Of a stretch of 64,000 bases of DNA, positions 1-64,000 are shown in pieces. The stretch spans positions 1 to 64,000 of the forward strand of contig JAIXWQ010000010.1 of NCBI GenBank assembly GCA_027491195.1, given 5' to 3'. The notes under the pieces were generated by a model that ran no database searches, was not told the DNA's origin, and saw nothing but the letters and a program-made list of their open reading frames with translations. This stretch comes from Cytophagaceae bacterium. GTDB taxonomy: Bacteria; Bacteroidota; Bacteroidia; Cytophagales; Spirosomataceae. The translations under genes and the position numbers were made by a program. The stretch's first letter is position 1, and the number at the start of each line of letters is the position of its first letter.

Positions 1-1
1 G

Positions 2-190
2 GATCGTATCTTTCGATTAGCGATCGCCGTCGCATTAGCCATTTTAGCTTATGCTAAAATTATTCCAGCTAATCTAGCCTTAACAGTCTACATCGTAGCT
101 GCCGTTATTGCCCTAACTGGAATCATCCGAGTGTGTTTATTATATAAACCTTTTGGAATTAGTACCTGCCGAGAAAAGTCTCCATTCTAA
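2..190 (+). CDS. DUF2892 (YgaP-type) membrane protein, 3' part only
   Basis: The reading frame is open from the window edge to a TAA at 188-190 and gives about 62 residues. It contains two hydrophobic stretches joined by a short polar loop and ends with a Cys-rich tail (RVCLLYKPFGISTC). This layout, and the motif of a small residue-rich second helix followed by LY-x-PFGI-x-TC, is typical of the DUF2892 inner-membrane family often found near rhodanese or cbb3 oxidase genes. The start lies outside the window. It is followed at once by a terminator and then ccoG. The biochemical role is unknown; family assignment is by eye. Confidence 0.6.
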   Translation, partial: DRIFRLAIAVALAILAYAKIIPANLALTVYIVAAVIALTGIIRVCLLYKPFGISTCREKSPF

Positions 191-198
191 ATTTTAAG

Positions 199-225
199 GG
201 GTCCGGCAACGGACCCTCTTTTTTT
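199..225 (+). terminator. Intrinsic terminator directly abutting the ccoG start
   Basis: A perfect 7-bp stem (GGGTCCG/CGGACCC) closes a GCAA tetraloop and is followed by T-C-T7. The T-run ends at 225 and the ccoG ATG begins at 226, so no untranslated spacer remains between terminator and start codon. Confidence 0.85.
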
Positions 226-1611
226 ATGTCTACTTTCAATGTTGATAATGATGATTACCGAAACCATTTGTATAACCAAACAAAAGATGGTAAACGATTA
301 TGGATATATCCAGGTCGAATCATTGGTCTATTCTATCGCCTAAGAACCTACTTTTCTTACCTTTTATTAACCGTATTATTCGGTCTTCCTTGGATCGAAT
401 ACAAAGGGAATCCGATATTTCTGTTCAATGTATTGGAGCGGAAATTTATCTTTTGGGGTGTGCCCTTTTTCCCACAAGACTTTCATTTAGTGGCCTTAGG
501 ACTTGTCGCTTTTCTCCTATTTGTTAGTTTGTTTACGGTATTATTTGGTCGCATCTGGTGTGGTTGGGCTTGTCCGCAAACCATCTTCATGGAAATGTTA
601 TTTCGGAAGATTGAATATTGGATTGAGGGGGATGATAAAGCCCAAAGAAGATTAGCAGAAGCTCCTTGGAATACAGAGAAAATACTCAAACGAGGACTTA
701 AGCACACTTTGTTCGTTCTACTTTCATTCGCTATTGCCAATACTTTTCTGATGTATTTGATCAGCAAAAAAGAATGGCTAAAACTAGTTACAGAATCGCC
801 GATGGATCACCTAGCAGGATTAGTGGCTATTCTTATTTTCACGGCTGTCTTTTATTTCGTATTTGCCCGTTTCAGAGAAATGGTGTGTATGGTTATTTGC
901 CCCTATGGACGATTGCAAGGAGTTTTATTAGACAATAATTCCATTCTGGTTCAATATGATCACAAAAGAGGTGAGCCTCGGGGCAAAGGGGACGATAAAG
1001 GCGCCTGCATCGATTGCCATTGGTGCGTTCGGGTTTGCCCGACGGGCATTGATATCCGTAATGGAAGTAATCAATTAGAATGTATTGGCTGTACAGCTTG
1101 TATTGATGCATGCGATACGGTAATGGAAAAGACGCATCAACCTACCGGTTTAATTCGCTATGATTCTCTAAATGGAGTTAATTCAGGACAAAAGCTCAAA
1201 TTTACCTTACGTATCGGTGCTTATAGCACTGTTTTAGCATTAATAATTGCCGGTCTCGCTTATTTATTAATCACCCGAACGAACTTTGAAACTACTTTAT
1301 TAAGAACTCCAGGAATGATTTTCCAAGTGGATGAAAAAAAGAATGAGGTAAGTAATTTATACCAAATGGAAGTGCTGAATAAGTCCATGGAGAAGCAAAG
1401 TTTTAGAATAGATGCGCCAGAACCATTTCAAATTGTGTGGGTGGGAAAACCCATCAATTTAGTGAACCCGGGAAAAATGGCGAAAGGGGAGTTCTTCCTA
1501 AAAATCAAACTAGGCAAGTGGAAGAACGGAGAAAAGGTTCCGGTACAGATTACAGAAACCAGTGGAAAAGAAGAAATAATCAAAACGAGTTTTATACAAC
1601 CAGATGAATAA
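226..1611 (+). CDS. ccoG: cbb3-type cytochrome c oxidase accessory protein CcoG
   Basis: Polytopic inner-membrane ferredoxin-like protein (461 aa) required for assembly of cbb3 oxidase, probably in copper delivery or reduction. Visible features: a membrane CGWACP motif (Cys112, Cys116), a second CMVICP pair (Cys221, Cys225), then two 4Fe-4S clusters (Cys261/264/267/271 and Cys286/289/292/296). A further membrane helix near 330-350 is followed by a C-terminal Ig-like domain. These match the RdxA/FixG family in order and length. The ATG at 226 is the only plausible start because the frame upstream has no start codon. The 3' end overlaps ccoH by 8 bp, showing co-transcription. The catalytic ccoNOP genes are not in the window and may lie upstream. 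Confidence 0.95.
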   Translation: MSTFNVDNDDYRNHLYNQTKDGKRLWIYPGRIIGLFYRLRTYFSYLLLTVLFGLPWIEYKGNPIFLFNVLERKFIFWGVPFFPQDFHLVALGLVAFLLFVSLFTVLFGRIWCGWACPQTIFMEMLFRKIEYWIEGDDKAQRRLAEAPWNTEKILKRGLKHTLFVLLSFAIANTFLMYLISKKEWLKLVTESPMDHLAGLVAILIFTAVFYFVFARFREMVCMVICPYGRLQGVLLDNNSILVQYDHKRGEPRGKGDDKGACIDCHWCVRVCPTGIDIRNGSNQLECIGCTACIDACDTVMEKTHQPTGLIRYDSLNGVNSGQKLKFTLRIGAYSTVLALIIAGLAYLLITRTNFETTLLRTPGMIFQVDEKKNEVSNLYQMEVLNKSMEKQSFRIDAPEPFQIVWVGKPINLVNPGKMAKGEFFLKIKLGKWKNGEKVPVQITETSGKEEIIKTSFIQPDE

Positions 1612-2050
1612 ATTTAACTTTAATTGGGGACACGGAATTATCGTCACATTTGTGCTTTTTGGCGCATTTATGGCTTATTTTTATGTCAATATGTCCAAAG
1701 AATCCATCGAATTAGTGGGCAAGAACTACTATGCGGATGGGCAAGAATTTCAACGAAAAATTAATGAGCGGAAACAGACGGAAGCTTTGGCAGAAAAAGC
1801 AAGCATCCAATTTGCTGACGATTTCAAACAAGCGAAAATTCAATTTCCATCCTCTATCCAAAAAGGAACCCTTGTTTTTTACCGTCCTTCCAATGCTACT
1901 TTAGATAAAACGCTAAAAATCACATCTGATTCGTCTGGACTGTCATTCATCCAAACAGACTTCTTGATCAAGGGACCTTGGAATGTAAGCTTGCAATGGG
2001 AGAAAGCAGGTAAAAACTATGTAAAAGAACAACGCATTTTGATACCCTAA
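1604..2050 (+). CDS. ccoH: FixH/CcoH family protein
   Basis: Single-pass membrane protein of 148 aa with an N-terminal helix (residues about 9-28) and a periplasmic domain. The segment after the helix (ESIELVGKNYYADGQEFQ) is the FixH signature. FixH/CcoH proteins support assembly or stability of cbb3 oxidase. It overlaps ccoG upstream by 8 bp and the TauE-like gene downstream by 1 bp, so the three form one translationally coupled unit. Identification rests on the motif and on gene order ccoG-ccoH, which is standard in Bacteroidota. Confidence 0.9.
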   Translation: MNKFNFNWGHGIIVTFVLFGAFMAYFYVNMSKESIELVGKNYYADGQEFQRKINERKQTEALAEKASIQFADDFKQAKIQFPSSIQKGTLVFYRPSNATLDKTLKITSDSSGLSFIQTDFLIKGPWNVSLQWEKAGKNYVKEQRILIP

Positions 2051-2715
2051 TGTACACCTGGTATTATACTTTTCTTATTGGATTAGCCGGAAGCTGGCAT
2101 TGTTTTGCCATGTGCGGTCCCATCGTAGCACAAATTAATGCACGAGGAAAATCACCTGCCCGAATGATTTTATATCCCTTGGGAAGAATATTCATGTATG
2201 GCGTATTAGGCTATTTTGTGGCAGGAATCGGGTCTATTTGGTTATTCCCTAATTTATGGTCCTATTATTACCTATTAGCAGGTGTGATTATTTTGTTATT
2301 AATCAGCCAAAATATAGGAGAGGGGCCTCTCGCTTTTTTACATCAAACCATCGGGAAAAGACTTCAGAAAATAGGGTCTAAAATGGGGCCTATAGGCTAT
2401 TTTGTCTTAGGAATGGCCAATGGATTATTGCCTTGTGGACTTGTGGTCGCAGGTTTAAGTGTCGCTTTAATCCAACCGAATCCACTTTATGGTTCTTTCA
2501 GCATGCTATTGCTTGGAATTGCGACGTTGCCCGCTTTACAATTATACCTTTGGGGAACGGAAAAACTAAAAAAACAGGCCGTTTTTCAATACCTAGGCTG
2601 GTTAGTAGCAGCTGTGCTACTTTTTAGAGGCGCTTGGGGCATTGGGATGGCCTATTCAGACTATTTAGCTCATTCAAGCCTGAGTCCAATTATCTGTCAT
2701 CCGTTTAGTATTTGA
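2050..2715 (+). CDS. TauE/SafE-like (DsbD_2/UreH-type) membrane protein of the cbb3 cluster
   Basis: A 221-aa polytopic membrane protein with about six helices. It carries GSWHCFAMCGP near the N terminus and NGLLPCGLV in the middle. This paired-Cys pattern is that of the cytochrome-biogenesis/DsbD-like branch usually annotated as sulfite exporter TauE/SafE, which sits beside ccoGH in many Bacteroidota and is thought to act in copper or thiol handling for oxidase maturation. Substrate cannot be read from sequence, and true sulfite export is unlikely in this context. Its 3' end overlaps the convergent regulator gene by 11 bp. Confidence 0.75.
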   Translation: MYTWYYTFLIGLAGSWHCFAMCGPIVAQINARGKSPARMILYPLGRIFMYGVLGYFVAGIGSIWLFPNLWSYYYLLAGVIILLLISQNIGEGPLAFLHQTIGKRLQKIGSKMGPIGYFVLGMANGLLPCGLVVAGLSVALIQPNPLYGSFSMLLLGIATLPALQLYLWGTEKLKKQAVFQYLGWLVAAVLLFRGAWGIGMAYSDYLAHSSLSPIICHPFSI

Positions 2716-3760
2716 GTTTCGCTAAACCCTCTATGTTTTTTAGCGTCATTTCACCACCCTTAACATCTACATAGCCTTCTTTTTTAAAGTCACTCAACGT
2801 TCTGATCACAGATTCTGTAGCCGTCCCCACACGGGAAGCGAGATCTTCTCTAGATAATTTTATAACTAAAGGCTCTGAATGGTTTTTACCATAGGTATCT
2901 GCTAACTCAACGAGGACCATAGCGACACGCATTCTGAGGCTTTGGTAGGCCATCTCCACTAATAGCTTTTCATTTTTTAGTAAATAGGCTGTCAAAGCTT
3001 TTCTGAAAAATACCTCTAAGTGAATGTTTTCTTTTATTCGTTGCAGAAAGTCGGCAGAGGAAACACTTAGGATTTGAACTTCCTCAAGGGCTTCTGCACT
3101 CTCACGATAGGCTTTATTTTCTAATAGATCCACAAAACCGAAAAATTCTCCTTCTTGAACAAAAGAGGTAATGAAATACTTGCCATCCTTGTTTGTATGG
3201 TAGGTTTTAACTTTTCCTTTGGCCAAATAATACAAACGAATTGGATGATCACCCTCAGAATAAATTACCTGCTTTTTTGCGTGTGTTTGTGTCTTCTTTT
3301 CTCCGTCCCAGCTAGGTAAATCTAAAAAAGCCAAAGCCTCATGCACAGCGGATACATCAGACATAGATTCAACCACGGGATTTGTTGTCTTGGATTTCTT
3401 CAAACGCGCCTCGATCGCCTTTAATAATTCCACCTCCTGAAAAGGTTTGGTCAAATAATCATCAGCCCCCATTTCCATACCCTTGCGCATGTCTGCACGA
3501 TCCGTTTTCGCGGTTAAAAAGATGAATGGTATCGACGCTAAATCCGCCTGACTGGAGAAGACTTGCAGAACCCCAAATCCATCTAAATTAGGCATCATAA
3601 TATCACAGATAACTAAATCAGGACTCCAGGTCCGAGCTAATCGAACACCTTCCAGCCCATCTGAGGCCGTTTCAACGGTAAATCCTGATAATTCCAAGAG
3701 TTCAGCGGTGTTCTCCCGAATATCCACACTATCCTCAATGATTAAAATACGTTTGTTCAT
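2705..3760 (-). CDS. Response regulator with receiver and CRP/FNR-type output domains
   Basis: 351-aa fusion. Residues 1-120 are a receiver domain with the acidic pocket near Asp10, phospho-acceptor Asp53 and Lys105. Residues about 150-260 form a cyclic-nucleotide-binding-type barrel, and the C terminus (about 285-345) is a Crp-family winged helix with the recognition segment SREDLASRVGTATESVIRTL. No N-terminal Cys cluster of classical FNR is present, so oxygen or redox sensing would come from the partner kinase. The kinase gene ends 4 bp upstream, so they form an operon. Position against the ccoGH genes suggests control of micro-oxic respiration. The target sites are not known. Confidence 0.85.
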   Translation of the reverse strand: MNKRILIIEDSVDIRENTAELLELSGFTVETASDGLEGVRLARTWSPDLVICDIMMPNLDGFGVLQVFSSQADLASIPFIFLTAKTDRADMRKGMEMGADDYLTKPFQEVELLKAIEARLKKSKTTNPVVESMSDVSAVHEALAFLDLPSWDGEKKTQTHAKKQVIYSEGDHPIRLYYLAKGKVKTYHTNKDGKYFITSFVQEGEFFGFVDLLENKAYRESAEALEEVQILSVSSADFLQRIKENIHLEVFFRKALTAYLLKNEKLLVEMAYQSLRMRVAMVLVELADTYGKNHSEPLVIKLSREDLASRVGTATESVIRTLSDFKKEGYVDVKGGEMTLKNIEGLAKLKY

Positions 3761-3764
3761 CTTT

Positions 3765-4970
3765 TTATCTGTTTGGGAATTGAATACACAGCTCTGTTCC
3801 TACGTTCAAATCACTCTTAATTTGTACGTTACCCCCTAACAATCGCATATATCGATCTACCAGGTGTAAACCTAAACCTGTTCCTTGTATCACTGTCGCG
3901 TTACCACCTCTAAAGAAGCGTTCAAATAAATGTTTTTGATCTTCCTCACTAATCCCAATTCCCTGATCAACGATACACAATTCTACGACTTCATCACGGC
4001 GCAGCACCCGTAAAACCACCTCTTTTTGTGAAAATTTCAAGGCATTCGAAAGCCCATTAAAGATCACCTTTCGAAGAATACTGGCATCCTGAAAACACGT
4101 AAAGTCTTCTGCTAACTCCAATCGAATCGGTTGTGTATAGGTAGTGAAATCAGTTAATATATCCTGAATAAAGTCCTGAATGGAGAATTCGGTGGGATGA
4201 ATTTCCAATTTTCCATCCTCTAATTTGCCAACCGAGAGAAACTCTTCTAATATCTCCGTCAAATGACTTACTGATGATTTAATTCGATTAATATGCTGCT
4301 CACGCTTCGGTTGATCTTCTTCCTTGGTATATTTCTCGATAAGTGTAGCTGAACCTAAAATGGAGGTCAAGGGAGTTCTAAATTCATGGGAGGCCATCGA
4401 CACAAATCGCGTCTTTAAATCCCCTAACACTTTTTCTTTCTCCAAGGAAATTTCCAACTCTTTCGCATTCACCTCCAGTTTGTTCAGTGTATTCTGAAGT
4501 GCTTGCGTTCTAGCTTCAACTTCTTGCTCTAAAGTCTCGTTTAACTGATTAATTTGTTGATTTTTTAAAATCAACTCCATTTCCACTTTGCGCTTTAAAG
4601 TCACATCACTCACAAAAGCGATGTAGTGCATACTATCACTCGCTTTAAAGTGAGATAAGGAGATTTCGATGGGGAAGAGAGAGCCGTCCTTTCGTTTGGC
4701 CTTCAAATCTAAACCGATACCCATCGGGCGAGAAATTGGTTTTTCATGGCCTAATTTCTCTAAATGCCCGTGATGTCTGTCCTTCAAGTGGTTCGGAATC
4801 AAGAGGGAAATATTTTCTCCTAACAATTCAGCGGGTTCAAAACCAAAAAGCTTGTCTGCGAACTTATTGGATAAGATGATTTCGAATTGAGAATTCGTCA
4901 CCAAAATACCAATAGCGGCCTCCTGAAAGATCGCTTCAAATTCGAATCCAGCTTGTATTTGATTAGGCAT
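3765..4970 (-). CDS. PAS-domain sensor histidine kinase (FixL-like PAS)
   Basis: 401-aa soluble hybrid without membrane helices: one PAS domain (about 8-130), a coiled coil (about 130-185), HisKA with phospho-His195 in SMASHEFRTP, and an HATPase domain (GIGISEEDQ, GTGLGLHLV). The PAS F-helix region reads KDRHHGH (His66), which aligns with the heme-ligating His of FixL, and the next strand reads RPMGIG, resembling FixL IIGIGR. The FixL distal Arg position is Leu here. Heme binding is therefore possible but unproven, because many non-heme PAS domains share this consensus. It is translated just ahead of the receiver-CRP regulator and probably phosphorylates it. Confidence 0.85.
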   Translation of the reverse strand: MPNQIQAGFEFEAIFQEAAIGILVTNSQFEIILSNKFADKLFGFEPAELLGENISLLIPNHLKDRHHGHLEKLGHEKPISRPMGIGLDLKAKRKDGSLFPIEISLSHFKASDSMHYIAFVSDVTLKRKVEMELILKNQQINQLNETLEQEVEARTQALQNTLNKLEVNAKELEISLEKEKVLGDLKTRFVSMASHEFRTPLTSILGSATLIEKYTKEEDQPKREQHINRIKSSVSHLTEILEEFLSVGKLEDGKLEIHPTEFSIQDFIQDILTDFTTYTQPIRLELAEDFTCFQDASILRKVIFNGLSNALKFSQKEVVLRVLRRDEVVELCIVDQGIGISEEDQKHLFERFFRGGNATVIQGTGLGLHLVDRYMRLLGGNVQIKSDLNVGTELCIQFPNR

Positions 4971-5002
4971 TGGTTTTCATTTAGACTTAAATATACAAAG
5001 AT

Positions 5003-7114
5003 TTAAGGATGATAGGAAGATACAGCGTGCTTCAAAACATCCGATTTATAAAAATAAACCTCTTTAAATTGACCCTCAGCGTACATTTTACCCTGATCGA
5101 AAAAATGAGGGGAAGACGGGCTACCATTTTGGCCACCTGCTAAGAGCGAATAGGCCTTAATTTTAGGGCCAAATTCCACGGCGGCAATGAAACTATTTCC
5201 ATTCACCCCATACCATTTTTTAGTTCCCTGAATCGAGCGACTAGTGTAGGAGGGAAGCTGTCCCCAGGCCGAGGAAGTAAATGGAACGGGAATACTCGGC
5301 TGAGCATCATCCATTTGCAGAACCTCTTGATTTGAAATACGTTGGAAACGATTTAGATTCCCCCAAGCCACTCTCCAAGTTCCAAAATCAGATTCAAGTT
5401 CTTTCATCACTGCTCGTAAAGATTGGCGCATTTCCTCCCGAGAACCCGTTTTTGCATAATTTTCCATATTCTGCACCACGTCGGTTTCTCCCCCAAATTG
5501 CTTCGTTTTAGTCATTTTAGGCATAATTTTTAGCCCCCAACGAACAGCGATAGTTTGGGCAATAGACGTCTCTGAGGCATTATAATCCCATTTTTTCAAT
5601 TCATTCGCCACTCCCTGGAGATCAGCTTCACCCGCGATCGCTTCTAAAAGAGAAGGAATTAACACCTCAAAGGCCATTAATCGACGATCATATCCCAGCC
5701 CAATCAACCCTGACAAATCCAATTTACTCGTTTTAGAAAATAAACGTACCGCATTCCGATCCCGGAAATTCTCCCCATCCGGCGCCATATAAACGGGGTA
5801 GTTAGCGCGCAAAGGACTGGAAGGTCCAGCTACGGTAAAAGCAGTTGAATTACAGTTTTGAATCCACGCGGAAACCGGATTATACGAATGAACAATCTCG
5901 TCTAAGTTGTGTAAACCCCTCCAATCATTCTTAGAGGTGGAGCCATCTTGTGGAATCCCCCAATCTAGCGTAGGATTTCTACGTGGCACATAATTCCCAT
6001 GCCAATAGGCGATATTTCCCTTATTATCTGCATAAACCGTATTATTAGAGGTATTAGCGCGCATTTCCATCACTCGCTTAAAGTCAGCGAAACCGGTGGT
6101 TTTCGTGCGTAACCAGCTTTGGACTAAACTTTTTCTAGCCCTATTATAGGAGCGAACCGAAAACCATTTCCCATTTCTAGCGGCTAAAACAGGCCCCCGG
6201 TGGTTATAATAGGTCTTAATTTTTCTAGTCCCTAACGTAATCCATTTCGTCTTAAAGGGAATCCATTTACCATCTAACAGGTATTCCATCTGGCCCTCCC
6301 GCGAACGTGTGGTTTCCATATACGCATCTGCCACATCCACTTCTGAAGAGGTATGCATCCACCCATTGTAAGGGTTAAATCCTTGATAGATAAAGAATTG
6401 ACCCCAAGTGACAGCCCCATAAACAGACAAACCTTCTTCACTTTCTACATGAACCTCCGGTCTAAAATAAAAAGTAACGTGGGGGTTAATGTAAAGTAGA
6501 GAATTGCCAGATGTAGATAAAGCGGGTCCTACAGCGAACCCATTTGAACCTGTAAGCTTTTCATCTGGATTTTGGTATGTAGCGCTCGCCACTTTAGCAG
6601 GTAGACCATAGAAAAGGGCGGTTTCTTGTTCCGTCACATCACCCGTAGAAATGGCACCGATGGAGCCATCCGTCCATAAAAGAGGGAACCAGGGTTCGAA
6701 ATGGGTAATTAATCGAGGCTTAACTTCTGGATGTTTTTGTAAATAATAATTGATCCCATCCGCATACGCATTGAGCAGTTTTTTAAGCCAAAGAGGGCTG
6801 GTTTTGTATTCTTCTTTGGCCTCCTTTTCATCTATTAACAACTTGATGTATAGATCGTAGGCTAGTTCTTTTTCCCCCTTCACTTCCGACATGCGTCCTA
6901 GTTTTTCAATGTAATTCATCTCCACTCGGGAAAAATCATCTTCGCATTGCGCATACAGTAGGCCAAAAACCGCATCAGCATCCGTTTTTCCATAGATATG
7001 AGGAATTCCCCATTGATCACGGTAGATTGTTACTCGTTTCGCTTGATCCGCATACGGATTTGCTAGACTCAAAAAGGAGATAAATAGGAAGAGGATTACC
7101 TTTTTCATTTTCAA
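5003..7114 (-). CDS. Secreted penicillin-acylase family Ntn-hydrolase (first copy)
   Basis: 703-aa precursor with a signal peptide (residues 1-22). The N-terminal alpha-chain motif RDQWGIPHIYG is followed at Ser190 by TGSNGFAVGP, the autocatalytic Gly-Ser junction whose Ser becomes the N-terminal nucleophile of the beta chain. INPH and YQGFNPYNGWMHTSS follow as in the family. Members hydrolyse amide bonds of acylated amino acids, homoserine lactones, beta-lactams or lipids; the substrate cannot be assigned. A paralogue lies at 24631-26688. The gene is followed on the same strand by the histidine kinase but separated by a 32-bp gap, and is divergent from the TonB-dependent receptor. Confidence 0.85.
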   Translation of the reverse strand: MKMKKVILFLFISFLSLANPYADQAKRVTIYRDQWGIPHIYGKTDADAVFGLLYAQCEDDFSRVEMNYIEKLGRMSEVKGEKELAYDLYIKLLIDEKEAKEEYKTSPLWLKKLLNAYADGINYYLQKHPEVKPRLITHFEPWFPLLWTDGSIGAISTGDVTEQETALFYGLPAKVASATYQNPDEKLTGSNGFAVGPALSTSGNSLLYINPHVTFYFRPEVHVESEEGLSVYGAVTWGQFFIYQGFNPYNGWMHTSSEVDVADAYMETTRSREGQMEYLLDGKWIPFKTKWITLGTRKIKTYYNHRGPVLAARNGKWFSVRSYNRARKSLVQSWLRTKTTGFADFKRVMEMRANTSNNTVYADNKGNIAYWHGNYVPRRNPTLDWGIPQDGSTSKNDWRGLHNLDEIVHSYNPVSAWIQNCNSTAFTVAGPSSPLRANYPVYMAPDGENFRDRNAVRLFSKTSKLDLSGLIGLGYDRRLMAFEVLIPSLLEAIAGEADLQGVANELKKWDYNASETSIAQTIAVRWGLKIMPKMTKTKQFGGETDVVQNMENYAKTGSREEMRQSLRAVMKELESDFGTWRVAWGNLNRFQRISNQEVLQMDDAQPSIPVPFTSSAWGQLPSYTSRSIQGTKKWYGVNGNSFIAAVEFGPKIKAYSLLAGGQNGSPSSPHFFDQGKMYAEGQFKEVYFYKSDVLKHAVSSYHP

Positions 7115-7211
7115 AATTTATTAGCTAAAAATAAGAATAAAATCGGGTCAGGAGGGTATAAACAATGTAAAATTGTCTTTCTAACTTACAAGAATATTCT
7201 AAACCAAACCT

Positions 7212-9611
7212 ATGAAACTACTTCGGCTTCTTCCGATACTTGCCTTATTGTGTGCTAACAGCCTTTTTGCGCAATCTAAAATTAAAATTCAAGGAGAAGT
7301 CAATGTCCCATTTTCAAGCATTCGACTATTTAAAGGAACTTCCTTAGTGACAGGCACCATCGGAAATGAGAAGGGTAAATTTACCCTCGAGGCTGCCCCA
7401 GGATTGTATGATGTTTTGATAGAAAGTATCGGCTATGAGCCGCTGAAATTAGAGAATCAGACATTTAACGCTTCCGTAAATCTGGGTTTAATCACCGTAA
7501 AAGAGAGTAATCAGACCTTGAATGAGGTGGTTGTGAAGGGCCAAAAAGCCTCCATGGAACTCAACCTAGATAAGCGAATTTTCAATGTAGGGACTGATTT
7601 GGCCAACAAAGGAGCGACGGCCTCTGAAATTTTAGGCAATTTACCCTCCATCCAAGTGGATCCAGAAGGAGCCATTAAACTCCGCGGAAGCGATAATGTT
7701 CGGATATTAATCGATGGAAAACCCTCTACTTTAGCCGGTATTAATGGTTCCTCCGGTTTGCAATCTTTGCAAGGTAATCTCATCGATAAAGTAGAAATTA
7801 TAACGAATCCTTCAGCGCGCTATGAGGCAGAAGGGATGGCTGGAATCATCAATATTGTGCTGAAAAAGAACCAAAATCAAGGCTTCAACGGTGCGATTGA
7901 AACGACGACAGGATATCCAGAGAATTTTGGTGGAACAGCCATTGTCAACTACCGCAAAAACAAATTCAATTTCTTTGTGAATTATGGTGTTTTTTATCGC
8001 AGAACTCCCGGCAGAAACAGCCTATACCAAGAAGTATATACTGGTAAACAAACCAATTATTTAAACCAGAATTCCTCCAGTAATGTGACTGGATTAGTCA
8101 ATAACGTGAGGGGAGGAGCCGATTATTTCTTTAATGACAAAACAATCTTAACTGCTTCCTATATTTACCGCAGAACAGATGTGCAGCGAATTACGGACTT
8201 TAATTACTTGGATTACCGAGGTAATTTATTCAACCTGTATAGTGATACCTATCGTCAACAGGATGAAACGGAAGCTGAACCCAATGGAGAATATGCACTT
8301 ACGTTCAAGAAAAGTTTCGCTAAAAAAGGAAAAGAATTTTCAGCCGATTTGCGTTATTTAGACTATTGGGAGCGTTCTGATCAAACTTACACTCAATATG
8401 GTAAAAAAGGAGACGGGTCTACCTTTCCGGAATTAACGAAAGTTCAAAAAGCTTTAAATGATGAGTTTGAGCGACAATGGATACTTCAAGCGGATTATGT
8501 AAATCCGATCGGAAAGGATGCAAAAATCGAAATGGGTTTGCGCACTAGTTTCAGAAATATGATCAACGATTATATGGTAACTGAAAAACAAGCCTCAGGT
8601 GCATTTACTGTCGTGCCAGGACTAAAAAATGTATTTAATTACCAAGAGAATATCTCCGCGGCCTATTTGATTTTTGGCAATAAAATGAAGCAGTTCTCCT
8701 ATCAATTCGGGTTAAGAGCTGAGACGACGGATATTCAAACCGTATTGGAAGAAACAGGGGAGAAGAATCCTCGAAATTATTCCAATCTGTTCCCTAGTGC
8801 CCATTTTACGTATACTATCACGCCGGATAATTCCTTTCAATTCAGTTATTCACGACGGGTTAGAAGGCCTACATACAATGACTTAAGTCCCTTTGTAACC
8901 TTCTCTGATAACCGTAATTTCTTCTCTGGAAATCCTAATTTGAATCCTGAATTCACGAATTCATTTGACTTAGGGCACTTGAAGTATTTTGATCAAGGAA
9001 GCATCAGTTCATCGGTTTATTACCGTCAAACTTTTGGCAAAATCGAACGTTTCAGAACGGTAGATACCTTAGGATTTGCAAGAACACTACCCGCCAATCT
9101 ATCGGATCAACAATCCATGGGAATTGAGGTAGCAAGTTCTTGGAATTTCACTAAATCCTACAAAGCGGATTTAAGTTTTAATACCTTCAGAGCAATAACG
9201 GATGCTTCTAATGTGAATGCTGCCTTTAAAAGTGATACCTATTCTTGGTTTGCAAGACATAGTTCCCGCATTAAAATAGGGGCTACAGACTTTCAAATTC
9301 GAGCTAACTACGAAGCTCCACAGTTAACTCCACAGGGTTCTAGAGGCTACATGGCTTGGATGGATTTATCTGCTTCAAAAGATATTTTGAAAGGTAACGG
9401 AACACTAACTTTCAGTATTTTAGATATCTTTAACTCCCGAATTAATCGCTACGAGTCTCGATTCCTAGAACCAAGAGATGGATCCGGATTTTATACGCGC
9501 GGAGAATCACAAGGGCGTTTACGTTCTTTTAATTTAACATTTAACTACCGATTCAAAACCACCAAACAAGCGGCCAAACAACGCCGCAGTATGATGGATG
9601 AAGAAAATTAA
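7212..9611 (+). CDS. TonB-dependent outer-membrane receptor (CarboxypepD-like domain, OMP_b-brl_3 type)
   Basis: 799 aa with signal peptide (cleavage after LFA, near residue 20). A carboxypeptidase-regulatory-like beta-sandwich (about 22-100) precedes a plug domain that begins at NEVVVKG and contains LGNLPSIQVDPEGAIKLRGSDNVRILIDGKP. The beta-barrel fills about 220-799. The barrel lacks SusC-type SusD pairing in this window, and the C terminus is polar rather than ending in the usual aromatic, as in the family-3 barrels. Uptake substrate is unknown. The start ATG is preceded by AAACCT, a context shared with three other secreted-protein genes here. The 3' end nearly touches the next lipoprotein gene, suggesting an operon. 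Confidence 0.85.
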   Translation: MKLLRLLPILALLCANSLFAQSKIKIQGEVNVPFSSIRLFKGTSLVTGTIGNEKGKFTLEAAPGLYDVLIESIGYEPLKLENQTFNASVNLGLITVKESNQTLNEVVVKGQKASMELNLDKRIFNVGTDLANKGATASEILGNLPSIQVDPEGAIKLRGSDNVRILIDGKPSTLAGINGSSGLQSLQGNLIDKVEIITNPSARYEAEGMAGIINIVLKKNQNQGFNGAIETTTGYPENFGGTAIVNYRKNKFNFFVNYGVFYRRTPGRNSLYQEVYTGKQTNYLNQNSSSNVTGLVNNVRGGADYFFNDKTILTASYIYRRTDVQRITDFNYLDYRGNLFNLYSDTYRQQDETEAEPNGEYALTFKKSFAKKGKEFSADLRYLDYWERSDQTYTQYGKKGDGSTFPELTKVQKALNDEFERQWILQADYVNPIGKDAKIEMGLRTSFRNMINDYMVTEKQASGAFTVVPGLKNVFNYQENISAAYLIFGNKMKQFSYQFGLRAETTDIQTVLEETGEKNPRNYSNLFPSAHFTYTITPDNSFQFSYSRRVRRPTYNDLSPFVTFSDNRNFFSGNPNLNPEFTNSFDLGHLKYFDQGSISSSVYYRQTFGKIERFRTVDTLGFARTLPANLSDQQSMGIEVASSWNFTKSYKADLSFNTFRAITDASNVNAAFKSDTYSWFARHSSRIKIGATDFQIRANYEAPQLTPQGSRGYMAWMDLSASKDILKGNGTLTFSILDIFNSRINRYESRFLEPRDGSGFYTRGESQGRLRSFNLTFNYRFKTTKQAAKQRRSMMDEEN

Positions 9612-9618
9612 TAAACCT

Positions 9619-12600
9619 ATGAAACGATTTTTACTTTATTCCTGCACTGCATTCGCCCTTTTTTCGTGTTCTAAACAAGGAAAAGATGATACCTTCAAAA
9701 TTATTTATGAGGATCAAGCCAAAGTCGTTGAAAATGCAAAAGCCATTAAAGACAAGCAGCCAATTAAATTAATTAATGGCCTAAAAATTGATTTATGGGC
9801 ATCTGATTCCTTATTACAAGATCCGGTGGCAATAGCAGTAGATGACAAAGGGGCCATATTCGTCAATAGCACGAACCGAAACAAAGCATCTGAATTTGAT
9901 ATTCGCGGGCACCGAGACTGGATGACAGAGTCGATTGGTTTTCAAACAGTGGAAGACCGCCGTGCCTTTTTAAGACGCACTTTTGCACCCGAAAACTCAG
10001 CTAAAAACACCTGGCTTCCAGACATGAATGGGGATGGATCTCACGATTGGTTGGATTTGAAAGTGGAAAAAGAGGAGATCTATAAGGTGGAAGATTTGAA
10101 TGGCGATGGATATGCCGATCAATCAACCCGCGTTTTCCATGGTTTCAATGAGGAAATAACAGACGTTGCTGGTGGACTATTAGTCCGTAAGAAAGATGCA
10201 TTCGTGGCTATTGGACCCGATTTGATGCGTTTAAAGCACAATAATGGGCAATGGAAAAACCCGGAATCTATCTCGACTGGGTATGCCGTTCACATTGGTT
10301 TTGGGGGACACGGGATGTCTGGATTGACCGAAGGCCCGGATGGTAAAATATACTGGCAGATTGGAGATATAGGTGCAAATATCACCGCAAAAGATGGTAA
10401 AAAATACAAGAATCCTAATTCAGGAGTGATTGTAAGATCGAATCCAGATGGTTCTGAGTTTGAAGTCTATGCTAGTGGTTTACGCAATACGCACGAATTT
10501 GTATTTGATAATTATGGCAACTTAATCAGCTCCGATAATGATGGGGATCATCCAGGTGAAAGTGAGCGTTTAGTGCACGTAGTGGAAGGTTCTGATGCCG
10601 GATGGCGTTCGAATTGGCAATATGGTAAGTATACAGATCCGAGAAACAACTCCTATAAGGTTTGGATGGATGAAAAATTATATGTGCCTCGCTGGGAAGG
10701 TCAGGCAGCCTATATCATTCCTCCGATTCGCAATTTCCACAATGGACCTACGGGAATGCTTTGGAATCCTGGAACCGCTTTAGGAAAGCGCTGGACGAAT
10801 AAATTCTTCTTGGTTGAGTTCGTGGGTAATGCGAATAATTCCCACATTTGGTCATTTGACTTAAAGCCCAAAGGTGCTTCTTTCGACTTTAAATCAGAAG
10901 AAGATGTGGTGAGTGGAATTTTGCCCACAGGGATTCGTTTTGGTCCTGAAGGGGCTTTGTATGCCTCCGACTGGATTTTCGGATGGGATACAAAGAACTA
11001 CGGTCGCATCTGGAAAATAGATGTGAACGAAAAGGAAAATGATTTAAAGGCAGAACGTGAGCAAACGAAAAAATACATTCAACAAGATTATTCGAAGCAG
11101 AGTTTGACGCAGCTTTATGACTTATTGTTTTATGCAGATCAACGCATTCGCTTAAAAGCACAATATGAATTAGCCGAAAGAAAAGCGGCAGACATTTTTG
11201 TGAAAGCGGTACAACAGAAAGAGAACCAATTAGCCCGCGTTCATGGCATCTGGGGATTAGGTCAATTGAAGGCTGCGAAAGCGATTTCACCGCTATTGAC
11301 TGATTCAGATGAGGAAATTATAGCCCAATCATTAAAGGTATTAGGCGATCTGTATGATGCCTCAGCAGAAGCGCAAATGATTCCTTTGATTGCCTCATCT
11401 AATCCGAGAGTAGCCTTCTTTGCAGCACAGGCTTTAGGTCGTGTTAAATCAGAGCAAGCCATTCCTGCTTTATTGAAGCAAATTGAAAAGAATGCAGATC
11501 AAGATTTATATATCCGTCATGCCGCAGTTTTAGCGCTTTCCAGAATCGGACAAGCAGAACCAATGCTTGCTTTACAAAATTCACCTAATCGCTCTTTGCG
11601 TATCGCTGCAGTGCTTGTTTTAAGAAGATTGGCACATCCAGGAATTCAAGCATTCTTAGGGGATAAAGATGAATACATCGTTGCAGAAGCCGCAAGAGCA
11701 ATTAACGACGATGAGTCTATTCCGGCAGCTTTACCAGCCTTAGCTGCTACTCTAGGCAATACTAATTTAAAAGAGGAAGCCATCATCAGAAGAGCCATCA
11801 ATGCTTGTTTACGAGTGGGTACTGCGAAGGAAATTGATTTATTAATTGCCTATGCGGAGAGAAATGGTATTTCAGAGGAGTTGAGGGCTGAAGCCATCGC
11901 GACTTTAGGATCTTGGGCAAACCCTTCAGTTATGGATCGAGTGGATGGTCGCCACCGCGGTGTGTTGGATCGTAATCCCACGGATGTTATCGCTCGAATT
12001 CAAAATAAAATCCCCGCATTTTTAGCCTCTGAAAATCCAGATGTATTAATCGCAACGGCTAAGTTAATAGCCGAATTGCAATTGAAAGATTTTGCAGAAA
12101 CAGAGATCACGCTATTCCAACAGCATATCAATTCGAAGGTGAGAGCTGCATTTTTGAGTTCTTTGGCCGCATTAAACTCTCCTAAACTTGCTACTATTCT
12201 AGAAACAGGTATGAATGACACAAGTAAAGTGGTTCGCGGAATTGCGCTGAGTAACTTAAATAAAATTGAATTAGGGGCAAAAGAATTGCCTGCTATTACA
12301 AAACCGATTTTTGAGAAGGGTTCACAGTCGGAACAACAAGCTTTATTGCAGAGTATGGCGAAGATGAAGCCGGCCAATACTTCCGCCATCTTATCCGAAT
12401 TAATCGATAAAATGGTCGACAATAAATTACCTACCGGGATTAAATTAGACCTAATGGAGGCAGTGGAAGCGACTAATGAAGAAAAATTAGTGGCAAAATT
12501 AGATGCCTTAAAAGTCAAAGGTACTTTAACAGATGAATACAAGGAAGCCTTATATGGAGGATCTGTCACCGATGGCCGTATGATTTTCCAATACAATTCT

Positions 12601-12972
12601 ACCGTACAATGTGTCCGTTGCCACATCGTAGGAGGTGAGGGAACGATGGTAGGCCCTAACTTAAAGGGGGTAGCTTCTCGTTTAACTAGAGAACAATTAC
12701 TACAGGCTCTTATCGAACCGAGTGCACGTATTGCACCAGGTTATGGAAGCACAAATTTCGTTTTAACGGACGGGCAAGAGGTAACAGGGTCCATTATTTC
12801 AGAAACGGATGTTCTTGTGCAATTAAAGACAAATGATGCCGAGCCTTTGCGAATTCCGGTTTCACGAATAAAATCAAGAGAAAACCTTCCATCGGGAATG
12901 CCACCCATGGGAAGTTTGATGAGTAAAAGAGAAATCAGAGATGTGGTAGAATACCTGTCCTCTTTAAAATAA
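9619..12972 (+). CDS. Large lipoprotein: sugar-dehydrogenase-like propeller, HEAT repeats, heme-binding C-terminal domain
   Basis: About 1117 aa from the chosen ATG. An in-frame ATG at 9598 would add seven residues and overlap the upstream gene, but 9619 gives a clean lipoprotein signal with lipobox LFSC. An N-terminal PQQ-dehydrogenase-like beta-propeller (about 45-480) contains two DxNGDG calcium-loop motifs. Armadillo/HEAT-like helical repeats span about 500-960. The C terminus has a c-type heme site CVRCH (about 998-1002) followed by VGPNLKGV and a conserved module ending MPPMGSLMSKREIRDVVEYL. This is the membrane-bound dehydrogenase plus heme-binding architecture first seen in Planctomycetes/Verrucomicrobia. 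It probably oxidises carbohydrate in the periplasm or on the outer membrane, but the substrate is unknown. Confidence 0.8.
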   Translation: MKRFLLYSCTAFALFSCSKQGKDDTFKIIYEDQAKVVENAKAIKDKQPIKLINGLKIDLWASDSLLQDPVAIAVDDKGAIFVNSTNRNKASEFDIRGHRDWMTESIGFQTVEDRRAFLRRTFAPENSAKNTWLPDMNGDGSHDWLDLKVEKEEIYKVEDLNGDGYADQSTRVFHGFNEEITDVAGGLLVRKKDAFVAIGPDLMRLKHNNGQWKNPESISTGYAVHIGFGGHGMSGLTEGPDGKIYWQIGDIGANITAKDGKKYKNPNSGVIVRSNPDGSEFEVYASGLRNTHEFVFDNYGNLISSDNDGDHPGESERLVHVVEGSDAGWRSNWQYGKYTDPRNNSYKVWMDEKLYVPRWEGQAAYIIPPIRNFHNGPTGMLWNPGTALGKRWTNKFFLVEFVGNANNSHIWSFDLKPKGASFDFKSEEDVVSGILPTGIRFGPEGALYASDWIFGWDTKNYGRIWKIDVNEKENDLKAEREQTKKYIQQDYSKQSLTQLYDLLFYADQRIRLKAQYELAERKAADIFVKAVQQKENQLARVHGIWGLGQLKAAKAISPLLTDSDEEIIAQSLKVLGDLYDASAEAQMIPLIASSNPRVAFFAAQALGRVKSEQAIPALLKQIEKNADQDLYIRHAAVLALSRIGQAEPMLALQNSPNRSLRIAAVLVLRRLAHPGIQAFLGDKDEYIVAEAARAINDDESIPAALPALAATLGNTNLKEEAIIRRAINACLRVGTAKEIDLLIAYAERNGISEELRAEAIATLGSWANPSVMDRVDGRHRGVLDRNPTDVIARIQNKIPAFLASENPDVLIATAKLIAELQLKDFAETEITLFQQHINSKVRAAFLSSLAALNSPKLATILETGMNDTSKVVRGIALSNLNKIELGAKELPAITKPIFEKGSQSEQQALLQSMAKMKPANTSAILSELIDKMVDNKLPTGIKLDLMEAVEATNEEKLVAKLDALKVKGTLTDEYKEALYGGSVTDGRMIFQYNSTVQCVRCHIVGGEGTMVGPNLKGVASRLTREQLLQALIEPSARIAPGYGSTNFVLTDGQEVTGSIISETDVLVQLKTNDAEPLRIPVSRIKSRENLPSGMPPMGSLMSKREIRDVVEYLSSLK

Positions 12973-12975
12973 GTG

Positions 12976-12983
12976 TATATTTG
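12976..12983 (+). promoter_or_regulatory. Probable -7 element TATATTTG
   Basis: Exact match to the Bacteroidota -7 consensus TAnnTTTG, only 5 bp before the ATG at 12989 and 3 bp after the upstream stop. No good -33 TTTG is visible at the expected distance, so strength is uncertain. Transcription would begin at or next to the start codon, giving a leaderless mRNA. Confidence 0.5.
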
Positions 12984-12988
12984 CATTA

Positions 12989-13336
12989 ATGAAGCTAAAT
13001 AAAGTATACATATTGTTCATCTCGCTGTTGTTTTTGACGTCCATGGCGTCAAAGCTTCAAGTAGATGGTGTACAGGCTTCCATACAGAAAGATCAATCAC
13101 AACATTTCCATAAAGCCGAGTCAGCTGATTTCGGTTTTATGGATTTTTTATTTGAAGAAGATACTACGGAGAACGAGGAAGATAATTTATTCTCTCCTTT
13201 TACGTTCTCTCCATTTTCTTCACTCTTTAGTAAATCAGCTGTTGAGCTAACATTAAACAGCGCATTCCGTCAGAAAAAAGCATTCGCTTTTTCGCATTCA
13301 CCACTTTATTTGATTTTCAGGAACATTAGGCTGTAG
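12989..13336 (+). CDS. Small secreted protein of unknown function
   Basis: 115 aa that I do not recognise. It starts with a signal peptide or N-terminal membrane anchor (residues 3-20), continues with an acidic segment rich in Asp and Glu (about 48-66, FLFEEDTTENEEDN) followed by a Phe/Ser-rich stretch, and ends in a basic-hydrophobic tail HSPLYLIFRNIRL. It has its own promoter-like element and stands 71 bp ahead of dabA on the same strand. It could be a module partner or an unrelated small exported protein. Coding status is supported by the signal peptide, the promoter and the lack of any competing frame. Confidence 0.6.
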   Translation: MKLNKVYILFISLLFLTSMASKLQVDGVQASIQKDQSQHFHKAESADFGFMDFLFEEDTTENEEDNLFSPFTFSPFSSLFSKSAVELTLNSAFRQKKAFAFSHSPLYLIFRNIRL

Positions 13337-13340
13337 AATA

Positions 13341-13354
13341 AATCGAATTCGATT
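13341..13354. promoter_or_regulatory. 14-bp perfect palindrome upstream of dabA
   Basis: AATCGAATTCGATT is a perfect dyad placed 53 bp before the dabA ATG and 4 bp after the stop of the small protein gene. Its symmetry and position fit a regulator operator, but no regulator gene is adjacent and a chance palindrome cannot be excluded. Confidence 0.35.
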
Positions 13355-13407
13355 CGGTCAATTCTTTTATTCAATCAGCCTATCAATTGTTTTTTGAACA
13401 TCAAATT

Positions 13408-15891
13408 ATGCGTACATCAAATTTTGATGAGCACAAAGTGATTCATGAATTGAAACACTTTTTGCCTGCACAAGCCCCATTAATGGACTTTGTGCACCAC
13501 AATACATTACATGCGTTTCAGAATCTTTCCTTTCACGAAGCGCTTGCGACTGCCCACGTTAAACTAGGTTACCAAGTCTATTTTCCTTTAGAAACCTTTC
13601 GCGATTTATTCGCAGAGGGACGTATTTCTGAGGCTATTTTAGAACGCACTTTAGCAGAAAAAAAAGGAGATGTAGAAACCTGGAAAGGAAAATTGCTCTA
13701 TGGCGCCTATTCCACTATTGAAACTGGACGAGTAGGAGCCTTAAGGGGAATTTGGAAATCAACTTATGGAATAGACCTAGATTCCTTAGTACATCCTACC
13801 TTATTTCGTGTCATCGGAAGCTTTCTAGATCAAGGTATCTCTATTTGGAATTTTCCATTAGAAGGTAAATCCTTTTTAGAAGCAATTCGGAGTCTAGAAA
13901 AAAACAGTTTTACTAGTCTATTCTATCAGAAAGAGACTAGAATATTGATCCAAGATCCAAGTTTGAGCATTACTACTTTGCTAGAAAAATTGGTAGGAGA
14001 TAAGGACTCCTTGTATGAGCAATATTTGTATGATCAACAATTCTCGCATCAAGGATGGTCAGGAATGGTTTCCACGGTGGAAGATTTACCACAAAGCCTG
14101 TTAGATACACGGATTATAAAATTGGACGATTTCATCCTATTTGAATTGCTGCTTGAGTACGATGCATTGAACTATAAATTAGGTCAATCGTGGGCTCCGG
14201 TGGGAAATTTTATCACAGATGAAATTATACCGCTACATGACCCCATAGTGTATTCAGAAAAGATGGATGTGCTAAGTTTATGGCAAGAGGCGTTCGAATG
14301 GTCCTATTATGATCAGGTTTTGAAAGGGCTACAGATGGAAAAAATCGATTCAATAAAGCCGCATCAGAAGAGCTTTCAAGCTATGTTTTGCATCGACGAT
14401 CGAGAATGTTCGTTTAGACGGCATTTAGAGAATTTAGATCCGGCTTGCGAAACATTTGGAACACCTGGATTCTTTTCGGTGGAATTTTTCTATCAACCGG
14501 TGGGAGGTAAATTCTATACGAAACTTTGTCCGGCTCCTGTAACCCCCAAATACCTCATTAAAGAGGAGGGAAGTGAGAAAAAATTAGGTACAGATGTGCA
14601 TTTCTCGAAGCACAGCCATAATTTTTATACAGGTTGGTTGTTCAGCCAAACCATCGGTTTCTGGTCTGCCGCAAAACTCTTTGTTAGCCTTTTCAAGCCT
14701 TCCATGAGTCCAGCAACGGCATCCTCTTTGAAACATGTGGATAAATTCTCTACGATTCGGGTGGATTACCAAGCTATGGAGAATGGTCTTCAAATCGGGT
14801 TTCAGTTCGAGGAGATGGCCGTTAGAGTCGAAAGCCTATTAAAGAGCATTGGCCTAGTGGAAAATTTTGCCCCGATCGTTTATGTGATTGGACATGGGGC
14901 TAGTTCTGTAAACAACCCCCATTACGCGGCATATGATTGCGGAGCTTGTTCTGGTCGTGCTGGATCTGTAAATGCACGTGTGATCAGTCAAATGGCCAAT
15001 AAACGCGAAGTTAGAGCAATACTCAGAGAAAAAGGGATTCACATTCCGGAGAGCACCGTTTTTGTGGGAGGCTTACGGGATACAACCCGCGATGATGTCG
15101 TCTTTTATGACGAAGAAATTTCCTATGCGGACTACAAGATCATGCACGCAGATCACGTAAAATTATTTGCAAAGGCATTGGATAATAATGCCAAAGAACG
15201 GTCTAGGCGCTTCGAATCCATCGATACATCCGCAAAAGCAAGCGAGATTCATGAAAAAATCAGAACACGTTCGGTGTCTATTTTTGAGCCTCGTCCTGAA
15301 TTAAATCATGCGACGAATGCGCTTTGCATTGTAGGCAGAAGAGAATTATCGAAAGGCGTCTTCCTAGATCGCCGTTCCTTCTTAAATTCTTTTGACTACC
15401 GGGTAGATCCAGATGGGACGTTTTTATTCAACATTTTAAAAGCAGCAGCGCCTGTTTGCGGGGGTATCAACCTGGAATATTACTTCTCCCGCGTTGATGG
15501 CGAAAAACTGGGTGCAGGAACTAAATTACCTCATAATGTGATGGGACTTTTCGGGGTCGCAAACGGTATCGATGGAGATTTAAGACCTGGTTTACCTGCC
15601 CAAATGACCGAAGTACATGATCCAGTCCGGTTATTACTAATCGTCGAACACTTCCCAGAAGTGGTATTAAAAACGATTCAAAAAGCGGAGGAAACCTACG
15701 AATGGTTCATTAACGATTGGGTAAAACTCGTTTCCATTCATCCAGAAAGCAAAGAATTACAAGTATTTGAGGGAGGAAATTTTAGGCCCTATGAGCCACT
15801 AACGAAAGATATCCAGGAAATTGATCAGCTGGATACCTTAATAGCCTCTTCGCAGGAGAATTTTCCCGTTTATTTAATCCAACAAAATTAA
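13408..15891 (+). CDS. dabA: Inorganic carbon uptake subunit DabA (DUF2309)
   Basis: About 827 aa. DabA is the cytoplasmic, zinc-containing, beta-carbonic-anhydrase-like subunit of the DAB complex, which hydrates CO2 vectorially using the cation gradient through DabB. The four metal/active-site residues known from DabA are visible: Cys328 and Asp330 in CIDDRE, His496 in GHGASS and Cys511 in DCGAC. The His-to-Cys spacing of 15 residues equals that of the characterised protein. The ATG at 13408 was chosen over an upstream in-frame TTG at 13387. dabB begins 7 bp after the stop. No carbonic anhydrase or RuBisCO gene is in the window. Confidence 0.92.
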   Translation: MRTSNFDEHKVIHELKHFLPAQAPLMDFVHHNTLHAFQNLSFHEALATAHVKLGYQVYFPLETFRDLFAEGRISEAILERTLAEKKGDVETWKGKLLYGAYSTIETGRVGALRGIWKSTYGIDLDSLVHPTLFRVIGSFLDQGISIWNFPLEGKSFLEAIRSLEKNSFTSLFYQKETRILIQDPSLSITTLLEKLVGDKDSLYEQYLYDQQFSHQGWSGMVSTVEDLPQSLLDTRIIKLDDFILFELLLEYDALNYKLGQSWAPVGNFITDEIIPLHDPIVYSEKMDVLSLWQEAFEWSYYDQVLKGLQMEKIDSIKPHQKSFQAMFCIDDRECSFRRHLENLDPACETFGTPGFFSVEFFYQPVGGKFYTKLCPAPVTPKYLIKEEGSEKKLGTDVHFSKHSHNFYTGWLFSQTIGFWSAAKLFVSLFKPSMSPATASSLKHVDKFSTIRVDYQAMENGLQIGFQFEEMAVRVESLLKSIGLVENFAPIVYVIGHGASSVNNPHYAAYDCGACSGRAGSVNARVISQMANKREVRAILREKGIHIPESTVFVGGLRDTTRDDVVFYDEEISYADYKIMHADHVKLFAKALDNNAKERSRRFESIDTSAKASEIHEKIRTRSVSIFEPRPELNHATNALCIVGRRELSKGVFLDRRSFLNSFDYRVDPDGTFLFNILKAAAPVCGGINLEYYFSRVDGEKLGAGTKLPHNVMGLFGVANGIDGDLRPGLPAQMTEVHDPVRLLLIVEHFPEVVLKTIQKAEETYEWFINDWVKLVSIHPESKELQVFEGGNFRPYEPLTKDIQEIDQLDTLIASSQENFPVYLIQQN

Positions 15892-15898
15892 TATCGCC

Positions 15899-17764
15899 AT
15901 GAATTTAACCCTTCATTTATTTATCTGGGTGCCTATTTTCGGATTTTTGGTGAGCTTAATTTTACCAAAGAAGAACGAGACACTCATCTCCGTAACGGCA
16001 TTTTATACCTTGGCCATACAATTGAGTATCGCTGTCGTGTTTGTTGCCTATTGGATATTAACAGGATCGGAAACCATTCAAATAAAAGACCTTATTCTCT
16101 TCAAAAACGAAGAATATGTCTTCCAAATTGATTTCCTTTTTGATAAAATCACCGCTGTCTATTTGCTAGTGGGAGCCCTGTTGACATTTATGGTCACGCT
16201 ATATTCCCGTTATTACTTACACCGGGAAGCAGGATACAAGCGCTTTTTCAATACTACCTTATTCTTTTATGTAGGGTATTGTTTAACGACCTTATCAGGC
16301 AATTTAGAGACTCTTTTCATCGGCTGGGAAATACTCGGAATTTCATCGTTTCTACTCATTTCATTCTACAGAGAGCGCTATTTACCAGTAAAAAATGCAG
16401 TAAAAGTTTTCTCCATTTACCGGATTGGGGACGTGGGAATTATTTTAGCTATGTGGGCGAGTCACCATTTGTGGGGACAAAACATCACGTTTTTCCAGTT
16501 AAACAATGCTGAATTAGTGCATGAGCATTTGCAAACGCATAGTATGATTGGGGTATTTATTTCTTTGATGTTCTTACTTTCAGCGACGGCAAAATCAGCT
16601 CAATTACCCTTCTCCTCTTGGTTGCCAAGGGCAATGGAAGGGCCTACGCCATCTTCTGCCATTTTCTATGGATCCTTATCGGTGCATATTGGGGTATTTT
16701 TACTGTTACGCACCTTTCCTTTTTGGGAAAATCAAGTTTCAGTTCGCATCCTTATCGCTGGAATAGGCCTTTTATCGGCTTTAGTCGCGACAGGAATTGC
16801 CCGCGTGCAATCATCTGTTAAAAGCCAAATCGCTTATGCCTCCATCGCCCAGATTGGGTTGATATTTATTGAGGTATCCTTAGGTTTTGAGAAATTGGCT
16901 TTGTTTCATTTTGCCGGTAATGCCTTTTTAAGAACCTATCAACTGTTGGTTTCACCTTCCATAGTGAGCTATTTGATTAGAGAACAATTCTATCATTTCG
17001 AGCCTAGGGCTAATTCCATTGAAGGTTTTTTACCCCAAAAACTACGCAATACGCTCTATGTACTTTGTTTGAAGGAGTGGAATCTGGATTCGATGTTATA
17101 TCAATACCTATGGAATCCGATGAAATGGGCAGGAAATCACTTGAATTTCTTGAATGGAAAACGGATGATGGCTTATTTTGTACCTGCATTTGGCGTCAGT
17201 TATTACCTGATTAATCAAAACCAATTGAGCGAGCAGACTCGGCATTGGCTTTCCCTTATTTTCGCAGGAATCGGATTGGTTTTAGTCTTTAAATCCTTTA
17301 CTCAACGTAGAAGTATTCGGTTGAGTTGGATTTTAGTCATAATGAATCATTTCTGGATTGCCTTGGCCATTTCCTTAAATGAGAAATTTGATTCCTTCGA
17401 GTCAGTGCTCTATTTAAGTGGAATTATGGTTGCGGGTTTGATTGGATACCTCTGCTTACAGCGATTGTTCCAGCAAGAGGGTAAAATGACCTTACATCGT
17501 TTCCAAGGATTATCAAAAAGTCATCCTAAAATTGCGCTAATCTTCTTATTAGCGTGCTTAGGTCTCACCGGTTTTCCGATTACGCCTACCTTCATTGGAG
17601 AGGATTTGATTTTCTCTCACATCCATGAGGATCAATTTTTACTTGCAGGAATCGTATCCTTAAGCTTCATCCTCGATGGGCTAGCCGTGATACGTATTTA
17701 TGCCCGCATTTTTATGGGTCCTAATTATAGAACCCATGCTGAATTTTCTAACAGATATTTCTAA
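15899..17764 (+). CDS. dabB: DabB, NuoL-like membrane subunit of the inorganic carbon pump
   Basis: 621-aa polytopic membrane protein of the proton-conducting antiporter-like family (NuoL/MrpA relatives). The central block GWEILGISSFLLISFYRER and later SATAKSAQLPFSSWLPRAMEGPTPSSAIFYGSLSVH (key residues Glu, Lys and His in helices) is diagnostic. Together with the preceding dabA it forms the DAB pair rather than part of respiratory complex I, as no other nuo gene is near. Expected role: cation translocation coupled to CO2 hydration by DabA. It is longer than many DabB proteins, with extra C-terminal helices. It ends 8 bp before sulP. Confidence 0.88.
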   Translation: MNLTLHLFIWVPIFGFLVSLILPKKNETLISVTAFYTLAIQLSIAVVFVAYWILTGSETIQIKDLILFKNEEYVFQIDFLFDKITAVYLLVGALLTFMVTLYSRYYLHREAGYKRFFNTTLFFYVGYCLTTLSGNLETLFIGWEILGISSFLLISFYRERYLPVKNAVKVFSIYRIGDVGIILAMWASHHLWGQNITFFQLNNAELVHEHLQTHSMIGVFISLMFLLSATAKSAQLPFSSWLPRAMEGPTPSSAIFYGSLSVHIGVFLLLRTFPFWENQVSVRILIAGIGLLSALVATGIARVQSSVKSQIAYASIAQIGLIFIEVSLGFEKLALFHFAGNAFLRTYQLLVSPSIVSYLIREQFYHFEPRANSIEGFLPQKLRNTLYVLCLKEWNLDSMLYQYLWNPMKWAGNHLNFLNGKRMMAYFVPAFGVSYYLINQNQLSEQTRHWLSLIFAGIGLVLVFKSFTQRRSIRLSWILVIMNHFWIALAISLNEKFDSFESVLYLSGIMVAGLIGYLCLQRLFQQEGKMTLHRFQGLSKSHPKIALIFLLACLGLTGFPITPTFIGEDLIFSHIHEDQFLLAGIVSLSFILDGLAVIRIYARIFMGPNYRTHAEFSNRYF

Positions 17765-17772
17765 AAAAGAAT

Positions 17773-19347
17773 ATGAAAAATACACCTAAAGACGGCTTAG
17801 CCGGATTAAAAGAAAACGTTGCATCAGATGCAGCCTCAGGATTTATTGTTTTTTTACTAGCCTTACCTTTAAGTTTAGGTATTGCCAAAGCCTCGGATTT
17901 TCCACCCATCATGGGATTATTAACTGCTATCGTGGGCGGTATCGTAGTTAGCTTATTTAGTGGATCTAGATTAACCATAAAAGGACCTGCGGCCGGATTA
18001 ATCGTCATTGTAGCCGGTGCCGTGGCTGAATTCGGTGGGGGAGAACAGGGCTGGCATTTAGCATTAGGTGCGATGGTGATTGCCGGTTTAGTCCAAATCC
18101 TTTTTGGCGTTTTCAAACTCGGAAAACTAATGGATTTCTTCCCTTTATCTGCGGTTCATGGCATGCTGGCAGCAATCGGATTAATCATTATTGGGAAGCA
18201 AATTCCTGTATTTTTAGATGTAAATCCCCTCTTAGCAAAAGGGAAAGAACCGCTAGAATTATTTGCGTCAATCCCTGAATTTATAGCGAATTGGGATCCC
18301 AAGGCAACTTTAATCGGAACTATCAGTTTAATCATCATGATGAGTTGGCCTTATATCAAGAACCCCATCATCAAAAAAGTGCCGGCACCGCTAGTCGTTT
18401 TGGCCATTGCCATCCCAGCTGAATTGTTGATGAATTTCCAGACAACAGAACCGGCTTATGCCTTAGTGCACATTGGAAATTTAGTGGACAACATTAAATT
18501 CAATGCCTCATTTGAGGGTTTCGCACAAACGGGAGTATTTATCAAATTTGTCATCATGTTCGCGCTTGTAGGTTCTTTGGAATCGCTTTTGACGGTAAAA
18601 GCCATGGATATGCTCGATCCATTCAAACGTAAATCTGATGCGAACAAAGATTTGATTGCAACTGGGATTGGAAATACCTTAGTGGCCTTTTTAGGCGGCT
18701 TACCGATGATTTCAGAAGTAGCTCGTTCTTCCGCTAATATTGCGAATGGGGCCAAAACCCGATGGGCTAACTTCTTCCACGGTTTCTTTATCCTTATTTT
18801 CGTGTTATTAGCGGCTCATTTAATTGAGTTAATTCCTAATACGGCTTTGGCAGCCATGTTAATCACCGTAGGTATTAAATTAACACACCCGAAAGAGTTT
18901 ATTCACACGTTTGAGAAGGGGAAGGAGCAATTATTAATCTTCCTGGTGACGATCATCTTTACGTTAGGGGTCGATTTATTAGTGGGTATTGGCGCCGGTA
19001 TTTTAACGGAAATACTCGTTAACTTATTAAATGGAAAGCCATTAAAAGCAATTTTTAGTGCTCCTACAGAGGTTTCCTTCACAGATAATGATTATTTAGT
19101 GGAGATCTCGGATGCTGCGGTTTTCACGAATTACCTGGGCATTAAACGCAAATTGGAAGCTATCCCGTCTGGATTCGATGTGACAATTGATCTTTCCAAA
19201 ACTAATCTCGTCGATCACTCCGTCATGGAAAACTTCGAACACTTTAAACATGATTATGAACGAGGAGGGGGATCTGTGACTTTGATTGGTCTAGATGCAC
19301 ACAAATCCTTATCCAAGCATAAGTCTTCCGCTATGAAACGGAAGTAG
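17773..19347 (+). CDS. SulP family anion transporter (probable bicarbonate/sulfate)
   Basis: 524 aa with the SulP membrane core of about 12-14 helices (ASGFIVFLLALPLSLGIAKASDFPP near residues 21-45; GGLPMISEVARSSANIANGAKT in the middle) and a C-terminal STAS domain (about 425-510). SulP proteins carry sulfate, bicarbonate or other anions; the position 8 bp after dabB favours bicarbonate, as in BicA-like systems. That is inference from neighbourhood. Its TAG stop lies inside the first unit of a short repeat cluster, followed by two terminator-like hairpins. Confidence 0.85.
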   Translation: MKNTPKDGLAGLKENVASDAASGFIVFLLALPLSLGIAKASDFPPIMGLLTAIVGGIVVSLFSGSRLTIKGPAAGLIVIVAGAVAEFGGGEQGWHLALGAMVIAGLVQILFGVFKLGKLMDFFPLSAVHGMLAAIGLIIIGKQIPVFLDVNPLLAKGKEPLELFASIPEFIANWDPKATLIGTISLIIMMSWPYIKNPIIKKVPAPLVVLAIAIPAELLMNFQTTEPAYALVHIGNLVDNIKFNASFEGFAQTGVFIKFVIMFALVGSLESLLTVKAMDMLDPFKRKSDANKDLIATGIGNTLVAFLGGLPMISEVARSSANIANGAKTRWANFFHGFFILIFVLLAAHLIELIPNTALAAMLITVGIKLTHPKEFIHTFEKGKEQLLIFLVTIIFTLGVDLLVGIGAGILTEILVNLLNGKPLKAIFSAPTEVSFTDNDYLVEISDAAVFTNYLGIKRKLEAIPSGFDVTIDLSKTNLVDHSVMENFEHFKHDYERGGGSVTLIGLDAHKSLSKHKSSAMKRK

Positions 19348-19395
19348 TCCGGAGGGATTTAGTCCGAAGTCCGAAGGAAATGAGTCCGGAGGGAT
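19346..19395 (+). repeat. AGTCCGG/AGTCCGA short repeat cluster at the sulP 3' end
   Basis: AGTCCGGAGGGAT occurs at 19346-19358 and again at 19383-19395, and two tandem AGTCCGA heptads lie between them (19361-19374). The first copy includes the last two bases of the sulP TAG stop. The unit resembles the AGTCCGGAGAG end of the repeat array at 34131. Confidence 0.7.
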
Positions 19396-19415
19396 CTTTT
19401 AACTTCGGACTTTTT
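19361..19415 (+). terminator. Terminator-like inverted repeat built from the AGTCCGA units
   Basis: AGTCCGAAGT (19361-19370) pairs perfectly with ACTTCGGACT (19402-19411) across a 31-nt loop, and T-residues follow. It could act as a weak terminator behind sulP; the stronger one follows at 19433. Confidence 0.45.
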
Positions 19416-19432
19416 GACTATTTGACAGTCTA

Positions 19433-19465
19433 TAAACCGCCCCTAAAAAGGCGGTTTATTTTTTT
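19433..19465 (+). terminator. Intrinsic terminator after dabA-dabB-sulP
   Basis: A 9-bp stem (TAAACCGCC/GGCGGTTTA) with an 8-nt loop is followed by seven T residues. It separates the carbon uptake genes from the GH30 operon. Confidence 0.85.
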
Positions 19466-19500
19466 ATAAATAATCGATATCTTTAATAAAATTTAAACCT

Positions 19501-20808
19501 ATGAAAAAACTTGCGCTGCTACTTAGCTTGCCGTTCTTTTGTTTTTCGCAAACAGAACTATTTTTAAGTCTGCCTAAGCAAAAATCCTTCTTTCAAAAAA
19601 CGGATCAATTGAGCGCAGATTTCACAGGTGCGAAGATTAAAATCCATCCAGAACAAAGTTTTCAAAGCATCGATGGCTTTGGATTTACCTTAACAGGTGG
19701 CAGTGCCCAACTAATACAACAACTAGAACCGAGTAAAAGAGCCGCTTTATTACAGGAGTTGTTTGGCCCTAACGGGATTTCGGTTTTGCGCATCGGAGTA
19801 GGAGCAACGGATCTGGATACCACTGTTTTCTCTTATGAAGACAAACCGAGAAAATTTAGCCTAGACCCCTCAAAAGCAGATTTAATCCCCGTTTTACAAC
19901 AAATAATTGCCCTTAATCCTGCGATCAAAATCATGGCAACGCCTTGGTCTCCACCGGTTTGGATGAAAGATAATGCGAATAGCAAAGGAGGTTCCTTGTT
20001 AGAAAAGCTTTACGTGACCTACGCAAATTATTTGGCAAAATACATTCAAGCGATGGCTAAAGAGGGAATTAATATCTGGGCCCTAACGCCACAAAATGAA
20101 CCCTTGCATCCCGGAAATAATCCCAGTATGTACATGAGTTCTGAAATGCAATCAAAGTTCATTAAAACGGCTTTGGGACCTATCTTTCAAAAACAAAACA
20201 TCCAAACTAAAATCATCGTTTACGATCACAATTGCGATCATCCAGAATATGCCATTGATTTATTAAATGATCCTGAAACGAGAAAATACGTGAATGGATC
20301 TGCCTTTCACCTCTACAATGGGGATATTGCTGCCTTAAGTAAAGTGAAGGCTGCCCATCCGGATAAAGACCTCTATTTCACCGAGCAATGGACGGGATAT
20401 AAGGGAGATTTTACAGGGGATTTTATGTGGCACGTAAAGAATGTCATCTTGGGAGCGGTAAATAATCACGCAAAAACGGCGATTGAATGGAATTTAGCCA
20501 ATGATCCGAGCTATGGGCCGCATACCCCAGGCGGTTGCACCGAATGTCTTGGTGCCTTAACCATCTCAGGTCAGGATATCATCCGTAATCAATCCTATTA
20601 TATTGTTATGCAGGCGGCCAAATTCGTACCTGCAGGTTCTATTCGACTAGGAATAGAAGTTCCGGAAGGAATTCAGGCGGCTGCGTTTAAACGTCCGGAT
20701 GGGAAAACAGTACTTCTCGTTCAAAATGAAGGGCGTAAAAAGAACCTTACGATTGAAAAACTAAACCTAGAAATACCGGCTGAATCAGTCTTAACAATCA
20801 TCTTATGA
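19501..20808 (+). CDS. Secreted GH30 glycoside hydrolase (glucosylceramidase-like)
   Basis: 435 aa with signal peptide (MKKLALLLSLPFFCFS). The fold is a (beta/alpha)8 barrel plus side beta-domain. The start motif FQSIDGFGFTLTGGSA, the acid/base Glu200 in TPQNEP and the nucleophile Glu295 in YFTEQWTG are all in place. ATPWSPPVWMKDN is typical of family 30. Family activities include glucosylceramidase and beta-1,6-glucanase or xylanase; the similarity seen here is to the glucosylceramidase-type branch, but specificity is inference. ATG is preceded by AAACCT. The gene overlaps the next one by 4 bp (ATGA), so it is the head of an operon of secreted enzymes. Confidence 0.88.
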   Translation: MKKLALLLSLPFFCFSQTELFLSLPKQKSFFQKTDQLSADFTGAKIKIHPEQSFQSIDGFGFTLTGGSAQLIQQLEPSKRAALLQELFGPNGISVLRIGVGATDLDTTVFSYEDKPRKFSLDPSKADLIPVLQQIIALNPAIKIMATPWSPPVWMKDNANSKGGSLLEKLYVTYANYLAKYIQAMAKEGINIWALTPQNEPLHPGNNPSMYMSSEMQSKFIKTALGPIFQKQNIQTKIIVYDHNCDHPEYAIDLLNDPETRKYVNGSAFHLYNGDIAALSKVKAAHPDKDLYFTEQWTGYKGDFTGDFMWHVKNVILGAVNNHAKTAIEWNLANDPSYGPHTPGGCTECLGALTISGQDIIRNQSYYIVMQAAKFVPAGSIRLGIEVPEGIQAAAFKRPDGKTVLLVQNEGRKKNLTIEKLNLEIPAESVLTIIL

Positions 20809-22169
20809 ACAACTTCAATATCAACCGCAGGCATTTTATGAAAGGGGCATCTGCCGCTTTGGCCTTATCGACTTTTGGCGCTTATGGATTAGATTTAGTG
20901 AATCCGAATAGACCTTATCGCGTTGCTTTAATCGGTACCGGATGGTACGGAAAAAGTGATTTATTCCGATTAATGCAGGTAGTTCCAGTAGAAGTGGTGG
21001 CACTCTGTGATCCGGATCGAAATCAATTAACAGAAGCTGGTAAACTAGTGGCGGCAAGACAGAAGTCCCGTAAAACGCCCAAATTATATGGTGATTATCG
21101 CCTGCTTTTGAAGGAAAATGAAGTGGACATTGCGATCGTGGGAAGCCCAGATCATTGGCATGCTTTGCAAATGATCGATGCTGTAAAAGCGGGAGCACAT
21201 GTTTATGTTCAAAAACCTATTTCGGTGGATGTATTAGAGGGCGAAGCCATGGTGGCAGCGGCTCGAAAATACGGAAAAACGGTTCAAGTGGGAACGCAGC
21301 GCAAAAGTACGCCACACTTGATTGAAGCGAAACGAGAAATTGTAGACAAAGGATTGCTAGGTAAAATCGCTCATGTAGAAATGTATTGCTATTACCACAT
21401 GCGCAATAACGGAAATCCTCCAGTTCAGGCAGTTCCAGACTATTTTGACTATGACATGTGGACAGGACCTGCTCCATTACGTCCCTATGACGGCTTACCG
21501 CATACCCGCTGGTGGAGAACGTTTGAGGAATATGGTAACGGTATTGTAGGTGACATGTGCGTACATATGTTCGATACGGCGCGCTGGATGCTGAATCTAG
21601 GCTGGCCTAATCGCGTGAGTTCAGAAGGAGGGATATATGTCCAAAAAGAAGGCAAATCAAATATCTCTGACACACAAACTGCCGTTTTTGAGTACAATGG
21701 CTTGAACTGCGTTTGGCAACATAGAACATGGGGAACAGCGCCAGATCCTGAATATCCGTGGGGTTTAACCATTTATGGTGAAAAGGGAACGCTGAGAATG
21801 AGTACGATGAAATACGATTTCACGCCCACGGATCCCAAAGCAGAGAAATTGCACAAGGACGTCGTATATGAGAAAGAAAAATACCCAGAAGATTTAAAAG
21901 AAGATCGGATTGAATTGAATGCGGCACCTGCTACCCGAGGTCACATGCTAGACTTTTTAGCGGCGATCGACAAAGGCACAAAACCCGTTGCAGACATCGC
22001 AGAAGGTCATATTTCGACGGCATCTTGTATTCTGGCGAATTTATCTATGAAATTAGGGCGTCCACTTTCCTATGATCCTGGTACGAAAACCGTCCTAAAC
22101 GATCCAGAAGCAACGGCATTGCTTGCCCGTAACTACCGTGGTCCATGGAATAGAAACATGTTAAGCTAA
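20805..22169 (+). CDS. Tat-exported Gfo/Idh/MocA family oxidoreductase
   Basis: 454 aa. The N terminus has a twin-arginine signal (NRRHFMKGASAALALSTFG). A Rossmann fold follows (VALIGTGWYGKSD) with the family lysine motif as VQKPISV where many members have EKP, and a C-terminal alpha/beta domain (GDMCVHMFDTARW, YGEKGTLRM). Members use bound NAD(P) to interconvert sugars or open glycosides, so it may act on the product of the neighbouring GH30. It overlaps GH30 by 4 bp and the PIG-L gene by 1 bp. Confidence 0.85.
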   Translation: MNNFNINRRHFMKGASAALALSTFGAYGLDLVNPNRPYRVALIGTGWYGKSDLFRLMQVVPVEVVALCDPDRNQLTEAGKLVAARQKSRKTPKLYGDYRLLLKENEVDIAIVGSPDHWHALQMIDAVKAGAHVYVQKPISVDVLEGEAMVAAARKYGKTVQVGTQRKSTPHLIEAKREIVDKGLLGKIAHVEMYCYYHMRNNGNPPVQAVPDYFDYDMWTGPAPLRPYDGLPHTRWWRTFEEYGNGIVGDMCVHMFDTARWMLNLGWPNRVSSEGGIYVQKEGKSNISDTQTAVFEYNGLNCVWQHRTWGTAPDPEYPWGLTIYGEKGTLRMSTMKYDFTPTDPKAEKLHKDVVYEKEKYPEDLKEDRIELNAAPATRGHMLDFLAAIDKGTKPVADIAEGHISTASCILANLSMKLGRPLSYDPGTKTVLNDPEATALLARNYRGPWNRNMLS

Positions 22170-24631
22170 TGAAAAAGATATTTCTGTTTGCCCTAATTAC
22201 CTTAACTGCCACCGCACAACAACGCAATTCTGCCCAATTAGGGGAAGATTTGCAGAAATTACGTGTCCTAGGATCCGTATTGCACGTCGCTGCACATCCA
22301 GACGATGAAAGCACGCACATGTTAACCTGGTTTGCTCAGCAGCAACATTGGGAGACGAATTATTTTGCTTGTACACGAGGGGATGGCGGCCAAAACCTCA
22401 TCGGTGACGAACAAGGAGTACCCTTGGGACTGATCAGAACACAAGAATTGTTGGCGGCGAGACGTATTGACGGGGCTAATCAATATTTTTCTCGTGCCTT
22501 TGATTTTGGTTTTTCGAAGTCGACGGAGGAAGCTTTAGGTTTTTGGGATAAGCAACTCATCTTATCCGATCTGGTGTGGGTCATTCGAAAAACACGTCCA
22601 GATATCATTTTTACGCGTTTTCCACCGGATGCACGCGCTGGTCACGGGCACCATTCTGCCTCCGCGGCTTTAGCGATTGAAGCCTACAAAGCTGCCGCTG
22701 ACCCGAAGTTGTTTCCGGAACAATTGAAAAAAGGCGTAGAGGTTTGGCAGGCGAAGCGCTTGTTATGGAATACCTTCCGCTTTCCTGGTTCAGCAGGAAA
22801 TTCAACCATCAACGATACGCAGTTTAAGGTGGAAATAGGGGATTATTTGCCCTTTTTAGGTCAAAGCACTGGTGAATTAGCCGCTTTTAGTCGTTCACAG
22901 CATAAATCTCAGGGTTTTGGCTTTGCGGTAGACCGCGGTAGAAGCACGGAATATTTTGCGACTTTAGCGGGCGATGCACCGAAAGACAACTTGTGGGATG
23001 GGGTAGATGCGACTTGGAATCGAGTGAATCCCTCCATTGATGCCCTAATCACACCCATCATTCAAGCTTACAACCCAGCTAAGCCATACGAAAGTATTTC
23101 CGCTCTCATCGGTCTTAAAAAAGCAATAAAAGCGCTACCAGCTAGTTCGTGGACTCAGAAAAAAATCGTCGAAATCGATGCTTGGGTGGTTCAGGCAGCA
23201 GGTATTTACCTCGGTGCGACAACAACGCAAGGAATCATTGCCACGGGTGAAAAACTGAACATCAAAACGGAATTTATTGTGCGTGCGCCTATCTCCGTTG
23301 AGAATGTAACTATTTATTTCGCGGGACAGGATACTACTTTTAATGGCAAAATACAGCCCTACAAAAAATACCCTTTACAACGCAGCATCTTGGCCTCCGC
23401 ATTCATTACTCAGCCTTATTGGATTCAAGAGACGAAGTCGACAGGCCACTTTAACGTTTCTAATCAGCAAAAAATAGGGCAGGCGAAAGTGGACCCTGCC
23501 TATACCGCGAAAGCTACCTTCAGCATTCAAGGGGAAGAATTCAGCATTGAAAGACCCGTTCAAGAACTCATCATCGATCCTGTGAAAGGGGAGATTCTTC
23601 AACCAATCACCATCAGTCCTAAAACCGTCTTTAGCCTCAGCTCAAACGTCGTTTTATTGCCACGCGGATCGAAGACTTCGAAAAGCATCCAAATCGCGAT
23701 TACTGCGCTAGCAGCTTTAAAACCGGGTAAAATTGAAGTAAAGACAGGAGCAACTTCCCTAAGCACGATTGATTTAAAAGAAGGAATGAAAGCAGGTGAA
23801 AAGCGCGAATGGCCTATTTCTTTCACTGAAGCAAACCTAAAAGAAGGTAAGAGTTCGTCTACGGTTCAATTGCATATTACTTCTGGGGCTGAGCAATGGG
23901 TAGACTCTTTGGAACTACAAACCATTGAATATGCACACATTCCTACTCAACGCTATTTCACACCCGTGAATTTAAGCCTGCTTCGTATTGATTTTGCGAA
24001 GAAAGGAAAGCGACTAGGCTATATCAAAGGCGCTGGAGATAAAGTACCAGAAGGTCTAAAACAGATGGGATATGAGGTGGATTTCTTAACAGAGAAAGAT
24101 TTAACTGCAGCGAACCTAAAACAATACGATGTAGTGATGACAGGCGTGAGAGCCTATAATACCAACGAGTACTGGGGGAATGTCTTTCCTGAAATCATGA
24201 AATACATGGAGGATGGGGGAAATTATGTGGTGCAATACAATACCGCGAGCTATCTAGGCCCTATGAAGTCAAACATGTCGCCTTATCCTTTATTGGTGAC
24301 CCGCAACCGGATCACGAAAGAAGAAGCAAAACCGAATTTCTTGCTTCCAGCTCACGCGCTACTTAACCGACCTAATAAAATCACAGAAGCTGATTTTGCT
24401 GATTGGATTCAAGAGCGCAGTATTTATACGGCTGAAACAAATGATCCACACTTCGAGTTTCCTTTAGGATTTTCGGATCCAAATGAATCGGAAAACAAAG
24501 GCAACATCGCTGTGACTAAATACGGAAAAGGACAGTTCATCTACACAGGACTCGTTTTCTTCCGAGAGATTCCAGCCGGTGTTCCCGGAGCTTACCGCTT
24601 ATTAGCTAACTTACTCGCAAAACCTGACTAA
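22169..24631 (+). CDS. Secreted PIG-L/LmbE family deacetylase with long C-terminal extension
   Basis: 820 aa with signal peptide. The N-terminal domain (about 25-280) has the zinc motif AAHPDDE (His43, Asp46) and the second metal site GHGHHSAS, typical of N-acetyl-glucosaminyl (phospholipid or thiol precursor) deacetylases. The middle holds beta-sandwich segments, and residues about 610-815 look like a class-I glutamine-amidotransferase-like fold (DVVMTGVRAYNTNEYW, YMEDGGNYVVQYNT). The family's usual short form is about 230 aa, so the extension is a marked addition. Start and stop each overlap neighbours by 1 bp (TAATG), which supports tight coupling. Confidence 0.85.
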   Translation: MKKIFLFALITLTATAQQRNSAQLGEDLQKLRVLGSVLHVAAHPDDESTHMLTWFAQQQHWETNYFACTRGDGGQNLIGDEQGVPLGLIRTQELLAARRIDGANQYFSRAFDFGFSKSTEEALGFWDKQLILSDLVWVIRKTRPDIIFTRFPPDARAGHGHHSASAALAIEAYKAAADPKLFPEQLKKGVEVWQAKRLLWNTFRFPGSAGNSTINDTQFKVEIGDYLPFLGQSTGELAAFSRSQHKSQGFGFAVDRGRSTEYFATLAGDAPKDNLWDGVDATWNRVNPSIDALITPIIQAYNPAKPYESISALIGLKKAIKALPASSWTQKKIVEIDAWVVQAAGIYLGATTTQGIIATGEKLNIKTEFIVRAPISVENVTIYFAGQDTTFNGKIQPYKKYPLQRSILASAFITQPYWIQETKSTGHFNVSNQQKIGQAKVDPAYTAKATFSIQGEEFSIERPVQELIIDPVKGEILQPITISPKTVFSLSSNVVLLPRGSKTSKSIQIAITALAALKPGKIEVKTGATSLSTIDLKEGMKAGEKREWPISFTEANLKEGKSSSTVQLHITSGAEQWVDSLELQTIEYAHIPTQRYFTPVNLSLLRIDFAKKGKRLGYIKGAGDKVPEGLKQMGYEVDFLTEKDLTAANLKQYDVVMTGVRAYNTNEYWGNVFPEIMKYMEDGGNYVVQYNTASYLGPMKSNMSPYPLLVTRNRITKEEAKPNFLLPAHALLNRPNKITEADFADWIQERSIYTAETNDPHFEFPLGFSDPNESENKGNIAVTKYGKGQFIYTGLVFFREIPAGVPGAYRLLANLLAKPD

Positions 24632-26688
24632 TGAAATTACGCGTACTTGCCTTATGCCTCATCGGCTTTATTGCTCAAGCTCAACAGCCCTTGATTCGAA
24701 AAGATAAAATCACGATCGCCCGCGATTCCTATGGCATTCCTCACATTTTCGCACCTACGGATCCTGAAGTCGCCTATGGTTTAGCTTATGCGCATTCAGA
24801 AGATGATTTTAAAACAATTCAGACCTTGATCTTAACGGGTAAAGGTAAACTAGGTACTTATTTAGGCAAGAAAGGTGCTCCAGTAGATTTCGTATTTGGT
24901 TTATTGAATACGCGTAAAGTCGTAGATCAGCAGATCAAGTCGATGGATCCTAAATTCTTGCAATTAGTGCAGGGATATTTACTGGGTCTAGAAGCCTTTG
25001 GAAAAGCGCATCCTTCAGAAGTGTTGAACAAACACGTATTTCCGATTGCCCTAGAGGATTACATTGCGACGACCATGTTCTCTGTGGCGATCTTTTGTGG
25101 CGTAGATAAAACACTTCCTAAGATTCTGGACGGATCGATACCGTCTCTTCCTGGTTTCACAGGAGAAGGAAGTAATGCCTTCGCGATTAAGAGCTCTAAA
25201 TCTGCTACCGGCGAGCCTATGTTAGTCATTAACGCCCATCAACCTATTGAAGGAGCTACCGCTTTCTACGAAGCGCATGTGCAAAGTGATGAGGGTTGGA
25301 ATATCTTGGGAGGTTTATTCCCGGGAGGTCCGTTAATCTTCCACGGTACGACGCCTAATCTGGCTTGGGCTCATACCGTGAATTTCCAAGATAAAATCGA
25401 TGTGTATCAGTTACAGACGGACAAAGCGCATCCAGGACAATATAAGGTGGACGGCGAATGGTTAACTCTTCAAAAACGTAAAATTAAACTTAACATCAAG
25501 GGCATCCCTTTCCCTGTTACTAAAGTAGCTTACGAATCGATCTATGGTCCTACGGTAAAATCACCTGCTGGAGCCTATTTCTCACTTCGTCTTCCATCCC
25601 TAATGGACGCGGGTGCCTTACAACAATGGTATGCCATGAACCGCGCTACGAACTTTACGGAGTTCAAGGCTGCATTAAATCAAAATCATTTACCGATGTT
25701 TAACATCATGTATGCGGACAAAGACGATAATATCTTCTATATCTCGAATGGAAAGATGCCGTATCGTAATGCCAAATACAATTGGGCCTCCACACTGCCA
25801 GGGAATACGCGGGAGACACTTTGGGAAAAGTTTAAACCAGTAGATGCCTTACCTCAGCACTTAAACCCGGCATCAGGTTATTTATTCAATACAAATCACT
25901 CGCCTTTTATGGCTACGGCAGAAAACGAAAATTTGAATCCGTCAAACTATGACAAATACGACGGCTACGAGACCTACCACAATAACCGTTCTCAGCGCGC
26001 GAAGGATTTAATTGATACCTATGACAAAATTAGTCTAGAGGATTTAAAGCGCATTAAGTTCGACCGTCAATTACCTGCTAAGATTTTATATCCCTATGGC
26101 TTAGATGCCTCCGTGTTATTTACACTGGATGCTACGAAATATCCCGCATTGACTACCATCATCAAGGGAATTCAACAATGGGATCACGTGACGAATATCG
26201 AGAGCGTAGAGGCCTTGTATTATAATATCGCCTATTACCAGGCTTCTAAAATCCGCAAATCTGCTTCCAAAGATCCTTTAACGGAATCTGAAGCTGTTGA
26301 ATTGGTTCAATATGTACATGATTTCCTACGAAAGCACTACGGCCGTTTGGATGTAACTCTGGGGGAGTTCCAACGCCTGAAAAGGGGAGACCAAGACTGG
26401 CCACAAGCCGGAATGCCAGATGTGTTAGCGGCTGTAATGTCTGAACCTATGGGAGAATCACAACGCAAAATGAATTCAGGAGATGCCTATATCGGTTTTG
26501 TGAAGTTTCCAAAAGACGGAGGTTTGCCTCTCATCGAAACGGTCAATACGTTTGGGGCTAGTTCTCATCCAGAATCAAAGCACTTCTCAGATCAACGCGA
26601 ATTGTATCAGGCACAAAAAACGAAACGTATGACTTTGGATAAAGCCGAAGTATTAAAAAATGCAGAAAGAATCTACCAGCCCGAATAA
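24631..26688 (+). CDS. Secreted penicillin-acylase family Ntn-hydrolase (second copy)
   Basis: 685 aa with signal peptide (residues 1-18). The alpha-chain motif ARDSYGIPHIFA, the maturation site GEGSNAFAI with nucleophile Ser181, and the downstream VINAHQPIEGATAFYEAHV and WAHTVN fit the acylase family. It resembles the copy at 5003-7114 but is clearly diverged. As the last gene of the GH30 operon it may release a fatty acyl or acyl group from an amide-linked lipid or amino sugar; substrate is inference. The stop codon directly abuts the convergent gene's stop with no gap. Confidence 0.85.
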   Translation: MKLRVLALCLIGFIAQAQQPLIRKDKITIARDSYGIPHIFAPTDPEVAYGLAYAHSEDDFKTIQTLILTGKGKLGTYLGKKGAPVDFVFGLLNTRKVVDQQIKSMDPKFLQLVQGYLLGLEAFGKAHPSEVLNKHVFPIALEDYIATTMFSVAIFCGVDKTLPKILDGSIPSLPGFTGEGSNAFAIKSSKSATGEPMLVINAHQPIEGATAFYEAHVQSDEGWNILGGLFPGGPLIFHGTTPNLAWAHTVNFQDKIDVYQLQTDKAHPGQYKVDGEWLTLQKRKIKLNIKGIPFPVTKVAYESIYGPTVKSPAGAYFSLRLPSLMDAGALQQWYAMNRATNFTEFKAALNQNHLPMFNIMYADKDDNIFYISNGKMPYRNAKYNWASTLPGNTRETLWEKFKPVDALPQHLNPASGYLFNTNHSPFMATAENENLNPSNYDKYDGYETYHNNRSQRAKDLIDTYDKISLEDLKRIKFDRQLPAKILYPYGLDASVLFTLDATKYPALTTIIKGIQQWDHVTNIESVEALYYNIAYYQASKIRKSASKDPLTESEAVELVQYVHDFLRKHYGRLDVTLGEFQRLKRGDQDWPQAGMPDVLAAVMSEPMGESQRKMNSGDAYIGFVKFPKDGGLPLIETVNTFGASSHPESKHFSDQRELYQAQKTKRMTLDKAEVLKNAERIYQPE

Positions 26689-27543
26689 TTAGGTTAAAAA
26701 ATCGGGTTCTTTAAACGCAGGGGCAGGGTATTTATAAAATCCTTCCCCTGTTTTTTCTCCTAGCTTCCCTGCATCTACATAGGTCTTCAATAAGGCGGCA
26801 AAAGCTTGAGACCCGGCGTCCTCTAAGTTATGCGTCACGTGCCAGGCGGTATCTAAACCGATACTGTCAAGTATCCCAAAAGGACCCATCGGCATGTGGA
26901 AATTCACCATCCAGGATTTATCAATATCCTCCATGCTAGCCACTTCTTTCGTTCTTAACTTACCAGCAGCACCTATTACCGCCATCAGCATATAATTAAA
27001 TACGTATCCCGGATTTTCTTTTCTGACAATCACGGGTACTTGCTTTAAAGCTCTACCAAAATCTTCTAATAGGGTCACCACTTCCTCAGAAGTCCCCGGA
27101 TGCGGCATGATATCCACGACCTTCGAATAAAACACATCGTGGAAATGGAAAGCACAAAATAGGGAAGGGCGATCTACCACATCCACCAGCATAGAAGGTA
27201 ATAAATACGAGGTATTCGTCGTGAAAATCGTTTTAGCCGGCGCCAGAGCAGAAAACTGAGCCCAAACCTGACGTTTCAAAGGTAATTCCTCCGTCACAGA
27301 CTCCGAGATAATATCAGCATCCGCCACAGCCTCCTCCGCATCTGTTGTAAATTGAATCGTTGCGATCACGTCTTCACTCAAGGTAAGCATTCGAAGAATC
27401 TTAGACATCACTTTTTTAGATGACACAAAAGCCTCCGCGTTAATATCATACACCGTCACCTGAAAGCCTGACAAAGCAGCCTGCAAAGCAATTCTTGTAC
27501 CTAATGTCCCTGCACCTAAGATGCACACCTTGTTGATTTTCAT
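26689..27543 (-). CDS. 3-hydroxyacyl-CoA dehydrogenase, NAD-binding type
   Basis: 284 aa from the ATG at 27543; a seven-residue upstream extension was rejected because the chosen start gives the usual ATGA overlap with the preceding gene. The N-terminal Rossmann motif is VCILGAGTLGTRIALQAALSGFQVTVYD, followed by SVTEELPLKRQVWAQF, TNTSYLLPS and CAFHFHDVFYSKVVDIMPHP, then the C-terminal helical domain. It should oxidise an L-3-hydroxyacyl-CoA with NAD. The gene is last in a four-gene minus-strand operon. Confidence 0.85.
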   Translation of the reverse strand: MKINKVCILGAGTLGTRIALQAALSGFQVTVYDINAEAFVSSKKVMSKILRMLTLSEDVIATIQFTTDAEEAVADADIISESVTEELPLKRQVWAQFSALAPAKTIFTTNTSYLLPSMLVDVVDRPSLFCAFHFHDVFYSKVVDIMPHPGTSEEVVTLLEDFGRALKQVPVIVRKENPGYVFNYMLMAVIGAAGKLRTKEVASMEDIDKSWMVNFHMPMGPFGILDSIGLDTAWHVTHNLEDAGSQAFAALLKTYVDAGKLGEKTGEGFYKYPAPAFKEPDFLT

Positions 27544-28529
27544 AGTTGACCTGTTTGAATACATTTGGTGGCCATTCTACACGCGGCCTCCACGACTTGA
27601 TTTAATACACTGAATCGAGGATCTTTCGAATACCCTAAACTATAACGCTGGTATATCTGCTGTGCGATGGTAGCCACCTTACACAGCCCAAACACATAAT
27701 AAAAGTTCATCTCCCGCATATCGCGTCCTGTCTTAGCGCCATAATAGGCAATTAACTCGCTGCGGGTAAAATTACCTGGCACATAGGACAGATTGAACAT
27801 CTTCAAGATATCTTCATCTTCCGCCTCCGCCCAATAGGCTAAAGTCGTCCCTAAATCCATCAACGGATCGCCCACCGTAGCCATCTCCCAGTCTAAAACA
27901 GCCTGCACTTCACCTGTACTTGAAATAACCAGGTTATCGTATTTAAAATCGTTGTGAATAAAGGCTACATCAGATTCCGCTGGTAAAGACGCCATAAGCC
28001 ACTGAAATGCCTCCTCGATACTAGTAACTTCAGACGTCTTCGCCTTTTGAAAACGTTCGGCCCAGCCTTGAACTTGGCGTAAAGCATAACCCTCGGGTTT
28101 TCCTAAAGCACCTAAACCTGATTCAGACAACTCCAGCGAGTGCAATTCAATTAACACATCCAGAGCGGATTGAGAGAGGCTGCGGAAAAACTCAGGTGTC
28201 GCCTCAGAGGGCGGACGATTCCGAATGATCATACCCTCTACTTTCTCCATTAGGAAAAAAGGAGCCCCTAGGACCGTTTCATCTTCACAAGCCGAAATGG
28301 GATGCGGCGTCTTCGTATAACCCGCCTTTTCTAAAGCCTGAAGCACTCGAAACTCCCGAATCATATCGTGGGCTTTCGCTATCTTCAATCCATGAGGTGG
28401 TCTGCGTAAAACGTAGGAAGCGTCACCAACCTGCACTTCATAGGTCAGATTCGAAAATCCTCCCGGAAAAGCGCTGATCTCTAGAGATTCAACCCCTAAA
28501 TAGGCCGGTAATTTTTCAAAGCCTTCCAT
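27540..28529 (-). CDS. APH-type phosphotransferase, ACAD10/11-kinase-like
   Basis: 329 aa of the aminoglycoside/choline-kinase-like fold: N-lobe GGFSNLTYEV, YVLRRPP; catalytic loop FIHNDFKYDN; metal motif LDWEMATVGDP. Antibiotic resistance is not suggested. The sequence type and the neighbouring acyl-CoA dehydrogenase match the kinase domain of ACAD10/ACAD11 and of bacterial Lva-type systems, which phosphorylate 4-hydroxyacyl-CoA before elimination. Overlaps: 4 bp downstream, 1 bp upstream. Confidence 0.85.
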   Translation of the reverse strand: MEGFEKLPAYLGVESLEISAFPGGFSNLTYEVQVGDASYVLRRPPHGLKIAKAHDMIREFRVLQALEKAGYTKTPHPISACEDETVLGAPFFLMEKVEGMIIRNRPPSEATPEFFRSLSQSALDVLIELHSLELSESGLGALGKPEGYALRQVQGWAERFQKAKTSEVTSIEEAFQWLMASLPAESDVAFIHNDFKYDNLVISSTGEVQAVLDWEMATVGDPLMDLGTTLAYWAEAEDEDILKMFNLSYVPGNFTRSELIAYYGAKTGRDMREMNFYYVFGLCKVATIAQQIYQRYSLGYSKDPRFSVLNQVVEAACRMATKCIQTGQL

Positions 28530-29719
28530 TATCCTCTCCGTGATTTAAGAATGCTCTTCGCTAACACCGTCTTGTGCACCTCATCCGGCCCATCATAAAT
28601 ACGCGCCCCGCGTTCATGGCGGTACCAGAAAGATAATAGCGTATCGTCCGTAATTCCGAGACCTCCGTGCACTTGTATCGCCCGATCAATCACCTTCATC
28701 AAGACATCTGATACAAAGAACTTAATCGTCGAAATATCTTCTTTTGCAGCCTTAGCGCCGTCTTTTTCAATCTTGTGTGCGGTATTCAGCACTAATAGGC
28801 GAGAGGCCTTGATTTCAGCGGCGCTTTCTGCAATCCAGTTTTGGATGGTTTGCTGCATCGCTAGCGAATGACCTGGATTTAATTCTCGCTCTATCGCCCG
28901 GTCGCACATCATTCCTAACGCACGTTCACAAATACCGATCCAACGCATACAGTGATGAATACGCCCTGGTCCTAAGCGTACTTGCGCTAATTGAAAACCG
29001 GAGCCTTCTTCGCCTATCAAATGAGATACCGGTACCCGGCAATTCACAAATTCCACCTCGCTATGAGAAAGGTAATCCTCGCCCTCATCACCCATGATGG
29101 AAATATTGCGAATCCTTCGATAGCCTGGCGTATCCAAAGGCACGAGAATCATACTCGCCTTAGCATGCGGATTCTCAGCAGAAGGATTCGTCACCGCCAT
29201 CACAATCGTGAAGGAAGCCCCATCCGCAGAAGAAGTAAACCATTTATGCCCATTAATGACGTATTCATCTCCCTCCCGAACGGCAGTTGTAGACATGTGC
29301 ACCGGATTACTTCCCGCATGTTCTGGCTCGGTCATCGCAAAGCAAGAACGAATCTCTCCAAGCTCTAAAGGCCGTAAATAAGTCTCTTGTAAATAGGGAG
29401 AAGCAAACTGATGCATCAGTTCCATGTTTCCGATATCTGGAGCGTTGCAGTTAAATACGTAATGTCCTAGAGGACTCGTACCTAACACTTCAGAAATCGA
29501 AGCAAACTCTACTAGACTTAAACCTAAGCCTCCATGGGAAACTGGCAGGTGAGGGGCAAACAATCCCTCTTCTTTTGCTTTTGCGCGTAGAGCGTGTAAA
29601 GCAGGTAAATGCGCTCTAAATGAACCATAAATAGCTCCTTGCTCTAAAGGAATGATGTGTTTCTCGAGAAACGCTCGATAGCGATGAACTAGCATTAAAG
29701 CTTTATCTGATTCAAACAT
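28529..29719 (-). CDS. Acyl-CoA dehydrogenase, ACAD10/11-like
   Basis: 396 aa flavoprotein with the three standard ACAD regions: N-terminal helical (SHGGLGLSLVEFASI), beta domain with substrate/FAD motif CFAMTEPEHAGSNP and WFTSSADG, and C-terminal helices containing QVHGGLGITDD and RHERGARIYDGPDEVH. The last motif is that of the branch related to ACAD10/11. In this branch the enzyme can eliminate phosphate from 4-phosphoacyl-CoA to give an enoyl-CoA. The pairing with an APH-type kinase directly downstream makes this the split equivalent of the mammalian fusion. Activity is inferred. Confidence 0.88.
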   Translation of the reverse strand: MFESDKALMLVHRYRAFLEKHIIPLEQGAIYGSFRAHLPALHALRAKAKEEGLFAPHLPVSHGGLGLSLVEFASISEVLGTSPLGHYVFNCNAPDIGNMELMHQFASPYLQETYLRPLELGEIRSCFAMTEPEHAGSNPVHMSTTAVREGDEYVINGHKWFTSSADGASFTIVMAVTNPSAENPHAKASMILVPLDTPGYRRIRNISIMGDEGEDYLSHSEVEFVNCRVPVSHLIGEEGSGFQLAQVRLGPGRIHHCMRWIGICERALGMMCDRAIERELNPGHSLAMQQTIQNWIAESAAEIKASRLLVLNTAHKIEKDGAKAAKEDISTIKFFVSDVLMKVIDRAIQVHGGLGITDDTLLSFWYRHERGARIYDGPDEVHKTVLAKSILKSRRG

Positions 29720-29721
29720 AA

Positions 29722-30480
29722 TTAGATGGTTAATCCGCCATCAGCGGTGATGACTGCGCCTGTGGTATAAGACGCTCCTGGTGCAGCCAGGTATAAAGCG
29801 GTAGCTCCGATTTCTTCGGGTGTTCCTATGCGCTTAATCGGTAATTGACGAAGCGTATGCTGGAGTATTTTATCATCTGACCAAAGTGCCTCCGAAAACT
29901 TGGTCTTAATCAAACCCGGACAAATGGCATTGACGCGGATGTTGAAAGAACCCCATTCTTTGGCAAAAGCCTTCGTCATCGAAATAAGCGCCGCCTTACT
30001 CACACTATAGATACCCAGTCCCGGCTCTGGAGATAACCCACCTACAGAACTGATATTAATGACAGAGGCATTCGAAGATTTCTGCAAATGAGGCAAACAT
30101 AAGCGCATTAATTCAAATGGCGCCTTCAGGTTCACATTCATAATCTTATCGAAGGCATCCAGTGACGTATCGTGAATGGGACCAAAAGTCGGATTCGTCG
30201 CCGCATTATTAACCAATATATCGATTTGACCATACGTAGCAATCGTCGCCGAAACTAAGTGAGCCAGCTGATCCATCTTCCCCACGTGACAGGCAATCCC
30301 CGTTGCCTCATATCCTTTAGCGCGCAACTCCTGGGCCAGCAAATCCAAAGCCGCTTGGTCTCTACTACTAATGACCACCTTCGCCCCAGCCTCAGCAAAA
30401 AACTCCGCAATACTGAACCCGATTCCTTTACTAGCGCCTGTAATCAGGGCTACTTGATTCGTCAATGAAAATGCCTGCAT
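29722..30480 (-). CDS. Short-chain dehydrogenase/reductase
   Basis: 252 aa classical SDR: NAD(P) loop TGASKGIG, NNAA motif (NNAATNP), catalytic Ser in SSVGG and YSVSK. Similar to the DHRS4/FabG-like group. First gene of the minus-strand operon with ACAD, kinase and HAD. In an ACAD10/11-type route an SDR could interconvert the hydroxy and keto forms of the acyl chain, but this is inference. No clear promoter consensus is visible in the 74-bp divergent gap to 30555. Confidence 0.88.
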   Translation of the reverse strand: MQAFSLTNQVALITGASKGIGFSIAEFFAEAGAKVVISSRDQAALDLLAQELRAKGYEATGIACHVGKMDQLAHLVSATIATYGQIDILVNNAATNPTFGPIHDTSLDAFDKIMNVNLKAPFELMRLCLPHLQKSSNASVINISSVGGLSPEPGLGIYSVSKAALISMTKAFAKEWGSFNIRVNAICPGLIKTKFSEALWSDDKILQHTLRQLPIKRIGTPEEIGATALYLAAPGASYTTGAVITADGGLTI

Positions 30481-30554
30481 ATTCTAGTCTATTTTTAAAC
30501 AATTTAAAGAAATAATATGGTAATTTACACCATCAACGCCCGAAAAAACACGCC

Positions 30555-31511
30555 ATGAAACAAGTCGTATTCTACGAAACCGGTTTACCTGAAAATGTCC
30601 TTCAATTAGAGGAAGTCGAAATGCCCACTCCGGCGAAAGGAGAAGCACTCATTCGCGTCACCGCTCGCAATATCAATCCTTCAGACGTGATGTTTGTCCA
30701 AGGATTATATGGAATCACACCTAAATTACCGAGCAGTGCTGGTTTTGAGGCAGCTGGTGTTATCGAGAAATCGGAGAAGTTCCTTACGGGCACCCGCGTA
30801 TTATTTACTTCTATAGGAACCTGGAAAGAATATACCTGTATTCCTGATGCGGGGTTAATTCCCATTCCGGACGGAATGTCGGATGAAGTGGCCTGTCAAG
30901 CCTTTGTGAATCCGGTAACAGCTTATGGCATGCTGGAAACTTCTGGTCTAGGTAAAGGCGGTGCGTTATTAATTACGGCTGGGGCTTCTGCTTGGGGTAA
31001 AGTGGTCATTCAATTAGCGGCGATGCGCGGTATACATGTGATTGCGACGGTGAGACGACAAGATCAGAAGCAGACCTTATTGGATTTAGGTGCGACAGCT
31101 GTCATCGATGTGGCGACGGAAAGCGTGACGAAAAAAGTGAAAGAATTATTCCCAGAAGGAGTGGACTATGTGTTCGATGCGGTAGGAGGAGATCAGGGGG
31201 CCAAAGCCTTGACTTGTCTGAAATCTGGTGGAAAGATGCTTGTTTTTGGCCTATTAAGCCTGGAACCCATTCCCTTAAATTCAGGCATTCTCATCTTCAA
31301 AAACCTCAGCGTAGAAGGTTGGTGGCTAAGTTCTTGGTGGGAGCAATTAAGCAATGAAGGAATTCAAAAGGCTATTAAAGAAGTATTCACCCACTTGATG
31401 AAGCAAGATGTAAAGGTAGATATTCAAGCTACTTATCCCTTATCGGATTTCAAAGAGGCACTAATTGCCTATCAAAAGCAGGGAAGAACTGGAAAAATTT
31501 TATTGGTGTAG
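30555..31511 (+). CDS. Zinc-free MDR quinone/enoyl-thioester reductase
   Basis: 318 aa medium-chain reductase: GroES-like N domain (ARNINPSDVMFVQGLYG, PSSAGFEAAGVIE) and nucleotide domain LLITAGASAWGKVVIQLA followed by DYVFDAVGG. It lacks the Cys/His zinc ligands of alcohol dehydrogenases, so it belongs to the quinone reductase or 2-enoyl-thioester reductase branch. Being divergent from the acyl-CoA operon it may act on an enoyl-CoA intermediate. The 3' end overlaps the convergent lipoprotein gene by 12 bp. Confidence 0.85.
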   Translation: MKQVVFYETGLPENVLQLEEVEMPTPAKGEALIRVTARNINPSDVMFVQGLYGITPKLPSSAGFEAAGVIEKSEKFLTGTRVLFTSIGTWKEYTCIPDAGLIPIPDGMSDEVACQAFVNPVTAYGMLETSGLGKGGALLITAGASAWGKVVIQLAAMRGIHVIATVRRQDQKQTLLDLGATAVIDVATESVTKKVKELFPEGVDYVFDAVGGDQGAKALTCLKSGGKMLVFGLLSLEPIPLNSGILIFKNLSVEGWWLSSWWEQLSNEGIQKAIKEVFTHLMKQDVKVDIQATYPLSDFKEALIAYQKQGRTGKILLV

Positions 31512-31853
31512 CGAATCTGGAGCGACGGGTTGGTCATCAGGTTCATGGGTATTTCGGCCATCGGTCGGAATACCATCACCGATTACTTCGTAAGAAAGTG
31601 AATTGCCAGCGAGTGTAACTTCTACATTATACAGGAAAGTACCTTCAGGTTCCTTCGTTTTCAGTATTCCGATATACAGTGAATCGCTCTTTTGAACCAA
31701 AGAAACATCCAGCACATTTACCCCTTTAACCTGCTCTTTTTGAAGGTTTTGCATCCACAAATCACGCACCTCAGATTCGATTTCATCCGAGGATTTGGAA
31801 CAGGAATTTAGAACGAACACGAAGGCTAGTAAAACAAAGAAAACTCTAATCAT
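31500..31853 (-). CDS. Small lipoprotein of unknown function
   Basis: 117 aa from ATG at 31853; the longer frame starting at 31877 would bury the signal. The signal is MIRVFFVLLAFVFVL with lipobox LNSC. The mature part is polar, with no recognised domain, and ends in an acidic, His-containing tail (HEPDDQPVAPDSLHQ). Its 3' end overlaps the MDR gene. Confidence 0.7.
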   Translation of the reverse strand: MIRVFFVLLAFVFVLNSCSKSSDEIESEVRDLWMQNLQKEQVKGVNVLDVSLVQKSDSLYIGILKTKEPEGTFLYNVEVTLAGNSLSYEVIGDGIPTDGRNTHEPDDQPVAPDSLHQ

Positions 31854-31898
31854 GATGCAAAAATGGGCATTTTTCACGAAAAAAGGAAAAATTTAACC

Positions 31899-32711
31899 CT
31901 AAAACCTCAACCCCTCATCTCTCCCTTTTGAAGTTGCCTTCGAGTAATCGATCGCCTTCACTTGGCCAGCGATGTAGTTGATGCCTTGCCAAAGGTGGTT
32001 CAAATAAACAGGTTCTTGGTAGTTTTCCTTTGCGTGGCCTAGGGTGGTGACCCAGATGTGGCCGCCTTGGAAGTGTTGTGTCCAGGCTGCGGGGAAATAA
32101 TTGCCGTAGATGCCTTTGTGTTTCGTGATTAAGTCTTTTTGCCCCTGATCTAAGGTGGAAACATCGTGCATGAGTAGGGTTTTGATGCCAGGATAGAGTT
32201 CAGCGCCGAAATAGCATTCGTCTTCTTTTGTCCATATAGTGGGCACGCCTTTCAGGGAAGGGTGTGCTGGGTCGATGTTGATGACGGAGAAAGGTTGGAA
32301 TTTTGCGTGCCAGGTGAAGGTTTCGCCCACCATCATTTTGAACCAGTCCCATTTGCGTTCTGTGCCTGTTACGGAGTGTACGCCCACGAATCCGCCGCCG
32401 GCTTCGATGTAGTGGCGGAAAGCGAGACGCTGGATGTCTGTGTCGAAGACGTCGTTGTTTGTGGAGGTGAAAATGATGACTTTGTATTTGGCCAAATTCT
32501 GTTCCTCAAACACCCCTGGATTATCCGATACATCCACTTTAAAACGTTTTTCAACACCTAATTTCTGGATGGCAGCCACGGCAGACGAAATGTTATCGTG
32601 CACGTAGCCAGGGCCATTTTTCGTGTAGACAAGAACTGAATAAGAAGTCTTTTGCGCGAAAGAAGTAGAAGTAGCAAAAGCAAAAAGCAGAAATAATGTC
32701 GTTAATCTCAT
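31899..32711 (-). CDS. Secreted ThuA-domain protein
   Basis: 270 aa with signal peptide (residues 1-19). The ThuA fold (glutamine-amidotransferase-like) is shown by FTSTNNDVFDTDIQRLAFRHYIEAGGGFVGVHSVTGT and GETFTWHAKFQPFSV, then GHIWVTTLGH near the end. ThuA-like proteins are linked to sugar utilisation in Bacteroidota, but the reaction is unknown. It overlaps the upstream M28 gene by 4 bp. Much of this gene uses C-ending codons and looks more GC-rich than its neighbours. Confidence 0.85.
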   Translation of the reverse strand: MRLTTLFLLFAFATSTSFAQKTSYSVLVYTKNGPGYVHDNISSAVAAIQKLGVEKRFKVDVSDNPGVFEEQNLAKYKVIIFTSTNNDVFDTDIQRLAFRHYIEAGGGFVGVHSVTGTERKWDWFKMMVGETFTWHAKFQPFSVINIDPAHPSLKGVPTIWTKEDECYFGAELYPGIKTLLMHDVSTLDQGQKDLITKHKGIYGNYFPAAWTQHFQGGHIWVTTLGHAKENYQEPVYLNHLWQGINYIAGQVKAIDYSKATSKGRDEGLRF

Positions 32712-34084
32712 TTTACGCCGTATTTATCAATTAAATAGATGATGGCCGCCATATTCACGGCGCCTAAATGTAGTTCTCTTTTGTTCACGTTTTCGAACAC
32801 GTCAGTCTTCGCGTGGTGTAAATCGAAATAGCGTTGGCTATCTGGAATAAGTCCTGCTAAGATGGATTCTTTGTTGATTCCGGCCATAGGAGCGATGTCC
32901 GTACCGCCACCGCCAAAAGTAATCTCAGATCCGTAGGGTTTCAATAGGGAAGTCCAGGTTTGGAAACGTGCGAATTGAGCCGGAGGGGCTGTTATTCCGA
33001 TCGAGCGAGGGGTGAAGCCGCCTTCGTCACTTTCGATGACAAAGATGTGGTTTTCGTTGTTGATCTTCGCTTGATTTGCGTATTCCTTGCCACCGCGGGC
33101 TGCATTTTCCTCGTTTGCGAATAGAACGAAACGGATTGTGCGCTTTGGCTTGTAGTTTAAGGCTTTCATGACGCGTAAAACTTCCATCGTTTGAACGATG
33201 CCTGCCCCGTCGTCGTGTGCGCCTTCATTGACGTCCCAGCTGTCTAAATGGCCGCCTAAGGTGATGTATTGGTCTGGGAACTCGGATCCGCGGATTTCGG
33301 CGATCACATTGTTGTCATCAGCATCTGGAAGGAAGAAACCGTACGTTTGTACTTGGGCTTTGATGGATCCTTTTTTGGCCAAAGAATACAGCATCTTCGC
33401 ATCATCCGGACCTAAAGCCACTGCCGGAATCTTTGGATATGCCTCATCATACACCATGACACCCGTGTGAGGCTCATTATCTGGCGCCGTACTTAAGGAG
33501 TGAATCAACACTGCCACAGCACCATATTTCGCGGCTTTACTCGCTCCAGAACGGCGAAAAGCGCCGCTCTCGCCATAAGCCTTAAACGTCTGAATCTTCG
33601 TCGGATCAAAAATACTGTGGAAATACACAATCTTGCCCTTCACCTCATCCTTGCGTTTCTCTAATTCCTCGAAACTAGCCACTGCAACAACCTCTGCCTC
33701 GATTAATCCATTCGATCCCAGCGAATTACCTAGGGCCATAGCCGCCAAAGGCTGCATTCTCGCTTCCCCATTCACCCCCACAATCGCCACAAAATCTTTC
33801 CCGCCTCTTTTCCAATTGGGCACCTTGCAAGGCTGCAAGAACACTTTATCCGGACCCATTGCCTCTAAACTCTTCTTACCCCAAACCACCGCATTCTGTG
33901 CCTGTGGAGATCCGGCTAAACGTCCACCTATCTTTTTGGTCAACTCATACAATAAGTCATATGCCTTCCCGTTAGTCATAATCTCATCTGACATTTTCTT
34001 AATAAAAAGGCTATCAGCATTCAATTGCGCGTTAGAAAACAGGGGTAGCAATAGGAGAGGGAGGAAACGTAATTTCATAGTCAT
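32708..34084 (-). CDS. Secreted M28-family zinc peptidase (carboxypeptidase Q-like)
   Basis: 458 aa with signal peptide; a second ATG at 34078 would drop two residues. The N-terminal part contains a PA-type insert (GKIVYFHSIFD to IPAVALGPDDAKML). The di-zinc site follows: GGHLDSWDVNEGAHDDGAG, the Glu pair in ANEENAARGG, ESDEGG and DLHHAKTD. Members remove amino acids from peptides in the periplasm. It leads a two-gene operon with ThuA. Its 5' region faces the repeat array at 34131, so its promoter may lie inside or beyond that array. Confidence 0.88.
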   Translation of the reverse strand: MTMKLRFLPLLLLPLFSNAQLNADSLFIKKMSDEIMTNGKAYDLLYELTKKIGGRLAGSPQAQNAVVWGKKSLEAMGPDKVFLQPCKVPNWKRGGKDFVAIVGVNGEARMQPLAAMALGNSLGSNGLIEAEVVAVASFEELEKRKDEVKGKIVYFHSIFDPTKIQTFKAYGESGAFRRSGASKAAKYGAVAVLIHSLSTAPDNEPHTGVMVYDEAYPKIPAVALGPDDAKMLYSLAKKGSIKAQVQTYGFFLPDADDNNVIAEIRGSEFPDQYITLGGHLDSWDVNEGAHDDGAGIVQTMEVLRVMKALNYKPKRTIRFVLFANEENAARGGKEYANQAKINNENHIFVIESDEGGFTPRSIGITAPPAQFARFQTWTSLLKPYGSEITFGGGGTDIAPMAGINKESILAGLIPDSQRYFDLHHAKTDVFENVNKRELHLGAVNMAAIIYLIDKYGVK

Positions 34085-34130
34085 TTAATAAAAAGTGTGA
34101 TTAAAGATAGTAATTATTCGGTAAATTTAG

Positions 34131-34165
34131 ACAGTGGGCAGTGGGCAGTGGACAGTAGGCAGTCC
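34131..34165. repeat. Heptad array A (ACAGTGG/GCAGTGG units)
   Basis: Five consecutive 7-bp units: ACAGTGG, GCAGTGG, GCAGTGG, ACAGTAG, GCAGTCC. It lies in the 189-bp gap between divergent M28 and DUF4197 genes, ahead of array B. Confidence 0.85.
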
Positions 34166-34180
34166 GGAGAGAAAATTTAG

Positions 34181-34264
34181 CATTCACCATTTACCATTCA
34201 CCATTATCTCTACTCTATACTCTCTTATCTCTAATCTATTCTTTGTGCTTTATGCTTTATTCTT
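34181..34264. repeat. Heptad array B (twelve phased 7-bp units of changing sequence)
   Basis: Twelve units without phase break: CATTCAC, CATTTAC, CATTCAC, CATTATC, TCTACTC, TATACTC, TCTTATC, TCTAATC, TATTCTT, TGTGCTT, TATGCTT, TATTCTT. The sequence drifts but the 7-bp period and a pyrimidine-rich pattern hold. The last four units recur at 38416, and the middle units recur, reversed, inside menD. Confidence 0.9.
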
Positions 34265-34273
34265 TAAAATAAA

Positions 34274-34990
34274 ATGAAAAAACTACTACTACTTTTAACG
34301 CTTTGTTCAATAACCGCTCAAGCTCAAAACATCCAAGGACTCCTCAACAAAGCCACTAAAATCATTTCAACTGGTAGCACCTCTCTAAGTTCAGATGACA
34401 TTGCGAATGGTTTAAAAGAGGCATTAACCACCGGAGCAGAAAAGGGTTGCTCGAATCTTGCAAAACCGGATGGATTCTTTAAAAATGCCGCTTTGAAAAT
34501 CCTGATGCCACCCGAAGCCGCCAAAGTCGAAAGCACTCTCAGAAGCGTTGGATTAAACCAATTTGCAGATGATTTCATCCTAAGTATGAACCGGGCAGCA
34601 GAAGACGCATCGGCTACAGCAGCACCGATTTTCGTGAATGCCATCAAGCAAATGACGATTTCTGATGGTATCAATATCCTTCGCGGAGATGAAACGGCAG
34701 CTACAACTTACCTTCGCTCAAAAACGAGCACAGAATTAAAATCCAGCTTTAATCCCATCATTAAAAACTCCCTCGAAAAAGTCAATGCCACCAAATACTG
34801 GGAAAAGGCCATCACAGCTTATAATGCCATCCCATTTAGCAATAAAAAGATCAACCCAGATTTAAGTGCCTACGTAACCGAAAAGGCCATGGAAGGTATT
34901 TACAGCGAAATTGCAAAACAAGAAAAGGAAATTCGAGTTAATCCATTAGCCAGATCAAGCGATTTGTTGAAACGCGTTTTTCAGAAGTAA
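34274..34990 (+). CDS. Secreted DUF4197 protein
   Basis: 238 aa with signal peptide (MKKLLLLLTLCSITAQA). The remainder is mainly helical: GLKEALTTGAEKGCSNLAKPDGFFKNAALKILMPPEA and AATTYLRSKTSTEL are DUF4197 hallmarks. Function of the family is unknown; an extracytoplasmic location is expected. The gene is bracketed by heptad repeats in inverted orientation (array B ends 9 bp before the ATG; array C starts at the last base of the TAA stop). Confidence 0.85.
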   Translation: MKKLLLLLTLCSITAQAQNIQGLLNKATKIISTGSTSLSSDDIANGLKEALTTGAEKGCSNLAKPDGFFKNAALKILMPPEAAKVESTLRSVGLNQFADDFILSMNRAAEDASATAAPIFVNAIKQMTISDGINILRGDETAATTYLRSKTSTELKSSFNPIIKNSLEKVNATKYWEKAITAYNAIPFSNKKINPDLSAYVTEKAMEGIYSEIAKQEKEIRVNPLARSSDLLKRVFQK

Positions 34991-35017
34991 TGGTAAATGG
35001 TGAATGATAAATGGTGA
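34990..35017. repeat. Heptad array C (ATGGTAA/ATGGTGA), inverted relative to array B
   Basis: Four 7-bp units (ATGGTAA, ATGGTGA, ATGATAA, ATGGTGA). They are the reverse complement type of the CATTCAC/CATTTAC units at 34181. The first unit shares its first base with the DUF4197 stop codon. Confidence 0.88.
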
Positions 35018-35038
35018 ATGTGATGGCTAACATAGAGA

Positions 35039-35650
35039 ATGGAAAACAATAGAATCGATTACACCACCTACCATTTACCTGAGCTTGAGCAAGACTGCTG
35101 GGACCGCCTAGTAAGCGGTGCCGTTAAAAGTAGAACTCCATTTCACACACCCAGTATTGCGACGCTTCACCAGGGTGAAGTGAATCTACGTACAGTGGTG
35201 TTACGTAAAACATTAGCTACCGAACGAGAACTACGCTTCCACACCGATATTCGTAGCCCGAAGTGGCAAGAATTATCCCAAAATCCCTCTATTTCAGCCT
35301 TATTCTATGATGCAGTAGATCGGATTCAGTTACGGGTCAAAGGAAAAGCCGTATTACATCATACGAATGAAATTACAGCCGAAGCCTGGCAAAAGACCTC
35401 GTTATCGAGTAGAAAATGTTATTTAACTCGCTTTAGCCCATCTAGTTATACGGATGTGTCTACGAGTGGACTTACTGATGATATAGAACACGAAAACTTT
35501 ACTTTAGCCGAGAGTGAAAGCGGATATTCCAACTTTGGAATTGTCTCCATCCAAGTTCAATCCATCGATTGGTTATGGTTGAATCATGCGGGGCATCGCA
35601 GGGCTTTCTTTGATTATGAGAAGGGGAGTTTTCAGTGGATGATTCCATAA
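35039..35650 (+). CDS. PNPOx-like flavin-binding protein (pyridoxamine 5'-phosphate oxidase family)
   Basis: 203 aa. Split-barrel FMN-binding fold with the segment VNLRTVVLRKT, FHTDIRSPKWQELSQNPSISALFYD, RVKGKA. This is the PNPOx-like group found in Bacteroidota; the C-terminal pyridoxine oxidase signature of true PdxH is not evident, so I do not assign pdxH. It sits behind array C and ends at a bidirectional terminator. Confidence 0.8.
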   Translation: MENNRIDYTTYHLPELEQDCWDRLVSGAVKSRTPFHTPSIATLHQGEVNLRTVVLRKTLATERELRFHTDIRSPKWQELSQNPSISALFYDAVDRIQLRVKGKAVLHHTNEITAEAWQKTSLSSRKCYLTRFSPSSYTDVSTSGLTDDIEHENFTLAESESGYSNFGIVSIQVQSIDWLWLNHAGHRRAFFDYEKGSFQWMIP

Positions 35651-35651
35651 A

Positions 35652-35679
35652 AAAAGCCTCAGATTTCTCTGAGGCTTTT
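35652..35679. terminator. Bidirectional terminator between PNPOx-like gene and tRNA-Lys
   Basis: AAAAGCCTCAGA pairs with TCTGAGGCTTTT around a TTTC loop. A-run and T-run on either side allow use by both the plus-strand gene and the minus-strand tRNA. Confidence 0.85.
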
Positions 35680-35689
35680 CATTTAGAAG

Positions 35690-35762
35690 TGATCCCGCTG
35701 GGATTCGAACCCAGGACCCATACATTAAAAGTGTATTGCTCTACCAACTGAGCTACGGAATC
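35690..35762 (-). tRNA. tRNA-Lys (anticodon TTT)
   Basis: 73 nt on the minus strand. Acceptor stem GATTCCG/CGGGATC (one G-U pair), D-arm AGCTCAGTTGGTAGAGC, anticodon loop CTTTTAA with stem ATACA/TGTAT, T-arm CTGGGTTCGAATCCCAG, discriminator A. CCA is not encoded. Its promoter lies about 110 bp upstream. Confidence 0.95.
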
Positions 35763-35817
35763 ATTCAATCCGAAGATTGTATATGTAAAATGGTCCACTC
35801 TGGAACCGAAAGGAAGT

Positions 35818-35832
35818 TCAACCACTGGTTGA
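35818..35832. repeat. Near-perfect inverted repeat in the tRNA-Lys leader
   Basis: TCAACCA-C-TGGTTGA: two 7-bp arms around one base, in the roughly 105-nt leader between the predicted start and the tRNA. May be a processing hairpin or an operator; function not shown. Confidence 0.4.
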
Positions 35833-35874
35833 CCTTCGTTTGCAAAAGAGTAACTTTTTCCCCTTATTGCGGTG

Positions 35875-35905
35875 CAAAACTAGCACCCTTTTTTAAATAA
35901 TGCAA
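35875..35905 (-). promoter_or_regulatory. Promoter of tRNA-Lys (TTG-N20-TAGTTTTG)
   Basis: Read on the minus strand: TTG at 35905-35903, 20-bp spacer, then TAGTTTTG at 35882-35875. This is an exact -33/-7 pair of the Bacteroidota type. Confidence 0.75.
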
Positions 35906-36637
35906 GTCATTCGTCTAAATAAAATTACATTTCTGTTTATTTTTCTTTTGGGTTTTAGCCAAAGGGCTTATAGCCAAATAGATAGAAATCAACTCGCATT
36001 AGCAGATTCTTTGTTTAAAGCGAATAGACTTTTGAGTGCAGAGAAAATTTACGTCTCTCATTTAAAGACCAAACCGCAGGATTCAGAAAATATTAAATTA
36101 AAACTAGCCTACATCGCTAAAGTAAAAAACGACTGGCTAAAGGAATTATACTATTTATCCAGCATTCAGGCGACGAATGCCAGACCAGAAATATCCAAAC
36201 GACTAGAGGAAATAGGAGAGAAGCAGGGCTTGAACGGCTTTAAGATGAGTATTTGGGATCAGATCTATTGGTTGTACTTTAAATATTTCGCCTGGATTAT
36301 CGGATTCTTACTGCTGATTGCCCTCTATGCTGCGGGTGTTTTGACCTACTCTGTGTTTCAGAAAAAAAGCATTCGAAGCAGTCAATTCACGTATTTAATA
36401 CTCTACATCGTGTTTATTGGCCTTTTTGCGAATTTCCCGGGCTTCTTAAATTATGGGATAATTACCAAAGACAAGTCCTACATGCGCGACTTTCCATCTT
36501 CCGCCGCACCTGTGGAACGCCTATTAAAGAAAGGTAACCGAATCAATTATTGGTTTAACCGAGACATTTGGGTGTATAGTTTGATTGAAAATCAGCAAGG
36601 ATACGTCAAGGAAGATGATTTTCTGCCTATAAACTAG
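35900..36637 (+). CDS. Membrane protein with TPR-like and SH3-like parts (BatE-like)
   Basis: 245 aa. Signal peptide (about 1-25), a TPR-like helical region (about 28-105), two membrane helices (about 128-150 and 163-182), then a C-terminal SH3-like segment NRINYWFNRDIWVYSLIENQQGYVKEDDFLPI. The layout resembles BatE of the Bacteroides aerotolerance operon, though no bat genes are adjacent. Function unknown; envelope role likely. It converges with holA with a 4-bp overlap. Confidence 0.65.
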   Translation: MQVIRLNKITFLFIFLLGFSQRAYSQIDRNQLALADSLFKANRLLSAEKIYVSHLKTKPQDSENIKLKLAYIAKVKNDWLKELYYLSSIQATNARPEISKRLEEIGEKQGLNGFKMSIWDQIYWLYFKYFAWIIGFLLLIALYAAGVLTYSVFQKKSIRSSQFTYLILYIVFIGLFANFPGFLNYGIITKDKSYMRDFPSSAAPVERLLKKGNRINYWFNRDIWVYSLIENQQGYVKEDDFLPIN

Positions 36638-37680
36638 AGGTGTAAGATTTGGAAGCTTAAGTCCAAAATAATCTCGCGATCCGTTTCTGCACTACCAATT
36701 ACTCCCTTTACTTTCAAATCAGCATTTTTAATGGCCTCGATAATTCGAACCACTTTCGCTAAAGGATAATTTCTTGCCGCTGTCGTGTAATCTCGCACGA
36801 AATAAGGGTTCACACCGATAAGTTTTGAAATCTCGGCATCTGACACATTTCCCACATCATGTACCTGTAAGACTTTAGAAAAGAAGTTAAAAAGTAACAC
36901 CAGCATGGGTGCTGCTGGATTTTGCTTGGTATTTTCAGCAAAATGAAAAGCGATTTTCTGCGCTTTTTCGGTGTTGCGCAGGATGATAGCTTTTTGGAAC
37001 TCGAAATAATTGTATTCCCGGCTAATCCCGATGTATTTTTCTACCTCAGTAGACCCTACCTCAGAACCAGCAGGCACATTCACTACTAATTTATCGGCCT
37101 CGTGCGCCATGCGAGATAAATCTGCACCTACATAAGAAACCATCAATTCGACTGTGGAAGGCTGGATTTTGATCCCTCTTTGGCCTAAATAATCCACTAA
37201 CCAAGCCCCTAACTTATCCTCCGAAACCTTTTTCGAAGTAACGATAACTCCGTACTTCACCAGGGCAGAAAACACCTTAGACTTATCCGAAAGCAAGGAT
37301 TTCACCGTTAATACCAGCAGGGTAGAGGGCGTCGGATTTGCACAATACTCTTCCCAAACCTTCAAATCATCCTCCTTACTCTTCGCATTTTCCTTTGCCT
37401 TCGCCATCGCCTCGATAAAGGCAGCCTCCTTCACAATGACCACCTGACGCTCCGCCATCATCGGATATCGACGCGCCGTGGCAATGATAGCACCGAGACT
37501 ATGATCTTTTCCAAAAAGCACAAATTGATTAAAACTCTGCTGATCCTCTGGCAACACCTGCTTTTCAAAAGCATCCACTAATTGATCAATTAGGTAGGGC
37601 TCATCGCCATGCAACAAATAAATAGGAGCCAGTTTTTTCTGCTTTATATCCTTTAAAACCTCAGAAGCGCTTTGTTGCAT
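36634..37680 (-). CDS. holA: DNA polymerase III delta subunit
   Basis: 348 aa, the length of HolA. The N-terminal P-loop-like region APIYLLHGDEPYLIDQLVDAFE, RYPMMAERQVVIVKEA and the later ISREYNYFEFQKAI with C-terminal helical collar domain are characteristic. Delta opens the beta clamp within the clamp loader. A -7-like TATTTTTG lies on the minus strand at 37705-37698, without a clear -33. Confidence 0.92.
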   Translation of the reverse strand: MQQSASEVLKDIKQKKLAPIYLLHGDEPYLIDQLVDAFEKQVLPEDQQSFNQFVLFGKDHSLGAIIATARRYPMMAERQVVIVKEAAFIEAMAKAKENAKSKEDDLKVWEEYCANPTPSTLLVLTVKSLLSDKSKVFSALVKYGVIVTSKKVSEDKLGAWLVDYLGQRGIKIQPSTVELMVSYVGADLSRMAHEADKLVVNVPAGSEVGSTEVEKYIGISREYNYFEFQKAIILRNTEKAQKIAFHFAENTKQNPAAPMLVLLFNFFSKVLQVHDVGNVSDAEISKLIGVNPYFVRDYTTAARNYPLAKVVRIIEAIKNADLKVKGVIGSAETDREIILDLSFQILHL

Positions 37681-37697
37681 GTGTAAATTAATTTAAA

Positions 37698-37705
37698 CAA
37701 AAATA
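37698..37705 (-). promoter_or_regulatory. Possible -7 element for holA
   Basis: TATTTTTG on the minus strand fits TAnnTTTG and stands 17 bp ahead of the holA ATG. No -33 at the right distance. Confidence 0.35.
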
Positions 37706-37747
37706 GGTAAAACCAAAGGGATGGAAAAATATCTCAAGTATTTCCCG

Positions 37748-37755
37748 TAGGTTTG
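37748..37755 (+). promoter_or_regulatory. Possible -7 element for the SlyD-like gene
   Basis: TAGGTTTG matches TAnnTTTG, 21 bp before the ATG at 37777. The -33 element is not recognisable. Confidence 0.4.
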
Positions 37756-37776
37756 CAGGCAAAAAAAAGCTCAAAT

Positions 37777-38289
37777 ATGCCAATTGCACAAAATAACGTT
37801 GTATTCATCTCTTACCAATTAGCTTTCCCAGACGAAAACGGACAACCAGATGTGGTTGAAATCGTGGACGAAAAAGAGCCAATGGTATTCATTCACGGTC
37901 TTAGCGGTCTTCCAGAAGCGTTTGAAAAGAACCTTTTGGGCTTAAACGAAGGCGACACTTTCGATTTCAGCATCTCCGCTGAGGACGCATACGGTAACGT
38001 AGATCCTAATGCGATCATCCAATTACCTAAATCTATCTTCCAAGCAGAAGGTCAAACAGCAGACGATATCCTACAAATCGGAAACTTCATCCCGATGACA
38101 GACGACCAAGGAAACCGCATGCAAGGTTTAGTCGTAGCCATCGAAGGAGAATCAGTTACTATGGACTTTAATCACCCATTAGCTGAGAAAACCTTGATGT
38201 TCCAAGGAAAGATCTTAAAAATCAGAGAAGCTACTCCAGAAGAAATCGCTCACGGCCACGTGCACGGTGAGGGTGGGGTGCATCATTAA
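37777..38289 (+). CDS. FKBP-type peptidyl-prolyl isomerase, SlyD-like
   Basis: 170 aa from ATG 37777; a TTG at 37753 lies in the promoter element and was rejected. FKBP core VVFISYQLAF, PMVFIHGLSGLPEAFEKNLLGLNEGD with the insert-in-flap domain and DFNHPLAEKTLMFQGKI are the SlyD pattern. The tail HGHVHGEGGVHH is His-rich and may bind Ni or other metals. Folding helper in the cytoplasm, possibly metal related. Confidence 0.9.
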   Translation: MPIAQNNVVFISYQLAFPDENGQPDVVEIVDEKEPMVFIHGLSGLPEAFEKNLLGLNEGDTFDFSISAEDAYGNVDPNAIIQLPKSIFQAEGQTADDILQIGNFIPMTDDQGNRMQGLVVAIEGESVTMDFNHPLAEKTLMFQGKILKIREATPEEIAHGHVHGEGGVHH

Positions 38290-38302
38290 AAACATAGATT
38301 AT

Positions 38303-38320
38303 AATGAATAAAGAATAAAG
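38303..38320. repeat. Heptad array D1 (AATGAAT/AAAGAAT)
   Basis: AATGAAT, AAAGAAT, AAAG: 7-bp phased units 13 bp behind the SlyD-like stop. They are the reverse-complement type of array D2 at 38416. Confidence 0.7.
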
Positions 38321-38371
38321 GTCGATTCGCCTACGGCGATGAGTATATGAAATGTTTTATTACTAAAATCA

Positions 38372-38406
38372 TCAAAAAAGGGATCGAAATTTGATCCCTT
38401 TTTTGA
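38372..38406. terminator. Strong bidirectional terminator
   Basis: Fourteen-bp stem (TCAAAAAAGGGATC/GATCCCTTTTTTGA) with a 7-nt loop between the convergent SlyD-like and dCMP deaminase genes; A and T runs serve both directions. Confidence 0.9.
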
Positions 38407-38415
38407 TTCCACCGT

Positions 38416-38443
38416 TATTCTTTATGCTTTATGCTCTATGCTT
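38416..38443. repeat. Heptad array D2 (TATTCTT/TATGCTT) reaching the dCMP deaminase stop
   Basis: TATTCTT, TATGCTT, TATGCTC, TATGCTT. The last T is the first base of the complementary TTA that encodes the TAA stop of the minus-strand deaminase gene. Units are identical in type to the end of array B. Confidence 0.88.
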
Positions 38444-38910
38444 TAAGAAGATTGAAGATCCGCATAAGCCACCACTTCCACCCCAAACTTCCTCAAGAAA
38501 TCAACCCCCTCATCCGAAGCCAAGCCTTTATAAGCCGCATAGGAATTCAAGAAGATCACTTTTTTGATTTTCATGCTGTAAATAATACGGGCACAGGAAA
38601 TGCAAGGGGATAGGGTCACGTAAATGGTAGATCCTTCGACAGATACTCCATTTTTAGAAGCGTATAAAATCGCATTTTGCTCTGCGTGCAAGGCAAGTGA
38701 ACAACTTCCTTTGGAATCGCGAGGGCAACCCTCTTCGCCAAATTCATCATCACAATTGTGGGTTCCTGCTGGTGGACCGTTATAACCGATGGAAATAATA
38801 CGGGTATCCTTTGTTAATACGCAACCCACTTGAGCGCGGGTGCAATGAGAACGAAGCGCCAGATTCTGAGCCAGTTCCATAAAAATTACATCAAACGAGG
38901 GCTTGTTCAT
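38443..38910 (-). CDS. dCMP deaminase (ComEB family)
   Basis: 155 aa from ATG at 38910 (an upstream ATG at 38916 adds two residues). Cytidine/deoxycytidylate deaminase zinc motif HAEQNAI and PCISCARII, plus NGPPAGTHNCDDEFGEEGCPRDSKGSCSLALHAEQNA typical of dCMP deaminase. Converts dCMP to dUMP for dTMP synthesis. The start directly follows the U-tract of the tRNA-Met terminator. Confidence 0.9.
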   Translation of the reverse strand: MNKPSFDVIFMELAQNLALRSHCTRAQVGCVLTKDTRIISIGYNGPPAGTHNCDDEFGEEGCPRDSKGSCSLALHAEQNAILYASKNGVSVEGSTIYVTLSPCISCARIIYSMKIKKVIFLNSYAAYKGLASDEGVDFLRKFGVEVVAYADLQSS

Positions 38911-38916
38911 AGGCAT

Positions 38917-38939
38917 AAAAAAATCCCATAAAGGGATTT
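38917..38939 (-). terminator. Terminator of tRNA-Met abutting the deaminase start
   Basis: On the minus strand AAATCCC pairs with GGGATTT around a 5-nt loop, followed by a T-run that ends at 38917, directly next to the ATG at 38916 or 6 bp from the ATG at 38910. Confidence 0.8.
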
Positions 38940-38943
38940 CTAG

Positions 38944-39017
38944 TAGCGGGGAGCAGAATCGAACTGCCGACCTTTGGGTTATGAATCCAACGCTCTAACC
39001 ATCTGAGCTACCCCGCC
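38944..39017 (-). tRNA. tRNA-Met (anticodon CAT)
   Basis: 74 nt on the minus strand. Acceptor GGCGGGG/CCCCGCT with a G-U first pair, D-arm AGCTCAGATGGTTAGAGC, anticodon loop TTCATAA, T-arm GGCAGTTCGATTCTGCT, discriminator A; CCA not encoded. The pair closing the anticodon loop would be A-C. The anticodon CAT could also be read as Ile-CAU after modification, but the body looks like elongator Met. The 1-72 pair is G-U, not the unpaired base of initiator tRNA. Confidence 0.88.
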
Positions 39018-39028
39018 AAATTATGGTG

Positions 39029-39060
39029 CAAAGGTAAGCGTTCCGTCCGTAGAACACAAA
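39029..39060 (-). promoter_or_regulatory. Promoter of tRNA-Met (TTTG-N20-TACCTTTG)
   Basis: Minus strand: TTTG at 39060-39057, 20-bp spacer, TACCTTTG at 39036-39029. The start should lie a few bases from the tRNA 5' end at 39017. Confidence 0.8.
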
Positions 39061-39078
39061 TATTTTCACAATACTTAT

Positions 39079-39124
39079 TAATTTTGCACAGGATTTGGGA
39101 TTTAGCCCAGAGTTAATACCTTTG
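39079..39124 (+). promoter_or_regulatory. Two plus-strand promoters ahead of the START gene
   Basis: TAATTTTG at 39079-39086 is an isolated -7 match. The better element is TTTG at 39094-39097, a 19-bp spacer and TACCTTTG at 39117-39124, about 41 bp before the ATG at 39165. Divergent from the tRNA-Met promoter. Confidence 0.7.
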
Positions 39125-39164
39125 TTCACAGGTAGTTTTACAGGTAATTTAATCCGCAGTCAAT

Positions 39165-39557
39165 ATGTCACAAACTCCTTACACGTTTGAATATGAGTTA
39201 AAAGCGTCGCCTAAGGTGCTTTTCCCTTATTTAAGTAGTCCATCTGGATTACAACAATGGTTTGCTGACAAGGTGATTGTTCGCGGTAGCTCAGAATTAC
39301 ACTTTTACTGGGATAATGAAAATCATCCTGCCTTAGTTCTGCCAGCAAAGGCGAATAAATCTGTCAAATTTGACTTCAAAAGAGGCGATTCAGAACCGGG
39401 TAAGCACATTATTGAGATGAGCTTGGATGTCAGTGAGATTTCGAACACGACTTATTTGACAATTATTGATGGAGCATCTACCTTCAAAACGGACGCAGAT
39501 GCAGCCGAATTATGGGATTATTTAATCGACAAACTGAAAGAAATAGTAGGGAGCTAG
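39165..39557 (+). CDS. START-like domain protein
   Basis: 130 aa with a single helix-grip (START/AHSA1-like) fold: FEYELKASPKVLFPYLSSPSGLQQWFADKV followed by a beta-rich section and a C-terminal helix AAELWDYLIDKLKEIV. The small Bacteroidota-specific START family has no assigned ligand. It stands 1 bp ahead of the LptF/G-like permease gene and is probably co-transcribed; a lipid-binding link to that transporter is only a possibility. Confidence 0.8.
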   Translation: MSQTPYTFEYELKASPKVLFPYLSSPSGLQQWFADKVIVRGSSELHFYWDNENHPALVLPAKANKSVKFDFKRGDSEPGKHIIEMSLDVSEISNTTYLTIIDGASTFKTDADAAELWDYLIDKLKEIVGS

Positions 39558-39558
39558 G

Positions 39559-40998
39559 ATGCGTAAGATTGATAAATTAGTACTTCAGGCGTTTTTTGGT
39601 CCATTTTCTTTGACACTTCTCGTTGTCATTTTTATTTTCCTATTGCGTTTAGTGTTGTTTTACTTTGCTGATTTGTTTGGCAAAGACTTAGGTGCGTTTG
39701 TCTACGTAGAACTGTTTTTCTATTTCTCTTTAATTACGATTCCGCTGGCGCTTCCTTTGGCGGTTTTATTATCCTCACTAATGACTTTCGGAAAATTAGG
39801 GGAGAATTTCGAATTAACGGCCTTGAAAAGTGCGGGTATCTCCATTTTTCGAATCATGCGGCCCATTTTAGTGTCAACTGTATTCCTGAGTCTCTTCATG
39901 TTTTGGTTTATGAATGTGGCTCTGCCTTGGGCAAACATCAAAGGATGGAGTTTACTTTATGATATCAAGACGACAAAAACGACTTTAAATATCAAGGAGG
40001 GCATTTTTTACACGGATTTGACCGGTTATTCCATTAAAGTAGGGAAGAAGTACCCGGATAATAAATCCTTGAAAAATCTGATTATCTATGATCACACGAA
40101 CAATGATGGGAACCGCCATGTGACCTTGGCAGATTCTGCCTTGATGTATACGATCCTGAATAAGCGGTATTTAGTCTTTGAATTGTTTAATGGGAAGGAC
40201 TATTTGGAGGATGCGGATCAAGGATCGGTGGTGAATCCGACCGAATTAGCCGTACATGATTTTAAGAAAAGTAAGGTGGTGATGTCTTTGGCGGTTTTTG
40301 ATCTCCAAAAAACGGATGAACAACAATTCGCTCACCACGAGATTATGCGCAACAACAATCAATTAGCTGATGATGCTGATTCATTGCAAAACACAATTAG
40401 CGTCGTTAAAAAGGGCTTTTTCAAATCTACTGCTTCTAATTTTCTGTACCAGGTAACACCGGTAAAGAAAACCATTCAGTTTTTCAAACAGACAGATTGG
40501 ATTAAACCTCGCCTAAAGAAGGGATTAGCGGCTAAAAATCCCGTGCCTTTTGATCTAGCATCGCAACAGGCGAAAAATATGATTACCGCCGGTGAGACGA
40601 ATAAAGCGATTTTAGAGGACTATGAATCTAAATTGAATAAGACGAATCTAGAATGGCACCACAAGTTTACGAATGCCATTGCTATCCTAGTGATGTTCTT
40701 GATCGGTGCGCCCTTAGGTGCTATTATTAAGAAAGGTGGATTTGGTGTGCCGGTCGTAGTGGCGGTTTCTTTCTTCATCTTATTATATATACTTACTCAG
40801 CAAGGAGATAAGATGGCCAAAGAAGGTGCTTTGATCCTCCAAGTAGGAGCGTGGCTGGCTAATGCCGTTTTGGCATTAATCGGTGCTTACTTCCTGAAGA
40901 TCGCTCTGGCCGATTCTCGCTTGTTTGAAACAGACTTCTATAAGGTGGTTTGGGACAGATTAAAAAGCAAACTGGTTAGCACAAAAACAGCAGCTTAA
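39559..40998 (+). CDS. LptF/LptG family permease
   Basis: 479 aa. Six membrane helices: three at the N terminus (about 10-120, with LALPLAVLLSSLMTFGKLGENFELTALKSAGIS) and three at the C terminus (about 365-455), separated by a large periplasmic jellyroll insertion. LPS-export permeases of the LptBFG complex have this layout; Bacteroidota often carry one YjgP/YjgQ-like gene that cannot be named F or G. The long middle insertion with helical HHEIMRNNNQLADDADS is unlike the E. coli proteins. Ends 74 bp before rpsO. Confidence 0.88.
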   Translation: MRKIDKLVLQAFFGPFSLTLLVVIFIFLLRLVLFYFADLFGKDLGAFVYVELFFYFSLITIPLALPLAVLLSSLMTFGKLGENFELTALKSAGISIFRIMRPILVSTVFLSLFMFWFMNVALPWANIKGWSLLYDIKTTKTTLNIKEGIFYTDLTGYSIKVGKKYPDNKSLKNLIIYDHTNNDGNRHVTLADSALMYTILNKRYLVFELFNGKDYLEDADQGSVVNPTELAVHDFKKSKVVMSLAVFDLQKTDEQQFAHHEIMRNNNQLADDADSLQNTISVVKKGFFKSTASNFLYQVTPVKKTIQFFKQTDWIKPRLKKGLAAKNPVPFDLASQQAKNMITAGETNKAILEDYESKLNKTNLEWHHKFTNAIAILVMFLIGAPLGAIIKKGGFGVPVVVAVSFFILLYILTQQGDKMAKEGALILQVGAWLANAVLALIGAYFLKIALADSRLFETDFYKVVWDRLKSKLVSTKTAA

Positions 40999-41003
40999 TT
41001 CGC

Positions 41004-41034
41004 TTGCTTATTCGTAATAAAAAGAGTACTTTTG
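41004..41034 (+). promoter_or_regulatory. Promoter of rpsO (TTG-N20-TACTTTTG)
   Basis: TTG at 41004-41006, 20-bp spacer and TACTTTTG at 41027-41034, 38 bp before the rpsO ATG. Consensus Bacteroidota housekeeping promoter. Confidence 0.85.
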
Positions 41035-41072
41035 CAAATTCAATAATTATTTTAACTTAAAACTGGTAAAAG

Positions 41073-41348
41073 ATGTATTTGTCACCTGAGAAAAAACAAG
41101 AAATTTTCGAAGCAAAAGGTAAAGCAAAGTCTAAGATCGATACTGGTTCTGCTGAGTCGCAAATTGCGTTATTCACGTACAGAATCAATCACTTGACTGA
41201 GCACCTTAAGAAAAACAAGAAAGACCACAGCACACGCTTAGGACTTTTGAAATTAGTAGGTAAGCGTCGTAGCTTATTAGATTACTTAACTCGTACTGAT
41301 ATCTCACGTTACCGTGCGATCATCGCGGAATTAGGTATTCGTAAATAA
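41073..41348 (+). CDS. rpsO: 30S ribosomal protein S15
   Basis: 91 aa, standard S15 length. [48 protein letters not shown] with the RNA-binding RR/YL segment is the family signature. Binds 16S rRNA early in 30S assembly. Followed by its own terminator and then pnp, the order also found in E. coli. Confidence 0.98.
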
Positions 41349-41356
41349 TAAAAAAA

Positions 41357-41384
41357 GGGCTTCATTTCGATGGAGCCCTCTTTT
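41357..41384 (+). terminator. Terminator after rpsO
   Basis: GGGCTTCAT pairs with ATGGAGCCC (one G-U) around a TTCG tetraloop, followed by TCTTTT. Confidence 0.88.
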
Positions 41385-41401
41385 ATTCCCCCGCTGTAAA
41401 C

Positions 41402-41446
41402 GTTTGAATCGTTCAAACAAAACTTAAATCACGCGAGGTTGCGTGA
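41402..41446 (+). promoter_or_regulatory. Two hairpins in the pnp leader
   Basis: GTTTGAA-TCG-TTCAAAC (41402-41418) and TCACGC-GAGGTT-GCGTGA (41429-41446) are both perfect. They precede the pnp ATG (41464) with no T-run, so they look like mRNA structures and not terminators. Similar leader stems control pnp by autoregulation in E. coli; that mechanism here is inference. Confidence 0.5.
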
Positions 41447-41463
41447 AATTTATTCAAAAACGT

Positions 41464-43617
41464 ATGTCATTTAACATCATTACAAAGCATATTTCGATGC
41501 CAGACGGCAAAGAAGTCTCGATTGAAACAGGCAAATTAGCCAAGCAAGCGGACGGAGCTGTCGTTATTAAGTCAGGAAATATGATGTTGTTAGCTACTGT
41601 AGTGGCTAACAAGGAGGCCAAAGAAGGAGTAGATTTCCTTCCTTTATCAGTAGACTATCAAGAAAAATTTGCGTCTAACGGACGTATCCCAGGATCTTTC
41701 TTAAAAAGAGAGGCTCGCCTTTCTGATTATGAGATTTTGATCTCTCGTTTAGTAGACCGCGCTTTGCGCCCTACTTTCCCAGACGATTACCACGCAGATG
41801 TTCAAGTTTTAATCAACTTGATTTCAGCAGATTCAGAAGTATTACCAGATGCATTTGTCGGTTTAGCGGCAGCTGCAGCTTTGGCCGTATCAGATATCCC
41901 ATTCAATGGTCCTATCTCTGAGGTTCGCGTAGCGAAAATCAACGGTGAATATAAAGTAAACCCAAGCGTAAGCGAATTAGCAGGTGCTTCCTTAGAATTA
42001 ATCGTTGCGGCTAACGAAAACGACATTCTTATGGTAGAAGGTGAAGGAGACGAAGTTTCTGAAACGGAGATGCTAGAGGCTTTACGTATTGCTCACGACG
42101 CTATCAAATTACAATGTAAAGCATTGAACGAATTGACAGTAGCTTGTGGCAAGACTGAAAAGCGCGTTTACTCACACGAAACACACGACGAAGAGTTGCG
42201 TGCTGAATTGTGGAAAAACTACTACGAGAAGTATTTAGCGGTAGCTAAATTAGCCAACCCGAAGAAAGACGAGCGTAAAGCTGGTTTCAAGGCAATCGTA
42301 GACGAATTTATCGCTTCTCTTCCTGAAGATCACACGGTGAACATCGGTTTAGCGAAGCATTATTTACACGATATCGAAAAAGAAGCAGCTCGTCAATTAG
42401 TATTGCAAGAGCGCTACCGTTTAGATGGTCGTAAATTGAATGAAATCCGTCAAATCACGTGTGAAGTAGATTATTTACCTACACCACACGGTTCGTCTGT
42501 TTTCACTCGTGGTGAAACTCAATCATTAACTACTGTTACTTTAGGTACGAAAATGGATGAGCAAATCATCGATCAACCGATGACACAAGGGTACAACAAA
42601 TTTATGTTGCACTACAACTTCCCAGGCTTCTCTACAGGTGAGGTTAAACCAAACCGTGGGGTAGGTCGTCGTGAAGTAGGTCACGGAAACTTAGCGATGC
42701 GTGCGATTAAGAAGGTTTTACCTAAAATGGAAGACTTCCCTTACACACTTCGTATCGTTTCTGATATCCTAGAATCAAATGGTTCGTCTTCAATGGCAAC
42801 AGTTTGTGCAGGTACTTTAGCTTTAATGGACGCAGGTGTAAAAATCAAAGCGCCAGTTTCAGGTATCGCGATGGGATTAATTTCTGATTCAAAAACAGGT
42901 AAATACGCCGTATTATCTGATATCTTAGGTGATGAAGATCACTTAGGCGATATGGACTTCAAAGTAACGGGTACTGAAAACGGTATCACGGCTTGCCAAA
43001 TGGACATCAAAGTTCAAGGTTTATCTTACGAAGTTTTAGCAGAAGCTCTTTCTCAAGCGAAAGAAGGTCGTTTACACATCTTAAACGAGATGAAGAAGGC
43101 GATTCCTGCCGTTAGAGAAGATTTCAAACCTCAAACTCCTCGTGCAACGGTTATCAAGATTATGAAAGACCAGATTGGATCGGTAATCGGACCAGGTGGT
43201 AAAGTAGTTCAAGATATCCAAAAGCAATCAGGTGCTACGGTTACGATTGAAGAAAAAGAAGATGGTGGATACGTAAGTATCTTCTCTTCAAACGGAGATG
43301 CGATGGCGAAAGCGGTTAGCATGGTTCGTGGAATCGTTACTTTACCAGAGGTAGGTGAGATTTACGAAGGAAAAGTGAAGAATATTCAAGCATTCGGAGC
43401 GTTCGTGGAATTTTTACCGGGTAAAGATGGTTTATTACATATCTCTGAGATTTCATGGGATCGCATCGACACGATGGACGGTGTTTTCAAAGAAGGAGAT
43501 AAAGTAAAGGTTAAATTAGTCGAAGTAGATAAGAAAACGGGCAAATTCCGTTTATCTGCTAAGGTTCTTTTACCTAAGCCAGAAAAACCAGAGGCTCCAG
43601 CTGCATCAGCTGAATAA
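41464..43617 (+). CDS. pnp: Polyribonucleotide nucleotidyltransferase
   Basis: About 717 aa from ATG 41464; an upstream in-frame GTG (41443) falls in a leader hairpin and was rejected. Two RNase-PH domains ([40 protein letters not shown], then a second with [24 protein letters not shown] and [13 protein letters not shown]), a KH domain ([23 protein letters not shown]) and an S1 domain ([37 protein letters not shown]). Degrades RNA 3' to 5' phosphorolytically. Confidence 0.97.
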
Positions 43618-43631
43618 TAAAATGTTTATCC

Positions 43632-43660
43632 AAGCGTCGCGCATTCGTGCGTGACGCTTT
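43632..43660 (+). terminator. Hairpin after pnp, terminator-like
   Basis: A 12-bp stem AAGCGTCGCGCA/TGCGTGACGCTT (one G-U) with a TTCG loop, followed by a short T-tract (TCATTCT). Probably attenuates read-through into rpoD, which begins 20 bp on. Confidence 0.7.
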
Positions 43661-43679
43661 CATTCTGTTGTAAGATCTT

Positions 43680-44543
43680 ATGAGACAGCTAAAAATTAGC
43701 AAACAAATTACCAACAGGGAAAGTCAATCTCTAGACAAATACCTTCAAGAGATCGGTAAAGTCGATTTATTGACTCCGGATGAAGAGGTAATCCTAGCGC
43801 AGAAAATTCGCGATGGGGATCAATTGTCATTAGAGCGTTTAACGAAAGCGAACCTTCGTTTCGTGGTATCCGTTGCAAAACAATACCAAAACCAAGGTCT
43901 TAGCTTAGGTGACTTAATTAACGAAGGAAACTTAGGTTTGATCAAAGCGGCACAACGTTTTGATGAAACACGTGGTTTTAAATTTATTTCATACGCAGTT
44001 TGGTGGATTCGTCAATCGATCCTTCAAGCATTAGCGGAGCAATCTCGTATCGTACGTTTGCCATTAAACAGAGTAGGTTCTTTGAACAAGATTTCAAAAA
44101 CATTCTCTGAATTAGAGCAAAAGTTTGAGCGTGAGCCATCTCCAGAAGAATTAGCAGAGGTTTTAGAGATCTCTACGGGTGAGGTTGTAGATACGTTGAA
44201 GATTTCAGGTCGTCACGTTTCTATGGATGCACCATTCGTTCAAGGAGAGGAAAATTCGCTTTTAGACGTATTAGAGAACGATTCTGAAGACAAACCAGAT
44301 TCTGGTTTAATTAACGATTCACTTCGTCGTGAAGTACAACGCGCTTTATCTACCTTAACTCAACGTGAGGCAGATGTAGTTACCTTGTATTTCGGCTTAA
44401 ATGGCGAACATGCGATGACTTTAGAGGAGATCGGTGAGAAATTTAATTTAACTCGCGAGCGTGTGAGACAAATTAAAGAGAAAGCGATCCGTCGTTTACG
44501 ACACACTTCTCGAAGCAAAGCACTAAAAACATATCTTGGATAA
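43680..44543 (+). CDS. rpoD: Primary sigma factor
   Basis: 287 aa, the short form usual for Bacteroidota. Region 1.2 ([30 protein letters not shown]), 2.1-2.4 ([38 protein letters not shown] ... [15 protein letters not shown]), 3 and 4.2 ([29 protein letters not shown]) are complete; the acidic region 1.1 of E. coli RpoD is absent. It should recognise the TTTG/TAnnTTTG promoters seen in this window. Ends 4 bp before the terminator that abuts menD. Confidence 0.95.
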
Positions 44544-44548
44544 TTTTT

Positions 44549-44574
44549 AAAAGCCTCTTATGAGGCTTTTTTTT
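44549..44574 (+). terminator. Terminator of rpoD running into menD
   Basis: AAAAGCCTC pairs with GAGGCTTTT around TTAT, with T to 44574. The menD ATG at 44578 is 3 bp later. An ATG at 44560 lies inside the hairpin. Confidence 0.88.
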
Positions 44575-44577
44575 GCT

Positions 44578-46164
44578 ATGGCATTCCCAAAAGGCATCAT
44601 CGAACTAGTAGACTCTTTATACCAACAAGGTGTAAATGAGGCAGTTATATGCCCTGGATCCAGAAATGCTCCCTTAATGATTGCCTTAACTCGCCACGGC
44701 GGATTCAAGTGCTACTCCATTGCGGATGAACGTTCAGCAGGCTTTTTTGGCCTAGGAATAGCCCTAAAAACGGGTCGTCCAGTCATCCTTTGCTGCACCT
44801 CCGGTTCGGCGGGTTTAAACTTTGCTCCAGCCGTAGTGGAAGCCTTTTTCCAAGAAGTTCCCTTAATCGTCTTAACGGCAGATCGCCCGAAAGAATGGAT
44901 TGGACAATGGGATGGCCAAACCATTTACCAAGAAAACCTTTTCGGAAAGCACGCCAAGGCCTTTTATGATTTCGAAACGGATGATTGTACTCAAGCTCCA
45001 GTGACTGCATTAGCGGAGCCGAAAGGTCCGGTACAGATTAATGTGCCGATTAGTGAGCCGTTTTATCCCTCTCTAGGGGAGATTTTACCGAAAGCTGAAA
45101 GCAGAGAGTATAGAGTAGAGAGTAGAGAGTATAGAGTAGACTTTAGTTATTTCAATCAAGAAATCGCTTCAGCGCAGAAAATACTGGTGACAGTAGGTCA
45201 AATGGAAGACAATTCGATCTTCGAAACGTTGAAAGCCTATGGAATTCCTGTCATAGGGGATGCCACGTCGAATTGCGGAAGTACTATTTCTCATGATTTG
45301 CTGTTAGCAGACGAATCTAGGTGGCCTTCTCTGCAACCTGAATTACACATACATTTTGGTAAATCATTCGTTTCCAAGCGAATTAAGCAGTTTTTGCGCT
45401 CACACAAGCCAAAGCAATCTTGGCTCATTCATCCTAATCCCATCGGAAGACCGGATCCCTTCTTGTGTTTAAGCCACGTAGTTAACACGAGCGCTGAAAA
45501 CTTTTTAGCAGGCGTAAACTGGACTAAGAAAAACTGGACAGCATGGAATATCGCTATCCAAGAAAAGCAATCAGCCTTTTTTGCCGAAAAAAATTGGACA
45601 GAAATCCATATTTACCAAGCGATCACCGAAGCCATTGAAAAACAAGAGGCAGAAGTGCATGTGGCTAATTCATTGGCTGTGAGGTACATAAATTGGACTT
45701 TGGCAAAATTCAATAAAACAGAAGTTTTTTCAAACCGGGGTACATCAGGAATTGATGGTTGCTTGAGCACGGCAGTTGGAGCTGCTCAAAAAACAGACAA
45801 ATTATGTATTTCCTTGATCGGTGATGTGGCCTTTCAATATGACAGGAATGCACTTTGGAACAAATACATACCAGATAATTTACGCATCATTGTCTTCAAT
45901 AACGGGGGTGGGGGTATTTTCCGAAATCTAGAAGGTGCAAAAGACCTCCCAGAACTAGATGAATTCATGGAAACGCAGCAAGGTTTTACAGCCGAGAATA
46001 CGGCAAAGGATGCGCATATCAGCTATTTCTCAGCAAAGAATGAGAAGGAATTAGATCTGAATGCCTTTTTCAACAATAAAGGACCAGCATTATTAGAAAT
46101 TCACACGAATTCCATCGAAAATGCGGCCGAATTGAAAAAGTATATGGCCTTATTTAAGGCTTGA
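44578..46164 (+). CDS. menD: Menaquinone biosynthesis protein MenD (with repeat-derived insert)
   Basis: 528 aa; SEPHCHC synthase, thiamine-diphosphate dependent, first committed step to menaquinone. N-terminal PYR domain (CPGSRNAPLMIALTRHGGFKCYSIADERSAGFFGLGIAL), TDRPKEW, and PP domain with GDVAFQYDRNAL and NNGGGGIF. The start at 44578 (MAFPKGI) is chosen because the earlier ATG lies in the rpoD terminator. Residues 174-187 read ESREYRVESREYRV, two 21-bp copies (45097-45138) of the heptad repeat, placed between the PYR and central domains. The family does not normally have this segment. The 3' end overlaps the convergent TPR gene by 15 bp. Confidence 0.93.
   Translation: MAFPKGIIELVDSLYQQGVNEAVICPGSRNAPLMIALTRHGGFKCYSIADERSAGFFGLGIALKTGRPVILCCTSGSAGLNFAPAVVEAFFQEVPLIVLTADRPKEWIGQWDGQTIYQENLFGKHAKAFYDFETDDCTQAPVTALAEPKGPVQINVPISEPFYPSLGEILPKAESREYRVESREYRVDFSYFNQEIASAQKILVTVGQMEDNSIFETLKAYGIPVIGDATSNCGSTISHDLLLADESRWPSLQPELHIHFGKSFVSKRIKQFLRSHKPKQSWLIHPNPIGRPDPFLCLSHVVNTSAENFLAGVNWTKKNWTAWNIAIQEKQSAFFAEKNWTEIHIYQAITEAIEKQEAEVHVANSLAVRYINWTLAKFNKTEVFSNRGTSGIDGCLSTAVGAAQKTDKLCISLIGDVAFQYDRNALWNKYIPDNLRIIVFNNGGGGIFRNLEGAKDLPELDEFMETQQGFTAENTAKDAHISYFSAKNEKELDLNAFFNNKGPALLEIHTNSIENAAELKKYMALFKA
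45097..45138 (+). repeat. Heptad repeat inside menD (two 21-bp units)
   Basis: Two 21-bp copies differing at two positions, each three heptads of the AGAGAGT/ATAGAGT type. The 17-bp string AGAGAGTATAGAGTAGA occurs twice here, and its reverse complement occurs exactly at 34209-34225 in array B. Twenty-one bp keeps the reading frame. Confidence 0.92.
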
Positions 46165-46893
46165 TTTGGCTTGAATTTTGGCCCAATTCTTCAAATACAA
46201 CTCATTCTTAGGATCTTTCTCCAGCGCTTTCTTCACATAAGATGCCGCTAAATCCCATTGCATCCGCTGTATAGCTAAATAACCCAGGTTGTTATACAGT
46301 AAATCGGTGTATTTCCCCGTTTTAAGGGCTTTTTGAAATACCTGCTCCGCCAGATCAATTTCGTTCATCTCCTGTAAAACCACCCCTTTATTAATCAAGG
46401 TTTCTACTAGGGAAGAATCAATCGATAAAGAACGCTCATAAGAAGCAAGAGAGCCATTTAGATCCTCTTTTTGCAACAAAATGTCGCCTTTTAATGTCCA
46501 ATTAGCCGCCGAATCGGGGAAAGTCTTCACCAGCGCATCTACACTGGTTAAAGCCTCATCAAAACGAGTCAAAGTCTGAAGCATTTCAGCCTTCTTGAAA
46601 AGGGCAGGGGCGAATTTGGCATCTAACTCAACTGCTTTGGAGAAATCCGCTAAGGCTTCGTCATTTTTCTCTAAACTTTGGTAGACTAAACCTCGGTTAT
46701 AATACGCATCTGAGAAATCAGGACGCTTTTCAATCGCCTCGGAATACCATTTAATAGCCTCGTGGTATTCTTTTTCCTTCCATTTTGCATTACCTCGCAA
46801 GAAGAACGCAGAAGACTCCCGCTTTTCCTCTTCAGAAGAGTTGCTGCAGGCAAAAAGGAAGAAGGAGGCAAAAAAGAATAGTAGGTATTTCAT
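46150..46893 (-). CDS. TPR lipoprotein
   Basis: 247 aa with lipoprotein signal (lipobox LFACSNSS). Six or so tetratricopeptide repeats cover residues 30-240, for example AIKWYSEAIEKRPDFSDAYYNRGLVYQSLEKNDEALADFSKAVELD. Outer-membrane or periplasmic scaffold of unknown partner. Its 3' end overlaps menD by 15 bp. Confidence 0.85.
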   Translation of the reverse strand: MKYLLFFFASFFLFACSNSSEEEKRESSAFFLRGNAKWKEKEYHEAIKWYSEAIEKRPDFSDAYYNRGLVYQSLEKNDEALADFSKAVELDAKFAPALFKKAEMLQTLTRFDEALTSVDALVKTFPDSAANWTLKGDILLQKEDLNGSLASYERSLSIDSSLVETLINKGVVLQEMNEIDLAEQVFQKALKTGKYTDLLYNNLGYLAIQRMQWDLAASYVKKALEKDPKNELYLKNWAKIQAKSSLK

Positions 46894-46967
46894 CGATCTA
46901 AAAGAAAGTTCAATTTAAATAATTCAAATTTCATTCGCATCTTTGTAGCTTAATTAAATGTAAAATT

Positions 46968-47405
46968 ATGGCATACGCAGAAATGTTAACCGACAAAGGG
47001 TTAATGAAAATCGAATTCTACACAGAGGATGCACCTATCCACGTTAAAAACTTCATCGACTTAGCTGAAAAAGGCTTTTATGATGGGATTACTTTCCACC
47101 GCGTAATCAATGATTTCGTGATCCAAGGAGGTTGCCCTGACGGAACAGGAGCAGGTGGTCCAGGCTACACGATTCCTTGCGAATTAACAGGCAATAACCA
47201 GTTCCACGACCGTGGCGTTTTATCTATGGCACACCGTGGACCTAACACAGGTGGTTCTCAATTCTTTATTTGCCACTCACGTAACAATACGGCTCACTTA
47301 GACCGTAAGCATACGTGTTTTGGTAAGGTAATAGAAGGATTAGAGGTAATCGATTTAGTACGTGAAGGAGATAAGATCCAAAGCGTTAAAATCATTCAAG
47401 ACTAA
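46968..47405 (+). CDS. Cyclophilin-type peptidyl-prolyl isomerase
   Basis: 145 aa cytoplasmic cyclophilin without signal. The core motif FYDGITFHRVINDFVIQGGCPDGTGAGGPGYTI and SMAHRGPNTGGSQFFICHS includes the active-site Arg and Gln/Phe residues. A near -7 element CATCTTTG (46938-46945) lies upstream. Overlaps the next small gene by 1 bp. Confidence 0.93.
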   Translation: MAYAEMLTDKGLMKIEFYTEDAPIHVKNFIDLAEKGFYDGITFHRVINDFVIQGGCPDGTGAGGPGYTIPCELTGNNQFHDRGVLSMAHRGPNTGGSQFFICHSRNNTAHLDRKHTCFGKVIEGLEVIDLVREGDKIQSVKIIQD

Positions 47406-47641
47406 TGCATTTTATTAAGGAAATAACCCATCCACAGATGCGAATCTCACTTTTTGAGTGGAATTCGAAATACATTGTGAAGTTCGAGACTCCTCATTTA
47501 GAGCAGAGCTACAAGTATTCTGTATTGGACTTTTCCTCCCAAAAAGAAATAGAGGAGCTGGTATCCAGCTCCTCCTTTCAAGATTTCGTCTTACAGACCT
47601 TCAAAAATATGTATGCCGAAATGGCAAAACATACCTTTTAA
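47405..47641 (+). CDS. Small conserved-looking protein of unknown function
   Basis: 78 aa, no signal or membrane helix; I do not recognise it. Predicted beta-strands ISLFEWNSKYIVKFET, then a helix near the C terminus (DFVLQTFKNMYAEMAKHTF). Its start overlaps the cyclophilin stop (TAATG), which supports real translation. Converges with the M61 gene with a 4-bp overlap. Confidence 0.65.
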   Translation: MHFIKEITHPQMRISLFEWNSKYIVKFETPHLEQSYKYSVLDFSSQKEIEELVSSSSFQDFVLQTFKNMYAEMAKHTF

Positions 47642-49401
47642 TTACCTCCTAACCATTTGTGGCGTAATTTCAATGACGCCTCTGAAGGACTAGCCTCCGA
47701 TTCAATCACAAAAGCTTTTAATGGTGTTTGTTGCACAGCCACTAAAAAGGTACGCTCCATGCCGTCTCTTTTAACTGAGAAGACTAACGAAGCTCCCGGT
47801 TTCTTATCAGTAAGCAATTTATCGATTCCCGGAAAATCAGCTCCGTTCACTTTTAATACTTCATCTCCTACATTTAAGCCGGCCACATACGCTGCACCAC
47901 CTTTATAAACGGAGGTTACACGCCCACCTGCTACACTAACACCAATATACGGAACTGTTTTAGCTAGATTCGCATCCGTAAATTGATAGCCAAAAGCCTT
48001 GAATAGAGAAGCATACGCTGGTGTTTTAACCCCATAAATATGTGTCTTAAAGAAATCGCTTGCTGATGCACCCGCTACTTTAGAAAAGGCATCCTCTAAT
48101 TCTTGGTCTGTGAATCCACGACCCGCTTTTAGGTAATAAGTTTGGTATAAAAACTTAAATACATCGTCTAAACATTTAGCCCCTTTCGTTTGCTGAATGA
48201 TCCACATGTTCAAAACGCCTCCTAAAAGAGAACCCTTATCATAATAAGAAACCGTTGAATTACGCGAGTTCTCGTTCGGACGGTAATACTTAATCCAAGC
48301 ATCCCAGCTAGATTCAGCTGCAGATTCCACCTGATTCCCTGGCGTATTTTCCACTCCAGAAATATCGTCGCCCAATCCTTTGATATAATCTGCAGTAGAA
48401 ACTAATCCCGTACGCTGATTAATCACGTCTGCATAATAGCTCGTTATACCCTCTGAGAACCATAAATTATGTGTATAATTCTCATTTTCGTAGTCGAATG
48501 GTCCCAAAGCCTTCGGGCGAATACGCTTCACATTCCATAAATGGAAATACTCATGCGCTAATAGGTTCAAAATACCCTGATAGCCTTTCGGCGTTTCATA
48601 ACTAGAACGAGTGACTTGACAAGTCGTCGAATACAAGTGCTCTAAACCGCCACCACCGCGATTTAAATTGTGAATAATGAATAGATAATGATCGCAAGGA
48701 TGTTCTCCTACCACTTTTTGGGCTTCCTCTGCCATCTTCTGCACATCCGCTAAGAATTTCACAGAATCGACTTTAGCAGGACCATAAAAGGCAATTTGAT
48801 GAGGAATATTGTTCACTTTAAATTCCCACACCTTGTGATTTCCAATCTCGATAGGGGAGTCAATCAATTCATCTAGATTCTTCGCGATGTAATTGAAGCC
48901 GCCTACATTTTTCATCGCGGTAGAAACCTTTTTGAAATCTTTGTGCGGAATAATGCTTACTTCCTGCGGTCCAGCTGCGAATTTAGGAGCATACATTAAA
49001 ACACTCGCTGGATTTATGTAGCCATGTGCATCATCTAAAAACGAGGTACGAACTGACATTTCATACGCATAAACACGGTAATGCACCGAAATTTGCTTCA
49101 ATCCCGCCGTCAAGGCAACGCGCCACGTGTTTTTATTGATCTTCGAGATGGCAATTTTTTGACCATTAGATTCAGCCGTAACGGACTCCACATTTTTCGC
49201 GAATTCCCGAATTAAATAGGATCCTGGCGTCCAAGCAGCCATTTTAAGGTCAATAAAATTGAATTCTTTACTGACATCGACCGTCGTTTTAACCTCAAAA
49301 TAATGAGAAAACGGTTCAGACATACTGATTTGGTGCTTGATAGGCCCTGCTAGCGTGCAGAATGACACAAGTACACTGAATAATAGAAGTTTTAAATTCA
49401 T
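47638..49401 (-). CDS. Secreted M61-family metallopeptidase with PDZ domain
   Basis: About 587 aa from ATG 49401, which exposes the signal peptide MNLKLLLFSVLVSFCTLAG; a 21-residue upstream extension was rejected. N-terminal beta domain, GGGLEH, zinc motif HEYFH (His283, Glu284, His287) with the third ligand in WFSEGITSYYAD, and a C-terminal PDZ domain (about 485-565). Family members are glycyl aminopeptidases or general peptidases. Located divergently from the TPR gene at 49559. Confidence 0.88.
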   Translation of the reverse strand: MNLKLLLFSVLVSFCTLAGPIKHQISMSEPFSHYFEVKTTVDVSKEFNFIDLKMAAWTPGSYLIREFAKNVESVTAESNGQKIAISKINKNTWRVALTAGLKQISVHYRVYAYEMSVRTSFLDDAHGYINPASVLMYAPKFAAGPQEVSIIPHKDFKKVSTAMKNVGGFNYIAKNLDELIDSPIEIGNHKVWEFKVNNIPHQIAFYGPAKVDSVKFLADVQKMAEEAQKVVGEHPCDHYLFIIHNLNRGGGGLEHLYSTTCQVTRSSYETPKGYQGILNLLAHEYFHLWNVKRIRPKALGPFDYENENYTHNLWFSEGITSYYADVINQRTGLVSTADYIKGLGDDISGVENTPGNQVESAAESSWDAWIKYYRPNENSRNSTVSYYDKGSLLGGVLNMWIIQQTKGAKCLDDVFKFLYQTYYLKAGRGFTDQELEDAFSKVAGASASDFFKTHIYGVKTPAYASLFKAFGYQFTDANLAKTVPYIGVSVAGGRVTSVYKGGAAYVAGLNVGDEVLKVNGADFPGIDKLLTDKKPGASLVFSVKRDGMERTFLVAVQQTPLKAFVIESEASPSEASLKLRHKWLGGN

Positions 49402-49458
49402 TGGAATATTTGTTGAGAAATAGATTTTAGTAAAATTATAAAAATCAGCCGTATAGTC

Positions 49459-49470
49459 TAGCATATGCTA
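49459..49470. promoter_or_regulatory. 12-bp palindrome between divergent M61 and TPR genes
   Basis: TAGCATATGCTA is a perfect dyad in the 157-bp divergent gap. It may be an operator shared by both genes or coincidental. Confidence 0.3.
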
Positions 49471-49558
49471 TTTTTTTCCAAATAATTCTAAATCACTAGA
49501 CAATTATTTAACATAAAAATCGTATTATTGTTTAGTCGTGATAATTGACAATAAACCT

Positions 49559-52423
49559 ATGGTATTTAGATCATCCTTTTACTGCCTCGTCTTATTTCTT
49601 TCGCTTACTTTCTCGTCATTTTCCCAGCAATCCATTGCCTTTGAGAATAGCTTGATTCATTTCAATCAGGGGAAAGAGTATTTTGAAGCGGCAAACTATG
49701 TGGCAGCACGCGAGGAATTTGCCAATTATTTGAGCAGACAATCGGATGGGCAAAAAAATGAGGTGATTCTAGCGGAATACTACCAAGTTTTATGCTCACT
49801 TTATCTAAATCAGCCCGAAATTGACGTTTTAGGGTATCATTTTAACTTAAATCATCCGAATAGCCCTCAGAGCAATTTATTGTTCAGAAAAATGGGTTTG
49901 TACTTCTATGATATCGCTAATTATGCTAAATCCATTCGTTACTTAGAAAATTCCTCATTGGGGAATGTAGAGGCTCGGTATAAATTAGGGGTTGCCTATT
50001 TTGAAACAAAGGATTTTGATAATGCTTTAGCCTTATTCAATGAAGTAAAAACAGATCCAGACGAGGAATATGCCTTTTCTGCAGCCTATTATGCGGGTGT
50101 GATTCAGTACCAGCAAAAAAACTACCTAAACGCGATTGCTGATTTCAAGAAGTCCAATGGCCATTCAAAATACCGCAAAGACCTACCATATTGGTTAATT
50201 TCTTCCTACCAACAAACGGCTCAATGGGATGAATTATTAAAATATGCGGAGCCTATCATATCAACACACCCGGATTTAGCCTTATTAGTAGCCGAGGTTC
50301 AATTCAAGAAAGGCCTCTATGCTAAATCAGCAAAAAGTTTTGACGATTATTTAAAAGAGCATAAAAATGAGGCAGCTAGCTATAAAAAAGGCTATGCCTT
50401 GTATTCCGTAGATAAATACGAAGAGGCAATCAAAGCCATTTCGGGTCTATTAAAACAGGATTCATTAGGCCAAAAAGCCTATTATCTGCAAGGATTAGCC
50501 TATTTAAAACTAGGTAAGAAAACGGAGGCTGCTGCCAGCTTCACTCAATCAGGTGCCCTTGCATTCGATCCTTCACAACAAGAAGAAGCACAATTTAAAT
50601 CGATCTCTATTTCTGTGGATTTAGGTAAGTGGTCTGAGAGTCTTTTGGCCATTGAGCGATTTGGGAAAACCTATCCAAAAAGTTCATTCACTGCAGCCTA
50701 CCAAAGCTTTGCGGCAGATGCCATCCTTAAATTACCTGCCTTAAAACCAGCAACAACCCTCATCAAATCAGGTATTCCAGTGTCAGAGGAGATGAAAGTA
50801 GCCTATCAAACCCTAACCTATAATGTAGGAATCAAGGCCTACAATCAGGAGCAATACAAAGAAGCAATTACTTATTTCGATCAAGCGATTGCACAGGCTG
50901 CGAATCAAAATTTGACAGACGAAGCTTCCTTCGGAAAAGCGGAATGTCTTTCTCAATTAAAAGACTTCGAAGCGGCCATTCAGATCTACAAGCCATTGCT
51001 TATTGGAAAACATTCATCAGATTTCTTACAAAGAAACCGCATCGGTATCGCCTATGCCTATTTCTCTGTTAAGGAATTCACGAATGCGAATACATACTTT
51101 AAAACCTATGTAGATCAATTAAAGGCTAATCCAACAGGCAAAGCGAATGCAAACGCGCTTTTACGTCTAGCAGATACCTATTTAGTAGCTAAGAACTACA
51201 GCGAAGCTTTGACCTATTATAATCAAGCTATCGAAAATATTAAGACGGAAAAAGACTATGCTTTGTATCAAAAAGGGATCACGCTTGTCTATTTAGAACG
51301 CGACATCGAGGCAAAAGCAACTTTCCAATTATTGAAGAAGTCGTATCCCAACACGAAGTTTGGAGATGATGCTAGCTTCCAAGAGAACTTGATATCCTTC
51401 CGCACGGGCAAATACCAAGAGGCGATTGATGGTTTCACCGAACTGATTAATAACCAACCGAATAGTCCTTACTACGCTGAGTCGATTCTGAAAAGGGCTC
51501 AGTCGTATTCAAATGCGAAACAACCAGAAAAAGCGATCACCGATTATAAAATCGTGATTGAAAAATATGCAAAAGAGGCATTTGCAAAAGACGCAGTGGC
51601 CGGATTACAGGAAGAATTGAATGGGGTAGGGCGACCAGAGGAAATGACGGCTTATTTAAGTATGTACCAAAATGGGAACTTAAATGAAGAGGAAAAAACA
51701 GATTTAGAGTACCAAGCTGCTAAAGGAATCTATTTAGGGGAGAAATACGATAAGGCGATCGAACCTTTGAAAAACTTCGTGGCTCATTTCCCAGCAGATG
51801 AACGCGTAAGTGAAGTAACCTACCTTATCGCAGATGCGGCGAATAGATCAAATAACAAGGTAGTTGCTTTCGAATTCTATAAAAAGGTGATTGAGCAAAA
51901 CGTTCATCCTTCGCTTAACTCAGTGATCGCTAAAGTAGCTGATATCGAATTTGATTCAGCAGCTTATACACCAGCCATCGGTCATTACCGCCTATTAAAA
52001 GAGAAAGGTGTTGATTCTACCGTGATTCAACGCGCAAACAAACGCATTTTAGAATCTTACTTAAAATTAGGCGAGTTAGATTCAGCCCTGATTGCCTACC
52101 AAGAGTTCCAAGCAAGTGCAGGAAAAGAGGCTGAAAGCGTGGAACAAGCTGCCTTATTGTACCTCGATATCATTCAATTGAATAACACGAAAGGAAATTA
52201 TGCCACCTCGAATGAAATGATCCTAGATAAATTCAGAAATGAGTTTGCAGAGGTTTCAGATGCTACCTTAGGTAAGGCCTATCTCTTATTAGCTAAAAAC
52301 TTATTCGAGTTGAAAAACCTAGCTCAAACAAGAGCAACTTTAAAATCCATCATTGATAATTCAGAGGACAAAGAAAGCGTAGAAGCAGCAAAAGCCCTTT
52401 TGAAAACCTATTTCCCTAAATAA
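49559..52423 (+). CDS. Giant secreted TPR protein
   Basis: About 954 aa from ATG 49559; the longer frame begins at a GTG (49538) and would displace the signal peptide (MVFRSSFYCLVLFLSLTFSSFS). The rest is a long array of tetratricopeptide repeats (for example YKKGYALYSVDKYEEAIKAISGLLKQDSLGQKAYYLQGLAYLKLGKKTEAAASF and repeated NAIADF, EALTYYNQAIE), with tandem spacing near 34-36 residues. No catalytic domain seen. The next gene overlaps by 1 bp and encodes a beta-barrel, so the two may form an envelope complex. Confidence 0.85.
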   Translation: MVFRSSFYCLVLFLSLTFSSFSQQSIAFENSLIHFNQGKEYFEAANYVAAREEFANYLSRQSDGQKNEVILAEYYQVLCSLYLNQPEIDVLGYHFNLNHPNSPQSNLLFRKMGLYFYDIANYAKSIRYLENSSLGNVEARYKLGVAYFETKDFDNALALFNEVKTDPDEEYAFSAAYYAGVIQYQQKNYLNAIADFKKSNGHSKYRKDLPYWLISSYQQTAQWDELLKYAEPIISTHPDLALLVAEVQFKKGLYAKSAKSFDDYLKEHKNEAASYKKGYALYSVDKYEEAIKAISGLLKQDSLGQKAYYLQGLAYLKLGKKTEAAASFTQSGALAFDPSQQEEAQFKSISISVDLGKWSESLLAIERFGKTYPKSSFTAAYQSFAADAILKLPALKPATTLIKSGIPVSEEMKVAYQTLTYNVGIKAYNQEQYKEAITYFDQAIAQAANQNLTDEASFGKAECLSQLKDFEAAIQIYKPLLIGKHSSDFLQRNRIGIAYAYFSVKEFTNANTYFKTYVDQLKANPTGKANANALLRLADTYLVAKNYSEALTYYNQAIENIKTEKDYALYQKGITLVYLERDIEAKATFQLLKKSYPNTKFGDDASFQENLISFRTGKYQEAIDGFTELINNQPNSPYYAESILKRAQSYSNAKQPEKAITDYKIVIEKYAKEAFAKDAVAGLQEELNGVGRPEEMTAYLSMYQNGNLNEEEKTDLEYQAAKGIYLGEKYDKAIEPLKNFVAHFPADERVSEVTYLIADAANRSNNKVVAFEFYKKVIEQNVHPSLNSVIAKVADIEFDSAAYTPAIGHYRLLKEKGVDSTVIQRANKRILESYLKLGELDSALIAYQEFQASAGKEAESVEQAALLYLDIIQLNNTKGNYATSNEMILDKFRNEFAEVSDATLGKAYLLLAKNLFELKNLAQTRATLKSIIDNSEDKESVEAAKALLKTYFPK

Positions 52424-54093
52424 TGCATATGAGATTCCCATTTAAGATCGTAATTGCATCCTCATTAAGCCTGGTTTCCATCGTGAGTTATGGTCAACAG
52501 AAGAAGGAAGGTACCATTCAAAACGAAGAATTCGTTACGGAAAAAGTGCGTAAAATCGAAGTGCAACCTACGATGAGTCGCTCCTTCGAAGCACTTAATG
52601 AAGTACCGGATTATAGCAAGGATCACAAAGTAGACTATGATTTCGCGATCGATAAACCGCAATCCCTCTTATTACCGAGCATTAAAACGAACATTATTGG
52701 CCCAAGAACAGGAGAGGAGTTAAAATCTCTTTACGGCGCTAAGGCAAAAAACTCCATTAAAATCGGAGCAGGTAATTACGGCCACACCCTTCTAAATGGC
52801 CATTTTGGCTATAATCCGACTGAAAAAGAATCAAGAGGAATTTACATCAACCACGATGCAAACTCAAACGGACCTACGGATAATGCCTTTTCAAGCCGTT
52901 CTGAGAATGAAGTAAAGGTGTATAGCCAATCGCTTTGGTCAAAAGCCTTATTAAAAGGAGCGCTTGATTACCGCCGTACGGCCACTAATTTCTATGGCAA
53001 AGAAAGCTTCCCAGCGAATACACCCGAAGATGCTTATGGAGTACATTATGACCAATTAAAGTTCAACGGCGACATCTACAGCGCAACGGAAGGTAAGAAG
53101 TTTAGCTACCAAGCGGGCACCGAGTTTTCCTCTTTATCTGGGAATCTAGCTCCTAAAGAATGGTTATTTAAAAACTATGTGAGATCAAGCTATGCCATCA
53201 GCTCAGGACTTGCCTTACGTGTTAATGGGGAAGCTATCCTTTCGAATTTTACTAGCAACACCTCCACTAATCGCCAATTCTTCCGCTTACAGCCTAGCAT
53301 TTCATACGATGTTTTACCTCGTTTGAACCTTGTTGCTGGACTAAATGCGGTACAAGATGATGAGCTACGATTATATCCGAATGTACATGTTCGTTATAGA
53401 GCAAATGACTTTATTCGATTATTTGCAGGCCTAGAAGGAAATACCCAATTCAATTCTTACCATAGCAGCCTACAAATTAACCCTTGGTTAACCCAAGCTG
53501 TAACGCTTCAAAATACGCAGCAAAAATGGATGGTCTCAGGTGGATTAATGGGTAGCAATGAAAGAAACGTATCCTATGAATTAAAAGCTTCCTACGGTGA
53601 GTATACTAAAATGGCCTTCTTTACTTCATCTGCTGCAGACTTATCCCAATTCGATATAACTTATTCAAATGCAGATGTCGCTATTTCAGTGCTTGATTTA
53701 CAAGCAAATGTAAAGATGTCCATTACAGACAAAATTCAATCCGATCTGAATGTTCAGTATACGAATTACGCTAACCTTGGAAATTTATTATACGCCTACC
53801 ACCGTCCTAATATCCAAATCGCGTTAAAAAACACGATTAAAGTACTTCCAAAATTCAACGTATTACCTGAGTTATATTATTTAGGTGGCCTATATGGATT
53901 TAATCCAAGAACTCAAAAAGCGAGCACCTTGGATAACATCCTAGATATCAATGTAAAAGGGGAGTATGCGATTACGGAGAAATTCACTGCCTCTTTATCA
54001 GCAAATAATATCCTAGGAAAAAATTACCAACGATATTTATTTTATCCGACACAAGGTTTTAACTTTACAGCAACTCTAGCATACTCATTCTAA
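52423..54093 (+). CDS. Outer-membrane beta-barrel protein
   Basis: 556 aa (start may be the second ATG at 52429). Signal peptide ending SYG; then beta-rich sequence with alternating aromatics throughout and a C-terminal aromatic residue (TATLAYSF), a classic outer-membrane barrel end. No TonB plug domain is evident, so the usual 'TonB-dependent receptor' tag would be misleading. Position between the TPR protein and the HU-CCDC81/SPOR protein suggests a surface complex. Substrate unknown. Confidence 0.75.
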   Translation: MHMRFPFKIVIASSLSLVSIVSYGQQKKEGTIQNEEFVTEKVRKIEVQPTMSRSFEALNEVPDYSKDHKVDYDFAIDKPQSLLLPSIKTNIIGPRTGEELKSLYGAKAKNSIKIGAGNYGHTLLNGHFGYNPTEKESRGIYINHDANSNGPTDNAFSSRSENEVKVYSQSLWSKALLKGALDYRRTATNFYGKESFPANTPEDAYGVHYDQLKFNGDIYSATEGKKFSYQAGTEFSSLSGNLAPKEWLFKNYVRSSYAISSGLALRVNGEAILSNFTSNTSTNRQFFRLQPSISYDVLPRLNLVAGLNAVQDDELRLYPNVHVRYRANDFIRLFAGLEGNTQFNSYHSSLQINPWLTQAVTLQNTQQKWMVSGGLMGSNERNVSYELKASYGEYTKMAFFTSSAADLSQFDITYSNADVAISVLDLQANVKMSITDKIQSDLNVQYTNYANLGNLLYAYHRPNIQIALKNTIKVLPKFNVLPELYYLGGLYGFNPRTQKASTLDNILDINVKGEYAITEKFTASLSANNILGKNYQRYLFYPTQGFNFTATLAYSF

Positions 54094-54095
54094 TA

Positions 54096-55082
54096 ATGAC
54101 TGAATTTTATTCCTTTCTTGAGCACTTATTATACGAACACGAATGCGTGATTATTCCGCAATTGGGTGGTTTCGTCGTAAATGCAAAAGACTTTACGTTC
54201 AATGAACAGGAGGGAAAAATTTATCCAAAGAAAAAGTATGTGGCTTTTAATGAGAAACTTAAAACGGATGATCGCTTATTAAGTACGGAATGGGCTAAGA
54301 AAAGAGCCATTTCATTGAAAGAAGCGTCATTAGAGATTGTCGAGCTAAGCAAACGTATAAAAAGCGAACTCACCTCTTCCGGTACAGTTCAATTAGGCAT
54401 AGTAGGTACCTTTACACTGAATCAAGAAAATCGTATTTCATTTTCGCCTAATCCAGACTTTAATGCTGATTTATCTGTTTTTGGCCTATTTCCAGTAGGA
54501 TTAGGGCAAATTCCTGCGCGAGTAGAGAAGAAACCCGTACTTATTCCAGCCATTACGACTGAAGATTTACCAGAAATCAGTTCTACAGGACATCAACAGG
54601 TAAAATTGACCAAGTCAGTTTATGTATATGCCTTATTAGCCTTTTTAATAGGTGGATTGGGTGCCTTCTTTTTAACAGCACCTGCCACGAATCAATCGCA
54701 AAGTTCCCTAAACCCGATTAAAATCGAGAAAAAGGTAGACGTTGCTCCCGCGAAAACGGTTGCTCCAGCGGTGGTGGATACTTTACCTGTTAAAACAATT
54801 GAAGCACCCGTCGTAGCACCTTATAATAATCCAGAAATTAAAGATGAGGACGTCATTTACTTGGTAGCGGCTAGTTTTCAATCCTTGAAGCAGGCTGAAA
54901 AGGGTTTAAAAGAGTTTAAATCACGTGGTTTCGATCAGGCTGAGATTATTCTAAAAAACGAGCAGACTAAATTCTATCGAATTTCACTTGGAACGGAGCA
55001 TTCTATGGATGCGGGTTATGCGAAAGCGTCAGAATTGAAGGAAAAAAAGAAAGTAGATATCTGGGTTTATAAGGCACTATAA
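54096..55082 (+). CDS. HU-CCDC81 and SPOR domain membrane protein
   Basis: 328 aa. The N terminus (1-130) is a two-part CCDC81-like HU domain (LLYEHECVIIPQLGGFVVN, KIYPKKKYVAFNEKL, GTFTLNQENRISFSPN), a membrane helix lies at about 174-194, a Pro/Val-rich linker follows, and the C terminus (about 250-328) is a SPOR domain (YLVAASFQSLKQAEKGLKEFKSRGFDQAEII). SPOR domains bind denuded septal peptidoglycan; the HU-like domain may bind DNA or protein at the cytoplasmic face. Two bases separate it from the barrel gene and three from the TonB-like gene. Confidence 0.85.
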   Translation: MTEFYSFLEHLLYEHECVIIPQLGGFVVNAKDFTFNEQEGKIYPKKKYVAFNEKLKTDDRLLSTEWAKKRAISLKEASLEIVELSKRIKSELTSSGTVQLGIVGTFTLNQENRISFSPNPDFNADLSVFGLFPVGLGQIPARVEKKPVLIPAITTEDLPEISSTGHQQVKLTKSVYVYALLAFLIGGLGAFFLTAPATNQSQSSLNPIKIEKKVDVAPAKTVAPAVVDTLPVKTIEAPVVAPYNNPEIKDEDVIYLVAASFQSLKQAEKGLKEFKSRGFDQAEIILKNEQTKFYRISLGTEHSMDAGYAKASELKEKKKVDIWVYKAL

Positions 55083-55085
55083 GAA

Positions 55086-55958
55086 ATGAACCAACGCATC
55101 GAACAACAACGAGTAGAAAAACAAAACCAACGCAAAGCGTTAGCGATCACACTCGTGATTCAAGGTTTGTTGTTTTTACTGTTTTGGTATGCGAAAATTT
55201 GGTCTGCCGAAGAAATGAAGCTGGAATTACCTGAACCAGGTTTCGAAGTGAATTATGGGACAGATGATGAAGGGGGTGGAAATGTTCAATCCTACAATCA
55301 AGCGAGTGACCTTCCTAACAATGACGAATCCCAACCCGCTGAGAAAGAAACAGAAGTTGCATCCATAACGAAAGCGAAGCCAACACCTAGCTCAAAGGAA
55401 ACGGTTATTTCCTCGGTGGTGAAAAGCCCAGTTAGCATTTCGGAGAATACGAAAAAGACTTCCGTGGTTTCAACTAAACCAACACCTGAACCCGAAGAAA
55501 AGATCGACGAAGGCGCTTTATTTAAGAAAAAAACCACGAGCAACGGAACCAGAGGCACGAATCCGAATCCAGGAGGAAATTCGAATGGACCTGATGCAGG
55601 TAAAATAGGAGATAAGGGAAGCCGAAACGGAACCATCAATAATTCAACCAACTATTCTGGCAATGGTGGGAGCGGCGAAGGCTCTGGTAGCTCTTCGGTA
55701 AATATCTCCGGCTGGAGAATTGCTAACCGTCCAAATGTAAAAGACGATACAGGCGAAACGGGTATGATTCGATTTACGATCAAAATCGATGAAGACGGTA
55801 ATATTATCAAATTAGTGATAGCAGAGAACTCATTCTCTAATTCTTTGGCACAGAAATACAAAAGAGCCATCGAGAAATCAAAATTCATCAAAACCTCTTC
55901 CGGACCTAGTCCTAAGGAAGCGACCGGGTCTATCACCTTCCGAGTAGGAGAAAGATAG
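55086..55958 (+). CDS. TonB-like periplasmic energy-transducer protein
   Basis: 290 aa. N-terminal membrane helix (about 19-37), a long low-complexity periplasmic spacer rich in Pro, Lys, Glu and later Gly, Asn and Ser (about 50-215), and a C-terminal TonB-like domain (GMIRFTIKIDEDGNI ... KYKRAIEKSKF). The absence of a clear PxxP-type spacer and the short C domain set it apart from classical TonB. Probably links the inner membrane to the barrel proteins. No exbB/exbD gene is in the window. Followed by folC after 7 bp. Confidence 0.8.
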   Translation: MNQRIEQQRVEKQNQRKALAITLVIQGLLFLLFWYAKIWSAEEMKLELPEPGFEVNYGTDDEGGGNVQSYNQASDLPNNDESQPAEKETEVASITKAKPTPSSKETVISSVVKSPVSISENTKKTSVVSTKPTPEPEEKIDEGALFKKKTTSNGTRGTNPNPGGNSNGPDAGKIGDKGSRNGTINNSTNYSGNGGSGEGSGSSSVNISGWRIANRPNVKDDTGETGMIRFTIKIDEDGNIIKLVIAENSFSNSLAQKYKRAIEKSKFIKTSSGPSPKEATGSITFRVGER

Positions 55959-55965
55959 GCATTCC

Positions 55966-57225
55966 ATGAATTATTCAGAGTCTATTTCCTTTTTGTATGC
56001 ACAGCTTCCCGTTTTTCACCGAGAAGGAGCGAAGGCCTATAAACCAGGTTTAGATAATATTGAAACACTTTGTGACCTGATTGGTCATCCAGAGCATTCC
56101 TTTAAATCATTGCATATAGCCGGAACAAATGGAAAGGGGAGTTCCTCCCATTTTATGGCCTCTATTTTACAGGAACATGGATTTAAGGTGGGATTATATA
56201 CCTCTCCACATTTGCATTCCTTCACGGAAAGGATAAAAATCAATGGTAACGAGGTCCCTGAGGAATGGGTGGCCGCTTTTGTAACGGAGCACCTACACTT
56301 AATTGAAAAAGTACGACCTTCCTTTTTTGAATGGACGGTCATCATGGCTTTCTCCTATTTCAAGGAGCAAAAAGTTGATTATGCCATCATTGAAACAGGT
56401 TTAGGAGGAAGATTGGATTCGACTAATATCATTAGGCCCTTGGCTTGCTTGATTACAAACATTAGTTTTGACCACCAGGATTTACTAGGGGATACATTAG
56501 AGAAAATTGCGTCCGAAAAAGCGGGTATCATTAAAAACAATACTCCGGTTACGATTAGCGAAAAGCAAGAGGAAACGTCAGCGGTTTTTATGGCCAAAGC
56601 CGCATCCGTCAACGCCCCTCTACAATTTGCAGCTGATTTGGTAGACGCCTCTGGATTCACATTTACAAGTCCCACCTGGGGAGAAATGACCATCAAAAGT
56701 CCCTACCAAGGACAATACCAACAAAAAAACATTCGAGGCGTACTAGCTTGGAGTGAGCAGATTCAATCCATCATTCCTTTAGAGGCAGCCAAAATCAAAT
56801 CAGGAATCGAACAAACTCGATTAAATACAAGCTTGAAAGGCCGTTGGGAGATTTTGGGAACTGAGCCATCCATCATTGCCGATACGGGTCATAATAAAAG
56901 TGGAGTTAGCGAGATCATTCAACAAATTGAAAAAGAATCCTTCTCCCATGTATATATCATTCTAGGAATGGTAGCTGATAAAGACATAAACTCCGTCTTG
57001 TCCCTATTCCCAATAGAAGCCACCTACTTTTTTTCCCAAGCGAATAATCCGCGAGCCATCTCAGCTTTGGACTTACAAAAACTTGCTTTAGAAAAAGGCC
57101 TACACGGAGAAGTTATTCCTGACGTAAACGAAGCTATTGTACGTGCTAAATCGCTAGCAGGTCCGGCTGATGGAATTCTCATTTGCGGGAGCACGTATTT
57201 AATAGGTGAAATAAATTTTAATTAG
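55966..57225 (+). CDS. folC: Bifunctional folylpolyglutamate/dihydrofolate synthase
   Basis: 419 aa Mur-ligase-like enzyme. ATP P-loop HIAGTNGKGSSSHFMASIL, KVGLYTSPHLHSFTERIKING, ETGLGGRLDSTN, the ISFDHQDLLGDT segment and C-terminal GHNKSGVSEIIQQI fit FolC. Adds glutamate to dihydropteroate and folates. Last but one gene of the plus-strand run. Confidence 0.95.
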   Translation: MNYSESISFLYAQLPVFHREGAKAYKPGLDNIETLCDLIGHPEHSFKSLHIAGTNGKGSSSHFMASILQEHGFKVGLYTSPHLHSFTERIKINGNEVPEEWVAAFVTEHLHLIEKVRPSFFEWTVIMAFSYFKEQKVDYAIIETGLGGRLDSTNIIRPLACLITNISFDHQDLLGDTLEKIASEKAGIIKNNTPVTISEKQEETSAVFMAKAASVNAPLQFAADLVDASGFTFTSPTWGEMTIKSPYQGQYQQKNIRGVLAWSEQIQSIIPLEAAKIKSGIEQTRLNTSLKGRWEILGTEPSIIADTGHNKSGVSEIIQQIEKESFSHVYIILGMVADKDINSVLSLFPIEATYFFSQANNPRAISALDLQKLALEKGLHGEVIPDVNEAIVRAKSLAGPADGILICGSTYLIGEINFN

Positions 57226-57233
57226 CGTTCAAA

Positions 57234-57893
57234 TTGAGTAGACGAAAAACAGCCAAATACAATTTGGCCATCGAATTAGACAATGTCATCCAAAGCCCGA
57301 AAACCATCTGGGGAAATCTTCAGGGCAAATGGAAATCAGCTTACTTTAAAAACGACCACCAACTAGTTTTAGAACTTGGATGTGGCAGGGGTGAATATAC
57401 CAATGGATTAGGAAAGCTTTTCCCAGAAATGAATTTTGTGGGAATCGATGTAAAAGGAGATCGTTTAGCACAAGGAGGAAGAGCAGCTCGGGAAATGGAA
57501 TTAACGAATACGACGTTTCTTCGAATCCATATGCAAGTGATCGATGAGCATTTTGCGGAAAACGAGGTTGACGAAATTTGGATTACATTCCCAGATCCGC
57601 GTCTACGAGATCGCGATGAGAAACGTCGACTTACCTTCCATACCTTTTTGAACCGTTATAAAAGAATTTTAAAGCCAGGTGGAGTATTACACTTAAAAAC
57701 AGATTCTTTGCCCTTCTTTGAATTTTCAGAAGGATCACTTGCTGAGAATGACTGGGAAATTATCGCCAAAACAAATGATCTGTATACCTCAGAATGGATG
57801 GATGATCATTATGGCATCAAAACTCGATTCGAGGAGATGTTCTACGAAAAAGGTTTCAACATCAACTACCTCAGAGCTACTAACACTAAATAA
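57234..57893 (+). CDS. trmB: tRNA (guanine-N7-)-methyltransferase with TTG start
   Basis: 219 aa. SAM-binding Rossmann motif LVLELGCGRGEYTNGLGKLFPEMNFVGIDVKGDRL, then IWITFPDPRLRDRDEKRRLT and the C-terminal DLYTSEW. Methylates G46 of tRNA. The start is the TTG at 57234: an in-frame stop (57219-57221) blocks any start further upstream, and no ATG appears before about residue 67, although SRRKTAKY is the conserved N terminus. A true TTG start is thus well supported. Confidence 0.92.
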   Translation: MSRRKTAKYNLAIELDNVIQSPKTIWGNLQGKWKSAYFKNDHQLVLELGCGRGEYTNGLGKLFPEMNFVGIDVKGDRLAQGGRAAREMELTNTTFLRIHMQVIDEHFAENEVDEIWITFPDPRLRDRDEKRRLTFHTFLNRYKRILKPGGVLHLKTDSLPFFEFSEGSLAENDWEIIAKTNDLYTSEWMDDHYGIKTRFEEMFYEKGFNINYLRATNTK

Positions 57894-57921
57894 AAAAAGC
57901 CTCTCTTTCGAGAGGCTTTTT
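57893..57921. terminator. Bidirectional terminator between trmB and gap
   Basis: GCCTCTC pairs with GAGAGGC around TTTC with A-run before and T-run after, between the convergent stops of trmB and gap. Confidence 0.9.
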
Positions 57922-57939
57922 CAATATAAGCTAATCAGA

Positions 57940-59435
<1,496 letters not shown>

Positions 59436-60254
59436 ATGAATTCTCTAGAAAAAATAATCATCGCCGCTTGGGACAATACAGAGCTACGTTCACAAGCTGA
59501 GACGATCGAGGCGATTGAAAAAGTCGTTGATTTAGTAGACAAAGGCGAGTTACGCACGGCTGAGCCTAAGGCAGATGGAAGCTGGCAAGTAAACGAATGG
59601 GTTAAGAAAGCTATTGTGATGTATTTCCCTATTCGCCAAATGTCCGTATCAGAAGTGGGTATTTTCGAATTCCACGATAAAATGCGTTTAAAATCAAACT
59701 ACAAAGAATTAGGTGTTCGTGTGGTTCCTCCAGCTGTAGCCCGTTATGGTGCTTTCTTAGCGAAAGGAACGATCTTGATGCCTTCTTATGTAAATATTGG
59801 TGCTTTTGTAGATGAGGGAACCATGGTAGATACCTGGGCAACAGTTGGCTCTTGCGCGCAAATCGGTAAACACGTACACTTAAGTGGTGGTGTGGGTATC
59901 GGCGGCGTTTTAGAACCACCTCAAGCTTCTCCAGTGATTATTGAGGACGGAGCATTTATTGGTTCACGTTGTATCGTAGTGGAAGGAGCACATATCGGCA
60001 AAAAAGCCGTTTTAGGCGCTGGAGTAACCATTACAGGGTCTTCTAAGATTATCGATGTATCGGGCCCTGAACCAGTGGAATACATTGGCTATGTACCTGA
60101 GAACTCAGTAGTGATTCCTGGTAGTATCCAAAAGACCTTTGCTGCAGGTACTTATGGCGTTCCTTGCGCTTTAATTATTGGCAAAAGAAAAGAGAGTACA
60201 GACTTAAAAACCTCGCTTAACCAAGCGTTAAGAGAGAATAACGTAGTCGTTTAA
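59436..60254 (+). CDS. dapD: 2,3,4,5-tetrahydropyridine-2,6-dicarboxylate N-succinyltransferase
   Basis: 272 aa from ATG 59436; the upstream 13-residue extension was rejected as it precedes the conserved MNSLEKIIIAAWDN start. Left-handed beta-helix hexapeptide repeats (VGSCAQIGKHVHLSGGVGIGGVLEPPQASPVIIEDGAFIGSRC) carry the acyltransferase site. Succinylates tetrahydrodipicolinate in lysine/diaminopimelate synthesis. No other dap gene in the window. Confidence 0.95.
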   Translation: MNSLEKIIIAAWDNTELRSQAETIEAIEKVVDLVDKGELRTAEPKADGSWQVNEWVKKAIVMYFPIRQMSVSEVGIFEFHDKMRLKSNYKELGVRVVPPAVARYGAFLAKGTILMPSYVNIGAFVDEGTMVDTWATVGSCAQIGKHVHLSGGVGIGGVLEPPQASPVIIEDGAFIGSRCIVVEGAHIGKKAVLGAGVTITGSSKIIDVSGPEPVEYIGYVPENSVVIPGSIQKTFAAGTYGVPCALIIGKRKESTDLKTSLNQALRENNVVV

Positions 60255-60273
60255 CACATCACAACGAATTAAT

Positions 60274-60299
60274 GCCCGGTTCATAGCCGGGCTTTTTTT
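60274..60299 (+). terminator. Terminator of dapD abutting the cvfB start
   Basis: GCCCGG pairs with CCGGGC around a short loop, followed by seven T residues ending at 60299; the cvfB ATG starts at 60300. Confidence 0.88.
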
Positions 60300-61148
60300 A
60301 TGGAAAATGAATTAAGAATTGGTGAATACAATCATCTACGCATCATTAAGGAAGTACCTTTTGGCCTGTATTTAGATGGCTATGAGGACGAAATCTTATT
60401 ACCCTTACAATACGTGCCTGAAACGTATGAAATCGATGCTTATATAGATGTATTCATCTACCGTGATTCAGAAGACCGAATTATTGCAACGACACTAAAA
60501 CCCTTTGCAACGATTAAGCAGTTCGCTTATTTAGAAGTAAAATCCGTTACTCCTTTGGGCGTTTTCTTAGAATGGGGACTAGCTAAAGACCTTTTTGTTC
60601 CATTTAGCCAGCAATACCAAAAAATGGTGGTTGGGAAATCCTACCTAGTCTATATTTATTTAGATGCCCAAACAGATCGAATCGTAGCCTCAGCTAGAAT
60701 CGAGAATTTCCTACCTGCTTTTATTGAAGACGAAGAGAATCGCTTTGCAGCAGGAACTAAGATCGAAGCTGTTCCATTTGAATACACAGACTTAGGTATA
60801 AAATGCTTGGTTGACAATTGTAAAATTGGGATGTTATTCAAAAATGAAATATTTACAAATGTAATATTAGGTCAGCGTACATTTGTGTACATCGAAAACT
60901 TACGTGAAGATGGACGCCTTGATTTACGTTTGGAACCAGTAGGAAGGTTACGTTTGGATTCACAAGTGGAGAAAGTATTGCAGGCAATTAAAGATAATAA
61001 TGGCGTGCTTTACCTGCATGATAAAAGCCCTGCTGAAGATATCTATGATCAATTAGGTATGTCGAAGAAGGACTTCAAAAAGGCGATTGGTGGTTTATAC
61101 AAAAGTAAACTGATTACATTGCACTCTGATTGTGTGTCACTTTTGTAA
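60300..61148 (+). CDS. cvfB: CvfB-type S1 RNA-binding protein
   Basis: 282 aa. Three S1-like OB domains in tandem (IIKEVPFGLYLDG..., SVTPLGVFLEWGLAKDLFVPF..., and residues about 155-220) and a C-terminal winged-helix part (DKSPAEDIYDQLGMSKKDFKKAIGGLYKSKLITL). This matches CvfB/YitL, an RNA-binding regulator in Firmicutes and Bacteroidota. The start codon has no space for a conventional leader. Confidence 0.85.
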   Translation: MENELRIGEYNHLRIIKEVPFGLYLDGYEDEILLPLQYVPETYEIDAYIDVFIYRDSEDRIIATTLKPFATIKQFAYLEVKSVTPLGVFLEWGLAKDLFVPFSQQYQKMVVGKSYLVYIYLDAQTDRIVASARIENFLPAFIEDEENRFAAGTKIEAVPFEYTDLGIKCLVDNCKIGMLFKNEIFTNVILGQRTFVYIENLREDGRLDLRLEPVGRLRLDSQVEKVLQAIKDNNGVLYLHDKSPAEDIYDQLGMSKKDFKKAIGGLYKSKLITLHSDCVSLL

Positions 61149-61171
61149 ACTTTTATTTTCTTGAATTAAGA

Positions 61172-61202
61172 TTTGTAAATACTTCGCTTTTGTTTAATTT
61201 TG
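61172..61202 (+). promoter_or_regulatory. Promoter of the XRE gene (TTTG-N19-TAATTTTG)
   Basis: TTTG at 61172-61175, 19-bp spacer, TAATTTTG at 61195-61202, 25 bp before ATG 61228. Confidence 0.8.
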
Positions 61203-61227
61203 TAATACAACAATCTTGTTTACAAAA

Positions 61228-61710
61228 ATGAATCTAAGCGCTAAAATAGAATTGTTAATTCAGGCAAAGAAACTAAGTGCCTCTCAATTTGCTGATACCT
61301 TAGGTATTCCTCGTAGCAGTATCTCTCATATTCTATCAGGGAGAAACAAACCTAGCTTAGATGTTGTACAAAAGATTCTCATCGCCTTCCCTGAAATTCC
61401 TGCAGAGGAATTATTAGACGATAAAAGAGATTTGTCAATTACTGTTTCTGCACCCAAGGTGACAAGCACTCCGACATCTGTTACTCCCTCACTTTTTGAT
61501 GCCGTAATTCCTAGCGCCCCAGAATCGCCTAAAAATTCTTTAGCTGAACAAACGATCGTACAATCGAATCTCAGACGGCCTAGAGAAAGCAGTCCAAAAA
61601 CGGTGGTTCCAGCAGTAGCACCTGCTACAACAGCACACCTAGCTAAGAAAATTGAGCGAGTATTGATCTTTTATACCGATGGAACATTCACCGAAAGCAA
61701 ACCTTTGTAA
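61228..61710 (+). CDS. XRE-family HTH protein with long linker and conserved C-terminal tail
   Basis: 160 aa from ATG 61228 (a TTG at 61216 lies just past the promoter and is not needed). HTH_3 domain at 1-65 (KLSASQFADTLGIPRSSISHILSGRNKPSLDVVQKIL); a Ser/Thr/Pro-rich linker (about 70-135); a C-terminal segment KKIERVLIFYTDGTFTESKP that looks conserved rather than disordered. Regulator of unknown targets; it stands immediately before the DnaA-box cluster. Confidence 0.85.
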   Translation: MNLSAKIELLIQAKKLSASQFADTLGIPRSSISHILSGRNKPSLDVVQKILIAFPEIPAEELLDDKRDLSITVSAPKVTSTPTSVTPSLFDAVIPSAPESPKNSLAEQTIVQSNLRRPRESSPKTVVPAVAPATTAHLAKKIERVLIFYTDGTFTESKPL

Positions 61711-61735
61711 TTAAGGAATGTAAACAAAACGGGAC

Positions 61736-61787
61736 TTATCCACATAATCTCTTAAAGTTATCCACAAGTTATCCACACTTGTGCACA
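61736..61787 (+). other. Cluster of three perfect DnaA boxes (candidate origin or DnaA-controlled region)
   Basis: TTATCCACA occurs at 61736-61744, 61758-61766 and 61769-61777, in the same orientation with starts 22 and 11 bp apart, so on one helix face. A degenerate fourth box TTGTGCACA follows at 61779-61787. AT-rich sequence (61838-61868) lies just after. Located in the 151-bp gap between the XRE and pyrophosphohydrolase genes. Confidence 0.7.
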
Positions 61788-61861
61788 ATTGTATTTTCGA
61801 AAATCGACCTTTCCCTTCATATTGTAAGAGCCCGATTAATTGTTTAATTTTAATAAATTGA

Positions 61862-62338
61862 ATGATTGATATGGAAAAATTAGATTCATTAAACCAGGTG
61901 GCGCAATTCCACCAGACTTTTGGAGCTCCTATTTTAGCTCAACCCACGATCCCTGCGATTGAACGTTGTAATTTACGTGTTAGTTTATTAGCAGAAGAGT
62001 TGGATGAATTAAAGGAAGCTATTGCAGCGAAAGATATTGTAGAGATTGCAGACGCACTTTGTGACTTGCAATATGTATTATCAGGGGCTGTTTTAGAGTT
62101 TGGAATGGGTGAAAAATTCGTCGAATTATTCAATGAAGTGCAACGTTCTAATATGTCCAAAGCTTGCGCTAGCCTAGAAGAAGCCGAAAATACGGTGAAA
62201 TTTTACCGGGATAAAGATGGCACAGAGGCAGAAATTAAGGAAGAAAATGGGGTTTGGAAGGTATATCGTATTTCAGATAATAAAGTATTGAAATCCATCA
62301 ATTACTCGCCTGCAGATCTATTATCCATCTTAAAATAA
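61862..62338 (+). CDS. MazG-like all-alpha NTP pyrophosphohydrolase
   Basis: 158 aa (the ATG at 61871 would also serve). All-alpha NTP-PPase fold with metal motifs LLAEELDELKEAI and EIADALCDLQYVLSG; C-terminal short beta extension (KFYRDKDGTEAEIKEENGVWKVYR). Probably cleaves non-canonical or excess nucleoside triphosphates; the exact substrate is unknown. Its 3' stop overlaps the next ATG by 1 bp (TAATG), so it is co-transcribed with the two-component genes. DnaA boxes sit upstream of its start. Confidence 0.85.
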   Translation: MIDMEKLDSLNQVAQFHQTFGAPILAQPTIPAIERCNLRVSLLAEELDELKEAIAAKDIVEIADALCDLQYVLSGAVLEFGMGEKFVELFNEVQRSNMSKACASLEEAENTVKFYRDKDGTEAEIKEENGVWKVYRISDNKVLKSINYSPADLLSILK

Positions 62339-63018
62339 TGATTAAAATACTCCTCATAGAAGACGAACCGAAAACGGTTCAATCCTTGAAACAAGGGTTA
62401 GAAGAGAACAACTATGAGGTAGAGGTAGCTTATGATGGTACCATCGCGAAGCAATTAGCCTTGAGAAATACCTATTCATTAATCGTTTCTGACATCATTA
62501 TACCAGGTATCAATGGTATTGAACTTTGTAAACAATTAAGAGCTGAGGGGATTCAAACCCCCATATTAATGCTCACCGCCTTGAGTACAACGGATGATAA
62601 ATTGGTTGGTTTTGAGGCAGGTGCTGACGATTATTTAGGTAAACCATTTGATTTCAAGGAGTTTTTAGCTCGCATAAAGGCCTTATTAAAGCGTTCCTCC
62701 CAAACCCAATTAGACGCCCAAACGTTAAAATTTGCTGATTTAGAAATGGATCTTATTTCCAAATTAGTAACTCGTTCTGGTCAGTCGATTAACTTAACTT
62801 CTAAGGAGTTTCAACTATTGGAATACTTCCTTCGTAACCAAGAGATGGTTATTTCGAAGGCACAAATTGCGGAGAATATTTGGGAAGTAGAAGATGAAAA
62901 TAGCTCCAATTTGATTGAAGTATATGTTAATTACCTGCGTAAGAAAGTCGATAAAGGCTTTGCGAGTAAGTTGATTCACACCCAATTTGGCAGAGGTTAT
63001 ATCTTAAAAAACGAATAA
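62338..63018 (+). CDS. OmpR-family response regulator
   Basis: 226 aa. Receiver domain with Asp in VSDIIIPGINGIEL and Lys in LGKPFDF, then a winged-helix DNA-binding domain (NLTSKEFQLLEYFLRNQEMVISKAQIAENIW ... VYVNYLRKKVDKG). Pairs with the histidine kinase that follows after 1 bp. Neighbouring NTP pyrophosphohydrolase suggests a stress link, which is inference. Confidence 0.95.
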   Translation: MIKILLIEDEPKTVQSLKQGLEENNYEVEVAYDGTIAKQLALRNTYSLIVSDIIIPGINGIELCKQLRAEGIQTPILMLTALSTTDDKLVGFEAGADDYLGKPFDFKEFLARIKALLKRSSQTQLDAQTLKFADLEMDLISKLVTRSGQSINLTSKEFQLLEYFLRNQEMVISKAQIAENIWEVEDENSSNLIEVYVNYLRKKVDKGFASKLIHTQFGRGYILKNE

Positions 63019-63019
63019 A

Positions 63020-64000
63020 ATGCAGATTAGATCCAGGCTGACTTATCAGTTTACCTACCTCGTTTCTGCGATTCTATTCGTATCTTATTTCATTATCTAC
63101 ATTTTCACTCAAGAAAATTACAAGGATAAATTTTATAGTCGTTTACGCCAAAAAGCGAACACCACCGCCCAGTTATTAGTCAACGTAAACCAGGTTGACT
63201 CCAAATTAATGGGGATCATCGGTCAAACAAACCGTGATTTACTGTACCGAGAAAGCATTTTAGTGTATGATTTATGCAACGAACGTATCTATGCTTCAAA
63301 CGATAGTATCAATTTACATATTGATGTAGATTTAATTAAACAAGTACGCCAAAAGCAAGAAATACGCTTCCAACGCGAGGATATCGAGGTTTTAGGAACC
63401 GTTTTTGCGACACCACAAGGTCGTTTGGTCGTTTTTGCAGGTGCTGTAGATCAGTATTCCGCGGAAAATGCCAAAGATCTAAAGAACATCCTCATCGCCT
63501 TATTCCTCTTATTTATCCTCATTGTAGTGCTCTCAGGCTGGTTTTTTGCCGGACAAGCCGTTAATCCCATCTCAGAAGTAATCCAACAAGTAGATAAGTT
63601 ATCACCAAAACGTCTAGAAGAACGCCTGAAATCGCCTGATTTTGAGGACGAAATAGGGAAGATGGTGTCTACAGTCAATCGACTACTAGAACGTATCGAA
63701 AACGCCTTTAAATTGCAAAAAACATTCATCGCTAACGTTTCGCACGAGTTAAAGAATCCATTAACCAAAATTTCTTCCCAATTAGAAGTGAGTTTACTAA
63801 AGGAAAGAGAAACAGGTGATTACAAAAAAACCATCAGCTCGGTACTTGAAGACACCCAGGATTTAGCTGCCATCACTGAATCACTCTTAGAACTCAACAA
63901 ACTAAGCCTTTCTGACAGCCAGGCGGGCTTTAATGAGTGGAGAATTGATGAAATACTTTGGGAAGCGAGAAGCTTAACCCAAAAGCTAAACAGCGCCTAC
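63020..64000 (+). CDS. Membrane sensor histidine kinase, 5' part
   Basis: Starts at ATG 63020, 1 bp after the regulator stop, and stays open to the window end (327 codons). Two membrane helices (about 9-30 and 157-177) enclose a periplasmic sensor region; HAMP region after the second helix (VNPISEVIQQVDKLSPKRLEERL); HisKA with phospho-His242 in NVSHELKNPLTK. The ATPase domain lies outside. Typical OmpR-type partner. Confidence 0.9.
   Translation, partial: MQIRSRLTYQFTYLVSAILFVSYFIIYIFTQENYKDKFYSRLRQKANTTAQLLVNVNQVDSKLMGIIGQTNRDLLYRESILVYDLCNERIYASNDSINLHIDVDLIKQVRQKQEIRFQREDIEVLGTVFATPQGRLVVFAGAVDQYSAENAKDLKNILIALFLLFILIVVLSGWFFAGQAVNPISEVIQQVDKLSPKRLEERLKSPDFEDEIGKMVSTVNRLLERIENAFKLQKTFIANVSHELKNPLTKISSQLEVSLLKERETGDYKKTISSVLEDTQDLAAITESLLELNKLSLSDSQAGFNEWRIDEILWEARSLTQKLNSAY

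Follow-up and report, generated by a model that had tools for sequence, protein, structure and literature searches.

The heptad array of menD and other repeats in the window

The stretch of DNA analysed here, referred to as the window, is 64 kb long and carries at 44578..46164 (+ strand) a gene for a protein of 528 aa. This product contains the Pfam domains TPP_enzyme_N (residues 10-115) and TPP_enzyme_M_2 (204-356), and its top PDB sequence matches were MenD chains, e.g. 2x7j_A, identifying the gene as menD. It is host to an in-frame heptad array of the AGAGAGT/ATAGAGT family at 45090..45140 (+), corresponding to residues ~172-188 in the interdomain linker. An earlier note on this DNA had described a repeat at 45097-45138, which falls within this array, and that repeat is real: GAAAGCAGAGAGTATAGAGTAGAGAGTAGAGAGTATAGAGTA encodes ESREYRVESREYRV, residues 174-187 of MenD. 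Tandem Repeats Finder detected period 7 at 45103-45140 (score 62) and a period-7 segment scan gave a score of 24 across 45090-45138. A 17-bp reverse-complement match between the menD array and an intergenic array, reported in the same note, was also recovered and proved to extend over 19 bp (45103-45121 versus 34207-34225), the longest in the window. One such match in 64 kb is weak evidence alone, and it is the genome-wide count of the AGAGAGT family given below that is decisive.

The intergenic partner belongs to a cluster of heptad families at 34128-35020, lying upstream of a DUF4197 gene (34274-34990) and with an AATGGTG array at the 3' end of that gene. Tandem Repeats Finder and the period-7 scan identified arrays of the CAGTGGG family at 34132..34163 (+) and of the AATGGTG/AAATGGT family at 34175..34205 (-), both intergenic. 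These are followed at 34207..34266 (-) by an intergenic array of AGAGAGT-like and then AAAGCAC/AAAGCAT/AAAGAAT units, containing the 19-bp reverse-complement match to menD, and at 34989..35020 (+) by the AATGGTG array, placed with Tandem Repeats Finder and Pfam. A composite element without assigned strand is present at 38292..38442, consisting of AAAG heptads, the palindrome TCGCCTACGGCGA, a terminator-like hairpin and inverted AAAG heptads. It was delimited by the period-7 scan (array at 38415-38442) and by matches to a heptads-plus-palindrome model at 38292-38357 (+), one of the training sequences of that model, and at 38354-38441 (-).

From its sequence, a perfect AGAGAGT array contains TAG in each forward frame within 21 bp. 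Among 31 intergenic or edge arrays of at least 35 bp, 6 of 93 frames were open in the orientation found in menD, compared with 52 of 93 in the opposite orientation. For the menD array the sole open frame is the coding one, where TAT stands in place of TAG, or CAG in the related genome G009. In an AlphaFold2 model of MenD (30 sequences, mean pLDDT 79) the sole segment of at least three residues below 50 comprised residues 164-184. Retention of the array in menD is attributed to disorder of this linker together with the presence of TAT or CAG where perfect AGAGAGT units would give an in-frame TAG. We propose that the array in MenD is a tolerated spacer with no role of its own beyond that.

Heptad repeats across the Aquirufa genome

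The window derives from an Aquirufa genome of 2.49 Mb in 14 contigs (G000), of which 1.004 Mb was scanned for periodicity, namely the window and 47 stretches of 20 kb, a non-random sample with several stretches near known arrays. At a score of at least 11 there were 91 arrays at period 7, 75 at period 14 and 39 at period 21, with 0-7 at every other period from 2 to 22 and none at period 7 after shuffling. At a score of at least 14 the numbers were 53 at period 7 versus 0-2 at non-multiples of 7. The strict 7-bp period was shared by several unit families (20 were counted in the 1.004 Mb), the commonest being AAAGCAT, AAAGAAT, ACTCTCT (equivalent to AGAGAGT), ACTAGCG, ACTCTAT (equivalent to ATAGAGT) and AAATGGT. 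When G000 was searched with the AGAGAGT-family 15-mer TAGAGAGTAGAGAGT, allowing up to two mismatches, 173 matches (93+80) were obtained versus 2 (1+1) for the reversed control.

Placement of the arrays relative to 895 genes called with a simple codon model (92.6% coding) indicated that 75 of 91 were intergenic, 10 overlapped gene 3' ends and 6 were called within genes. One of these six calls (L074) was a chance low-complexity match rather than a true array, and one array called intergenic (L072) in fact lies in the gene for a conserved protein and encodes its signal peptide, giving six true in-gene arrays in this sample. The arrays were polarized, 73 of 85 being directed away from the nearest gene boundary (Fisher 1e-11), and this boundary was mostly a gene 3' end (66/85). 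The order of neighbouring arrays was '+-' in 23 cases, '++' in 6, '--' in 3 and '-+' in none. Two contigs, C11 and C12, terminate within perfect AGAGAGT arrays, and the terminal bases of C6 and the initial ones of C8 read as each other's reverse complement, with heptads. Further short dispersed motifs around CGGACT/GACTAAGTC were seen close to arrays at L076:15560-15640 and in similar intergenic stretches.

A palindrome was present within the next 27 nt in 23 of 50 intergenic AAAG arrays versus 2 in shuffles, with arms that varied between copies, and in 18 of the 23 it lay at an identical 6-nt offset. Arrays in this count were not chosen on palindrome arms; covariation of the arms is biased, since the sequences used for it were chosen for exact arms. 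Inverted AAAG pairs 42-151 bp apart were found in the order '+-' 19 times (one array counted twice) and never as '-+'. The heptads-plus-palindrome model gave 61 matches in 1.004 Mb at E<=0.01, a figure that includes 11 training sequences and several matches without a palindrome. The layout of the dispersed composite element was AAAG heptads, a GGAATC-like motif, a palindrome of varying arms, a terminator-like hairpin and inverted heptads. The menD array of G000 has no palindrome, hairpin, inverted-pair feature or GGAATC-like motif, and a fixed or variable context absent from menD accompanied 28 of the 50 AAAG arrays (23 with and 27 without a palindrome).

Perfect hairpins of at least 12 bp occurred within 60 bp upstream of 9 of 85 arrays versus 3 of 781 control gene ends. 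Three of the nine resemble intrinsic terminators, and in several others the left arm is C-terminal coding sequence of the gene (anmK, an amino-acid permease, P-II). At L083:16940-17057 (the anmK 3' end), L189:17825-17905, L088:9310-9381 and L180:7634-7690 perfect hairpins directly precede arrays, with a left arm that is or overlaps the 3' coding end. Such hairpins give the impression of an inverted copy of the gene end, and together with the inverted pairs they are suggestive of synthesis by fold-back or of an element resembling a REPIN. A crude motif screen, made without a profile on 40% of the genome, yielded nothing convincing as a RAYT-like or reverse-transcriptase protein.

Orthologous sites in related genomes

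MenD was located in 35 of 38 Aquirufa genomes. Thirty-two MenD sequences were aligned, two of them from Flavobacteriales; the MenDs of G002, G004, G005, G016 and G031 were without loci, and L002-L007 and L010 were omitted as presumed copies of other loci (verified for L007/L013 only). Heptads were present in the linker of the eight closest MenDs, that of G000 included (period-7 score 12-29), and the other 24, from 22 Aquirufa and the two Flavobacteriales, had no array (score 2-6). The peptide ESREYRV is therefore not conserved across MenD independently of repeat-like DNA, as it would be if it were ancestral protein sequence. The earlier note had expected such an alignment to reveal absence of the array or copy numbers changing in steps of seven residues; absence was indeed seen in 24 of 32, but length steps of seven residues were not. 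Array-bearing linkers measured 26, 31, 27, 33, 31, 28, 31 and 31 residues and those without arrays 25-35 residues. Being of ordinary length, the array-bearing linkers look as though other sequence had been replaced by the arrays rather than added to. Similarly, the assertion that the insert in menD is exactly 42 bp did not hold, as no clean empty site was found among the 32 aligned MenDs.

The linker was of AGAGAGT type in G000, G023, G012 and G009, of AAAGTTC type in G029, G027 and G025, and of AAAGCAC type in G001. In a MenD tree built without the linker (leaving out L008, L009 and L034), G009 of the AGAG type and G025 of the AAAG type were sisters (support 100/99), as were G023 and G027 (91/91), which also differ in family. 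AAAG-type menD linkers have in common a near-identical block of non-repeat DNA that includes a palindrome, the palindrome preceding the heptads, though the genes differ. Divergence between the G029 and G025 menD genes was 7-9% just downstream of the linker, compared with 13-25% upstream and 20-28% further downstream. From these sequence comparisons, linker alleles appear to have been exchanged between species as short tracts at menD. The common block with its palindrome in particular indicates that family differences at menD reflect at least in part allele exchange and not new spread.

The family found at menD agreed with the genome-wide majority of AGAG or AAAGTTC matches in seven of eight genomes (G027, 15 to 13), and in six of eight with two ties when AAAGCAC was added to AAAGTTC. 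In the first comparison the menD gene's own matches were subtracted for six genomes and not for G023, the G001 menD being matched by neither pattern; in the counts including AAAGCAC they were subtracted for none. When the eight genomes were ranked by AGAG versus AAAG counts the menD types separated, an outcome of 1 in 70 permutations whether or not AAAGCAC was counted.

Heptads were found in frame inside six unrelated genes, encoding MenD, an esterase, an AMP-binding enzyme, WecB, a sorting-domain protein and a protein with a signal peptide, where they occupy linkers, loops, the sorting domain or the signal peptide. The wecB product is by similarity a UDP-GlcNAc 2-epimerase. Its linker DNA measured 12+21n bp in 23 of 28 genomes (12, 33, 54, 75, 96 or 180 bp), a series of 0, 7, 14, 21, 28 and 56 extra residues; two of the 30 loci (L216 and L219) were without an anchor. 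The five misfits were 27 bp in G010, G014 and G020, with heptad-like ACGTCCA, 102 bp in G011 and 114 bp in G007. Thus 13 of 18 linkers longer than 12 bp had a multiple of seven extra residues, although several are no longer heptad-like and the species are non-independent. Some of the shortest linkers already resemble remnants of heptads (GCGACTAGCGAC in G016), a pattern compatible with slippage in place and no mobility. WecB residues 198-204 had pLDDT below 50, as did four other segments. The loop of the AMP-binding enzyme was 63, 63, 63, 84 and 105 bp long in the close group, with two heptad families, and 60-63 bp without heptads in five other genomes; that of G017 was masked by N, 18 of 29 loci were without an anchor and a 30th, L255, was not included. 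The proposed rule that only multiples of 21 bp are retained therefore describes wecB and the AMP-binding enzyme and not menD itself.

In the esterase (BD-FAE), AAAGTTC-like heptads lie between the signal peptide and the domain in eight close genomes; no heptads were seen in nine others, at almost equal length, and L096 and L108 fell short of the linker. The heptad-bearing esterase ortholog of G023 (L094) contains one in-frame TAG. In the signal-peptide gene the heptads were of ATTCACC type in G000, G001, G012 and G023, of AAAGTTC type in G017 and G037 and mixed in G009, and none were apparent by eye in 14 more distant loci. In the G000 protein with a Por secretion sorting domain (residues 551-613) the array falls at residues 583-593, inside the domain. 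The 3' end of anmK carries AGAG and/or AAAG heptads in the close group and, at the corresponding position in seven other species, heptads resembling GAGTGAA, GAGGTGA or AGACGTT, with none visible by eye in the remaining loci of the 30 compared. These data demonstrate that orthologous sites keep period 7 while the unit sequence turns over.

Across 222 genomes of the family, AAAGTTC arrays were essentially confined to the group of Aquirufa that includes G000, other genera giving 0-4 matches. The reversed control of this pattern, itself a heptad repeat, gave 29 matches in G112, 8 in G183 and 5 in G110, all of the same family and of other genera, suggesting that heptads of different sequence may exist in other genera. 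In small samples of other Aquirufa there were 0-3 arrays per 60-100 kb versus 91 per 1,004 kb in G000.

The dispersed heptad repeat in menD is thus confirmed and is more general than the earlier note had recognized. The broader claim in that note, that the repeats move or spread into genes with selection keeping the frame, agrees with the in-frame dispersed array in menD, with the five further genes in the 1.0 Mb sample and with the lengths that change by 21 bp in wecB and in the AMP-binding enzyme. It is not supported at menD itself, where neither 7-residue steps nor a 42-bp empty site were found, and movement was not directly seen.

Origin of the arrays and comparison with known repeats

We consider it probable that the menD segment is an in-gene member of a genome-wide population of heptads that are seeded or copied between loci, undergo slippage and unit turnover, and are kept in flexible sites. 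Arrays would be seeded and copied between loci by template switching at short homologies or by conversion, and those of AAAG type may also spread by forming the ends of a dispersed inverted-repeat element. Slippage would change array length, and unit families would turn over while the period stays. Within genes, arrays would survive solely in flexible sites and where they introduce neither stops nor frameshifts. On this view, the linker that joins the PYR and central domains of MenD would have acquired an array on the branch leading to one Aquirufa clade, linker alleles later being swapped between species as short tracts. No pair of empty and filled sites differing only by the array was found at menD, so that insertion as such is what we infer there.

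A purely local origin, in which a chance 7-bp duplication is expanded by slippage at each site, with a polymerase favouring a 7-nt step and no movement, would account for the strict 7-bp period with varied units and for the 12+21n lengths and seeds such as GCGACTAGCGAC in wecB. It also accords with an earlier proposal, in the portion of the report considered, that 7 nt is the length in contact with the polymerase (PMC4679880). We nevertheless regard it as unlikely, for a few families recur at many loci (173 AGAGAGT matches versus 2 for the control) and 23 of 50 AAAG arrays share a palindrome versus 2 in shuffles, 18 at the 6-nt offset; common families and contexts across loci are not expected from independent slippage. 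Equally unlikely in our estimation is a mobile-element origin, in which a transposase acting in trans would move a REPIN- or MITE-like element with the arrays at its tips and the array in menD would be a decayed or partial copy. The inverted AAAG pairs with a spacing of 42-151 bp (19 in the order '+-', with one array entering the count twice, and none in the opposite order) and the 61 model matches in 1.004 Mb (11 of them training sequences and several without a palindrome) are consistent with such an element, and Rickettsia palindromic elements, as outlined in the part of the source used, provide a precedent for such DNA entering genes in frame (PMC10969869). The menD array of G000, however, has neither the palindrome nor the GGAATC-like motif, and no RAYT-like protein was evident in the crude motif screen without a profile of 40% of the genome, a weak argument. 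That ESREYRV is an old functional MenD motif, the DNA repeat being a by-product of protein selection, is very improbable: an ESREYRV-like peptide occurs in four of the eight closest MenDs, but the other four have unrelated peptides (KFKVQSSK, KHKAQSTK) from other heptads at the same place, identical DNA families also lie between genes, and the segment is of low confidence in the AlphaFold2 model. This reading was rejected, as was that of an assembly or sequencing artefact, to which we give almost no credence even with two contigs (C11 and C12) ending inside perfect arrays. Independent genomes agree on the menD heptads, which recur in separate assemblies including A. antheringensis 30S-ANTBAC (L007, identical to L013) and the single-contig G012.

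A more speculative idea, which we think improbable, is that an activity in Aquirufa lays down 7-nt repeats largely regardless of unit and away from gene boundaries, sometimes right after fold-back of a gene's own 3' end into a perfect hairpin, and so rewrites the same sites, protein linkers among them. If this were true, enzyme linkers would evolve in 21-bp quanta through its action.

Inverted termini, a cognate transposase and target-site duplication are features of REPIN/RAYT systems or MITEs. Inverted termini were observed for the AAAG arrays (19 '+-', 0 '-+') and not for the menD array. The Aquirufa arrays correspond to dispersed heptanucleotide (STRR-like) repeats in that a 7-nt tandem is present in many copies, mostly intergenic. 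Among the titles and abstract openings listed in a literature search, none reported heptads in Aquirufa or linkers stepping by 21 bp, which is no proof of absence in print. The comparisons that follow rest on parts of the cited reports. Among 5-11-nt repeats, heptanucleotides are described as the commonest class in the majority of bacterial genomes surveyed (PMC4679880). TAACTGA direct repeats occur in Beggiatoaceae, Cyanobacteria and some Bacteroidetes (PMC4679880). In the main genome of that study most of them directly precede start codons, and the authors anticipate that they could be tolerated between subunits or at the ends of proteins. Like these, the Aquirufa repeats are heptads with a stop-containing orientation; unlike this single unit near start codons, the Aquirufa arrays are nearest mostly to 3' ends (66/85), and TAACTGA was not among the 20 unit families counted in 1.004 Mb of G000. 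Rickettsia palindromic elements (RPEs) are ~150 bp long, encode a conserved peptide and lie in protein genes (PMC10969869); dispersed repeat DNA is likewise kept in frame within unrelated Aquirufa genes, whereas the menD array is a 7-bp tandem, not a ~150-bp element, with a peptide that differs by family. Bacillus tandem repeats of constant size and variable sequence (PMC8161180), from another organism, appear similar to the arrays in constant length and variable unit.

The heptameric repeats GGGGA(C/T)T of Nostoc and GGGAATC of Xanthomonas are dispersed, mostly intergenic and under-represented in coding regions, according to the sections of the report consulted (PMC4692102). Neither unit was among the 20 families counted in 1.004 Mb of G000. 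The Aquirufa arrays are similar to them in being 7-nt units, dispersed and mostly intergenic, and on this partial comparison differ in having several coexisting families, a unit that differs at orthologous sites, in-frame arrays in conserved enzymes and 21-bp steps. With its constant period, several families, different units at orthologous sites and the natural length series of wecB, Aquirufa offers a tractable case in which the origin and spread of repeats become testable and in which repeat DNA is seen turning into linker and signal-peptide sequence.
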